DNA of 64,000 nucleotides. It comes from Bolinopsis microptera (Eukaryota; Ctenophora; Tentaculata; Lobata; Bolinopsidae). Position 1 is the stretch's first letter, and every line of letters starts with the position of its first letter. A model generated the notes under the pieces. It searched no databases. It had not been told where the DNA came from and saw only the letters and a list, made by a program, of their open reading frames with translations. Position numbers and translations under genes: made by a program. The stretch covers positions 14,221,167 through 14,285,166 of the forward strand of contig NC_087074.1 in the NCBI RefSeq assembly GCF_026151205.1. Reading direction: 5' to 3'. Positions 1-64,000 of this stretch are shown here, piece after piece.

Positions 1-563
1 GCAAATTTTCTAAGACAACATTTTTTCTAATTGATAAGTCAATGCCTTCTAGTTCTATAAGTTCACTAAGATCTGGTCTCAGCAGAATATATCCGTTACC
101 AGAAAGATAGCAGTATACGACGCCCAAATTGTATCAATCATCATGTATAGTTGCAGTAGTTGGTGTCCTACTGCAAAGTCACTAGAAAAACTAGACATTG
201 GCCATAGAAAACACCTTAGAACATTATTGAACATTTATTGGCCTCATGGAACAATATCCAAACTTATACCTAAGATGTAACTCAGTAAAGCTATCAGATC
301 GTGTCCCTAAAGCAAGGTGGAAGCTCCTAGGTCATATCTTGCGTAGTGCTGATGACTCCCCCGCAGCATTAGCGTTAAAGTTTGCTGTCACAACAAACTG
401 TAAAGGGCGCGTCGGTGCGCATCGCAAGATTAAGAATTTGTTCAAGATTATTGTGAATGATTTGACCCGTAAAGGTTTAAAACTTAACTCTTTGAATGAT
501 CTTAATAAGCTTAAGATATTAGCCGATGAAAGAGTTGCTTGGAGAAACAAATTTTTACTCTAG
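1..563 (+). pseudogene. 3' end of a non-LTR (LINE) retrotransposon reverse transcriptase ORF, frameshifted
   Basis: Two overlapping frames together read as the C-terminal tail of a LINE polyprotein. About 122-262 encodes a segment with LEKLDIGHRKHLRTLL and a WPHGTISN-like motif. After a one-base shift near 260-270 the frame from 246 to 563 carries RWKLLGHILRSADDSPA, then a Gly-Arg-rich turn, and ends in LADERVAWRNKFLL before a stop. The order 'YG/SW...LD..HR..LR...WP..ISN...RWKLLGHILR...LA.+R..W' is the usual region after the RT thumb of many animal LINEs. No catalytic RT motif is present because the window begins downstream of it. A stop is also visible in the first 120 bases, so this is a dead copy. 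The clade cannot be fixed from this tail. Confidence 0.8.
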
Positions 564-913
564 CTGTCTTGATCTTGTACTGATCACCATTTTAGGAGGA
601 CTTGATTTCTTTTAGGGGTTTTGAATATTATAATGGTGTAAACAGTTTCTTAATAATATAATAATGATAAGTCAAATACCCTCGATTGATCCGCAACGTA
701 TTATGATGTTTATAACAACAAAGCTCAGGTTAAGTTTAACGTAATAACATAACATCTACAATCTAAAAGATTTGTAATAAATAAATATGAAGACAATTAC
801 AAAGATTATAAACAAAATTAAAATAACTGTTTAAACAGGCATACAAAACTTAAAAACCTTGTGAAATCACTATATCAAATTTGGAATTACCAATACCACC
901 TAAATTATAAAAG
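564..913. other. AT-rich intergenic stretch without recognisable genes
   Basis: This lies between the LINE remnant and the stop codon of the linker-histone-like gene. It should contain the 3' UTR and poly(A) site of the minus-strand gene. The plus sequence has TTTATT-type stretches near 775-785 (AATAAA on the plus strand), but no decisive minus-strand poly(A) signal can be assigned. I see nothing else. Confidence 0.5.
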
Positions 914-2146
914 TCAATCACAATTAATCTTTCTATTCATTTTCGCGCTAGCTTCTTTCACAGAACCTGCATTGTCAAGGATGGCCGATTTCTTTTTGGG
1001 AACAGGCTTCTTATCCGTAGATTTCTTCTTTGTCGATTTCTTTGGAGCCGTTTTCTTTATGCGTGGTTCGTTCAGCTTAAATCTTCCTTAATTGGGAAGG
1101 TGTTAAAAGATCTTCAAACAATTACGATATTCTAATTGAGCGCCCAACGGTTAAAAGTCACTACAGATAAAACCGACAAACACCAATTTAAATTCGGCGT
1201 TGTAATTGCCATCATCATTGCCATTATTTTGACTAGGTTGAGTGATAAATCATAAAACTGCTGTTCTTTTAGCAGCGACATGGCCGATGTAAAGAAATTA
1301 ACGCGAGATGGGGTTACAGCTAAAACATCATCTTACGACCAAATTTGTTCAATGTGCGGGATTTACCTATCAGACCAGTGGCAGTTCCTGACAGTTTGAT
1401 CAGCTCCCCTTCGTTTATCATCTTCTTTATTTCTCTCTTCATATCTTCTGAAACACAATAAGTTTCGGAAGTCAAGAACGTACAATCTTCCTCAATTAAA
1501 TTAGTGGTTCAAATCAGAATCCGACACAACATTAAGGCTTAATAATTTGTGTCAAAAGTACTTACAACTTACGTTTCACACGGTCCTCATTTATATTAGA
1601 TTTAGGGAAATCATTGTGTTGTATGATGAACTTTATCACGGATTGAGCAGTGTTTCCTCTGTACCTTTTATTGGTGCTCGCTGTGTACGGAGAATGTCAG
1701 ACTATAATATAGACTACTAATTTCTTGAATAATAAGATGCCAAAGACTAGTTTATTTATCATTTCCACTGTTTATATTAAGGCTGTTTATATTAAGGCCA
1801 TTTCGACTGAGGATCGCCCAAAGTAAAAAGTAAGTATATTAAGGCCTCGCGAGACATACAAATTATCAACTTGAAAAATTTACTTACAGTCTGTAAATTG
1901 GTCTCTTTGTTGCAATTGTAGCTCCTTCAGCTCCAACACTGCCTCTTTTATCATTATATTACATTTTGATCTTGAATATCTGGCAATGACCTTCTTTTTG
2001 GAATTGATTTTATTTTTGACGATGGACTCGTCCGTTTGAGTTTCACTTTTTTGAGTTTCACTTTCTTGAGTTTCAATTTCTTGAGTTTCACTTTCTTGAG
2101 TGACGGGCTTGTTGGTGCTTGTTTCATTTTCAGTATTGTCGGCCAT
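914..2146 (-). CDS. Linker histone H1/H5-like protein, four coding exons
   Basis: Exons on the minus strand: 2146-1888, 1680-1573, 1447-1367 and 1086-914. All introns are GT-AG and all junctions are phase 1, giving an open product of 206 residues. Residues 1-45 are acidic and hold tandem T-Q-E-S-E motifs. The core begins near SKCNIMIKEAVLELKE (helix 1), continues with NTAQSVIKFIIQHND (helix 2) and REIKKMINEGELIKLSGTA (helix 3 and turn), and ends in GLIGGRFKLNE. This matches the H15 winged-helix pattern 'I.EAI.L...S..AI.KFI...IK..L...V..G.L...G.GA.G.FKL'. The last ~55 residues are a lysine-rich tail (KKTAPKKSTKKKS). By family knowledge such proteins bind linker DNA at the nucleosome. Canonical S-phase H1 genes lack introns, so this is more likely a replication-independent variant. 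The start is the first ATG of an otherwise open exon in context ATAATGG. Confidence 0.85.
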
Positions 2147-3015
2147 TATCTAGAAATAGTTTGATCAAATATGTGAATTTCAAAATATACAGACCGCTAA
2201 GAAAGGTTGACATATATAATGGCCTTAGCACCCTCTGAAGCTTTGCTTTTCAAATGCATGCAGTTAAACCGGAAAATACTGATCGCTCTCATGAAATCTA
2301 GAAATAAATATTTCGACGTGAAATTTATGACAATTTTAAATTGATAACCCAAATCAGAACAAATGTAATTGATTACACCTAATTAATAACATTAATACTT
2401 TGTTATAAGTATAACTTGTATGAAAAGCATTAATATTATTAACAAACCATCATTTTGTCTAATTCTATTGCAGAGTTCAGTGTGGAAAAGCGACACGCAC
2501 ATAAAGCTATCGGGAGAATGAAAATAACGGACAGACGTGAAACGCGGAAAAGTATTAGTAACGCGAGTGGTGTCACGTGGTTTCTGTGTCACGTGGTTTC
2601 TATCCCACCAATGGCGTACTTATCTCGGCTGATAACCAAATTAAACTGATCGTAATAATAACCCGCGCAAGATGGAGAGAATTCACCGTTGTATAAAGAT
2701 AACGAAAAAGATAAGCAATGCAAACGCGATAATGTGTACATATTGCCGAATTTCGATAAAGCACCGTCCTCTATTTTCCAGTTCGACTGGACACGTGACC
2801 TGCCACGTGGCTTGTCCCCTGCCCACGAGTCATCAATTCTACACAAAGCGCTACTAAAACGGCACACTTATACGTCCGATAATAAATGTAATCCTACATT
2901 CTATTTCTATACAAACTGCCTGAAAACCGAAGATATACACTTCTAAATGAACACGAACGTAACTCTTCAATATCATAGTTATCTGTTATACCTTACAACA
3001 TCTGTTGTAATTTAG
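2147..3015. promoter_or_regulatory. Candidate bidirectional promoter region with CACGTG boxes
   Basis: The minus-strand histone-like gene starts at 2146 and the first supported exon of the plus-strand gene starts at 3016. The gap holds repeated CACGTG E-box-type sites: TCACGTGG twice around 2573-2600, and ACACGTGAC and CCACGTGG around 2791-2816. It also has an ACCAATGG CCAAT-type motif near 2608. All frames are fairly open in 2590-2940, which reflects composition rather than an obvious gene. A possible mini first exon for the downstream gene is ATG AAC ACG AAC at 2947-2958, followed by GTAACT. It is in phase with exon 3016 but would leave an intron of only 57 bases. Confidence 0.35.
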
Positions 3016-6000
3016 TGTTCCCTATACTATCCTTGTCACATACGGTCTGTTTCGAGACCCATATCTCCTGGGGGATCGATAGAATCAGTCCAATCCATTG
3101 CAGAGATAACTAAAATTTCAGAAATTGGAATCATGCAGTTAAGGAAACCAGAGGAAGGGAGTACACCAGTCTCAACAATTATAGAAAGTGAATCAGCGAA
3201 CCAACAATACTCTAGAGGATTCAATCCTTCAAGGTTTGACAAGTTTTGTCATAGAATTTGAAAACTTGCTGTTATGATAAATTTCAGAACAAGTATTTGC
3301 ATAAAAAAGAAATAACAATGAACAAATTATTGATCGCGAGTAAGACTATATAAAGGAGCACATACAGGGTAAATTATCAAAAGTTGCTTAAAATGTGCGT
3401 TCACAGTTCTAACAACATTAATGCACGTACAGTGTGTTGTGTTCCCACTACACCACGTGGGAGAGACACTCCCAGGAGCACAACAACTACCGGGTCTGCT
3501 GTCCTACACCTCCCCAAATAAAGAGTCCTCCTCCAAACCGCAAGTTTTTTCACATGAAGAGGTGCTCTTTTAAGTTTATTACAGCGGGTTGTTATTTGAT
3601 GAATGAACGAATGGAGCATTCTTTACTCCCTATATCATCAAAAATCAAAGTTGTTTGTAATTTGTTTCTCCACAATTGACCTGTTGACGCATCTAACAAA
3701 ATATCCACGTCAGATGTTCTCTTCAAAAGTGTCACCCTGTGAACGAGCAATCAGTTATCCTGGGTTCCTCCAACCCCTCCGGCAGTTTTTCTACCACAGA
3801 GTGGAGTTTATCCCGATCCTTGATTCAAGTAACGACGTCGGGAGCTCAAAACCGTGGGAAACCCCGCTGGTTCAGTGGGCTGGGTCAAAACCACCCTCCT
3901 CCACCTTCAAGGCTGAGTCCCCGTGTACCATCCACTCCATGCAAACTTGGTCAGTCTGAGTTCAACAACTAGCTAAGTTAAGGGCAGTTCGAATCTTTGC
4001 ATCCACTTGACTAATCTGTAAGGAAGTATTTCAAAAATAAAACGGTATGTACGTTATGGAAAGAAAACAGTAAACTTATCCTTATCAGGCAAAGTACCGA
4101 GCGTCAGCCCGGAGGACACAGATTTACTCCTTCACGACTACAAGACCCTAAAGTTCTTCCTGTGTGCCACCAGAGGGCCCCCTCCATCACAGCAGGAGAT
4201 GAAGGAGGAGGAAGAGGAGGAAGAGATGTCCCCTCCATCTCCCATCTTCAACCGCCGTCCAACTACTCAACCAAACCTAACGTACAGGACTTAAATTTGA
4301 GGTTCTTTGAGGATATGATTCTATTCCCCAATCAATCTCATTGATTCTTTTAATCACGTCCCAAATTTATCAATCATTAGTAATTATGTTGTAACCTCAA
4401 AATAATCTAAATCGGTCCAAGTATCCTTGACGAAATAAGCTATATAATTGAAGATTTATATGCAGGAAAGCGATGAGTTTTAGTTTATCTGAAGGTGTAA
4501 AGGAGGAAAAGTCAGGTGGTGGTAGGCAACGTAGAAGAAATGCCATCACACTGGAGAGTACCTTTACCAGACGCAAACCGTCTTCTTTAAAAAGAAGATT
4601 CTCCTCCTATGTGCAAAATAGCAGGGTTTCCATCACATTTAAACACAAAGTGGGACCTGGTAAGAGATTTGATATTTTAGTTCAGTTTGCTAGATTAAGA
4701 TGTTTCAATCATCTTGTATACTTAAGGTGGCAAGTGATTCAGTACCACTGCAATTGAAGATGTAATTTCGCGGACCCTAATCAAGGTTAGAACAATCTCA
4801 ACGTTTCAGTAGATCCCAATGCAAGAAGGGGCTCCTTTCTGGTGACGCCTGCCCCAAGAGTAAGCAAACCTCCTTTTCGTCCAGTACAAAAAAGCAGACT
4901 TTCTTTCTCTCAAACTTCCGGGTAAACATAATTACAAAACGTTCGGGTTTACAAAATTAAACTCATTTGCTATGTATTTGTCAGTATGTTTCAACCATGA
5001 GGGTACTATTATAGCTTTAATGCAGGCTAGCTCGGTTTACGGTAGAAGAAGACGGCGTTGATAAAATCAGGAAGACCGTTAAGCAGACAGTTTCCATACG
5101 GAGATGCAAGTCAGAAATCTACGATGATGTTATAGTTTCGACGTAAGTTCTTAATAGAAATTAGGTCATGATCGATTAACAGAGGGAAAATATCATCATC
5201 TATATTTTAAGAATAGCCGCTATTGAACTCAAAATTCAAACTTGACCTAAATAACGAAGCAAGATACTAATTCTTTAGACTAAAGTCAACTATTTGAAAG
5301 GTCTGCCCTATTTTTCATTGATTTTCAGACCGTTTAAACAGCTTCTAATTTATTTATGCTTAGTAGGTTAAACTGCGGGTGGTCTTGACCTTCAATGTTC
5401 AAGTTAAACATTATACACCCACTATAACACATATCCACGAGCACCAAACTGTTGCAATAAGCTAACCAGACATCCACGTGCAGCTTTGAGATTTAACGTC
5501 TCCAAAACCTACGAAACATGTTTGAAAATTTGATAAACGGTATGAGAATTGTAATATACTTAGGGCGTTTTAGTAAACTTGCCTGCCGTTCAGCCGTTGT
5601 CATATTTTTGTTAGTGGCGAGGCTGCTTATCTGGGTTACATGGCCGATAAGAAATGTATTAAGTTTACACATAAATAACTGATTTGATATTATTAATTTG
5701 CATATTTGATATTTTAGGACATAATTAATTTTGTTATTAAAATGTTGACCATTGTTAATGATCTGGCCCGGCGCGCGCTACTTCGTAGCACTTGCCGTCG
5801 GGCCATTTCGAGAAGAAAGCGGCGCGCGCTACTTCGAAGAAATTTAGACGAGTAACATCCGTCAATTAAAATGCCGATACATTTTAAATTTTCACCATCA
5901 CCATGTCCCTATCCGACCTTTACAAACACATTTTAAGAGTAATCGATATTATTATTCCCTGTTGTTTCATCGAATTTTACTTGAAAATCTTTAAAAGCAT

Positions 6001-6349
6001 CATAGTTATACATACAATTTCTATAATTTTAGGTAACAAATATTGTTCATCAAACTATCCGATTGAACTGCAGCTGTTCCGAAGACACGCTTTGTAACAT
6101 AAACTAATTACAACGTGTTACATATCTGTTACACTTCTCCTGTCACCAGATGGTTGTCACTATCCAATAACTCAATAATATAAAGCTATTTAACATTATT
6201 TCATTGTAAGAGCTCAAAGACGAAAATATCAGTTCCTACAGAAGTTGTTGTTGAGATTACATTTACAGATTATGTGCTTGTTTTGCAGGGTCAATGATCG
6301 TGGAGTAAGAACTTATACGGATACCAGCAGTACCAGTAGCAAGGCTTAA
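3016..6349 (+). CDS. Multi-exon gene, unknown Ser/Pro-rich basic protein
   Basis: Exons inferred from acceptor/donor pairs with matching phase: 3016-3233, 3433-3561, 3714-3949, 4089-4281, 4466-4659, 4810-4921, 5026-5142 and 6289-6349 (stop TAA at 6347). The last six are well supported. The first two rest on phase agreement (2/2/2) and open frames, and the true start is not settled. The product has low-complexity, probably disordered segments: Ser-rich (SVSRPISPGGSIESVQSIAE), Pro-rich (GQNHPPPPSRLSPRVPS), then PEDTDLLLHDYKTLKFFL, a run of Glu with MSPPSP, and a strongly basic part (GRQRRRNAITLE; RRKPSSLKRRFSS). It ends with RCKSEIYDDVIVSTVNDR and a Ser/Thr-rich C-terminus. RRxS-type and PxxP motifs suggest a phosphorylated scaffold or nuclear protein, but this is inference. 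I do not recognise the family. It is divergent from the histone-like gene. Confidence 0.6.
5761..5850. repeat. GC-rich direct/inverted repeat patch
   Basis: GGCGCGCGCTACTTCG occurs twice, about 55 bases apart, in an AT-rich intron. The first copy sits in an imperfect hairpin whose arms are TGGCCCG and CGGGCCA. It is probably the remnant of a small mobile element inside the last intron of the preceding gene. Confidence 0.45.
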
Positions 6350-7091
6350 CAATTTCCTCGTCTAGACGAAAATTAGAAAATTAGAGAAATGTGAGAAATG
6401 CCCAGTTATTGTAGCCCAATAACCAAAGTTTTAGTGTAGAATAGACAGTACACACTGTAGACTCTGATTATTATAGTATCCCTGCTATAACAGACACTAT
6501 CTGGAATATTAATCAGGTAGAATACAGGTAGAATACAATTTCAATGCAGGTAGAATGCAGGTAAAATGCCAGAATCTTCCATGTGCCTCCACTAACTGAA
6601 CCTTTACAACAGCTCATATCATGAACCAAATTTACTACATGACGCTGCGAAACCCATTCATTCCCTCGGACGTCAAACTCAAAATTATTCTAGATCATTT
6701 TTGGCATTTACGGAACACATAACTATAAAAATACGGGAGACGTGCTCTGCAGCTTTCTGACTCACATTCTGTGCGGGATAAAATACCAATATATTTTAAC
6801 TAGTAGTATTGTAGTTCTCTCTTTACACCACCTGTCATCAAGATATATTATGTAACTGCGTGCGAGTGCAGTGTACGAGCTGCTTTCTTTATACTACACT
6901 TCTACTTTTGATATCTAGTGTCTGTTTACGGGCTGCTTTCTTTATCTACAGGTCCTACACTCCTACTTTTATTATAATGAACGAGCTGCTTTCTTCTTTT
7001 CTATTTGAGTGAACAAGCTGCACTTGTAGGTCTTGTACTCCTAGTCCTATTTGAGTGTACGCTTTTCTTTACCGACACGGCTCGTACCAGT
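6350..7091. other. Gene-free stretch with short imperfect repeats
   Basis: This follows the stop codon of the plus-strand gene and should contain its 3' UTR. Around 6515-6570 'CAGGTAGAATGCAGGTA' type units repeat imperfectly. Around 6840-7060 a motif like 'GAGCTGCTTTCTTTAT...CTCCTACTTTT' recurs about four times. No coding frame is convincing. Confidence 0.4.
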
Positions 7092-7175
7092 TTACCTGGG
7101 GACCCCAGGCTATAATGTTCATAAACATAAGGATTAAAGATTTGGCGGAATGACAGGCTGAGCGCCGCCCAGTAA
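7092..7175. mobile_element. 84-bp micro-MITE, TTACC...AGTAA ends
   Basis: The sequence begins TTACCTGGGGACCCCAGGCT and ends GCCCAGTAA. It is flanked by GTACCAGT (7084-7091) and GTACCAAT (7176-7183), an 8-bp target duplication with one mismatch. A 75-bp relative lies at 16669-16743, where an empty site is available for comparison. It is too short to code for anything and would be moved by a transposase elsewhere. The superfamily is undetermined; an 8-bp duplication fits hAT or P-like elements. Confidence 0.65.
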
Positions 7176-7977
7176 GTACCAATGAATGAGTGAATATTCG
7201 TTTACCAACTGAGCAACTGGTGCTGCACGTAGTACGTCGTTAAAGTAAAATGTGAATATTCTTTTGCTTATTGCATATTTTCGTGTCTACAATTTCTATG
7301 TTACTCACTTTCATCAGAGCATTGTTCTTGTGTTTCCTTTGGTGAGTTTTTTAGATAGGTTTGTGGAATTGGAATGAATTTGTCTGAGGAACTTAGAGGG
7401 AGCAACAGTACGTATAAAAATACCACAACGATAAAATTACCATAATATGTTGTTATTACACTGACACATTAATCGGGGTTCAATTATGAACTTCTCGGCA
7501 TTTACCAGCGCTAAGTACCTAAAATGTAACAATATGAGCTTGTAACAGGTGTGCAGTTATAAAGTTATAAGTCCTGGTGTAAAGTTGTAAAGTTGTGATG
7601 ATGAATAACTATAAGCTGCACGATCCATTCGAAATATTATTATTTGTAATTTTCTCATAAAATCTGTCCAAGCCAGGCAGAGTAAATTTGTGATTAATAT
7701 TATCAGACCATACACATAATAAATAAGGCTGATTGGAAACATGAGAATGCTGAAACTAGGCTTGTTAAACGTTGCTCTATTGTCCTGGCGGCTCTGTTAC
7801 CACGACAGATTACATGTCGTATTATACCATAGCCATAGGAGAGTGATCAAGCTCATACCAATGAATTGTCGACCTTTTAATCTCATTTCTGTCATAGAGC
7901 AATTTACACTTGACAGCGATAGATTGCTGGCCTAGTTGCCTTTATACATCACCATTCTCGCCACTGTGCAAATATAT
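7176..7977. other. Intergenic DNA, nothing recognised
   Basis: Short open frames of about 60 codons occur on both strands (7557-7742 minus, 7741-7935 plus). They have no domain-like pattern, splice context or repeat support. Confidence 0.4.
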
Positions 7978-8053
7978 TTTATATTTGTACAATGTACAAA
8001 TATAAAACATAAAAGCTCGCAACATGTACAATGTACATGTTGCGAGCTTTTAT
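7978..8053. repeat. Two adjacent perfect hairpins sharing a GTAC-AAT-GTAC centre
   Basis: The first hairpin has 13-bp arms at 7978-7990 and 7994-8006. The second has 21-bp arms at 8009-8029 and 8033-8053. Both have the three-base loop AAT inside GTAC-AAT-GTAC. The arms are perfect over their length. They could be a nested palindromic insertion or a structured RNA, and there is no coding capacity. Confidence 0.7.
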
Positions 8054-9656
8054 ATTTCTGTCGTGACAGTTTAATGATTCTCTTTGCGGTTATTTCGCCG
8101 AGGTAAAAATATAATTGTTACCGCTCTTGGCAGGTTCAAGTGGAGCTCTTTGACGGGCCGTGATCGAGCGTTTGCTTTCGGTATCTTAATATGTGTTTAA
8201 GTAGTTTATTTAAATCATGGCATGCCCATTTATATGACCCTAATTATGCCTGACTAGTGACAACCCTAGGTATACAATGCCTTTAAATCATACTGAACCG
8301 TCAAAGATTGGACAGCAGAAAATGAAATTTAATTGCAAATATGTTGTATTATGAATTTTATCATTTTTTATTAATTCTACAATATTAGCTATGCTTCAGG
8401 ATAATACATATTGCGACTGCAGTGAACTTAAAGTCTAATTTCACCCATTATAGCAATAGTATAGAATCCACAGCACTGTGTTTGTCCGGACTGATATTGT
8501 AATCTTTAGCATTACAGCTATAAACAAAAGCAATTAATCAGTTTGCGTCAGGGAGATAACCAGCGATAAGCACCGCTACCTAATAATGTTCTCGTCTCTG
8601 AACGACTTAAATTCATTAGCCAGAGCTGGCAAATCGGAATGTCATTTTTTGCTTCCGTTTGGGAAGTACACATATGCACAGATCAAATTATTGCCTTTTG
8701 GCATTTTCTTCATTTCCACATTATTTTATTAACAAATAGCGTGGAATTTAGTAAAACTGGGTTCGGAAGGTCTCAACCAGTAAATTAATTTACCGGAGAG
8801 TCAAAGCTTATTATGTAAGAATACATTTTTTATTTTAAAAACATTGAAGGACTTTTGAGCAATACTAATGAAGAAAATAAAAGTATAAATGTCCATATAT
8901 GAAAAACAATCGACCGTGTATTGGAGTAAACAGTTCAATTAAACAGTAAATCAAATTCAATCTAAAGCACCGTCGTATTTATTAGTCTGTAAGGAGATCA
9001 TTTTAAAGAGAATTTCTTGTCCCCGTGTGTGTGACTCGTTATCATCTTGTTCGGACACACGTTATCAGTTATCGGCTATCGCGCTATCACATTACTTCAT
9101 TTATATCGTGATCTGATTGGGAGGCGCGCAACCACTTGATTTAAAACTGTGCGCTGATTGGTCACTATACGCCCACGTGCAGCTGAATTATCAGCTGATC
9201 GATGTAGCGGGACATTTTGACTTATACTCTAATTTAGACTATAGTGTGTGGTCCTACTACTATCGGTACATTTTGCTGAGTTTTTCTTTTGTTTTTCCTT
9301 CTCTTAGTTTTACCACTACCAGTATATAAGTCCCTAGTCCTTCGCCGAGAAACACTAGAAAATATTACATCCAGGTGTGATTTTAATTGCAATACCAATG
9401 TTCAACAATCACGTGTATAATGGCTCGAATCGTGAAATTTAATGCCAAAAAGCCAACATGCGTGATGCAGTTCTAATACCCACGACCGACGACGCCTCTT
9501 GCTTTATGTACAGATTCAAATATTCAATGATTTGCTGGTCTCTCAGGTCTATTGTATTATGTAAAATTATTCAAACAATATACACATAATATAGCAATGA
9601 CCCTATATAAAATCAAACCTTTAAGAATATAAAAAATTCCCTAAACACTCAAAAAA
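8054..9656. other. Intergenic region with a promoter-like patch near 9.1-9.35 kb
   Basis: Most of this is featureless AT-rich sequence. At 9115-9160 two GATTGG motifs (inverted CCAAT boxes) flank GC-rich sequence, a CCCACGTGC E-box lies at 9172-9180, and a TATA-like AGTATATAAGTCCC lies near 9320-9333. Together they look like a plus-strand core promoter, but no open first exon with a good donor was found downstream before the retroelement, so no gene is claimed. Confidence 0.3.
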
Positions 9657-11140
9657 TTACCCTTGGCCTTGTGGCTCCAAGTTAAGATCTAGACTGTTTA
9701 TATTAACAATGTTTTTTCTCGCACCTCTGTCTCCACGGAGAGAAATCACTGTTGTTCTTAGGATTTCAAAGCGAAGGCGCTTTCTGATGTAACCTACAGC
9801 ATCCGAGTACCTCTGGCCAGTGTGGTACTCCATCTTACTGGCCAGCTTTTTTACCAGTCTTTCAGCTTCACTACCCATTCCACCAGAAGTCGAGAACACT
9901 AAAGGTGTGAAGCTTTCTTTCTCCACTTCAAGAACCCTTGCGTTGTAACATCGCTTTTTCTCATTTTCATGGGACTGGTACATTGCTGGGATCGATTTGC
10001 TTGCATTGGAGGGGGCTGGGGCATGAAATACCCTTACATCAAAATATGCCCTCTCTGAAGCATTCCAAATCGATCTTGCAGAAATGTCCAGCCTAGCTTG
10101 GTCTCCAAGTACTGTTCCCTTAGGCAACTTCAGACCATCAACTGGAAGAAGAACTGGCTCAGTCTGCACATCCTTGCATTTCACAGTTCTCATTAGTTCA
10201 GCAAAGGTGTCTCTCAGCGAGTTGTGCCGCAGTGATACATATCCACCGAGTTTGCAGATGAGCGCATGGTTTGCTGAGTACTTTTGGCCACACGTACATG
10301 TCTTAGGGCTGTCCGTTAAGTTCAGGTTGTACCTGAGAGCTATTGCATCTGAGAACTGTTGTTTGTTCATCAGATATCCATATTCTTTTAAAGGTAGTGC
10401 TGTTAACCAAGCACTTGCCCCTTTCTCAGCAGCTAGTTGGAACATCAACTTTGCCAGTGGTGTTGACTCGAGCTCCTGGCGTATTTCCGCTTGTTTTTGT
10501 CGATAGAAGAGATCTCGTTCAGTTTTTATCTCAGTTTTCACTCCTTTGCTTACTCTCCAGTCCTCTGTGTAGTTGTCTACCTGCTTGAGAATAGCTTCTT
10601 TAAGGGGGTTTGTGGCTCTACATGAGAATTTGTACTCTCGGTCTGCCATGTCCATCATAACTGGTATACCCAATCCTCCATATCTTGGTGGTAGAGCCAT
10701 TATGTTCCTTAGTTCATCAGTGCAGCTAAACAGCCTGTTGATGATAGCTGGGATAAACTCATCGCGTGTTACTTGTTCCAGAGGAGTGAGCCTATCTGCA
10801 ACTCCTGGGGTAGTTCTGCACACATAGTTCCATCTTTTACTAAGCCCATACATGTATGCACTGTATGCTATTTGAGGTTCTCTTGATGCTATATCACTTA
10901 ATTGTTTAAGATCACGACACCATTCTTGAACTTTTTCCTCGATGAAAGCCCCTTTTCCTTCATCAGTTCCGATAAAGCTGCCCAGATATCGTCGACCAAT
11001 ACTTGTCACATTGACATCTGGGAACAAGTTTCTTGCCTTCTCTTCGTGCTCAGGCTTGACTATCACCCATGTCTTGGAAGATTTAGGGTTGTAACCAAAA
11101 AGTGGTCCTTTAATGCAGAGGTTATCCCACCATTTCCTCA
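9657..11140 (-). pseudogene. 5'-truncated retroelement: RT thumb, zinc knuckle and restriction-like endonuclease
   Basis: A 469-codon open frame ends at the TAA at 9657-9659. The same frame continues upstream without a start to about 11140 through LRKWWDNLCIKGPLFGYNP and KTWVIVKPE. That region usually follows the catalytic YADD box of this retroelement type. The YADD box itself is missing, so the copy is truncated at its 5' end. Next come YLGSFIGT and LPPRYGGLGIP, then a C-x-C-x8-H-x3-C knuckle (CTCGQKYSANHALIC) with RHNSLRD. A nuclease-like block follows with RLDISA and AYFDVRVFHAPAPS, then HENEKKRCYNARV. This order (knuckle, then PD-(D/E)XK-like residues) is that of non-LTR elements with a C-terminal restriction-like endonuclease. 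The clade is not assigned. The long intact frame suggests a recent insertion. Confidence 0.75.
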
Positions 11141-11406
11141 GGTCTATTCGATATTCTATATATCTTCCAAAAAACAGGAGGACCGATCTAAAGCTTACTG
11201 CTAAGCAAGCACGTATTATTTTGGTAAAGATGTTACGTACTCTGAGTATTTTTCCTTTCTTTTGTCAGCAGTCAGACACATGTCTTGGCAGCAACTCTTT
11301 GAAGACAGCCGCGTGTCCCAACAATTGAGTGCTATTCTATTTTATTATCTTAGATCTTTCTGCCGCTTACTTTTTATTTTGGTATAGTGGCGCCGTCATC
11401 AGTATC
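11141..11406. other. Short gap between the retroelement and the long-TIR element
   Basis: Open frames here are short and have no recognisable similarity. The 5' truncation point of the retroelement lies near 11140-11160. Confidence 0.4.
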
Positions 11407-11414
11407 ATTGAATT

Positions 11415-12956
11415 GGCACTATCCGTCGCGGAGTAGAATCCGCGGCGGAGCCGCCGGACTCCGAGCAGACTCCGAGCGGACTCCGGCGGAGCCGCCGGAC
11501 TCCGAGCGGACTCCGGCGGTGCTCCGCCAAAATGTATTTACACTGGACTCGAGTACATTTTGGCGGACTCCGAGCGGAGCCGAGCGGACTCCGAGCGGAC
11601 TTTAAAGTCCGCCGCGGACTCCGAGCGGCTCCGCGGCGGCTCGGCGGAGTGTCCGCCGCGGACTAAGCCACTAGGCGAACTCCAGTCCGCCGCGGACTCC
11701 GGCGGAGTGCTTGGCGGACTCCGCCGGACCTCTCCGCCAGACTTGAATCCGGCGGAGTCCGGCGGAGCTTGGCGGAGTCCGCCAGCTCGGCGGACTCCGC
11801 TCGGAGTCCGCCGGACTCCAACAGAGTCCACTGACTTCCGACCTCCGACTTCCGACCCTCGGCTAAATTTGTCACGTGACATACAACATAGCATTTTGCA
11901 ATATTGTGGTCAGATGAAAAGGTCGCTAGTGATAAACCTTAACCATTACCCTCACAATGTCAATAGTGTACAACTCTAGTCCTAACTTTGACCCTATAAT
12001 GTATAAACGTTGACCCTAACCCTCCACCAAACCGTCCGCAGCGAAATATCAATGTCATTGACTGGTCACGTGACCAAAACAATTTTTGTCATATTATCTC
12101 ATATAGGGAAGCGTTTTTAGTTTTACCCTACACGTTGCATGTGGCGTCATTCGGCCGGATCCCAGCAAGCAAAAATACGTCGACCATCACAGGACGACGC
12201 CAGCCAGCACTCTCTACGCTCTTCGAGCTCCGATCGCCCTGTGACGAAGTAAGGACGAAGCCTGAAGTCCTCAGGTAACATCGACCACCGATTGAAAATT
12301 CAAAGATTTTTTGACATTAAGGTCAAATGTAAAACTAAAATCTTGATGTTGATTGATTGACGACGTCAATTTTTGAGTACAGCGCGAGCGCATGCGGAAA
12401 AGGACTGCGTAGCTAGTCAAGATGTTGATAAATATTTGGCTTGTGGCGCGATGTATTGCTCTAAGTATAGCCCTCTCGCTTGCAGTAGCGTGCGACCGCC
12501 GGAAATGACTTGTGGAACAAGCGCGCCCGCAGCGGCGCGAAAGCACATGGTTAGCTAGATGAACGCGATGTGCCTTGCATTGTAAGATGAAATCTTACTA
12601 GCTGACGCCACTCGCAGCTGTGATGTTCGCTGTTCGTCAGCGATCGAAATTTATACGCGTATCACCCGTTAAGATGTGCCACCCGACGCGCCACGCAATT
12701 TTTCTCGTTGCTCGTCGCACGTCGACGAACAACGAAGCTCGTTGCGACGCGCAATGAGCTGCCAGGCTAGGACTTGTCATACGTTGTATGACCCGCCGCG
12801 CACAAAGTGCGCGGCTCCCCCTGTATCGTCCCCCTGTATCGTCTATAGTGAAACGACCGTGGGGGTCGCAACGTGATACAAGCTAGGACATCGTCCTGGT
12901 CCAACAAATTTTGGCGAGCGCGCCGAGCAATTTTCTCCAAAAATTTAATGAGGGCG
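11415..12956 (+). repeat. Left long terminal inverted repeat
   Basis: It pairs with about 16345-17674 in reverse orientation. Its outer ~400 bases are GC-rich and built from GGACTCCGAGCGG/GGCGGAGTCCG variants. Inside follow unique-looking sequence and a TCACGTGACC stretch shared by both arms. Compared with the right arm it carries an extra ~77 bases at about 12163-12239 and a MITE at 12773-12882. It lacks the MITE inserted at 16669-16743 in the right arm. Confidence 0.85.
12773..12882. mobile_element. 110-bp MITE nested in the left arm, with empty site in the right arm
   Basis: Ends are CTTGTCATACGTTG and CAACGTGATACAAG, imperfect inverted repeats. The 6-bp flanks CTAGGA (12767-12772 and 12883-12888) are a target duplication. 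The right arm has the uninterrupted site (single CTAGGA, reading GGCTAGGACATC on the reverse strand near 16410-16421), which proves insertion after the two arms existed. Confidence 0.8.
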
Positions 12957-13139
12957 CCGACTTCCACTTTGGCTAGGTTTCTTTTTATAGGGGGTGCACG
13001 ATAAAAAATAAAGTTGCTTGGGACCCTGGTCATTAGGAAAGTTCGCACGAGATGGACCTCATTTTCCCATTTTAACTTTAGAAGATTGTCACAGGAAGAA
13101 CTTCTAAGATAGGCATATGATATTTCACATATCTATAGT

Positions 13140-15790
13140 TCAACTAATTTTGTTTCGATTAATAAAAGTTTTGAAGCATTTAGTCGAGGGCAAATTGAGG
13201 CTAACGAGTCATTTACATTTTGTCTCCTAATAACAGCTTCTAAGCATGCTATAAAAGTTTAAACATGTTTAATCGATTCATCAGATCTCACTCTTTCAGA
13301 ATCCAGAGAGATGAGGGAAATTTGTTCACTAATTGAGGGAAAAATGAGGCTAACAAGTTATTACTAATTTTTGAATTATTTTTGAATAATAGCGTCTATC
13401 AAAGTATCCTCTGACCTAAAATACATGATATGGATACTCTAGGTTGAAAGCTGGCCCAGCCGTCCCCTTTTTTCTTCTAATTGAGGGGGAAATGAGGCTA
13501 ACAGATCTTTTCTAATTTTTTAATTATGTTTGAACAATAACGTCCTTTAAACTATCCTTTGCCCTGGTATACATGAGATGGATGCTCTAGGTCGAAGGCT
13601 GGCCCAGCCATTTCCTTCTAATGGAGGGTAAAATGAGGCTAACAGATCTTTTCTGATTTTCGAATTATGTTTGAACAATAACGTCCTTTAAACTATCCTT
13701 TGCCCTGGTATACATTATATGGATACTTTAGGTCGATGGTAGACTCCACCTACCCTTTCTGTCTTTTGATGGAGGGTAAAATAAGGCTAACTATCAAGGT
13801 TTTGTTAATTTCTTGTTCTACTGCTTCTTCGGACTAGCCCTTCAATTTCAAATTGTTTCTGCCTAACCTTTATTCAGTTGAGAGGTAAGATTGAGGCTAA
13901 CTCCTGCTTATTATAATATTTTATAAGCGATAGTTTTAATGCTGAATGCTTTTATTTTCTTTCTCTAATTCCACTTTTGACCTATATGACAGCCACTTAT
14001 TATTTTCAAATTCGCACATTACAAAACTAATTGCACTGCTTTTTAGAGCCCTCTCGCCAGCTGTACTACCATTAATTAAGAGGTATTGAATTAAATATTG
14101 GTATAATTCAACAACTTGACGTAGATTTATTGTTTGTGAGTGCATTAATCAGACTGATTTAGCGTTTGGCAAAAGTTTATGATTATAATTTGTTTAAAAA
14201 TATTTCCTTGCGTTTGAGATGCGAAATAAAACCTTCCCTTGTAAAACTTTCTCAAACAGTTCCATTTTTATTATACTTTATAGTTTATAGCCTAATTTGG
14301 CATGATATCAGATCATGTGATATTACATGGCCCCATGGAGAGCATTGCCAGAGCAGTTGGCCAGAGAGCTCCATAGGAGTAAGGGGCCTACTCTAGCCAA
14401 CAGTTCTAATACATGTCCTTCCTCAACTTCATTTTCTTATCTAACTGCTGCTGCTGCTCAGCAACTACTTGACAGCTGGCACAGTGACGTTTGTCTGCGT
14501 AGTGTATCTGTTAGCCTCAATTCTGCCTCAAGGAGGGAAGGTATCCTCAATCCAACCTCACATAAGTTTCGATAAAGTCTCAATAACCTTCGGGCTACAA
14601 TTACAAGTTTTATAGTGGGTCTATAACATGTTTCCGTACATTAAAGTTAAAATGCGGTCGAATTATTTATTAGCCTCATTTTGGCCTCCTACAAATAGAC
14701 TCGGCGATTTCTGAACTGTTGAGCTTGAAGAGGATGAATCAATTTTTATTGTTGACATATTAGATAGTCACAATACCGAACCTACTCGAAAATATACACA
14801 ACAGTATACTTGTTAGCCTCATTTCACCCTCTCAAAAGGTAGTTAGCCTCATTTTCACGTCGAATATTTGAAGCTATAATCCCAAGGAATTTAATGTGCA
14901 ACACAGATATCAAGTAACTTGTGAGTTGTTAACCTGTTACCGTACATTAAAGTTAAAATGCGGTCAAATTCTTTATTAGCCTAGTGTATCTGTTAGCCTC
15001 AATTCTGCCTCAAGGAGGGAAGGTATCCTCAATCCAACCTCACATAAGTTTCGATAAAGTCTCAATAACCTTCGGGCTACAATTACAAGTTTTATAGTGG
15101 GTCTATAACATGTTTCCGTACATTAAAGTTAAAATGCGGTCGAATTATTTATTAGCCTCATTTTGGCCTCCTACAAGTAGACTCGGCGATTTCTGAAATG
15201 TTGAGCTTGAAGAGGATGAATAAATTTGTATTGTTGACACATTAGATAGTCACAATACCGAACCTGCTCAAAAATATACACAAAAGTATACTTGTTAGCC
15301 TCATTTCACCCTCTCAAAAGGTGGTTAGCCTCATTTTCACCTCGAATATTTGAAGCTTAGATATCGATAAAGTCTCAATAACCTTCGGGCTTCAATAACA
15401 AGTTTATTAGTGGGTCCATAACCTGTTTCTGTACATTAAAGTTAAAATGCGGTCAAATTCTTTATTAGCCTCATTTTGGCCTCCTACAAGTAGACTCGGC
15501 GATTTCTGAAATGTTGAGCTTGAAGAGGATGAATACATTTTTATTGTTGACATATTAAATAGTCACAATACCGAACCTGCTCAAAAATATACACAAAAGT
15601 ATACTTGTTAGCCTCATTTCACCCTCTCAAAAGGTGGTTAGCCTCATTTTCACCTCGAATAATTAAAGCTTAGATCTCGATCAAGTATAATCACTATGGA
15701 TTATACTTGCAACTTGGATATCATGGACGTAACACGAGAATGTTCTTTTTTGAAAATAATGAGTAAATTTGTTAGCCTCAATTGTCCCTC
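13140..15790. repeat. Inverted array of a ~20-bp GAGGGTAAAATGAGGCTAAC motif
   Basis: In the left half the motif reads GAGG(G/T)NAAAATGAGGCTAAC and occurs near 13190, 13345, 13487, 13628, 13777 and 13886. In the right half the reverse complement (GTTAGCCTCATTTT...CCTC) occurs near 14511, 14672, 14814, 14845, 14992, 15153, 15295, 15326, 15467, 15608, 15640 and 15770. Spacing is commonly about 140-155 bases. The orientation flips near 14.0-14.4 kb, the centre of the transposon. The motif is not an open frame and is not a CRISPR repeat. Confidence 0.8.
14499..15670. repeat. Three direct copies of a ~310-480-bp unit
   Basis: Sequence from 14499 to 14873 recurs at 14980-15358 with few differences. 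A shorter third copy runs 15365-15670. The copies share TCGATAAAGTCTCAATAACC, TTAAAGTTAAAATGCGGTC and ACTCGGCGATTTCTGAA. They explain part of the motif array in the right half; the left half is not built from this unit. Confidence 0.85.
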
Positions 15791-16344
15791 GCAGTTCAAT
15801 CACTCCTACTGAGTTTTGTGAGTGAGCTAGGAGGTCGCCGGACATCTCATTTTTAAGCCGTATTAATTTTCTATACGCATACAAAAAATTGAATGCGTAA
15901 CTAAAACAGAAATGAAATTACGGATGTTTTAAATTTTTTTTCAAAAACGAACTTTTAGGGGTGTTTCTAATGACCAGGGTCTTGGATTTAAAAAAATTGT
16001 TTACCACTGTTTTCTAGAGACTGTGAGAATTTTCACAATACCAAATTTGTTATACCTTTTTGGAAAGATCAGTGAGTTTCGCCTAGGTGCCATATTTGAT
16101 GGTGCGCGGCTTTTGGAGCAAAAGTAGCTGTAAAAGTCGCGTAATTTGACCAAATTCGTCCAAATTTGACCATTTTTGTCGTATTATTCGGATTTATCTT
16201 CAGTTCCTTAAATGAGATCATTCTGGAAATTGGCGAGGACCTTCCAATTGGGCTTTCACAACTTTCCGAAAAATTTAGTGGATATCGGAGTTGATATAGT
16301 AATAAAAATGGGGCAAAATACGCTGCTTTTAGCTGTAACAATTT

Positions 16345-17674
16345 TTCTCGCGCCCTCATTAAATTTTTGGAGAAAATCGCTCGCCAAAATTTGTTGGACC
16401 AGGACGATGTCCTAGCCTGGCAGCTCATTGCGCGTCGCAACGAGCTTTGTTGTTCGTCGACGTGCGACGAGCAACGAGAAAAATTGTGTGGCACGTCGGG
16501 TGGCACATCTTAACGGGTGATACGCGTATAAGTTTCGATCGCTGACGTACAGCGAGCAGCACAGCTGCGAGTGGCGTCAGCTAGTAGGATTTCATCCTAC
16601 AAGGCACATCGCGTTTACCTAGCTAACCAGGTCATTTTCGCCTCCGGCGGTCGCGCGCTACTGCAAGCTTACCTGAGGACCCCAGGCTTTAATGTTGTTA
16701 ATAGAGATTAGGCGGAATGACAGGCTGAGCGCGGCCCAGTAATTGCAAGCGAGAGGGCTATAGTTAGACTTAGAGCAACACATCGCGCCACAAGCCAAAT
16801 ATTTATCAACATCTTGACTAGCTACGCGGTCCTTTTCCGCATGCGCTCGCGCTGTGCTCAAAAATTGACGTCGCGTCGTCAATCAATTAACATCAAGATT
16901 TTAGTTTTACATTTAACCTTTATGTCAAAAAATCTCTGAATTTTCAATCGGTGGTCGATGTTACCTGAGGACCTCAGGCTTCGTCCTTACTTCGTCACAG
17001 GGATCCGGCCGAATGACGCCACATGCAACGAGTTGGGTAAAACTAAAAACGCTTCCCTATATGAGATAATATGACAAAAATTGTTTTGGTCACGTGACCA
17101 GTCAATGACATTGATATTTCGCTGCTGGCGGTTTGGTGGAGGGTTAGGGTCAACGTTTATACATTATAGGGTCAAAGTTAGGACTAGAGTTGTACACTAT
17201 TGACATTGTGAGGGTAATGGTTAAGGTTTATCACTAGCGACCTTTTTATCTGACCACAATATCGCAAAATGCTATTGGCTATGTTGTATGTCACGTGACA
17301 AATTTAGCCGAGGGTCGGAAGTCGAAAGTCGGAAGTCAGTGGACTCTGTTGGAGTCCGGCGGACTCCGAGCGGAGTCCAAGCTCCGCCGGACTCCGCCGG
17401 ATTCAAGTCTGGCGGAGAGGTCCGGCGGAGTCCGCCAAGCACTCCGCCGGAGTCCGCGGCGGACCGGAGTCCGCCTAGTGGCTTAGTCCGCGGCGGACAC
17501 TCCGCCGAGCCGCCGCGGAGCCGCTCGGAGTCCGCTCGGCTCCGCTCGGAGTCCGCCAAAATGTACTCGAGTCCAGTGTAAATACATTTTGGCGGAGCAC
17601 CGCCGGAGTCCGCTCGGAGTCCGCTCGGAGTCCGGCGGCTCCGCCGCGGACTCTACTCCGCAACGGATAGTGCC
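16345..17674 (-). repeat. Right long terminal inverted repeat
   Basis: This is the reverse-complement partner of 11415-12956, interrupted by a 75-bp MITE at 16669-16743. It holds the same subterminal GC-rich GGAGTCCG units (about 17335-17655) and the same TCACGTGACC and CGGCCGAATGACGCCACATGC segments. Similarity weakens inward of about 16340. Confidence 0.85.
16669..16743. mobile_element. 75-bp micro-MITE, second copy of the TTACC...AGTAA family
   Basis: It starts TTACCTGAGGACCCCAGGCT and ends GCCCAGTAAT. It is flanked by TGCAAGC on both sides (16662-16668 and 16744-16750). The left arm carries the uninterrupted site CTTGCAGTAGCG, so the insertion and its duplication are directly demonstrated. 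It is related to 7092-7175. A TTACCTGAGGACC-like stretch also exists within both arms (about 12257-12275 and 16961-16982). Confidence 0.75.
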
Positions 17675-17682
17675 ATTGAATT

Positions 17683-19804
17683 TGTTAAAATACTTAGGTT
17701 TTTACATCTAATGTAATATTTTAATGGTGATAGAATTTTTGAAAGCCATACTGATAGGGCTTGTGTCTGCATTTGTAATCCCACTCGATTGTGTCTGATT
17801 TTGATATTGTTTGAAAGTGCTAAGTTCCGTCTTGTACGCCAGAAAGAACGCTTTATTGGCTTTACAATGCCTAAATATCCTCACGCCAACAGTAGCACAG
17901 CTGCTTTTCTACAGAGTCAGTTTAAGCTATCAAAATTGTTTGCAAATATGACATATTCTGCAGAATGAGCCGTCTGGTTGCTAGCCTTCAGACTATAATC
18001 TTTTAATGTCTCTCAGCTGTACTACTCTGTCTCTTATATAGTACACAGATTGTTGGAGTTGTAAAGGAAGACTAGGTTTTACTTCAACACACCCAAAATA
18101 GAATGTCAGCTATTATAAAGGAGTCAAACTTTTGGACTACCCGCAAGTCAGTTTCTGTGGCCACAATCTGCATTTACTTTTAGGTGGCGTATTCAGCACA
18201 TGTAATGATCATAATTCGGCACATTTTCAATTAAAGTTGATCGCTGGGATATTGCCCAATTTAGAAGTAATTCAATCTCTTCCAATATTGCTGCATATTA
18301 TAAACGGCCACATTCACAGGTGCGATGTGAGTGAACGCTGTGTGAGGGGGCCTTGTGGTTTTTGTTACCAGATCTCCACCTTATACATTAGCACTGTCGT
18401 GTGTTCCATGTTAGACATGATGTAGGATGTAGGATGTGTGTAGGTTGTAGGATGCCACAATGGAGCACCCTCCCCAAACACGTGTAAACTTGTTTACTCA
18501 CTTTTTTCGTGAGTTTGTAATTAGCCTCCCTCCTTGGATAATACCAGCTATAGTCTATACAGCTCTGTAGCTTTTCTATCTTTGTTTGATGGTGACTGCT
18601 GCTAAATTTAGCTGGTGTACATTTTATAGCTGTTACCGTCTTCTCGTCGCTTTTATGAAGATTGCTTCAAAATGTGTGTTGTTGATTCTTTGCTCTGAAA
18701 GTGTAACTGTAATTTAAGTCTGTTGGTCCTGATCATCTGAGGAGTGTGCTAATATAAAATATTTGCTGCACTAGTTTGATACTGATACTGGTATGTGAAT
18801 GCACCTGAAATAGAATTCTATTCGGCCGTGATACTTATTTATTAGATATTTTCATAAACTCTTATCGATAATTTGTTCCTGGATTAATCTACAATAATAG
18901 TGTTGCTAATATTATTATTATTTTGAATATCTTACAAAGCAAAGGATTAATTGGATATTCATTGGAGGATACATCTCTTTCCGAAACGTGAGACAAATGA
19001 TTATCACAAGTAAATCCATTGGTCGATTCTTTTGCGATAGTCTGGCGCTAACTATAGCGCTAACTAGCGCTAACTAGCGAGTAGCGCTAACTAGCCGGCG
19101 AAGCAAAATGTTAAAATTTGGTTTTGCGGTATTGCTCGTCAGTCGTCAGCTGACATTAGAAAGTGTTTTCTGGTGCACGATAACTGGCGTTTACTACATA
19201 CTAGCACAGAGCACTAGTACTAGCTCGACTACATGGTCGCCTTCCATCTGTTGCGTGTTCACGTCTTCGTTGGAAAACGAGCTATTGCAATTACCTATAT
19301 TCGAGCTTTTCATTTATAATTAAAACAGGTCCTTCATATTATGGAGCCAGGGTGTGGACTGGCTACACCTAGTAAAAGCACTTCCATCCATATTTTATTA
19401 TAATACCCATCTAGATGAATGATGATCTGCAAATTGTGGAAACAATCAAACAATGAAATCTGCATGGTCCTGTTATTACAATGGCAAGGTCAGGCCAGGT
19501 ATAGATTATTATGCGGGTGGGAGATAGTTCATCTCGCCATTCTTCTTCTTCAATCATATCATTAACAAATAACTTATATATCAAAAGAGACACGTTCATG
19601 CATGTTCAGGCTGGGAATTTACTAGGTATATTTATATAAATTAAAAGAAATTCCCAGCATATAAACATGTCTCTTATATCTTTTTAGATATAACTTTATA
19701 AGTATCTCCAGTCTCCACCTAGAAAGCACATACCTACTATTTGTGTATGAAATAGTTCGTTGTGTGCTTTCTGTGGGGATATAAACCACGGCTTTCATAT
19801 ACTA
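17683..19804. other. Intergenic DNA, mostly unremarkable
   Basis: A 97-codon frame at 18132-18425 (plus) lacks an ATG start and a recognisable domain. A short TAGCGCTAACTAGCGC repeat cluster lies at 19047-19095. I see no supported gene. Confidence 0.4.
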
Positions 19805-21256
19805 CAGGGTGGCCCAAAAGTGACTACCCACACGCAACCTCTTAATAACTAACGTAATTCGTCTCCAAATTGCACCAAAATTTCAGAGATTATAGATATG
19901 GTTCAAACTTAGATTTCTTGAAAGTTTCGTAAGCCACGCCCAATTACAGTGGGCGTGGCGTGACACTCCCTCTTTTTTACTATTTTCTTCATAAAATGAG
20001 AACACTTTGAGCTAATAACTCCAAATTTTTTGCACACATTTGGCTTGATAATTTAAGACATTTCCCAAAGTTTCAAGTTCATTGTTTAAAATTTGGCTGA
20101 GTTATGTCCATTTCAAAATTCATCGGATACGTGATCCGAGCACTCAGTCAGTGATCTCTGCACTCAATCAGTAATCTCGTCACCCAATCTGATCAAGAGT
20201 AAGGCGTTAGCGTGTATTAATGAGGTTCATTAGGCTTTACCAAACATACTGAGGAGATGACGACCTGATCATGATTGATTGGATACCGATAATGACTTTG
20301 CTAGACAGGAAAACACCAAATTCTTCGTAAAAGTAAGGTCCTAGGATTCCACGAGAACTGATGGCGCACCAGATCGTGACCTTTTCAGGAAAATCAGGAA
20401 TCACGGTCTAAAAGTTAGTGTTTCTTTGTGATCCGATAGGCCCGGTTAGAAAGATCTCGCTTTAGGATTCGTTGAAGGAATGCTCTGCTGAGGTCTAAGG
20501 CAGGAGCTCGTTTTCGGGTGCCAATTTTAGGTGTATCCATCACGTCACAAACAACCATTGTGATGTTTTCTTCGGTCCTCGCAGTTCGTCTTTTGCAGAA
20601 AAAGTGAACTTGATCTTGTGATGCATATCAAAGCAGCTTTTCCGGCAAGGGGATGGTCGGTTGAATTTCATTTAAAATTGTCGTTTAAGCTGAGGGCAGA
20701 ACTCCCCATTCTCTTTGTTCAGGTAGACAAACAATCGTTGTTCCGCAGTATAGGCAGGATAGTGAACCATTTTCGATGATTCAATGGATAGTTCATTCCT
20801 TTTTATAGATTGTAAGGAACGAACCTGTGACTAGCAGGGCTAACAAGCCCTGCAACCAATCAAGCGGTGCATGTGAGCCAAACAGGCCATTAACCAAGTG
20901 CAGAGATCACTGACTGAGTGCTCGGATCACGTGTCCGATGAATTTTGAAATGGTCATAACTCAGCCAAATTTTAAACAATGAACTTGAAACTTTGGGAAA
21001 GGTTTTAAATTATCAAGCCAAATGTGTGCAAAAAATTTGGAGTTCTTAGCTTAAAGCGTTCTCATTTTATGAAGACAATAGTGAAAAAGAGGGAGTGTCA
21101 CGCCACGCCCACTGTAATTGGACGTGGCTTACAAAACTTTCAGGAAATCTAAGTTTGACCCATATCTATAATCTCTGAAATTTTGGTGCAATTTGAAGAC
21201 GAATAACGTGAGTTATTAAAAGGTTGCGTGTGGGTAGTCACTTTTGGGCCACCCTG
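19805..21256 (-). mobile_element. Degenerate mariner/Tc1-type transposon with long TIRs
   Basis: The ends are CAGGGTGGCCCAAAAGTGAC and its inverse, flanked by TA at 19803-19804 and 21257-21258. That is the TA target duplication of Tc1/mariner elements. The TIRs extend about 350 bases inward (to about 20165, and from about 20902). Between them the minus strand keeps transposase fragments. Confidence 0.8.
20300..20640 (-). pseudogene. Mariner-type transposase remnant
   Basis: Reading the minus strand, one frame gives TRKRAPALDLSRAFLQRILK followed by RDLSNRAYRITKKH and a stop, resembling the HTH part 'R.+S...+S...V.RIL+.DL...Y+I'. After a shift another gives FPEKVTIWCAISSRGILGPY, resembling the block around the second catalytic Asp region. 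Long parts are missing and frames are broken, so it cannot encode a working enzyme. Confidence 0.7.
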
Positions 21257-21258
21257 TA

Positions 21259-24161
21259 GGAAGCAGTGAAACTATCGGACTACGATGTATGGGGACCTGC
21301 CACCCCATGGCACCATTAAAATATATCGACTCTGTTACATCGTGTCTTCAATAAATGTATTTGATTGCAGTTGTGAAAATAACAAATATACTCCTTTATA
21401 ATATTATACTCCTTTAGAGAGACTTATTTACGTAGTTGAGTGATGTTATCCTGAAAGCATTCCCTCCAGTTTCATTTGACACATTGATAAAGTGAGTGAT
21501 ATTAAGTGAGTAATATAAAGTGAATCACTAGTGGACCTTTTAACTCATGGTTCGCTCCATCAAGGCAAGAACACTTGTACATATTTTCTGTATTTTTTGT
21601 CTGTTAAGTTATCAGCTCATTCTTCACACTGTTGACAGCCACACAATACTCTGTTATCATAGTAGAGACTAGAGGAGACCCTTATTAGGGAGTAGTGCAG
21701 TCTCATTGCTTCAAAAACGCAATTTTCCCATTCTCCGCGACAAATCGCGACTTTTCACGTTTGCCGCGACAAATCACGAATTTCTCAGTTTCCCGCGACG
21801 AATTGCGCGTATTTAAAAAAATTTAAGGAACAAATATCACATTTTTCTTAAATAGCATGCTAACAAGCCCTAACAAGCAACATATTCTATCTTCCATAAA
21901 ACTTGACCACATGAAATTCATTTAAAAAACTTTAAAATGACACATACACTTTGGCTTATCACGGCGCCGCGATGTTTAGCCTTAAAGATTGCAATTTTCT
22001 ATTGTCCTTGTTAAATGTTAATGTTATACCATTTGAGTTTGAAACTAGAACAGTAAGCTATTAGAACTTGTATTTTCTTTGTCTCTTCCCACAGTCTGAT
22101 TTAATCTCATGTACCTGATATTTTCGGTGTTGTGCTCCTTGAAAGATATCGATAAAGGAGCAACCAACCCCCTCAGTTGAATTAAAGTCAATGGTAGAAT
22201 GCTGATAAAAACCAAAAATGCAGACATCACGCAGCGTTATAATTATATGATAGAAAGCTGCGTCGTAGTGTATTTTCGGGGTTTTTCGACTTTTTTAAAT
22301 GAGCAATTGCATGACAACCATAATTTTGATAATGATATGGCTGTTTTGTTTTCTTTGCTTCGGCTACACCTTCTCTTGCTTCATTTCCAGTGGGTTTCAG
22401 CCAAAACTGGACCAAAAACATTCCTCTTCTCTTTTCTCAGTTCATCATCAGATCATTTAAAATAATCTTTATTCATGCTCAGTGATAGACATCAAGACAT
22501 GTACGTACTACGTGTAATAAACTGATTTACTAACTTATTATTTATTAACTGTTATTAGCCAATTTATATTTTATAATACATGATATTGTGTAAAGTACCT
22601 AATTGTTAACCTTCCCTCCTAATTGGAGGTCTCATCGATCTCAGAACAGTACGAACAACGCTTCTTTAATTGAATTTCGTCTGTCTCCGCTGTAGCCTGG
22701 ATCTTAATCTAATTTCTCAATTTATATTTTAAAGCATCTCTCAGGCTAAGTGGAATGTTGAAGTGGAGACGTTCTCTCCAGTTCACATAATGACTGGCTA
22801 GTCATTCCTCCAAAAATGTTACAAATATCATTAACCCACTACTCCACAGCTCTCGATTTTATATATTCTTTAGTGTGACGATAGAATTATTCCTTTTATA
22901 TTTTTAGTATTTCTTTCGGCTCTTTCGAGAGTGTCCCAGCGGAACTTTCACTCCAGTTTCACCCATTAAATTTACACTTTTTTCTTTGCTGTAAACCGAT
23001 CGTAGGTGTCTGTTCCCTAGCAAAATGAGCGTGGAATGTTGCCTGAAATCGATTTATTTTTGTGCCAGCCCAAATCGATTGCTTATTAACAAGTTCTTTG
23101 TCGTATGCTCGCTTGTCTTTGTGTGATCCAATTTCGTACTTTCTGGTGTATTAAAGAATTAGAATGGTCGTCTGGGTAGAGACGATTAGTAATGACCATG
23201 CTTTGGATAAATTTACTTAATATGTAACTATATGCATTACGTATGTATACCCCCGTAATTTGATTTAGCGTTCATGGGAGCTTTTCAAACCCGAGGTTTG
23301 AATTAACTACAGATCAAATGATTTGGCAGTTCAATTAGCGTGACTACGTGCTACCCACGATACCACACTGAGAGTGAGTACGAAAGATCAGGAGCTCAGG
23401 AATGAGGAATCTTAGGAGGTCCTGTAGTACTCAACTGCACTGTCTAAGCACTAAGTATTACTCTCCACAGGGTATTCTCATTTCTCATTGTACACTTGAT
23501 AGCTTTTTAGCAGGATTTTCTGTTGGCTTGATAAATACACAGGCCGCTGGTCGCACAGTACATGATCACAACCCTGTGCAATACCCCTCCTCTACAGCGG
23601 GTACAAACTATAAGGTGACAAGGTTTTACTGATAACCAGGTTGAGACCATTGTCCTGCGGAGTAACTGTATGTGATCTCTGATATCTTGTACATTTGGGG
23701 ATATCGCAGTTGATACTCACTCTGTGATCTCTGATATTTTGTACATTTGGGGATATCATGGTTGTTACTCACTCCTGATTTGTTCGTTATGTATACAATT
23801 GGGTATATTGCTCGCATTTTTGCGACTGTTTTCTCGCTGTTATCATCGCTGCTTTTTTCTTTTTTATATTGATAACGTATGTTGAAGTGGAAAAATTGTA
23901 GTTGTTTGTTAGTTATGCTATGTTGATTGTTGACCCGCATATTGACACTATTCAAGCGTTAATTACACTTTTTTACTGACGATTTTTTTGGCTTTTGTTG
24001 AAAGCTACAAATCTATGAACATCTAACAGGATATTTTTTAGGAACAAAAGGTCATTCAAACAATGTATACATTCAATTAAATCAAGTGATGCAATTGGCA
24101 GAGCACAATCAAATTTAGTGGTGCAATTGGCAGAGCACAATACACTGCTACCAATATTTTG
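21259..24161. other. Intergenic DNA with a small CCGCGACAAATCGCGA repeat
   Basis: At about 21735-21810 a unit like CCGCGACAAATCGCGACTTTTC occurs three times with changes. The segment GTGATCTCTGATATCTTGTACATTTGGGGATATC is repeated at about 23670-23765. No supported exon was found. Confidence 0.4.
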
Positions 24162-24168
24162 AAACATG

Positions 24169-24199
<31 letters not shown>

Positions 24200-24883
24200 A
24201 ACCATATTAAAGTATATTAAAGTATATCCCCGGGTCAAAATCGGAAAAAATCCTACATTTTAATATACTTTAATATACCTACAATTAGAAGATTTATATT
24301 CTTCGTTAAGATTTACATGATGAACTATATTTTTCACTCAGATTCGCAAGATAAGCCTGTTTTAGGACTAGTACATGAATTTCCATCCAGATTGGTCAAA
24401 AATTGGCTGAGCTATGAGCTTAAAAAAATATGCCCATATTTGGGCATACGCTTTTGCCCAAATTCGCTTTTGCCCGAATTCGATAAAATTTCAATATTTT
24501 TTAATGAGACTAACTCTATGTGAAAGATATAACTCAGTGTTTGTTGAATATAATGGATACTAAGTAAAAAGACCTCCATGAACAAAATTGGGAAAATTGC
24601 ACATAATATCTCGGTTCGGAATACTAGCCAAAATGACTTCATTAAAATTGAAATAACTCCATCAGTTTTCAATATTTTTTCAAGAACTTTTTGGAATCGA
24701 TTAAGAATTGCATTTCAAGCTTATTTTGGGCAACAATTTTTGATGTAGGCCTCCAAGGAGATAGGGATATATTAAAGTATATTGTAGGTATATTAAAGTA
24801 TATTAAAGTATATCCCCGGGTCAAAATCGGGAAAAATCCTACATTTTAATATACTTTAATATGGTTGGCCCCCCCCCAAACAT
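24162..24883. mobile_element. MITE with poly-G/poly-C ends
   Basis: The element spans 24168-24877 between AAACAT direct repeats (24162-24167 and 24878-24883). The ends are G-run plus GCCAACCATATTAAAGTA, and its inverse ending in a C run. The left run is 30 G long and the right is 9 C. About 80 bases just inside each end (24204-24283 and 24784-24864) also match directly and share TATATCCCCGGGTCAAAATC. No transposase is present. Confidence 0.75.
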
Positions 24884-27800
24884 TAACAATTAAATATATA
24901 CAAGTTTCAAAACACACGATCTACTCCATTATAGGGGCAGGGATGAGACTTCTGATAGATGAATCTCATGTTTGGTGTCCACCTTATTTCCTCAGTACCC
25001 TCGTAGAGCAATAATTGAGTTGTTCTCAACATTTCTCGACAGGATTTGTTTTGAAGCTAACCTTCCATATTGTCCACGTCAAATCTATAACGTAAATAAA
25101 TGTTGTTTACCGTAAAATCAGTTCAATCATAATTTCACGGATTGTATAATCGGCGCCCGATAAAACAATGTCAGAAACTGCTCTGGCTGTCAAGCTGTAA
25201 TCATCTTAGTGAATCACCATATCATATTATAGTTACGCAGCTCTTGGAAATTAATATGAAACTATGTTTCACCTTCATTTCCAATCTATAGTTTCACCTT
25301 CATTTATAAGTACGCTTTATTTTACAAACATTGAACTCATTACTCGGAGCTCGCACACGACATCATGTGACAGCTTAACTTTACAGAGCACCATACATCA
25401 TTCATTTGAAAATAGAAAATTGCAGTTGGACTGTTGGGGATATAAAACAATAGAGGTCAACGCTGCAGATTGAGAGTTCTTTGTTTATTTTTTGCTTTTT
25501 AAAAGCATATTTCAAAGCATATCATTCATCACTTTCTGATGTTTTCTTTATTTCTTTCTTTACCGTCGAGTAACTCTTCAGTACATGCTGTTTGCTTTTA
25601 TTTCATACGATGCCACTCGAGTCTTGAAAACATGGCTAAAAATAATGATCCAGGGAGCATCGTGTTGGTAGGTTATTAGGAGGCCAGGGTGTATCTACTA
25701 GGGGTTCAATTTGCCGGTAATTATTACTTCGTGCTACAAGCCCACACCAGCATCATATTATGGTTATTAATCCGGAGCATTTCTAATTGAAATAGTGCCT
25801 CCCTGTCTGGACACGTGCCTTTGTCTGGGCACGTAAAACACCTCTGTTGTTACATCACGTGACCGTTCCAAAACAATAAGATACCGAGATCTCTGGGTCA
25901 CGTGCCAAAACAAATGTGGTTGCTATCCCACAAGCCATGAGCGGCCTCATAAGTATCATCAGTTGATGATCATCAGTTGATGATAATCATTGATATTTTA
26001 TTTTGTCGGATATATTATGATGTTGTGGTCTTAAGTTGGCCAGACTTAGTAATCTTGATTAATCTCGGCTGATGTTGAAGCTCTCGATGCTGCTCCAGCA
26101 CATGTTGCTGCTTTCAATCCGATGCAATATTACAATATTAGCTCTTGTTCATGACGATCTATTTTTTCTCTGTTTTTTTCTTTATTTGAGGCTTTTACAC
26201 TTACTTCATGATAAAACTACAAAGGTTTTTTTCCGTAGAACCATTTATCCTCGAGCGAATATTAATGAGATCATGATTAATGGTCTTTTCTCAGACGTTA
26301 TTCATGAAACCGCACAACACTTTTGTGTTGATCAACTTGAACTGGTATGATATTATGAAGTGATTGTATGGTGCACCACACACTGCACTCTCTCAGCTGT
26401 ATTACCTATAACATAAGCCTATAAACCTATATTATTACCCATATTACCTATATTACCTATACTGTTATCGGCGGAACTTAATCGTCTTAGTATCAGTGCT
26501 CATTATCAAGTGTCAAAATATTACTTTTTAAATCGCATATACTTATCCACCCGTGATTACTAGTACTTTAGCCATACTTTTCCTAGAATATTGTAATAAT
26601 ATTCGGTGAGAGTCACGTTGAGCCTCCATAGTACTCGTTAGTTGCACTGAAGAGTGTTCGACTTTCAAGGGATCATTTCCGTCTAATGGAGATTCTGTAT
26701 ACAAACATGGGAATACACATCCGTCTATTTCAACCTCGATTGAGAAACGGCTAATACAGTTGAGGCTAGATCAGTTTGGGACTGGCTCGATATACTGATC
26801 ATTACCCTTTCCAGGAAAGTAGCATTACTATTAATAAACTTTTCACCGTAACTTATTGTGCAACTTGAATTATTAATCTAACAAACAATAAGACTTGATC
26901 ATCAGCTTTAGCCTTTCAATGCTTTACGAAACTTTCAATTGTCTCAGTTTACTTTTACGATATGTATGATTTTGCTCAAACTGGGTAAAGCGGTGTAATT
27001 AAAATTTTGGGTACGAAGCCTTATGTGCCACCGTGACCAACTTAATTTATTTTATATTGGCCCAATATTATTGGGTGATTCTTGATCGAAATTAACCATC
27101 GACATTCAACAGTACCAAAAAAAAGTTTCTATCAATAATACAACACTTCCTAATACGGCTTGTTGCTCTGTAACAAATAAAAGAATCGTGATCATATGTT
27201 GTGGTGACCCTTCCATTATTCCATATTTATTCTGTATTTATAGTTTCGGGAATTGTCAACAGGTCTCCCAGCTGTTCCTTACTCTAGAATTCCAGTGTCA
27301 GACCTTCAGACTGAATATCACTCTATTCTTTGATCTTTCGATGCTTGATATTCGTAGAATGATTGCTTAATCTTCAACTTGTGCCTTCAATATCACTAAA
27401 ATCGTGCTGTGGTTTCTCGAGAAAATAACCATCTTTTCCCAAGAAAATCTATGCTTTGTCGTGGTATTTTTCAATTCCTGAAATAATTGGATATTATTTA
27501 GTGATTGGTAGTTCGTGACGCTATGCTCCTTAGCTTCGATGTGACCGAGAGTCGACATTCTTCAAAAACAAAGGATACTTATAAAATCGGTTGAATTCCT
27601 GGCTAATAGACAGTAATTTAACCTATTGAAAACTATAACTGTGAATGAAGCGGTTTTGGCTGCATAGTTTAGCAATTGCCTCAATTAAGCTCGGCATTCG
27701 GGTGGTATACAATAATAAATAGTTGGATAACACAGCTGCAGCACTCTCGGACACCAGTGCCTCACCAGTTTACTAATATTAGACATTCGGCGGGATTTAA

Positions 27801-28000
27801 AAACAGAAAACGGATCACTACCCACTCGAGTTGTAAACGGACTTTTTTTCAATTCATAAATCCTTGCCGAAATGATCGTTTCCAGGGACTGTTTATCATT
27901 TTAGCCAGGTGAGTGTTTATTATTTTCCATTGGCTGAACATCATTTTAGGTGGACGTTTTCAAATACACTATAATTTATATTCGTAAGGTTCTGGCACAC
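24884..28000. other. Intergenic DNA
   Basis: A CACGTG cluster lies at 25812-25910 (ACACGTGCC, TCACGTGACC, TCACGTGCC). A short ACCTATATT repeat lies at 26400-26465. A 78-codon open frame at 27676-27909 ends exactly at a strong donor-like CCAG|GTGAGT in phase 2. That phase would fit the exon at 30439, but the frame has no ATG and no recognisable content. Confidence 0.35.
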
Positions 28001-28083
28001 TAGCACACACCATAGTAGGGCCCACCTTGTGACTGGTGCCAGTGGGACCAGTTACAAGGTGGTCCCTACTATGGTGTGTGCTA
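28001..28083. repeat. Hairpin with 37-bp arms
   Basis: Left arm 28001-28037 begins TAGCACACACCATAGTAGGG. Right arm 28047-28083 ends in the complement, TACTATGGTGTGTGCTA. The loop is nine bases with few arm mismatches. The size fits a precursor-microRNA-like foldback or a tiny palindromic MITE; no clear target duplication was found. Confidence 0.7.
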
Positions 28084-28942
28084 CTATGATGTGTGAATTT
28101 AAAGTGTATTACTACATCAGATGATAGTCATCTGTCTGTTGATATTTACAAGTGATTAACGTATCAAACTGATGTATCCAATTAAAATACTATCGTATAC
28201 ATCCGTGTTACTGTATCGTGTTATTGTATGTTATTGGGAGGTAAGTAGGGTAGTTACTGCTCCAAACTTCCAAAGCAACCTCAAAACAGGAATTATCACG
28301 CCTTAGGAAGCCGGACAATATCTTGTCACATATTTATTAAACAGCCCCTGTAAATCTTGGGGAGCTTCATGGTATTTAACAAGTCAAGTAGATTTGTTAA
28401 ATATTTATGGGATTTATAAGAAAGTTACTGTTAATAGTATTGCTATATCCGATTGCAGCTACATAACTCAAAACTAATAAGTTTAAAGTCCGATAATATT
28501 TATGAGATGTTAGCATACATCAACGGGAATATATTTCAGTGCTTTGCATACGTTATTTGTTGATGATTAACATCAACACGTTGCCAATAAATTGGGCACT
28601 GGACGCACTCTTGCGCTTTTGATGTATCGTCATCGTCAGTCGTGTCCCGCTGACTGACTCTAAAATTTACCAACCTTGTGATTTTGTGAATTATTGTTCG
28701 CGTAGTAGCTCTCCCTGGTCCCTATCGTTTTAGAGTTGTTTAGCTGAACAACATATGGACATTTTCAATCATGATGATTAAGTTCAACATGTGAGGAGAC
28801 CTGTGTTAACCAGGGTAGCCTATCAGTAATGAATCGGCTCTTCTTACACAACTACAATTGTTTGAGAGTTCGACATAATAAAGGCGAGTTTACTGATATA
28901 CGTTCTCTTCGGTGCAGTCAGTGCGTTATATTTATACAGAAG
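28084..28942. other. Intergenic DNA, no supported gene
   Basis: A GGGAG|GTAAGTAGG donor-like site at about 28240 has no convincing upstream exon. I see nothing else. Confidence 0.35.
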
Positions 28943-29202
28943 GTACTCCGCGGTGGCGTAAGGTTGCGCCCCCTGCGCTCTTTTGGCGCCCCTCCTTGGA
29001 AATTAGAAATGTAAAATTGAAAAAATTATTCGATTTGGGAGGATTCGCTGTTAAAATCCCTGAAATAATGTGTTTCTTTAGTTAAGTTTTTAGTTATTTC
29101 AGTTTAAAAAAAATTGTCCCACTTCTAACGACGATTTGGCGCCCCTATGATGGCGCCCCCTCCCCGCATAGCGAGGCCTTTCGTTACGCCACTGGTACTA
29201 CG
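28943..29202. mobile_element. hAT-type MITE
   Basis: The element spans 28951-29194. It is flanked by GTACTCCG (28943-28950) and GTACTACG (29195-29202), an 8-bp duplication with one mismatch. Ends are CGGTGGCGTAA and, inverted, CAGTGGCGTAACG. These CAGTGGCGTA termini and the 8-bp duplication are typical of hAT elements. GGCGCCCCT repeats occur near both ends. Confidence 0.8.
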
Positions 29203-30438
29203 TGGAGTATGCGAATAATATTAATACCTGGCATTGTTATATTTTATTCAGTACATTGAGACGAGAAAGCATGGTTTCTTAGTGTCGTGAGTGTATAATT
29301 GTAGCGTCATATGATTCTCCATCCGCTTGCTCTGATCGTGATAGTCAGTATTTTAGATATCGTCTATTTAAAGGCCAATCGAATCGTGATGTGAAAATGT
29401 GGAAATTTCGCAATATCTGATTCCCATGCTTTATTGTTCTGTGATTCTATGAATGGATCTTGTGAAACCTATTGTTACAGAAAGGCGTAATCTTTTTTAG
29501 ACCATTTTTATCCTAACAGTATGGCTATTGACCTATTCAATAGGATAGTAGAATACTAAAGAGATTGCACTTCTTTTGGACCCATTGTTCCTTCGATTGT
29601 TTAAGGTAAGTGTCGTGGTTAAGGTTATGGTTAGCTTCGGGTTGGGGTTAGGGTTTATATAAAACCGGTTTGTTCGGCTGCAAAGCCGGCTCCAAACCCA
29701 CCTCCCCCCTCGGCTGCTGACGGGGGAGGTGGGATGTGATATGTGACGTCATGTGATATGTGACCGCTCCCTTAGGTGGTTTTTTCTGTTTTGCGGAATT
29801 TTCTTACTTGTGAAAGCTAGCTTTCTAATTATGATACAATTAAAACTAAGATTGATTGTATACTATGAGGAGCGATTATTGTTTGTTATTATTTTATGAA
29901 TCAAGATGTAGTGCAGTTGCCTATTTTGTTATTCCACTATTGTTATCATCACAGTGTATTTGCTAATAAAAAAACAATAAATATGCATTTTTCAAAAACT
30001 GAGATTGTCTTGTACTTTTCTATTGTTACATGTTAAAAAAATATTTGTCACCAATCGATATCCCCCGTAAAATCCCAAGTCTCGTGATATGATTTGTTAG
30101 AGCGATATAATATGAGCCCTTTGTTAATATAAATAGATCAATGAGCTGAACATGCGTTAATAAATGCATTGTGACCTTGATCTTTCTGACTATCACGACT
30201 ATCACGACCATCACGACCAGCACGACCATCACGACCATCACGACCGTCACGACCATCGGGCACCAAAACGTTTTGAAACAACGTATCAACTGATCAAATT
30301 TGTAATTAGACCAAGTTTCTTCAATTAAAGCGTGGCATAAGGTTGGCTGCATACAAACGTGACCTCAGTATTACGCAAACGTTCCAACATGTGTTTGAAA
30401 TTGTTCTTTTCAACGGTTGACCTGTCTTTCTCTGATAG
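29203..30438. other. Upstream sequence of the long plus-strand locus
   Basis: It contains an AAG|GTAAGTG donor-like site at about 29605 without an open coding exon, which could be a 5' UTR exon. A hairpin at about 29698-29733 (CCCACCTCCCCC...GGGGGAGGTGGG) is followed by a TGACGTCA CRE-type site near 29744. A 9-bp CACGACCAT repeat lies at 30188-30255. Confidence 0.35.
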
Positions 30439-30561
30439 GAAGCTAGAGTTTGATGGAGTAGACGATACCACCCAGGATACCAAGATGGACTGTGAAGAAA
30501 GTGCTGATGCGATCACCGAGATACGCCCTATGGGGCGCAACCCCTTCAACCGTCAAGCGAG
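30439..30561 (+). CDS. Internal coding exon, unknown protein (phase 2 in, 2 out)
   Basis: It is bounded by a pyrimidine-rich acceptor TCTTTCTCTGATAG and the donor AG|GTAAAT. The frame reads KLEFDGVDDTTQDTKMDCEE then SADAITEIRPMGRNPFNRQA. It is acidic and then basic, with no known domain. The out-phase matches the acceptor of the next exon at 32614. If the donor were not used, the frame would stop at 30563-30565 just before AATAAA-rich sequence, so a terminal exon is the alternative. Upstream exons were not found with confidence. Confidence 0.55.
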
Positions 30562-31604
30562 GTAAATATAATGAAATATAATCAATATTGAATAAATGAA
30601 ATGAATAAAATAATGAATAAATAATAAAATAATGAATAAATGAAATATAATGAAATCCACCCTTTTCAGGCAGATAAATTTAATTGTTAATGCAGTTAAT
30701 AAAAATTAAACAGGTTTAAGTAAAATTAAAAATCCAAGATCTCTACTCTAGACTCTTATGCTAGTGCTGCTACTAAACAATAATAGTCGTCATCCGCCTA
30801 ACGCATTATAAACTGGTACTACATAGTTGAATACACCATTATTGTTCTCTGTGAAATTTGATACTTGCTGTGCGGGTTTATTTCATGCCCAATATACTGG
30901 TCTTCAGTCTACAGAAATAACTATAATAAATAGTACGGTATACATTGATTTCGAAATTGTTTCAACGTTAAGTTTCGTGGTTTGCTACATTTTCCAAATT
31001 TCTATTTAAGTTTAATATCTTCTTTCATGTCCTGAATACCATGCAATACCCAGTAAAAATAATAAGTAACACGTGTATGAAGTATTGTGCTCAAGATCAT
31101 CCCCCATAGAGTTAAATCTGGCTCGCACGTTCAGGGATACTTGGATAGATTCACATACTACTACTCTAATTCGACTCGTACTCTTGTTCGACTCGTACTT
31201 GTAGCTGTCCATATTGATAAATGATCATGAAAGGCCTGATGTTTGCTGTATTCAAATTATTTCACGATTTATCCACGACCAATTTGAGTCCGATAAGATA
31301 GCATTTGTACGGTAGGAAAACTTAATTAAATCAATTAACACGAGTTCATGGCTTTTGTTCGCCAATTTATTCGTTGCTGGATTTTAAGAGCATTATCTTA
31401 ATATTATATCATACAAGTGAAACACTCGAAATAGGCAGAAAACGAATAGTTTCATGGTATAATTATGGTATAATCGATGCTATGAAAATTCCAACCATCG
31501 ATGCTTTGTATCGATTTAGTTAATTTAATTAATTAGTTTTGTTCAAATTAATGTCGAATTAGAGTCCAGGTAGTGCACCGTAGTTAGACAGTCGAAGTTC
31601 TTTT

Positions 31605-31828
31605 GTCGAACTTCAGTACGTGTCGAACTTCAGTACGTGTCGAACTAAAGTACGTGTCGAACTAAAGTACGTGTCGAACTAAAGTACGTGTCGAACTAAA
31701 GTACGTGTCGAACTAAAGTACGTGTCGAACTAAAGTACGTGTCGAACTAAAGTACGTGTCGAACTAAAGTACGTGTCGAACTAAAGTACGTGTCGAACTA
31801 AAGTACGTGTCGAACTAGAGTACATGTA
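31605..31828. repeat. 17-bp tandem repeat
   Basis: About thirteen head-to-tail copies of GTCGAACTAAAGTACGT. The first copies carry TTCAG instead of TAAAG. There are no spacers, so it is a satellite and not a CRISPR array. Confidence 0.95.
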
Positions 31829-32613
31829 GTTTCACCGCTACATACAGTTAGCACGGTGAAGTTCAAGTAACATCACGTGATCACATCTTGATCCTCATAT
31901 ACAGGGTGTTCACTGTTCATGATACATCGGAATGGTTTCAAACATCTGTATATTTATTTATGAAGGAGCATCCAGCTGTGTTTCGTGAATACCCTGTATC
32001 ACCATTAATCACGTGACATTTTATTATCAGTGATCCTATCAAAAAGATGAAAGTCACGGAAGACTCTTCGTGTAGACAGAGATCTATAAGTACAGTCACT
32101 AACCCTAGTCCTAGACCTAAGTATGTGTGATCATTGTGCGATCAAATGTGTGATCATTGTAGTCTGCACCGATTTTAGACTGCTTTCTTTAACCTTCTTT
32201 TAAAAAGCCCAGATTGATTTGCTGTGGCTGAATGTGTCTGATTTTTGGAGAGCTTCTTTAAATCTGGAACAACTTTTAGTTGTCGCATATTTACACCTAG
32301 AACATTTCACCAGGTCCTTGACTTAACACTTTAGCATTTATTACGATCGTGTTTCATTGCCTGATGATATTATTTGATCATATTTTACTATTACTGCATT
32401 TCTTTTCTGATCTCTTAGGAAAAACTTGACCTAGGATTTTGAAATTGTTTGTCAGCACATTTTAAGCTCCTAGCTTTACTCTAAATATGGTTTCGAAAAT
32501 TGTCTAATAACACGACTAACTGATCCAGAAAGAATGCTCCATTTTTACTAACAACTAATTAATTAATGAGCCCACTTGCACTAACCACAAGCTAATAGTT
32601 TAATTACCCTCAG

Positions 32614-32713
32614 TGCGATGGAGATGTCCTCAACAGACCCAGAACCGGTTCCCACTATAGGAAGGAAGCAGAGGAGCAAGTCACTTTACGAGATGTCCGA
32701 CCAGAAACCCAGG
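32614..32713 (+). CDS. Coding exon, unknown protein (phase 2 in, 0 out)
   Basis: Acceptor TTTAATTACCCTCAG and donor AGG|GTAGGT. The frame reads SAMEMSSTDPEPVPTIGRKQ then RSKSLYEMSDQKPR. It joins in phase to 30439-30561. It also contains two ATG codons (32618 and 32624), so it could begin a shorter isoform. Basic Ser-rich GRKQRSKS suggests a phosphosite; no family is recognised. Confidence 0.6.
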
Positions 32714-35700
32714 GTAGGTGCATTTTCAAGTTTTAAACTTTTGTTTATTATTTGTTGTGTTTTAAGTTTTAAAATGTTGTTTATTCGGTTATTACTTGTT
32801 GTTTTGTTTGTTACTTTTTGTCTTTGGATTGTTTGTCAGTCTGATTTAGCAAGTCGTGTTACCATTTTTATGTTGGGAAGATGAAATTGGATCGATTTAG
32901 TAGTTCTACCAATGTACAGTAAGTTTAATTATTTATAACAATGGACAAATGAGTTTTGCGATCGTGTTTATTATAATTTTACTAACCACTATTTTTATGA
33001 ACGGAAGATATTATTCTTACATACAACACGAATCGACAAAACCACAAATAAAGACACAATATTTAATAAGACATAGAAAAATAATAATCGAAAGTAATTG
33101 TTCAAAGAATGGAGCTACAGTCACAGCGTTCGTCTGATTTTGTGATGTTTTGTCATGACTTGATTGTTTCAAATGAACGAACACACAACATTTCATGAAA
33201 ATTATGAAGTGACAATTTGCTATTCTTATCGATAATGATATTGCTTTGTATGTTTAATTAGATTACTGCGACGCAATTAACATTTATTAGCATTTATATT
33301 TATCCTTGGGGATATCATTAAACCATCAAAAGTTCCCTACTGATTGAATCATAATCTTTAAGTTTAATTTACAATTTTGTTAGCCGTTATTTTACTGAAT
33401 AAAATATTGGTCACATAATACATCTGATGCATCCGTGCAGCGTCATTCTATCGAAACGAAACGAAACACTGTATTTACTACCCTGCTACTATGCGACAAA
33501 GATATTGTATAAAATATAACTAAATAATTTTAAAGAGTTAAAGCTCTATTCATTTGATTTACTCCGTGGCTACTGGCTAAGAATCCAATGACACTGCTGG
33601 AAATACAATCAGATTGTGCATTGTTCATCTGTACTACTGCCGGAAAATGACCATGATATTTGGAATTCTTGGCTGTTAACAATTCTTTAGTTATTTGTCT
33701 GTACCGAATATTTACCGTGAGAATTTGGCTTATTTAAAAATGTTCCCATGAATCTTTTGCGTAAAATCTTTCCTAAATATCAAAATATAGCAAATATTTC
33801 TATCTACTACCATTTAGGAGGTGCTAAAAACGTTGATATTTTCCATAAAATAAGTATTTTAAGTTAGTACTTTGCACCATTTATTCTTGTACCAACCTTA
33901 AACTTACCATAACATTTTTTCAATCATCAATGAAGTGCATTGTTCCATCTGCCATTTTTCCCATTTGCTGGCAGACAAAGTATTCTGGTGAATCACTTTT
34001 TCCCTCGAAATTTTTTGGGCTGATGGAACTATTTTTATTTATAGCTCTCACACGGTTACATTTGACTAATCTGAACAAGTCGCATTACAAGTCAGTAGTC
34101 ACCTCCTTCATTTCATTTTCTATTTTGCGACTCTGCTTAAAATGACCTTGACCAGTAGTAAACACACCAAAACTAGGTCTAGTCGGCCTTCATGAAGAAA
34201 AGTCATAATACCATATAAGGAGGTTTTTTAAGTAGTATATCGTAGTTACAAAAAGCAGTGAGGATATATATTGGCCGTCTCGCCGCTGCGTCGTTTGATT
34301 GGGTAGAAGATAAGTAAATAGCCGGCACTTGGCTATATTGTCCGCACTCCACACCTGTTTTAAAATTCAGTCCCATATCTTCTCTGATAAATTATTTTGA
34401 ATCTCTCACATATTTGGCTTGTAGATTCCAATCTTAAATGTTTTTTCCCATCCGACGGAACCGCCTGAAACGTTAAGATTTGATCCATTTTGACGATTTC
34501 GTCTAACAATGTGAATAGAAAATGATGAATATAATGTTCAATGTTTAAGGCTACAAAAAATAAGTAAGTAAGAAGTGTCGATATGATGGTTCAATTTTAC
34601 ATTTTTGATTACTTTCTTTCAACTTTCTGGGGGAAATGTATATAAGTTAATGGCAGAGATAACCCATTCATTTATACCTAAAACAATGCATCTTCAATAT
34701 TCTCTAATAAATTTTGTCTCATAGGCTTATTTTTGATGTTGCCGACAGTATATTTTGAGGCTGATATCAGAAAAGTAAACAAATAAGAAGGAGCTTTTGA
34801 CCAAATTTTGTAAACTAATCAATAGTTGAAGCGGAAATTGTGACCAACTATTTGACATAGCTTGGCTTAGAATGATTGGCAATGCTGGTAATTAGTTCCA
34901 ATCGTGACAATTATAATGATATTTTTAAGATCTGTCATAATATTATCACATTATCACACGATCATTCCTTGCTGATTATGAACTGTTAAATGCTTCAATG
35001 ACATCATTACAGCAAATCATTGGTGCAAAAATGTACATTTACTGATCAGTAACAAAGTTTTTAATAGATTATCTACACATTAATTGTAAATCAAACATTA
35101 AAGTTCAGAAATGTCATTTCCTGACTGGTGTAGTTTGTTTGGCTCAGATAGATCTGCATTCTGCATTCTGCATGTTGACACAATAATCGTCATCTCCACA
35201 CAATATTTTGAGAGTTAGTAAGCAACTATTACCGTTTAATAGTTAACTGTCACGGTTAAATTGGCCGCTCACTAACCGTCAGTTTTATGTGTCTACCTGT
35301 AACCACGTTAACTGCCTGTAACGTTACTTATAACTGTGGTGAAACTCGGCATTTTTCATGGTTTTCACACCTCCTTTTTAATCTTTGCTTTTAAGAAATC
35401 ATTAACGAAGACAGAGATTCTGAAGTCAGTATGTATCTCCAGATATGAGTTATGAACGCCTAAAAATTAAAATCATATGTATTATGTCAGCATGCACACT
35501 TGAAGCTTGCTTGATACCAGCAATTATTTAATCGAGCTGCATTAACGCATTAATAACACATTAAGTTAAAATAGAATTTCCTTGAAAGACATAAGTTTAA
35601 ATGACCTGCGAGAGCATTCTTTCTTCCGCATTTCCGTTGGAATTGCTCACGAATAGCGACAACTGTGTTATTCAACGGTAGAAGACTCGACAAGCAGAAT

Positions 35701-36501
35701 ATATACCAAAATATGCGAATTTCTTGTCTTGCTTCCTATTTTAGTGTCTCCGTATTGACAACAATTCAAAAACATTCTTAAGTTGTTGTTTCTGATGAAG
35801 TTAGTGTTAAAGAAGATCCTTGTGGAGGCTTTCCTTTAATTTCAGAAAATTGTTCTTCCTTCAACATTTCCCCCGCTCCGTCTTTTCTTGCTTGTAATAC
35901 TGCAATTTTGATCAGAAGTAGTACCTCTCTCCCTCTCTCTTTTTCCCTCCTTCTCTCTCCTTCTGTGTTTTACTCAACTGATTGTATTGGTCTGAAGTAA
36001 CGTATTGGTCAGAAGTAACGATACATGTACAGGTGGCATTATCCAGCAGTAATATGGTCGTATCTCCATCAACACATCTGATTACCTTTGTACAAATTTG
36101 ATTCAGAGGTTGTGGCACGGTGTCTAGGATTACAACCTCTGAATCATGCATTACTATTAGCATTTGTTGCCGCTGTTTTCAGCCGCACAGTGTTGACTTT
36201 GTGCAGTACGTTGTGATATCTAATGTACATTGTACTTTGTAAATTGTACTTTTTACATTGCGGTTCTTTACTTATTATGGCACCATGATGACTGCAATTT
36301 GATCTCGTTTCAATAGAAATACTATTGTTTAAAGCTTAGGTTTTAATCGTATAAGATAGGCTGGATATTTAAATATAGCTTTGATTGCACCTGTCCAGTG
36401 TCCGTCCTCCAATGTTTTGACTTGACTCTCTTAAAGTTAAATACACTCCACGCTGGTTTCGTACAATGATCCATTGGTAAACTCCTCGAACTGACTTTAA
36501 A

Positions 36502-36636
36502 ATGGGAAACGCGTGCTCGTGTGACGGCTTTGCGGAAGAAGAGAAGAAGGAAATTGTGTTGATCAGCGATAACAAGTTCATTATAAAGAAACAAACTGCT
36601 ACTGTAGTCCCTGAGGTTTCTGTTGAGAAGGAAAAG
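36502..36636 (+). CDS. Candidate alternative first exon with N-myristoylation signal
   Basis: ATG at 36502 in context TTAAAATGGG; donor GAAAAG|GTGAGT, phase 0, 45 codons. The N-terminus MGNACSCDGF has Gly2 and Ser6, fitting an N-myristoyltransferase site. Cys5 and Cys7 fit palmitoylation, so a membrane-anchored isoform is inferred. The remainder is charged (AEEEKKEIVLISDNKFIIKK, VPEVSVEKEK). There is no acceptor upstream, which argues for a transcription-start exon. The phase 0 end is shared with the other first exons of the locus. Confidence 0.6.
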
Positions 36637-36774
36637 GTGAGTTTTTATTAAATTCTGATATGTAACTTTTCAGTTGTTATTACCTGATATGAGTGTTATG
36701 TAATTATATATGAGTGTTATGTAATTATATTCAACATCCTGTTTCGAAATTCTATTGTAATCATTAGAATTTTA

Positions 36775-36905
36775 ATGTTATGACCTGTAACCTTGTGACC
36801 TGTAACCTTGTCATCTGTAACCTTGTCATCTGTAACCTTGTCACCTGTAACCTTGTCATCTGTAACCTTGTCACCTGTAACCTTGTCATCTGTAACCCAT
36901 TATCA
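36775..36905. repeat. 14-bp tandem repeat
   Basis: About nine copies of CTGTAACCTTGTCA with alternating TCAC/TCAT ends, in the intron after the MGNACSC exon. Open frames on both strands across it are periodic artefacts. Confidence 0.9.
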
Positions 36906-37124
36906 GCCCCGTTCGGGGGACCCATGTGCCCTCTATACCATGTGCTCATGTGTAATATCTTCTCTCTATAATATCTATAATATCAGGTTATATGTGTCGC
37001 CCAAATATCCGGCAATTTGTCAACACCAAGTATATTATTCCAATAATATGATTAGAATCAGACGAAAGATGCGATATCATCCGTCTTGTGGGAGAGAGAG
37101 AGGTGTGGACTAATCTAAATCGTT

Positions 37125-37320
37125 ACCCCTTACTACTTATATAACTTACTACTTATATAACTTACTACTTATATAACTTACTACTTATATAACTTACTAC
37201 TTATATAACTTACTACTTATATAACTTACTACTTATATAACTTACTACTTATATAACTTACTACTTATATAACTTACTACTTATATAACTTACTACTTAT
37301 ATAACTTACTACTTATAACT
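37125..37320. repeat. 16-bp tandem repeat
   Basis: Twelve nearly identical copies of TTACTACTTATATAAC. Confidence 0.95.
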
Positions 37321-37760
37321 TTATAACACACTGTACCCCTTATATTACCCCTCATATAATATGTTACCCCTTATATTACTACTTTACAACACAGTACACC
37401 CTGCAGCTTGCGTTTACAACTTTATTAGCCTGACTAATGTTATCCCTTATCGTTTTTATGAGTCCTGACTAATGTTATATAACCACACTGTGTCGTGTTT
37501 ATAACTTTATGAGCATGACTGATGTAGAGAATATGAATTATGATTGAGTGATAAAGTTTTTACGTTCATGTGGTATTTACCGGTCTTATTTGGGATAATT
37601 CTTCAAGTTGACCTCACTCTTTACATCTGATAGTGCAACTGTTTGTTCAATATAAGAGTTAAACCACTGCTTTACTTTTCTTTACCACTTCAAAGATATT
37701 TATAAATGTTTTTTACTGAAACAAGCAACTACTTGTATTACTTTAAACTTTCTGTTACAG

Positions 37761-38140
37761 GAGTCATAACTCTCCTCGCGTCCTAAGATGGCGTTCCTTT
37801 TGTCACATTATATGGTCCCTCCTCAAGTACATGTTCACAATTCCAATTCCGTGGAACACAGAGACTTGACCAAATACCTCAGAATAGCGAGTTTTAATAG
37901 GTCAACAATACCCCATGTTAGTCGGACAATATATCCTACTATCCTATATTGTCATTGTGTTGGACTGTCGCATCTTAAACATACCAGTTTTATTGTCACT
38001 ATTTACTTGGTCAGTATGGGCCATTATTAGCCCCAAGCGTTTTGGTTCCTTATTCCTGCCACTCAGCATTGCCTACTGTAAAGTACGAATTTAGCTTTCA
38101 TTTTAGACTTCACGTCTCCCGAAATAAAACTGCGAACAAA
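37761..38140 (+). other. Possible alternative 3'-terminal exon
   Basis: There is a good acceptor CTTTCTGTTACAG at about 37748-37760. In phase 0 the exon would add only Glu-Ser before TAA, ending an isoform from the upstream phase-0 exon. AATAAA lies near 38125. An 80-codon ATG frame begins at 37788 but has no recognisable features. Confidence 0.25.
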
Positions 38141-38323
38141 GTGAAACAAGGGACTAAGTAAACTGTAAAACCAAATTTTCGTCACGCATTGGACTTTATC
38201 AAGGTTACACTGAAAAGAGTGTACACATAGGTACATGCGAGAAAAATCGGGTTACCAATAAGAAAAAATCACAACAGAAAAGTTTACAACCCTCAGATCA
38301 GCGTAGTAAAAGTGTACTAGAAA

Positions 38324-38599
38324 TTAGTCTGTAAAACCGTTTCCACACATGTTATTAATTTTCGGTTTAGTGCGTTCTATTGCTAAGCCTTCTCTTATAA
38401 AGGTATCTAGGGTATCCTTACATTGTTCTGATATGCTAAATTCGAAGTTTTCGAAGAATTTTGCTAAGTCTCTTTTTCCCGATATGGGAGTGTAGTGTGG
38501 GTCGTCTGCTCTGCGGTGTTCAGCAGCGTGGTATCCTAGTGTGGTCCTGAAGTCTGAAATGAAAGCTAAATTCGTCTCAAACTCACGCTCAGCCTTAAG
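38324..38599 (-). pseudogene. C-terminal part of a GIY-YIG-like nuclease domain, retroelement remnant
   Basis: The minus strand has an uninterrupted 91-codon frame without an ATG start, ending TAA at 38324-38326. It contains AEREFETNLAFISDFRTTLG, YHAAEHRRADDPHYTPIS, and FIREGLAIERTKPKINN. The pattern 'R...H...EH...S...E...FIRE.L.I...KPKIN' resembles the second half of GIY-YIG nucleases carried by Penelope-like and some LINE elements, with the catalytic Glu in REGLAI. The GIY and YIG motifs are not visible upstream, so the copy is truncated or begins at an exon boundary. A real host exon is the alternative. Confidence 0.45.
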
Positions 38600-40822
38600 A
38601 TCTATTTACTGTAAAGTAGACATTTTTCTAAGACAATTGAGAAATTTACCTTGTCTCACTAAATTCCCCTAAATTCAACCACATGCCACAATAAAAATAC
38701 TAACAACCAAATAAAGTTTTAAAAATAATTATATACAATCACCAACGAATATTTCCTCAAGCTTACCTCTAGTTAACTAATTCGTGGTTTAAGCTCTTAT
38801 CTTATTTATGATTAAAGGAATGTAAAATAAAACTTATTGTTTCATTGAGTATCTGAGATATCCTAGTTTTATTTGTTACTTGGTCAGTATCATAGCTCGC
38901 ATACAAATGACCGCTTTATCTGAACACCTTTTATTTGACTACTTCACTTTTATATTGTGTACAGTAAAGTTACCTTGGCAACATGCTCCCTTTGTCATGC
39001 TTTGCTTGTTCGCGTCTGCCCTTTAAACGTTTGACCGTTTTTTATCTGAATGTATTTCTTTTAGTTTTACTTTTATAAATATATCAGTAGATTAGGAAGT
39101 GTTCTATTTTTGCAGTTACTCAGTTGAAAAAAGCTTTTAAATTTTGCCTAATTTCACCATCTGTTGTACATCGGAAAAATATACATCAAATTCTAAATAT
39201 TATAGAACATGACTCTGGTCACGAAGTGTACTATGACGTCACGAAGTGTACTATGTTAATGTAAATTCGGTCATTCTGTGGTGATCCTGCAGTCCTGTCA
39301 ATCGTCATGTAACTGCACTTAAATTTAGATATCTTGCGAAACATTTGTGTTACGAAGCGTGGAAATTAGAATTTAAGCAGCCATTATTGTTGTTATAATG
39401 TACATGTAAACGATATGTAAGATCAGTCGAACAGTGGTAATATGTCTAATGTTGCACTGTTGTCAGCACCAAGGCGTGGGTATTCCCGCTGTGATCACAC
39501 AGTCGGCAGTCGCTCACAGATTTTGCAATCGTTTCACTCAAAATCACGTCACACGTGCTGATTTTACAATTTCTTTGCTCTACCAATTGCTTTGTATGGC
39601 CGTTACAGCGTTGGGCTGTACTCTGTAGATTTGGTTGATATTCTGGTTAGAATTTGGTTGGGCCTGCCCCAATCTGAGGTTGTCTAAAACTTGGGGATCG
39701 TGTAAAATTACTCATCGATACAAAAACCGTTTTGCTGTGACAGTGCTGAAGTTTCTAAAATTAGATAATGTGGCCATACTAAGAATAATTGCAATAAAGT
39801 ATATCGAGCGTTAATTAAACCCGTTAAGTTTAACTTTAACCTCATCTTTATATTTAGACCATTATTTGATAACTTCATAGCTTTATAGCTTCCTAGCTCG
39901 TTAACTAGCTTCTAAACTCCTAACCGCTCCTAGTGCGCCCAAATTCAGAGTATTTGGTTCAATTGCAATAACATTAAGCATATTATCTACTTCTAGGCTA
40001 CCGTATATTAAGATATATAAGAGTACCTGCTAAACCCTATGTATAGTAGAGAAATGACTTATATAATACAATTTAGCGCATGACCGAATCATAAAAATTT
40101 CCTAATAATGATTTCATAATTTTTTGTAGAATTGACGATATCAACATCATCTTCGAATTTTGTAATATCAATATCATCATCCAGTGCAAACGGTGCAATT
40201 TTGGGGCATAAAATGTATTTTGACTTTGTATTTTAAAGTTGTACTTTAATGTTCTATTTTTCGCGTCCCCGCCCATTCGTCGAGAGCCGTCAGAATTTGG
40301 TCAAATCGATTCTGAGATCTTGCAAATATCTAGGTGTCGCTATTAACATTATAATACCAGACGAGGGTGCAGCTACTAGTAGTATTTCGGTGTTAAATAT
40401 CCGAGAATAATCGTTAATTTTTCTGTTAGAACGCCATATCCAGTAATTTTGTTTCTCAGGTAGTCTCTCAAGTAAATTAGGTAACGTTTTTTAGACTCAA
40501 GTCAGTTAACCTCAATAGTTTCAGTTAACCTGCTCAACAGCACTCATCCGTGTATGTAAAAACTTAATGAACATCGTGCACGTGGGCTGTTTTACGTGTA
40601 TGATATTATCTTGTTCTCTAGAACGTCACGACAACTGATCCCAATTAATGATTAAGGGGCGCGGTACTAAGTGAAGTGGTGGGAGAACGTGCATGATATA
40701 CAGCAAATATTCAACTACATATTAGAATAATTTCCCTCGGCGCTACTTAGTAGTAAATGTGCTTTAAAAGTCATTAAGTTATGTAAACATTTTAAATGAT
40801 CAGAAAGAACATGGAATATTAG

Positions 40823-41450
40823 CTTGTCACCAGGCACGTAGCCAGGGGGGGGGGGGGGGCTAGGGGGGCGGCAGCCCCCCCGGAAAAAATCGAACCCCAG
40901 AAAAAAGATAAGCCCCCTAGTCCCCATGGTCGCCTGGTAACTGGGCTGTATTTATGACTGCAGTCAGTCAAAGATTTGAACTGTGGATTAGTAAATATAT
41001 GTCATTAAATCCAAGCAAACATTCTAGAAGACTTCTATAATTATAGTCAATAGTGTCCCCTAGACCGTAGGAAATGTAAAAATCTTAAGACGATGAGGCC
41101 TGAGTAAGTCGTAAATTCTGATTGGAGAATGCAGATTGCTGTTGTGAAGTTACCAAATTTACGTGAGTACTTGATTCTTTTCAATCCCAGTTTATTGCTG
41201 TCCTACAAATTTCTTTAATGCCAAATGTCGTCTAAAACACCCTGTTTCGCAAAAAATTTCCGGGGGGCTGCGCCCCCCTAGCCCCCGCCAAGGGGCTCCG
41301 CCCCTGGACCCCGCTGGGGGCTGCGCCCCCAGACCCCTGCCACAGCTTGCTCGCTTCGCTCGCTGCGCAGCTTGATTGGACGCGTCGGCTCGCTTCGCTC
41401 GCCGACAGCCCCCCTCAAAGAAAAATCCTGGCTACGTCCCTGCTTGTCAC
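40823..41450. mobile_element. hAT-type MITE, 612 bp
   Basis: The element spans 40831-41442 between perfect 8-bp CTTGTCAC duplications (40823-40830 and 41443-41450). Ends are CAGGCACGTAGCCAGG and, inverted, CAGGGACGTAGCCAGG. GC-rich G/C-run subterminal hairpins (GGGGGCTGCGCCCCC, GGGGCTCCGCCCC) lie inside. No coding capacity. Confidence 0.9.
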
Positions 41451-41956
41451 ACTGTTCTTTAACTTCTCATTTCCAGGAATTTGTCTTCCTTCTTTGGCTT
41501 TAATATTTCACTGTACAAAGTTGTTTCACTCTACTCGGACGAGAGAGAGATAAGGTCCAGGGGTAAGCGTTAATGTAAGCGTTAATGTAAGAATTAGGGT
41601 TTAGACTTTTAGAGAAGGCAAAGGTTCCATAATCCTGGTTGTTGTAAGGCTATTTTAAGAAGTGGGGTAGGGTAGATAATATAGGTAATATGTAAAAAAT
41701 AATCTACTATTCCGCCAGTTTTAAGATGACACGTGTTTAACTTAGTGCTATATTTCACAAATGTATCTCTCTTTTTGGGGCGTTTTTAAGCTTTTCAACC
41801 GCACCTTTGTTTTTTTTATTTGTTACCTCTGATATAGAGAATAAGATGTTGCTTATACTTGCTTATACTTTTATACTTCAATAGCGGGTCTATTATACTC
41901 TTCACAACATCCGACAGTTTCGGCACTCTTACTATTTTACATGTCAGTATAACATA

Positions 41957-42182
41957 ATGCAATGTGCATGGTGCAATGTGAAATGTGCAATGTGCATGGT
42001 GCAATGTGCATGGTGCAATGTGCGATGTGCATGGTGCACGTGTGCAATGTGCAATATGCAATGTGCAATGTGCAATGTGCAATGTGCAATGTGCAATGTG
42101 CAATGTGCAATGTGCAATGTGCAATGTGCAATGTGCAATGTGCAATGTGCAATGTGCAATGTGCAATGTGCATGGTGCACGT
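41957..42182. repeat. 7-bp satellite GCAATGT
   Basis: About 32 copies, some GCATGGT. Six overlapping open frames exist here because 7 is not a multiple of 3 and the unit lacks stops. They are not genes. Confidence 0.95.
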
Positions 42183-42659
42183 TTCCCGGAAACGTCTTGT
42201 CACCCACAACACACACTGCGGTCTGTATGACGTTACAGATTGTGAAGGATCAAAAGGAATCTCTAGTATTCCCACACAATAACCGACCAACTTGCCAAAT
42301 TACGCTCGCCAACCTGCCCGAGTGCCCGCTGCCGGGCCTGGATCAACCTTTTGTTATTTCAAGACAAACTTGTATTTCATGCCGGCTTATATTATATTAC
42401 TGGTTAAATGATTAAATACCTTTTGGGCTGTATCTTTGTCGCGTGGAATGGTGGTCAGCATTCCTTTGTGTGCCTGGTTGCCCCGTCGTTAGCGGCCGGA
42501 ATTTTAAACTTAGATCTCCAATATCTGCTCTTTTGATTGTGAGTCCTCCAGTCCTGTTCCGTTTATACAACATGTGTTATATACTGCAATGTATGCTGTT
42601 GATGTGCTTTGTTTCTAATACCTTCATCGCTTGGCTCAGGCCCAGTCTGTTTATATTCT

Positions 42660-42765
42660 AGTAAGCATGGGTACATTCCCTGCAGTACATTCTGGTATAA
42701 AGCATGGTACATTCCCTGCAGTAGGTACATTCTGGTATAAAGCATGATACATTCTGTTGACCTAC
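42660..42765. repeat. Imperfect ~45-bp direct repeat
   Basis: GTACATTCCCTGCAGTA followed by TACATTCTGGTATAAAGCATG occurs twice, with a partial third copy. Confidence 0.75.
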
Positions 42766-43065
42766 ACTCTTGCCATCCCACAAATCTGTTGATCTAATCT
42801 GAGTGCTGCCAGTAATTGTGAGACTACAAAAGCTTGTAATCACGTATACAATAGGAATGTACAGATTACGTTTGATTATTGCCTACTTGCCGGTGTTATT
42901 GCTGCAGCTTTATACTGGTCGTCCTTGTCAGGCCTAGTTGGACTCGACACGTCATACGGCTAATTCACTGGACCTTCCTTCCTAACACGGTTTTTTGCTT
43001 CCTAAAACAGTCTAGCTAGTTCATTGTTCCTTCCTGCCAAACTAAACAAACTTTGTTGCCTGAGG

Positions 43066-43130
43066 CACAGTTTCAGTGACTAAACACAGTTTCAGTGACT
43101 AAACACAGTTTCAGTGACTAAACACAGATT
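43066..43130. repeat. 19-bp tandem repeat, three copies
   Basis: The unit is CACAGTTTCAGTGACTAAA. Confidence 0.85.
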
Positions 43131-45268
43131 CTTAGTCATGTCACAGGTACTAAACACAGTTATGCCACTGCTGCCAATACTTTAAGGCACTTTGTGCAGC
43201 TTGATCATGATATTATGTAAGATGTTATACCTAACTATTGGTAAAACCTACCAAAGTGATACAGCTAAGTGCTTCTTCAGCATATAAACCTGTAAAGTAG
43301 GTATATCGGACCACCCCACCTAGCTACCTGCTTTTGTTTAGTGCTAGTAGTCCTTCTCATTTCTTATCATTTGATCTCTACTTGAGTGCAGGACTTATCC
43401 GGACTGTTATCGTTCAACGATTCTGCCTCACCTTTCTCAGCCATCAATCGGTTTCCTGCCTGTATGGACCTAGAATATTTTCATTTTTAATGGACATTTT
43501 TGCTGAATATAGAGTGGTATCATGACATAAACTCTTGTTTCAGCTCGAGAGTTCACAGAATTAACATTAAATACACATGAATAGCCCCTCGAATTAATCT
43601 TCAAACATTTGTGTATTGTGTAGTGCTGATCAAGTTCCAATGTTCTATTGTCACATCCACCTGATCATCTGATCGAAGTTTGAACACTGATCTGCCGCAT
43701 TGAAGTCGCTCCACACCGTGTCAAGCCGCGACAGTATTGTTTTAGAATTATATTTTGGCGACAAGAACAAAGTAGTCGGTTGACTCCTGGTTTACTTTTC
43801 AACTGTTTGTAAATTTGTGAACATTAATAACGGAGTTTATCCTATTGAATTGCTACAGACTATATCCAATGCCTCCCTTGTAATTTTCATCGCTTATTGA
43901 AACGTTTTACTTATTGTGAAATAGTATCGACCGACAGATGTACAATATTTATAAGTCTAGAAATCTTACTGACGATATATTTTAGAGGACGTGTTAGATG
44001 ATAAAGTAAAGTAAAGTAAAATTTATGACATCACATCATCACACATGTGACTTACCTATGTGACCTATGTTGAGATTCGTTAAGCTTTAACAGGGCCAAT
44101 GGCCATCACATTGTATGACATGATATCTACAAAATATCATCGCACTATGTAAAGGGATGGAACATTTTATATCTTGCGTTTTATCCCCGTTATCAAGCTG
44201 TTATCTACTCTAACTCCCATGACTAACACTACATCTCACCCCAAACACTAACCAGTTACAGCCCCGGTAAATTGTCTGCTTCACTGCACAATTTGAATTC
44301 CAACTATGAAGATGCTATTGTGAATATTGTTATCCGTCCGTTAGAGGCAAGGGTTATCCATCATTAACGATCATAACGGCAAATTGGGCACGAACAGCTG
44401 CACAAATAACCCTGAGCAATTATAGCATTTTACTAGCTTTGTGTCTGTAGCGGCCACTAAATGAAAGGCTTACAAAACAGACCAAAATAAACGCCACGAT
44501 TAATTAATTGCAGCAGTCTTGATGATGACCCGTACTTCATTGAGATAAGTTGTCTTGTGTGTCAGATAATTGGGTGTAGTAACCATGGTGACGTTTAATT
44601 GGCAGATAATTGAACTGTTAACGACTGTAATAGACCAGGACATACATTAGATACATGCTGCCTGTACATGCTGCCAATTAATTACATTGTCTAAATTGTT
44701 GGAACTCTTCCCCTCCTCCTGCAGCTTGTATTCTGTTTAAACCGTATCATTTACAAGTTTATATTATGCATAAAATACACGAATAAATATTCGCATATCA
44801 TTAGCATATTTCGTGCCTTTATTGGTTTTTTGTAATTATTTAGTGAATAACTATTTACTATAGACAACTTGATCCGTTAAACTTTGTATGATGTGTATTT
44901 TAAACATTTTTCTTAATCATTTTTGTTAATATTATTATCCAAATAAACCGTACTCAAAATTAAGATTCAAACCCTCAAACTGAAACCTCGTCAGAAAGGT
45001 GGTATCAGGTAACAAAAGCAGCCCAAGACTTACGGAACTCTTCTTTAGATCCTGACTCCACTTCGAATCCAACTCTCTGACCAACTGAACTAAGAGTACA
45101 TTTCTATAAGCAGCTCGTTCATCTATACAGATGACCAATACAGCATAGTTTCAGTTTATCGCAAAGTTACATAGCTATCTGGTGCTATGTAATCACACTG
45201 CACAGTGCACACCTCCCTCAATAGTTTGTTGTTGTTTTTATTGGATCAGCAGTTAGATGTCCCTACAG

Positions 45269-45394
45269 CCCCCTGAATTGAGACTGGGGTCGTCTTTGGC
45301 TCCAACCCCAGCGAGAGCACAACGTAACTCCGTCAACCCTACTACTGAATACTCTAAAGTTATCAATAGAGGCATCGTTTACGACGATTCCAAG
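45269..45394 (+). CDS. Internal coding exon, unknown protein (phase 0 in, 0 out)
   Basis: Acceptor GATGTCCCTACAG and donor TCCAAG|GTAAGT give 42 codons: PPELRLGSSLAPTPARAQRN then SVNPTTEYSKVINRGIVYDD and SK. An ATG lies four codons upstream of the acceptor (45257) with a TAG just before it, so use as a first exon is also possible. The 0/0 phase lets it be included or skipped without a frameshift. It is Ser/Pro/Arg-rich with a YSK/VYDD tail and no known domain. Confidence 0.6.
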
Positions 45395-46516
45395 GTAAGT
45401 TTTGTGAGAGCTAGTTTTCTTCTCAGAAATACTCTCACTTTTTTAAATTTAATATGCTAAAGACTTTTTACTGTACTAACTATAAATTACGCGACTTGCG
45501 GTATAACTGTGTAAAACAGCTGCGAACTGCTTAACAACTGCTTAATACAACTTCAGACTGTCAAACCTTCATTGTATTTAACCAGCTGTCAAACCATTAT
45601 TCCATTACTGACACGTGTTAAATGAACCGATAATTTGTTATGCGGTTATGAGAGGTGGGTAATATTATATACTATGTATTATACCAGGTGGTATGTAAGT
45701 ATAACTGCACTCAGTACTGCTGTTTAACCACCTCTCCGAACTTCAAATGTTATTAGTCATAGTAATAATAATGCTGCTGCATTAGTAGTTAGTCATTGTA
45801 ATGATAATACTGGATTAGTATTAGTCATAGTACCTGTAAATACCGATTACTGTCTCTTCTTTTATGTAAATATTGCATTATTCTGTTGCGATTGAATATG
45901 TTGTTTTTTTGTCATTGTCTTACTGTATTTTGTTTGTATTTTTTAAAAGCACGTACTACTCAGTTGCTTTCATCGTGAAATATAGAATTCCGGACCTGCT
46001 CAGTCCGGAACTGCTAAACTCCGGCTGAAGAGGGGGGGGGGTCTGAAATGACAAAAATCTGACTTACTTTACATGTGGACGATCTTTAATTACAAGCATG
46101 AAATTATACAAAATTACCTCAAAATTTATCATACAGCTAAATAGTGCATCTAATTAAACAACTTCCGTGTTAAATGAGAACTTGACGCACAAATCAGAAT
46201 AACAATACCCAATAACGTCACTTAAATTGTATTTCACGTGACGTCATATAATTCATTTGCTTTAATAATCAATTATTCAATACTCTTCAATCAGCGTCCT
46301 GTCGGCGCGTTTGTGTCAGCTTACAACACAATAACGATTCATCAAATGATTCTTATTATTAATAATATTTTATTAATATTTATGAAAATTAGACCGTTTT
46401 GCATTAACAAAGCTTTACTTCATTCTAATTAATGAGTACGACAGGCTTTTTAATATATTAACAATATTTTGTTCAGATCTCCAGTAAATAAATAACACAT
46501 TAATGGCTTTCACTGT

Positions 46517-47025
46517 AACAGCCGGCTAACAGCCATCTAACAGCCGGCTAATAGCCATCTAACAGCCGGCTAATAGCCATCTTACAGCCGGCTAAAGCCT
46601 CTAACAGCCGGCTACTAGCGATCTAACAGCCGGCTAATAGCCATCTAACAGCCGGCCTAATAGCCTCTAACAGCCGGCTAATAGCCAATCTAACAGCCGG
46701 CTAATAGCCATCTAACAGCCGGCTAATAGACCATCTAACAGCCGGCTATAGCCATCGAACAGCCGGCTATAGCCTCTAACAGCCGGCTAATAGCCATCTA
46801 ACAGCCGGCTAATAGCCATCTAAGGCTAATAGCCAGCTAACAGCCGGCTAATAGCCATCTAACAGTCGGCTAATAGCCATCTAACAGCCGGCTAATAGCC
46901 ATCTAACAGCCGGCTAATAGCCATCTAACAGCCGGCTAATAGCCATCTAACAGCCGGCTAATAGCCATCTAACAGCTGGCTAATAGCCATCTAACAGCCG
47001 GCTAATAGCCATCTAACAGCCGGTC
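46517..47025. repeat. 22-bp satellite, first block
   Basis: Units of AGCCGGCTAATAGCCATCTAAC, about 23 copies with several small indels in the left part and regular copies to the right. It forms the left end of the first 5.1-kb duplicate. Confidence 0.95.
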
Positions 47026-48761
47026 AGCATTGTACCTATTTGCCGACATTTATTCAAATTGATATTCGTCCAAAACAATGCCCAGACCTAAATAGATCCA
47101 TTAAGAAGGAGACTGAGTTTATCTGACTGAGCCCAAACTTGATTAGATTTAATTGTTAGAAGATGGCGTTTATCAATTCCATTCGCATCTCATTTTGTTT
47201 GCCTTCAGGTTGCCTATCTTTATTCCCATTGTTTATACCCTTTTCATTGGTATCAGACTATTAGTCCAAAAATATTTTCAACATGAAAAAATAATATGAC
47301 AATGCAAAATCTGACAGAAGTTGTTTAGGATATATTGTGAACATAATTCAGGGCAACTTCCTTTTCTTCCCAACTATCCCGATTTTAAACCCCATTGTGA
47401 ATTAATTAGTTAATTGAATTACTGTTTGGTGCGAAAGTCATCGCATCAACATTTGGTGCCTGGATGGGCGTGACACAATGACAAACCACTTTTACTTTAT
47501 CTTTTCGCTCAATTACATCCTACAATGAGCCCATTACCCGCAGTACGGGCCGTACCCCGGTTTAATACGCTACTTTGGCCACTTTACCCTAACCTAGCCA
47601 CATTACCACATTAACACACGAACACACCCTGCTCTGCTTTCTACCTTGTAATATGGGTCCTTAAAAGGTCCCTGCTCTATAACCCTCTTACATGACCCTT
47701 TAATTTGCTTGTTCAGTTACTCGTTAAAATGAACCTCTTAACCATGAGTGCTGGATACAGGGAGACCGCCACGGAGGAACGTGTAGATGGCTTCGTTCTT
47801 GTGTTGATTGCTGGTCCAATCTCGTCCTTTCTCACCAACTCTTCATTAGCTTTTAGATAGTTCCTTGTTTTCGTTGGTTTAGATTCGACCTTTTAAATTG
47901 TGTGCATCAGTTCAGCTTGAATACCAAGAGAGCTATATGTGGGGCGTGGGCTACCCACTCAGAATCTTCATTGACAAAGCTTTGATATCTAGTTCACATC
48001 AATTTCATTCAACACGGACATTGTTGCCATTTTAGTTAACATGTCACACTTGTTATGTTCCAAATACATTGATACAATACATATTATATACGTATTACTT
48101 GTTATGTTGCATAATGACGTCTTTCGTGAGGTTTTTTCCAGTTAACTGTTTACTATTTATAACTTCCACTCATCTTATTCTTAATGATCTGTAAAATATG
48201 CTATAATGGTTAATACTTAATTGTCATTTCTTTTTGTCGGTTCATCACCGATCCAACTTCAAGGGCTCAAAATAATCATGGATGTAGCTGGTATCTGAAT
48301 TAATGTAAATGCAAGATAAGGTTATACATCAGGATTCAAGATGATGTATCGTACAGTCTCTAAAAGCTTTGTCGATCTGTACCAAATTGACCAGTTCCAC
48401 TGTAATTGAAAAGTTTAGATTTGACTGTGGCGTTTCGTACCAATTTTTGTTAGACGGGAATTAAAACGACGATATTTCTGTACCAAGTCCAACAATGCCC
48501 TGCAATCAGCAAATAAAGGATAATCCTGCATTTTATTCACTTTGATTCTAAAATTTCTTATCAGACAATTCTCAAGAAGGATCCATTAATTTGTCTATTT
48601 AGTCTAATTATCCGAATTTTTATTCGCAATAAAATCGTCACATCTATTAATTTTAAATTTTAATTGTGTGGTCAAAACAATGATAGTGGTTACCAGGTCA
48701 TAGTCACGTGACCTCAGCCATGATAGTGGTATTAAGACCGAGCACAAATGTCAAAGTTATG

Positions 48762-49385
48762 TTAAGGGGGCAGGGGGGGGGGTCTTTATGAAATTTCTCT
48801 CGAAATTGATTTTATAATTGTTTCTAACAGAGGGGAGTGATATCTATCTGCTACTTTTGGTCCCATGGAAAAATATTGTTCCTAGCCGAAATTATTGCCG
48901 CTCATGTGTAATTGTTTTGTGCGAGCGATTTTCAATCGTGCGCCCTGAAAATCGAGTCTAAAAATCTATCTCCTCCTACAAGGTGAGCAATCACCTTGAA
49001 ACTTTCAGGATATGTTCTAAGGACCATTTAAAAACTTTTACTCGTTTTAGAATTTCGAGATAGGCCTTTAAACATTTTTAATTCCATTTTGAAAATCTTG
49101 GACCTAGAAAAATCGTCAAAAAAAGAGGTCCAAGATTTTCAAAATCGAATAATAAAACGAGCAAAAGTTTCTAAATGGTCCTTAGAACATATCCTGAAAG
49201 TTTCAGGGTGATTACTCAAAAAATGTAGCAGGAGATACATGACCTTTGGCCGGCAATAATTTCGGCTAGGAACAATATTTTTCCATGGGACCAAAAGTAG
49301 CAGATAGATATCACTCCCCTCTATTAGAAATAACTATAAAATCAATTTCGAGAGAAATTTCATAAAGACCCCCCTACCCCCTTAA
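48762..49385. mobile_element. Foldback MITE with TTAA target site (copy 1)
   Basis: Almost the whole element is an inverted repeat. The left half begins GGGGGCAGGGG then TCTTTATGAAATTTCTCTCG, and the right half is its complement ending CCCCTACCCCC. TTAA flanks both ends (48762-48765, 49382-49385), as in piggyBac or Kolobok-type elements. The identical second copy is at 53872-54495. Confidence 0.8.
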
Positions 49386-49959
49386 TCTATAAGAAGGTTT
49401 GGTTGATCTGTGGTTAAGGTCTTGTTGATTTGTGACCTCGACATTTGATGAATGATGGGGTAATTTGGAGGATAGAAACGATAGCTATCGTGCTGAACAA
49501 CGGTTCTATCCTCCAAATTGCCTCATCATTTGTTTTCAAATTGCCTCATCAATTGTCTTCACATTGCTTTGTCATTTGTCTCCACATTGCTTTGTCATTT
49601 GATTTTGCAACTAAAGTCTAAATTGCCACTGAATAACCATGCCACAAATCTAGTCTCAAACACTTGCCCCATTTAACTAACTTTCTGAGTGTTTACATCC
49701 AGCTCAGCTTTATGTCAGCTATCTCATACATTTGTAAGAACAAACATTGCATTGTCATGTATTCCTGCAGCTTCAATCTGCATTTATCATATATTATGAT
49801 TTATAATTATCATAAAACGTAGTAGAATCACGTGTCGAGCAGTTGTGAAAAGTAGCAGCCTGCCCCCTCTCTCTTGAATAATACATGCGGAGTAAGACCT
49901 GTCAACTGAGTGCTCTTTGGTTTGCAGCATAACTTTGTTCACTTTGTAATCATTTGGCA

Positions 49960-50010
49960 ATGAATCATCAGTTGGATATGACCCAGAATCTTCACACCGA
50001 ATGCTGTCCG
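49960..50010 (+). CDS. Candidate alternative first exon, copy 1 (phase 0)
   Basis: ATG at 49960 follows an in-frame TAA. Seventeen codons, MNHQLDMTQNLHTECCP, end at a strong donor CCG|GTAAGT. No domain is visible. It belongs to the series of phase-0 first exons and has an exact duplicate at 55070. Confidence 0.4.
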
Positions 50011-51149
50011 GTAAGTATACTGCACTAAAAGTAAAATATGCTAAATGCACGTGTGCTAACTGCACGTGTGCTGTAGCTAGAGTTTTGTTTCTCGTTTCTT
50101 GTTTTATGGTATTCTCATTTTGTTTTATCGTGTGATCAGATTGAACCATAGTTGTTAAGTTCGTCGAAGAAATGCGAAAAGTTCGTCCAGTTCGGCACCT
50201 TTTAAAAATTCGTGAAAATTCGTGAAAATTCGTTGCGTAAATTTTCTTGGCATATGTTTTGATTTTATAATGAATGGCTTAGGTGCGATCACTATTACAC
50301 TTGTAAACAAGTGCGCTGTATACAATATTGTATAGCGTGTACGCCGTGTACAATTTGTGGTGAGCAAAATTTAGAAAATTGGTATTTCAATTGTCCAGTG
50401 ATCTGAATTTTGGGAGGTCATTAAAAATTCGGTTAAAGTTCGTCTATTTCGTTACAAAATTCGTCCAGTTCGGCACCTTTTTAAAGTTCGTCCAGGACGT
50501 CCGTAACAACTATGGATTGAACTATCGCTGTCAACATGAATTTGTAAAAATATTGACGACATTATCACAAATTGTCCGATTTTGCAAAAGCACGTGCCTA
50601 AAAATCATAATTACTTAAACTTTTGCTTCCGTCATCGTCCGGCCTGCACTTACGTGCTTACTTAGTTTGGCTGAAGAAGGAAATTTGTCCACTAGTAATC
50701 TTATAAGCTGCATGATACAACGCCCTTACTAAAATAAATGCAACCCTCTTAAATCAAGCAAATTTTCAATCCACCAACTACGTAATGCTCGTTATTAACG
50801 GGTTTGCATAAAATACCCCTGGTACACGTGACATGTCATGTGCATGACGACAGCTTTTTTTATTAGTTCCAATCCTTACTGTGGGCAAGCTTAACATACC
50901 AGAGTTATTGAATATTGTTTCTTTTTATTAGTCTACTTACAGCTCCGCTTTCTGTAAATTGTGAACTGTCTCTTTCATGCTGCTTGAATCTATGCCTTTT
51001 ATGGGTACGATTACGTAGTTTTTAGTTTTTACCCCCTTAAATTTCATCTCACGACATTTTACTGATTTTAATATTTTGCCAAAGAAATATAAATCTGAGA
51101 TTTTTAGACAGTTAAAGGTTGATATGGCGGTTTTTATAAACCGCCGTTA

Positions 51150-51261
51150 TTAGGTACGGCAATTCGGTAATCTGTCGATGGTCACTTAACGCACGGTCAA
51201 GGCACGGTTAACGCACAATTAACGGACACTTAACGCACGGTTACCGAATTGCCTTAGGTAC
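51150..51261. mobile_element. 96-bp MITE, GGCAATTCGG ends (copy 1)
   Basis: The element spans 51158-51253, with ends GGCAATTCGGTAA and the inverse TTACCGAATTGCC. It is flanked by perfect 8-bp TTAGGTAC duplications (51150-51157, 51254-51261). Copies of TTAACGCAC fill the middle. The duplicate is at 56260-56371. Confidence 0.85.
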
Positions 51262-51649
51262 TTGCGCACTCATTAGAGAAGGCTAAAAGTAAAAGTCGCT
51301 ATTTTGGTGTTTGCTCTCTATCGAACAAATTTTTGCAAGAAAAATTAGACAATCTGTTGTGTTTGAATTGCGTCTTCACTTTTTGGGCATAAACTCATGA
51401 CTGAATCTGGTTAAGCACTTTAGCTTATAAACGGTTATTTGACTTTTCAAGATTTAGATAAGTTCTAACTTTAAAAAGATTTCTTTAAGTGTACTTCTAT
51501 AATACTCCATACGGATATATAAACGGCATCTTTGACTGATTTAACTACTTTTCTCTTCATTTTAAATTCCCATTCGATCATGAAGCGTGCGTCACTAGGT
51601 GATAATTCTTTTCTTTCTTTTGAAAATCTTATTCTTTTTGTGGTTTTAT

Positions 51650-52140
51650 AGCCATCTAACAGCCGGCTAATAGCCATCTAACAGCCGGCTAATAGCCATC
51701 TAACAGCCGGCTAATAGCCATCTAACAGCCGGCTAATAGCCATCTAACAGCCGGCTTATAGCCATCTAACAGCCGGCTTATAGCCATCTAACAGCCGGCT
51801 AACAGCCGGCTAATAGCCATCTAACAGCCGGCTAATAGCCCTCTAACAGCCGGCTAATAGCCATCTAACAGCCGGCTAATAGCCATCTAACAGCCGGCTA
51901 ATAGCCATCTAACAGCCGGCTAATAGCCATCTAACAGCCGGCTAATAGCCAGCTAACAGCCGGCTAATAGCCATCTAACAGTCGGCTAATAGCCATCTAA
52001 CAGCCGGCTAATAGCCATCTAACAGCCGGCTAATAGCCATCTAACAGCCGGCTAATAGCCATCTAACAGCCGGCTAATAGCCATCTAACAGCTGGCTAAT
52101 AGCCATCTAACAGCCGGCTAATAGCCATCTAACAGCCGGT
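51650..52140. repeat. 22-bp satellite, second block
   Basis: The same unit as 46517-47025. It marks the junction of the two large duplicates. Confidence 0.95.
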
Positions 52141-53871
52141 CAGCATTGTACCTATTTGCCGACATTTATTCAAATTGATATTCGTCCAAAACAATGCCCA
52201 GACCTAAATAGATCCATTAAGAAGGAGACTGAGTTTATCTGACTGAGCCCAAACTTGATTAGATTTAATTGTTAGAAGACGGCGTTTATCAATTCCATTC
52301 GCATCTCATTTTGTTCGCCTTCAGGTTGCCTATCTTTATTCCCATTGTTTATAGCCTTTTTATTGGTATCAGACTATTAGTCCAAAAATATTTTCAACAT
52401 GAAAAAATAATATGACAATGCAAAATCTGACAGAAGTTGTTTAGGATATATTGTGAACATAATTCAGGGCAACTTCCTTTTCTTCCCAACTATCCCGATT
52501 TCAAAACCCCATTGTGAATCAATTAGTTAATTGAATTACTGTTTGGTGCGAAAGTCATCGCATCAACATTTGGTGCCTGGATGGGCGTGACACAATGACA
52601 AACCACTTTTACTTTATCTTTTCGCTCAATTACATCCTACAATGAGCCCATTACCCGCAGTACGGGCCGTACCCCGGTTTAATACGCTACTTTGGCCACT
52701 TTACCCTAACCTAGCCACATTACCACATTAACACACGAACACACCCTGCTCTGCTTTCTACCTTGTAATATGGGTCCTTAAAAGGTCCCTGCTCTATAAC
52801 CCTCTTACATGACCCTTTAATTTGCTTGTTCAGTTACTCGTTAAAATGAACCTCTTAACCATGAGTGCTGGATACAGGGAGACCGCCACGGAGGAACGTG
52901 TAGATGGCTTCGTTCTTGTGTTGATTGCTGGTCCAATCTCGTCCTTTCTCACCAACTCTTCATTAGCTTTTAGATAGTTCCTTGTTTTCGTTGGTTTAGA
53001 TTCGACCTTTTAAATTGTGTGCATCAGTTCAGCTTGAATACCAAGAGAGCTATATGTGGGGCGTGGGCTACCCACTCAGAATCTTCATTGACAAAGCTTT
53101 GATATCTAGTTCACATCAATTTCATTCAACACGGACATTGTTGCCATTTTAGTTAACATGTCACACTTGTTATGTTCCAAATACATTGATACAATACATA
53201 TTATATACGTATTACTTGTTATGTTGCATAATGACGTCTTTCGTGAGGTTTTTTCCAGTTAACTGTTTACTATTTATAACTTCCACTCATCTTATTCTTA
53301 ATGATCTGTAAAATATGCTATAAATGGTTAATACTTAATTGTCATTTCTTTTTGTCGGTTCATCACCGATCCAACTTCAAGGGCTCAAAATAATCATGGA
53401 TGTAGCTGGTATCTGAATTAATGTAAATGCAAGATAAGGTTATACATCAGGATTCAAGATGATGTATCGTACAGTCTCTAAAAGCTTTGTCGATCTGACC
53501 AGTTCCACTGTAATTGAAAAGTTTAGATTTGACTGTGGCGATTCGTACCAATTTTTGTTAGACGGGAATTAAAACGACGATATTTCTGTACCAAGCCTAA
53601 CAATGCCCTGCATTCAGCAAATAAAGGATAATCCTGCATTTTATTCACTTTTATTCTAAAATTTCTTATCAGACAATTCTCAAGAAGGATCCATTAATTT
53701 GTCTATTTAGTCTAATTATCCGAATTTTTATTCGCAATAAAATCGTCACATCTATTAATTTTAAATTTTAATTGTGTGGTCAAAACAATGTGATAGTGGT
53801 TACCAGGTCATAGTCACGTGACCTCAGCCATGATAGTGGTATTAAGACCGAGCACAAATGTCAAAGTTATG

Positions 53872-54495
53872 TTAAGGGGGCAGGGGGGGGGGTCTTTATG
53901 AAATTTCTCTCGAAATTGATTTTATAATTGTTTCTAACAGAGGGGAGTGATATCTATCTGCTACTTTTGGTCCCATGGAAAAATATTGTTCCTAGCCGAA
54001 ATTATTGCCGCTCATGTGTAATTGTTTTGTGCGAGCGATTTTCAATCGTGCGCCCTGAAAATCGAGTCTAAAAATCTATCTCCTCCTACAAGGTGAGCAA
54101 TCACCTTGAAACTTTCAGGATATGTTCTAAGGACCATTTAAAAACTTTTACTCGTTTTAGAATTTCGAGATAGGCCTTTAAACATTTTTAATTCCATTTT
54201 GAAAATCTTGGACCTAGAAAAATCGTCAAAAAAAGAGGTCCAAGATTTTCAAAATCGAATAATAAAACGAGCAAAAGTTTCTAAATGGTCCTTAGAACAT
54301 ATCCTGAAAGTTTCAGGGTGATTACTCAAAAAATGTAGCAGGAGATACATGACCTTTGGCCGGCAATAATTTCGGCTAGGAACAATATTTTTCCATGGGA
54401 CCAAAAGTAGCAGATAGATATCACTCCCCTCTATTAGAAATAACTATAAAATCAATTTCGAGAGAAATTTCATAAAGACCCCCCTACCCCCTTAA
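53872..54495. mobile_element. Foldback MITE with TTAA target site (copy 2)
   Basis: A duplicate of 48762-49385, carried along by the segmental duplication rather than by separate transposition. Confidence 0.8.
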
Positions 54496-55069
54496 TCTAT
54501 AAGAAGGTTTGGTTGATCTGTGGTTAAGGTCTTGTTGATTTGTGACCTCGACATTTGATGAATGATGGGGTAATTTGGAGGATAGAAACGATAGCTATCG
54601 TGCTGAACAACGGTTCTATCCTCCAAATTGCCTCATCATTTGTTTTCAAATTGCCTCATCAATTGTCTTCACATTGCTTTGTCATTTGTCTCCACATTGC
54701 TTTGTCATTTGATTTTGCAACTAAAGTCTAAATTGCCACTGAATAACCATGCCACAAATCTAGTCTCAAACACTTGCCCCATTTAACTAACTTTCTGAGT
54801 GTTTACATCCAGCTCAGCTTTATGTCAGCTATCTCATACATTTGTAAGAACAAACATTGCATTGTCATGTATTCCTGCAGCTTCAATCTGCATTTATCAT
54901 ATATTATGATTTATAATTATCATAAAACGTAGTAGAATCACGTGTCGAGCAGTTGTGAAAAGTAGCAGCCTGCCCCCTCTCTCTTGAATAATACATGCGG
55001 AGTAAGACCTGTCAACTGAGTGCTCTTTGGTTTGCAGCATAACTTTGTTCACTTTGTAATCATTTGGCA

Positions 55070-55120
55070 ATGAATCATCAGTTGGATATGACCCAGAATC
55101 TTCACACCGAATGCTGTCCG
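55070..55120 (+). CDS. Candidate alternative first exon, copy 2 (phase 0)
   Basis: Identical to 49960-50010, including the GTAAGT donor, because it lies in the duplicated segment. Confidence 0.4.
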
Positions 55121-56259
55121 GTAAGTATACTGCACTAAAAGTAAAATATGCTAAATGCACGTGTGCTAACTGCACGTGTGCTGTAGCTAGAGTTTTGTTT
55201 CTCGTTTCTTGTTTTATGGTATTCTCATTTTGTTTTATCGTGTGATCAGATTGAACCATAGTTGTTAAGTTCGTCGAAGAAATGCGAAAAGTTCGTCCAG
55301 TTCGGCACCTTTTAAAAATTCGTGAAAATTCGTGAAAATTCGTTGCGTAAATTTTCTTGGCATATGTTTTGATTTTATAATGAATGGCTTAGGTGCGATC
55401 ACTATTACACTTGTAAACAAGTGCGCTGTATACAATATTGTATAGCGTGTACGCCGTGTACAATTTGTGGTGAGCAAAATTTAGAAAATTGGTATTTCAA
55501 TTGTCCAGTGATCTGAATTTTGGGAGGTCATTAAAAATTCGGTTAAAGTTCGTCTATTTCGTTACAAAATTCGTCCAGTTCGGCACCTTTTTAAAGTTCG
55601 TCCAGGACGTCCGTAACAACTATGGATTGAACTATCGCTGTCAACATGAATTTGTAAAAATATTGACGACATTATCCCAAATTGTCCGATTTTGCAAAAG
55701 CACGTGCCTAAAAATCATAATTACTTAAACTTTTGCTTCCGTCATCGTCCGGCCTGCACTTACGTGCTTACTTAGTTTGGCTGAAGAAGGAAATTTGTCC
55801 ACTAGTAATCTTATAAGCTGCATGATACAACGCCCTTACTAAAATAAATGCAACCCTCTTAAATCAAGCAAATTTTCAATCCACCAACTACGTAATGCTC
55901 GTTATTAACGGGTTTGCATAAAATACCCCTGGTACACGTGACATGTCATGTGCATGACGACAGCTTTTTTTATTAGTTCCAATCCTTACTGTGGGCAAGC
56001 TTAACATACCAGAGTTATTGAATATTGTTTCTTTTTATTAGTCTACTTACAGCTCCGCTTTCTGTAAATTGTGAACTGTCTCTTTCATGCTGCTTGAATC
56101 TATGCCTTTTATGGGTACGATTACGTAGTTTTTAGTTTTTACCCCCTTAAATTTCATCTCACGACATTTTACTGATTTTAATATTTTGCCAAAGAAATAT
56201 AAATCTGAGATTTTTAGACAGTTAAAGGTTGATATGGCGGTTTTTATAAACCGCCGTTA

Positions 56260-56371
56260 TTAGGTACGGCAATTCGGTAATCTGTCGATGGTCACTTAAC
56301 GCACGGTCAAGGCACGGTTAACGCACAATTAACGGACACTTAACGCACGGTTACCGAATTGCCTTAGGTAC
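56260..56371. mobile_element. 96-bp MITE, GGCAATTCGG ends (copy 2)
   Basis: A duplicate of 51150-51261. Confidence 0.85.
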
Positions 56372-56919
56372 TTGCGCACTCATTAGAGAAGGCTAAAAGT
56401 AAAAGTCGCTATTTTGGTGTTTGCTCTCTATCGAACAAATTTTTGCAAGAAAAATTAGACAATCTGTTGTGTTTGAATTGCGTCTTCACTTTTTGGGCAT
56501 AAACTCATGACTGAATCTGGTTAAGCACTTTAGCTTATAAACGGTTATTTGACTTTTCAAGATTTAGATAAGTTCTAACTTTAAAAAGATTTCTTTAAGT
56601 GTACTTCTATAATACTCCATACGGATATATAAACGGCATCTTTGACTGATTTAACTACTTTTCTCTTCATTTTAAATTCCCATTCGATCATGAAGCGTGC
56701 GTCACTAGGTGATAATTCTTTTCTTTCTTTTGAAAATCTTATTCTTTTTGTGGTTTTATTTGGAACTGTCGCTGAACTCCACTAGATTTCGGAGGATATG
56801 TGCATGGCTTTTTGTTCGCTCTTGTTATCACTTTCTCATTCCACTTCAGCAAAAAAATTTAATTTTTCACCTCCTCATTCTAGTGGCTACCTTTTCAACG
56901 AATTTTTTGGGGTTTGCAG

Positions 56920-57236
56920 AGTAAAGTGGACCCAGAAAGCTTAGCTCCAGAAGGCTTGGCTCCAGAAAGCTTGGCTCCAGAAAGCTTGGCTCCAGAAAGC
57001 TTGGTTTTAGAAAGCTTGGCTCCAGAAAGCTTGGCTCCAGAAAGCTTGGCTCCAGAGAGCGTGGACCCAGAAGTCTTGGTTCCTAACATCTCGGTGCCAG
57101 ACAACTCAGTGCCAGATAACGGTGTTCCAGATAACATTGAACCAGACAGCGTGGCCCTACGGAAACGGAATCACTCACAGAAGAAGAACACCAGCGTCTA
57201 GTGGAGGAATACCGTAAAATGAAAAGTAACCTTGAA
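56920..57236 (+). CDS. Repeat-bearing exon ending in a TPD52-like coiled-coil start
   Basis: Acceptor TTTTTTGGGGTTTGCAG and donor CTTGAA|GTACGT. Phase 0 from the acceptor gives SKVDPESLAPEGLAPESL, nine or so copies of S-L-A-P-E, then VPDNSVPDNGVPDNIEPDSV, but runs into TAG at 57199. The last 87 bases in another frame read TETESLTEEEHQRLVEEYRK then MKSNLE, ending in phase 0. That is close to the 'TETLSEEEQEELRRELAKVEEEI' type start of the D52 coiled coil. The exon is 317 bases, one short of a multiple of three, so a one-base deletion would explain the break. Alternatively, an acceptor at GACAG|CGT (exon 57150-57236, phase 0/0) would use only the second part. The tumour protein D52 assignment is an inference from about 24 residues. 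Confidence 0.45.
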
Positions 57237-57587
57237 GTACGTCAACTATTATTAACATAACAACATATCTGATCGCGCTATAAAAATGTTATACAGAAAG
57301 TAAAAACGGGCTTACATATAACACGAAAATGTACACAGCTTATATGATAAACGTAGACTGTGTTATATATTATATAATATATACCGTGTACACACGTTAT
57401 ATATGCACTAGAGTCTTGTTGTGTTAACTCAATTTTGAGCGCGGCGGTTCCGGCTACAGTACACATTGTCCCGCTATTGTTTCTCTTCACTACACAGTAC
57501 ACTTAACTCCTCCTCCTCCTCCTTCTCCTCCTAGTCGGAACTGATAGATGATTAGTGTTGTGTAAGCTTCTGAGCATCATCGAGTAT

Positions 57588-57642
57588 CTTGCCCTACATT
57601 GTCCTACATTGTCCTACATTGTCCTACATTGTCCCGCTCTTG
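57588..57642. repeat. 12-bp tandem repeat
   Basis: Four copies of CTACATTGTCCT, preceded by a CTCCTCCT microsatellite at 57508-57534. Confidence 0.85.
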
Positions 57643-57793
57643 TTGTAGCACACCCTTTGTTTACATTAACTCACTACATCTAGTGTGATCAGTACTGTTG
57701 AGTCGTTGTATTTTTGTAGTGTTTGTAGTCAGTAGTGTTTGTAGTGCAGTAGCGCGACACCAACAGTAGCGCGACACCTGCGACAGACTCGAG

Positions 57794-57877
57794 ATGTCCT
57801 CCTCGCTGGTAGACGGCCCTGAAGCTAGCACTGGACTAAAACTCAACACACCAGTCGTTGTCACTATTGACGGAGAG
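57794..57877 (+). CDS. Candidate alternative first exon (phase 0)
   Basis: ATG at 57794 in context CTCGAGATGT with an in-frame TAG upstream. It has 28 codons, MSSSLVDGPEASTGLKLNTP then VVVTIDGE, and donor GAGAG|GTTTGT. No domain is visible. CG-containing repeats just upstream (GCAGTAGCGCGACACC) and rather higher GC suggest a promoter/5' UTR. Confidence 0.5.
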
Positions 57878-60431
57878 GTTTGTGCGATTTCCGGTTTGGT
57901 TGCGGATTATGATCAAAGATTTTTATTAATCGTCTTTACATTGCCGCTAGTTTTGATGTTCTGGTTTATAAACATACCCTAAAAAGCTGAGAATACTTCA
58001 AAATCCTCTATTTCCTGCCTCTCTACTTACAGTGTAATTACCTCATCCCACCGCTCTTACTGTGATGCTCCGAAGACAAATTATACGCGCTCTCTGGTTA
58101 ATTATAATATTCAATTCATAGATTTTGGGTTGCAGATCGTTGTGACTTGCGACTCTTATAACTTAATAATTATTCTTACCTTTCATTTTGATTGTTGATT
58201 CGACTGCTCAGTGCTGTAATATGGTAGGTAACACTCAATTTTTACAAAGAAATCGTATTTAATCTTAGTTTAACGTTCCATAATTCAATCAATTAAACAA
58301 TAAATTGGAAGAAATATGAGGAAACTAGAAAGTTTGGCGCGACTAATTACCCTCAAAATAGTTAGTCTGATTTATTCTCCGTGCAGTTAGCTTTGACAAT
58401 TCATTATTGACGGATGTACATGAGTACATTTTCCGTTAATTTGGCATGACATGCTCTATTTTAACGCTAAAAAGTCTAATTCCGGAAGCTGTGTTTATTC
58501 CAAATATTTTATACATTCACCCTTCCAAAAAAGCCTAAAATGAACAACTGTTCGTCCTTATATTTCATGAATAGACCTCATTTGGTCTAGCGAGGAAAGC
58601 CTAGTTGTGATATTCGTAATTTGCTCGTATAGCCCGAATATACAGACAAAGTATGGTTAATTAGCAGTATAATTATGGTTAATTAGCAGTATAATTAGGT
58701 TTGATAACCTATTATATAACTGAATATGTAACCAACACCCAGGCTCTCTCAAGGTGCTAATGTTTAGCCCACCTTCCAGGTCTCCTGCATGTTCCTTCTA
58801 GCGTACTGTAAATCCAGTAGCTGCTTATAGCCATGTGGACTGTGTTTCTAACTCACATACACTGCTTATTTGGTGTCTGATTTGTTGTTCTTTTTTATTG
58901 TGTTTTAAGTTATAACGAAAACGCAATGCAGGTTTTAATAAGAGCCTCTATTTTACCGAGTGCAATTTAATACATGTATTTAAATGTTGTATGATTTCGG
59001 AGCTGAATTTAAATCGTAAATAATTCATTGACCCAGGAATGTTATCAGTGTCTATATACAGCCCAGACCACTGAGAAATAACGTCTAACTAGTAACTATT
59101 CTTCTAACCGGGAATTAGCAATAGTTTTACTTATCTATATCTATTTAAGAGCCATTACGTTAGATTATCAATACAATCACTAAATTGTTAATCGTTTCAT
59201 TAATAAACTCTAGACACAGCGATAGCGGTTGGATGATTATAATGCTCCCCTATATTCCGGTACGAGACTAATAAGTTTCCTCCTAACCGTGGAATGTGGA
59301 TCCGTCTATTGGTTTGATAAAATTATCGTCTTATATCGGTTATCTCGGCTTCAAAGCTTAGAACCAATGGATTCCTCAAAGGTAGGTACACAACTACTGC
59401 ATATGTCCCAGTTTGACAGTTGAATATTGCAGCTTCTCGTACCATCCATCACTATGTACTTAAAATTCGTGATATTCACTGTTTTTGTGGACTTTTAGTG
59501 GTTTTGTTTACAAGTGTGACTGTAATACCGCGATTTTGGCAGAATTTATCATCTAAGACACTCATCTTAAAGACGTTTTCGTCTTTATGATACGTTTCGG
59601 AATTCCGGAATTTCATTTTGTCCGATGTTATTCTTAGTACGAAGGATTCATGACCTATTTATCAATGATCGTGAGATATTTTGGGTATATTAAAAAATCT
59701 AAAGTATCGTTTTCCTCATCCTATATTCCAATTTCCAGATTAACTGACTAATGTTTAATACTCTAATAACAGAGGAATGCGTATTTAGAATCCTGTGACA
59801 TGAACGATACTGTTCTCAACTTCTTTACAACCATTCTGGGCTCTGACTGAATTCTGTGCCAACTATTCCATTGAGTTGTAAATCCCCTTCCCGGTTGTTT
59901 GAAATCGAGTACTTAAATATAAATAATCTTGGCACGGTGGTATTGTTCCAAAACAATATAACAATTTCCTTTGTGATGATCTATCTTCTCCAGCTTCCGT
60001 TCCCACGAAAAGGACCGGTATCAGCCTGATACCGCATTTTCATGTCAAACGGCTGACTCACTGTTTTAGACACGACCCATTGTGCTCCATATCTGATGAT
60101 CAGACTCCAGCTAACGCCTAACATCAGGAGATACTTCCGAACCTTTGTCGGTACAACAATCTTCCAGTATTTTCGTTGGTTACATGAAGTTGTTGTCTAA
60201 ATCTCGATTCACTGAACTGTGGTGTTTGTGTTTTATATATCAGCTGTATTGTGCTGTTCTGTAAAAGTTGATTAATCAATTTTCTCCGATATCAGCTATA
60301 TCTCAATAGGACGGCCAGCTGTCAAGCTTTGCCCTGTATAATCATGATTAAGGGAAACAGAGTGAGGGGGTTTGGCAAGCAGTGCTACTCGGGTAGTGTT
60401 GTTCCGTGAATATGATCAGTCGACAACAGGT
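57878..60431. other. Presumed intronic DNA, nothing further recognised
   Basis: Apart from the 59367 candidate exon I found no acceptor/donor pair with an open frame. Downstream exons of the plus-strand locus would therefore lie beyond 64000. Confidence 0.35.
59367..59381 (+). CDS. Candidate minimal first exon MDSSK (phase 0)
   Basis: ATG in a strong context (AACCAATGG), followed by five codons and donor TCAAAG|GTAGGT. It is very short, so on its own it is weak. It is listed because its phase and strand match the other first exons. Confidence 0.35.
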
Positions 60432-60590
60432 CTCTAGCTCCACAAGTCGTAGTCACGTGACTGTAGCTCCACAGGTCGTGGTCACGTGACTGTAGCTCCA
60501 CAGGTCGTGGTCACGTGACTACTAGTCACGTGACTGTAGCTCCACAGGTCGTGGTCACGTGACTACTAGTCACGTGGCTGTAGCTGCATA
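60432..60590. repeat. 29-bp repeat centred on GTCACGTGAC palindromes
   Basis: Four to five units of GTAGCTCCACAGGTCGTGG followed by TCACGTGACT, two of them with an extra ACTAGTCACGTGACT. The result is seven CACGTG-type sites within 160 bases. Confidence 0.85.
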
Positions 60591-61606
60591 GGTGCCTGTG
60601 CAATCATCATCAGTACTGCGGGAAGATTACCACCATCTTAGAGTTCGTTAGAAGATACGGACTGGGCACCAACTTTATTAGTTCATCTGCTGTTCATCAC
60701 GGCAGATTGCTCCGATAGTACGGGCATGGTCTGATGACTGATCTTCGCCAGAGATTGGAAAGACTTCTGAATAACTTTCTTGTGGGGAATAAAGTTCGAT
60801 TGGATGGTACAGTCCCTTTGTTACCCTTACAATAAAGAAGGGGTCACCGATTAATCATGGCCACCATGGTGACTGATTTGGTTTTGAAATTCATTAAAAT
60901 TTTATGAATATCACTACTTTTAGGCTTCCCTATGACATCTCTGCAAATCTCATTTCTCAGCTATACGCTAAATTCGATGTGATCTATTCAGTGATAGGAA
61001 TTTGTTTTAGCAATGGCGTAAATCCGTACCTTACCAGAGCCTGTGATGTGGATTGCTGAAGTTTTCCTCGATAAAATTCTTCGATCGGATTGATTCCTGT
61101 GCGAGCATAAATTTAAAATTTATTAATCGTTAGAAAATGTTCTAATTGACCCGTACAACAATCACCGGAGAAATGTGCGGCTTTTGTCATTTAGAGAACA
61201 AAATACCTCACATGTTATGCCTGAATATGGTTGTGTCATGTCATGCTAATAGCACCATTCTATAGAACTATAGAATTGCTATCGTCTTTGTTCTACCTGC
61301 CAACACATCTTCCCCGTAATCAATTCTTAGTTTTTCTTATTCGTATATGTTTTACTAGGATGTGCTGCTGGAAAATTAGGATGTGACTGAAAGATATCGT
61401 TTAAGAAAACGTTTATCCGGATTCCATTCGATCATGTATCATCATTCGATCATTAATTAACAGTGTCTAATTTCACGATCAGTAATCAAATATAAATCGT
61501 TCCTCTATATTTTTATGATATATTAATAGTGTACGATATATCCGAATACCGTGTGTCCTCCGGAACATGAGGCTTGTCAACATCAATGATAAGGTATATA
61601 TATACA
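60591..61606. other. Non-coding stretch, nothing recognised
   Basis: No open exon, repeat array or RNA gene was recognised on either strand. Confidence 0.35.
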
Positions 61607-61774
61607 TATCACCGGAGACTCGCGGGCGGAACAAAATATTGCCCGCGCACGCGCGGGCAATATTTCATGTGTCCCCGAGGGCGCTAGCCCGAGGAGGACA
61701 TATTTTCGTATAGCACGGAGGGCCCATCGGGCCCGAGGGCTATACGATTTTTCCGCCCGCGGGTCGAGGTGATG
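61607..61774. repeat. GC-rich multi-branched palindrome (cloverleaf-like)
   Basis: Outer arms ATCACCGGAGACTCGCGGGCGG and, inverted, ATCACCTCGACCCGCGGGCGG enclose three stem-loops. They are ATATTGCCCGCG/CGCGGGCAATAT, GTCC..GGGC-GCTA-GCCC..GGAC, and GTATAGC..GGGCCC..GCTATAC. It stands out sharply from AT-rich flanks. It could be a palindromic mobile element or a structured RNA locus. Confidence 0.7.
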
Positions 61775-62205
61775 TGGATTATATCCACCAGCGTGAGCTT
61801 TTTCTTATAGATATTAGTTATTATTTTAGTTTCTTCAAGAGATCCGTTTTTAATTTAGTTTCACTTTTACTTTCAACATGTTTCTAATGAAATTGATCGA
61901 ACAAATAAAACAGGGGTTACAGTTGATCGAAATTAAGAGTATTTAAGAAATATCAGAGAACAATTCTGACTCATTCAATTTAAGATAGTTCAAGATGCCA
62001 TAACATTAACAGTACGTTGACACTCTACTATTAGTCAAGCTATGAGCATCATATAAGATTAAACTTAATTTAAAAAGTTGCAATTCGGACATAATAATAT
62101 TAACACTATGATGTTAATAAGATAATATTACAGAGCTAGAGAAATATTTAACATAAACAATAAGTAAGATGGTGATCGTTACAGTATTGGGAAACTCTTT
62201 TGTAC

Positions 62206-64000
62206 TTATAGTCCAGGTTTAAGCATTATGAACGCGTATGTCGAGATCAGAGCAATAATCACAGCAGCTATGATAAAACCGGCCCGGTATAAAAGCTTTC
62301 TCGGGTTGTTTAAAGTAAGGATTTCAGACACATTCACAATGTTTTTATTCAAACCAGGGCGCTTATAACGATCCAGTCCAGCTTGGCTCCTATGCCCGGT
62401 GCGGGCCATGATAACACGATCATCAACCCCGTGCTGATTCAAGCGAGTAGTTACAGTGGCTCGTAGCGATCGTAGTGAGAACTTTCCTTTCTCTGAGTCT
62501 AATCCAGCGCGTTCGAAGTACTTCTTCTACTAGTAATTACGTCCGAGAGGTTTCTTAGTTCCGTACCTGTAATATAACTAACATAAAATTCATGAAAAAC
62601 CTTTTGCGTGTGTGAAAATTCAAAAAGAATACAGAAACTATTAGTAAGATAAGATTCAATTCAAATGCTGTATCAAAGAATGCTATGAATTTGGTAAACA
62701 TTTCAACAGGTAAATACAAAATGAAATACGATCATGAGTATTAAAAGACTGCTTAAAATTGTTGGGAGAGAACGTACCATACTAGATCTGTTGATGGATC
62801 TGCTCTCCTAAGAGGATGTTGAAACAGTCTCAGCGTAGAAGAGTTCCTCATTTCTGGAGGGCAGCGGTCAAGATAGAAGTGATAGTAGAAGTAGAACGTT
62901 TCTGTGTCGCTTTTCTTGCTGATATGGGTGACAGTCCTGCGTTTGTGGTGTATGTTTTTCAGACCAGGTTGACGATTTTTGGCCGCGTTCTCAACGTAAG
63001 TTGTGTCCACTGTTCTGTCTCCGATTGTGAAGGTAAAGCTCGCAGGGGTCATGTTGTTTAATTCCGTACCGCCTCTGAAAAATTTCAAAATTAGCACATT
63101 GCATAGCAGTAAATCAAAATTGTAGTTCGAAACTGAGTGCATGAAATGTGAAATTCCAACCAACATGTATGTTGAAGGAGAGCTCAGCTAATGTACCTGT
63201 TACACCTCAGAGTGAGTAGACGGCTTTATTTCAGCATTGGAAAGCGAGGTTATCAAAGAAGAAGATTCGAATGCAAAAGTTACCTCAATGCGAATGTGTA
63301 GGTTGTATAGAATATGAGAGAAGCCAACAGCTGCTCGGGATCAGAAGTGCCAAGTACGCTGAGGAGTCTTGCTGTATCGTCTTCAGACAGGTGGTCAGCT
63401 TGAGTGTTGGTAGGGGCTTTCATCGTGTACTGTTTCTGCTTCACGTATCCGTCATAGACGAGTTGAAAGGGGCGAAATCTTCGGTGCTTAAAGATGTTAT
63501 AATCTTCCCCGATGTTCAGATCGTCACATCTTGCACGTAAGACACGATTCAACCCTGAAGCAGAGGCATTTGTTTATCGCGGTAAATTGTGCCGAATTTG
63601 GTCCAATACCGGAATTATTGAAATACCGGAATAATTGAAATTGAAGTTTGAAAGAGGATTTGAATCAGAGAGAACATGAGCCTAAAATTTACAGAAAAAA
63701 AACTATTGATTGGAGTTAAAAAGAAAGACGACCAAATAATTCCTAACCTCCTAGGAGTCCGTGGAAGGTGACCTGGTCATAATCCTTCCCTTTAGATGCA
63801 ACATAGCGGACGAGACCGTTCGGCATTCTACTCAGTGGCATGACCTCCCAGCGAGTCTGCACCGTGGAATCCTCTTTAGCAAAGTCAGCGAAGGCGTTCA
63901 AAGCTGTCTGATTCTTTTTGAGGGTGTTCTCGGGGACAGTATTTGATAGATATCCCGTAACCGTCTTCTCAAGTTCACGATCGAGGTCAGTGCGAGGAGT
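62206..64000 (-). pseudogene. Crypton/DUF3504-type tyrosine recombinase gene, four exons, two in-frame TAG codons
   Basis: Minus-strand exons: 64000-63748 (continues beyond the window), 63554-63284, 63074-62778 and 62566-62206. All introns are GT-AG and all phases agree. The first exon is a SAM-like N-terminal domain (GYLSNTVPENTLKKNQTALN). The second ends in FYTTYTFALR and the third begins GGTELNNM, giving the box-I ALRGG-x-E arginine. The fourth has LGRNY, then TAG TAG (62532-62527), then KKYFERAGL, FSLRSLRATVTTRLNQ, MARTGHRSQAGLDRYKRPG. This order matches recombinase domains of Cryptons and their domesticated relatives. The His of the usual H-S-L-R is Arg here; the TGHRS His and the terminal Tyr are kept. 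After YKRPG comes a tail ending AGFIIAAVIIALISTYAFIM-LKPGL, a single membrane-like segment. The two stops suggest a pseudogene; sequencing error, polymorphism or readthrough remain possible. Confidence 0.75.

Follow-up and report, generated by a model that had tools for sequence, protein, structure and literature searches.

A Probable Crypton-Type Tyrosine Recombinase Transposon Encoding a Hydrophobic C-Terminal Segment in Bolinopsis microptera

Introduction

The tyrosine recombinase gene described here raises the question of whether an interrupted reading frame with a replaced active-site residue and a hydrophobic C-terminus belongs to the host or to a mobile element. Cryptons are tyrosine recombinase (YR) transposons with direct repeats of 4-6 bp, for which excision as a circle has been proposed (PMC3212892). 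Animal Cryptons have been described with neither a C-terminal domain nor terminal repeats, and non-autonomous derivatives of them have been reported (PMC3212892). The gene lies at the end of a 64,000-nt stretch of the Bolinopsis microptera genome (NC_087074.1, assembly GCF_026151205.1, forward-strand positions 14,221,167 to 14,285,166), which is referred to below as the window. An initial annotation interpreted it as a domesticated, non-catalytic host gene tethered to a membrane, with a recently killed copy as the fallback.

Structure of the Recombinase Gene

The gene is encoded on the minus strand in four exons. The perfect splice-phase continuity claimed for them in the initial annotation was borne out, as they join in phase at all junctions through GT-AG introns:

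63748..64000, minus strand: 3' part of exon 1, with the N-terminal region and the start of the recombinase; extends beyond the window
63284..63554, minus strand: exon 2, from the core-binding region through box I, ending in ...TFALR
62778..63074, minus strand: exon 3, GGTELNN...VENAAKNRQPGLKN...LVW
62206..62566, minus strand: exon 4, the catalytic C-terminal half (RSLR, TGH, LDRY) followed by a hydrophobic tail
62208-62206, minus strand: stop codon TAA of exon 4

The frame of exon 1 extends upstream to an ATG at ~64600, outside the window, giving a full gene of four exons and ~590 codons whose N-terminal part carries a tandem 21-residue repeat. The joined protein matches the Pfam families DUF3504 (E 3.2e-11) and Phage_integrase (E 3e-7), both with scores above the curated cut-off. 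The enzyme is therefore a DUF3504/Crypton-type tyrosine recombinase, as first annotated. Among solved structures, only QRICH1 matches it, and weakly (E 0.054).

Other features were noted elsewhere in the window. Two identical open frames of 163 codons occur on the minus strand at 49787-50278 and 54897-55388, 5.1 kb apart, which suggests that this stretch, and perhaps more, was duplicated recently. A 535-codon open frame (9657-11264, minus strand) resembles, by eye, the C-terminal part of a retroelement polyprotein, and the open frame at 41885-42415 is a minisatellite read as protein, a simple repeat of CNVQCAM units.

Boundaries of the Element and Its Folded Right End

The recombinase gene sits inside an element of 4106 bp, with its right end at ~61602 and its left end at ~65707. 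The left end reads (TATA)TCCACCAGCGTGCGC..., while the right end reads ...CTCCGGTGATATG(TATATATA). Most of the element is taken up by the YR gene; no space for a full reverse transcriptase was seen, the family search having covered the joined recombinase protein. The right end has the following parts:

61602..61773, minus strand: the element's right end, in which three hairpins sit within a closing stem; terminates in GGTGATATG-TATATATA
61747-61706, 61703-61668 and 61666-61635 (approximate): the three right-end hairpins
61784..61810, plus strand: 27 bp of the left end in inverted copy (TATCCACCAGCGTGAGC...), lying immediately inward of the right-end module

The ~170 nt of the right end fold far better than shuffled sequences in subfamily A, to which the window copy belongs (z -10.9), and in its relative B (z -7.9). 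Between A-type and B-type right ends, six base pairs have changed on both sides. Paired cells, both-side changes and the covariation score all exceed those of all 500 shuffles, and controls with slid positions lose most of the signal; the alignment comprises eight sequences of essentially two lineages, so that few events contribute. Searches of the right end and the gene region against Rfam and for tRNAs gave no match, so the folded end does not correspond to a known RNA family or tRNA. The fold may form in DNA and act as a recombination site.

Insertions are bounded by TATA. Of 30 distinct left-end flanks, taken from right-end loci, 29 have this tetranucleotide before the element and one has GATA; TATA follows the right end in all 28 distinct flanks. 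Short direct repeats, a typical recombination substrate of Cryptons, are thus present at both termini; the TATA cores lie in AT-rich sequence on both sides, and for this reason the exact crossover cannot be fixed. One insertion sits within a minisatellite; elsewhere, another array that was read contains a unit in the unoccupied form CTAT-TATA-CCCCC. A plus-strand exon resembling CaMKK protein kinases (L031 ~6245-6400 on C3, just outside the window; best PDB match CaMKK2, E 2.3e-9) adjoins the element, which may be located within or next to a CaMKK-like gene.

Copies and Related Subfamilies in the Genome

Exact matches to the left end number 129 genome-wide (62+67) and those to the right end 130 (60+70), and reversed-pattern controls for both ends gave 0 matches genome-wide. 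On C1-C10, a right end could be paired with 74 of the 89 left ends; nearly all of these pairs fall into two length classes, ~755 bp and ~1.6 kb, and few are long. At both ends the short copies are 92-98% identical to the window copy, whose gene is missing from them; as read from their sequence, they are non-autonomous, non-coding derivatives. The dispersed copies with defined ends expected of a mobile element are therefore present. A pair of ends 4.1 kb apart on C10 was considered as a second coding copy and rejected, being a ~755-bp derivative split by unrelated DNA that contains no recombinase.

A protein search of the whole genome (264.65 Mb) identified coding relatives on C2, C6 (two, head to head), C7, C11, C12 and C13, some of them fragments. 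Exon borders are identical wherever exons are present. Pairwise identity among the copies on C6, C11 and C13 is 98-99% across as much as 2.7 kb, which indicates that they have spread recently. In the B-type copy on C13 the frame stays open for 534 residues, and the two C6 copies share one in-frame stop. For subfamily A itself, the search found one coding copy, the broken one in the window, and a 258-bp fragment. The enzyme that moved the A derivatives has thus not been seen intact, and its sister B could be their mover. The ~130 exact copies of each end, together with the related coding elements, identify a Crypton-type DNA transposon and not a host gene, and the window gene very probably belongs to such a transposon of ~4.1 kb.

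Several arrangements of neighbouring elements were observed. Two near-identical B-type elements lie head to head (L032 3637-10000 and L033), with a brief (TA)n run linking their left ends; extra right-end modules lie beside them. A-type ends likewise abut one another (L056, L066), as if elements integrated at one another's TATA ends. Another terminal-looking sequence, ACCCTTTGCGTGGCGGGTTTATGTTAT, abuts A-type insertions and is also located close to F-type recombinase genes (L025 3475-3521, L073, L054, L067) and is probably the end of the F-type element, beside the same TATA core. Upstream of a tail-less, single-exon E-type recombinase relative, an open frame contains what appear by eye to be filamin-type repeats (L007 1-861).

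The Active Site and the Case for Domestication

Most of the catalytic residues are in place in the window protein: the box I arginine (ALRGG), the lysine of AKNRQPG, the second box II arginine (RSLR), the TGH histidine and the tyrosine of LDRY. The only replaced one is the box II histidine, which is arginine, as initially reported for the HSLR motif. The protein accordingly has R-R-R-Y where Cryptons have the tetrad R-H-R-Y. For this reason, and since the comparison with published Cryptons was made by description, the element is called Crypton-like and not a strict member.

Arginine occupies the box II position in subfamilies A, B, D, E and G, lysine in F, and histidine is kept only in the most distant type compared (H type). 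Because most related coding subfamilies have the same arginine, the replacement is not a sign of decay. In the comparison of A with B, synonymous sites have reached saturation and dN is ~0.25 in the recombinase domain, which points to purifying selection on that domain. Archaeal integrases with lysine or tyrosine at the histidine position have been described (PMC8371274), so the box II change by itself is no proof of lost catalysis, and the recombinase may well catalyze with arginine there.

These observations bear directly on the proposal that the gene is a domesticated one, in which a recombinase fold without catalysis would have acquired a host role at a membrane. Repeated domestication of DUF3504 domains, accompanied by the loss of catalytic residues, is on record for animals (PMC3212892), and the replaced histidine and hydrophobic tail of the window gene fit such a history. 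However, the known domesticated genes have lost the catalytic tyrosine and the second arginine (PMC3212892), both of which the window protein retains. Whereas a domesticated gene would be expected outside transposon ends, this one lies between ends that occur ~130 times, its sister elements are near-identical to each other, and two stops interrupt it. The copy number of the ends and the box II arginine shared by most coding subfamilies, recent duplicates included, likewise leave the annotation as a non-catalytic host gene unsupported, and domestication is regarded as extremely improbable.

Two Stops in the Window Copy

The interruption of the recombinase reported at 62532-62527 is present in the sequence:

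62527..62532, minus strand: TAG TAG, a lesion private to the window copy; the stretch around it is 9 nt shorter than its counterpart in B and D

At this site the relatives B and D have five codons. A net loss of 9 nt and two stops thus coincide in an otherwise conserved stretch, and the pattern was not found in any other locus read. Among the sequences read, TAG TAG is a private lesion of the window copy. Apart from it the frame is open and splice-consistent, as might be expected if the copy were alive and the stops were an assembly error, edited, read through or spliced out. Against this stand the coincidence of two stops with a net deletion and the absence of the pattern from all other loci read, and a living window copy is considered highly unlikely.

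The open remaining frame and the private character of the stops support the fallback of a recently killed copy. The picture differs from the many dispersed truncated copies with random stops that were named at the outset as evidence against the domestication reading: dispersed non-autonomous copies are many, and there are a few coding ones, one of them open throughout. The best explanation as a whole, that the window gene is a single, recently inactivated copy of an autonomous transposon, is held with high confidence.

The Hydrophobic C-Terminal Tail

The last exon ends in a segment of unusual composition:

62218..62283 (approximate), minus strand: codons of the hydrophobic C-terminal segment, about 21 residues, AGFIIAAVIIALISTYAFIML

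The segment stops 4 residues short of the C-terminus, and its 19-residue window has the highest mean Kyte-Doolittle hydropathy of the protein (2.67, the next best being 1.08), in agreement with the first description of this tail. It is found in all three subfamilies that have a last exon, with means of 2.67 in A, 2.62 in B and 2.27 in D. All three contain an uncharged stretch, the best 19-residue window in B including one arginine, and the tails of A and B are identical at 10 of 30 residues. Relatives E and F stop directly after the tyrosine motif. When unconstrained change from A was simulated, a hydropathy of at least 2.27, the value of D, was kept in ~6% of runs at 35% identity. Chance hydrophobicity is thus unlikely, since two lineages keep it, and was set aside. 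The maintenance of hydrophobicity across three diverged subfamilies also makes the tail a trait of the transposon and not of a host gene.

An AlphaFold2 model of exon 4 alone, from a single sequence, placed residues 75-102 in a single long C-terminal helix (block pLDDT ~93 at its centre); this helix is the only high-confidence part of the model, the catalytic part being poor. The hydrophobic helix is a family trait, and it probably serves to insert the protein tail-first into the membrane of the ER or nuclear envelope. Anchoring is here a prediction from hydrophobicity alone, and a membrane-bound recombinase acting on nuclear DNA would be odd. A search of the open-access literature for transmembrane or tail-anchored transposases or tyrosine recombinases found nothing relevant among the titles and abstracts listed, which is weak evidence.

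The main rival to a membrane anchor is a C-terminal helix packed in the recombinase tetramer and swapped between neighbouring subunits. Tyrosine recombinases often give their C-terminal helix to a neighbour, as in Cre, where it is exchanged between neighbouring subunits, and the recombinase has to reach nuclear DNA to act. Yet ~20 uncharged residues with a hydropathy of 2.3-2.7 in three subfamilies are stronger than expected of a packed helix; a moderately hydrophobic stretch just after the tyrosine (NIVNVSEILTL) could fill that role, and relatives E and F lack any such tail. A packed helix is therefore rated as rather unlikely, if a serious contender. The full proposal built on the membrane anchor is itself tentative and held at less than even confidence: a Crypton-like clade may exist in which the recombinase is a tail-anchored membrane protein with an R..RxxR..Y site that acts on a folded three-hairpin right end. 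The tail-anchored enzyme would reside at the nuclear envelope or ER, and its activity would perhaps be limited to certain cell-cycle stages.

Comparison with Known Systems and Proposed Mechanism

The closest described systems are the animal Cryptons (CryptonA; Kojima and Jurka 2011, PMC3212892). As in these, a DUF3504-type tyrosine recombinase is the sole recognisable enzyme, a short repeat flanks the element, and non-autonomous derivatives outnumber coding copies. In contrast to CryptonA, the gene of the window element has three introns, its protein has a C-terminal hydrophobic segment and arginine for the box II histidine, and its right end is folded and accompanied by an inverted left-end copy. 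Since published animal Cryptons are described without a C-terminal domain or terminal repeats, this tail and a conserved right end with three hairpins would be new among them. The domesticated genes WOC, ZMYM2/3/4, QRICH1, KCTD1 and KIAA1958 belong to the same DUF3504 family, but they are conserved host genes that have lost the tyrosine and second arginine, whereas the window gene keeps both and lies in a mobile element. The SSV1-type (R..KxxR..Y) and pNOB8-type (R..YxxR..Y) archaeal integrases (PMC8371274) are also mobile-element enzymes with the box II histidine replaced; the likeness is one of fold and description, the residue being lysine or tyrosine in these and arginine in the window protein, and their hosts are archaea.

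In the proposed mechanism, the recombinase would bind the left end (TATA)TCCACCAGCG... and the folded right end ...GGTGATATG(TATATATA). Excision would follow, the element probably leaving as a circle in the manner suggested for Cryptons (PMC3212892); a circular intermediate is suggested here by this analogy. The excised element would reintegrate at TATA-containing sites. The same ends could let this recombinase or sister proteins mobilise ~100 or more short non-coding derivatives.

For the DUF3504 family, these results imply that domestication does not follow from a DUF3504 match and a changed box II residue alone. For the study of end recognition in animal Cryptons, a compact set of substrates is available in the conserved folded right end, the many short derivatives and the insertions bounded by TATA. 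If the tail truly anchors the protein, this would be the unusual case of a eukaryotic transposition enzyme that is a membrane protein, and would raise the question of how and when it reaches chromatin.
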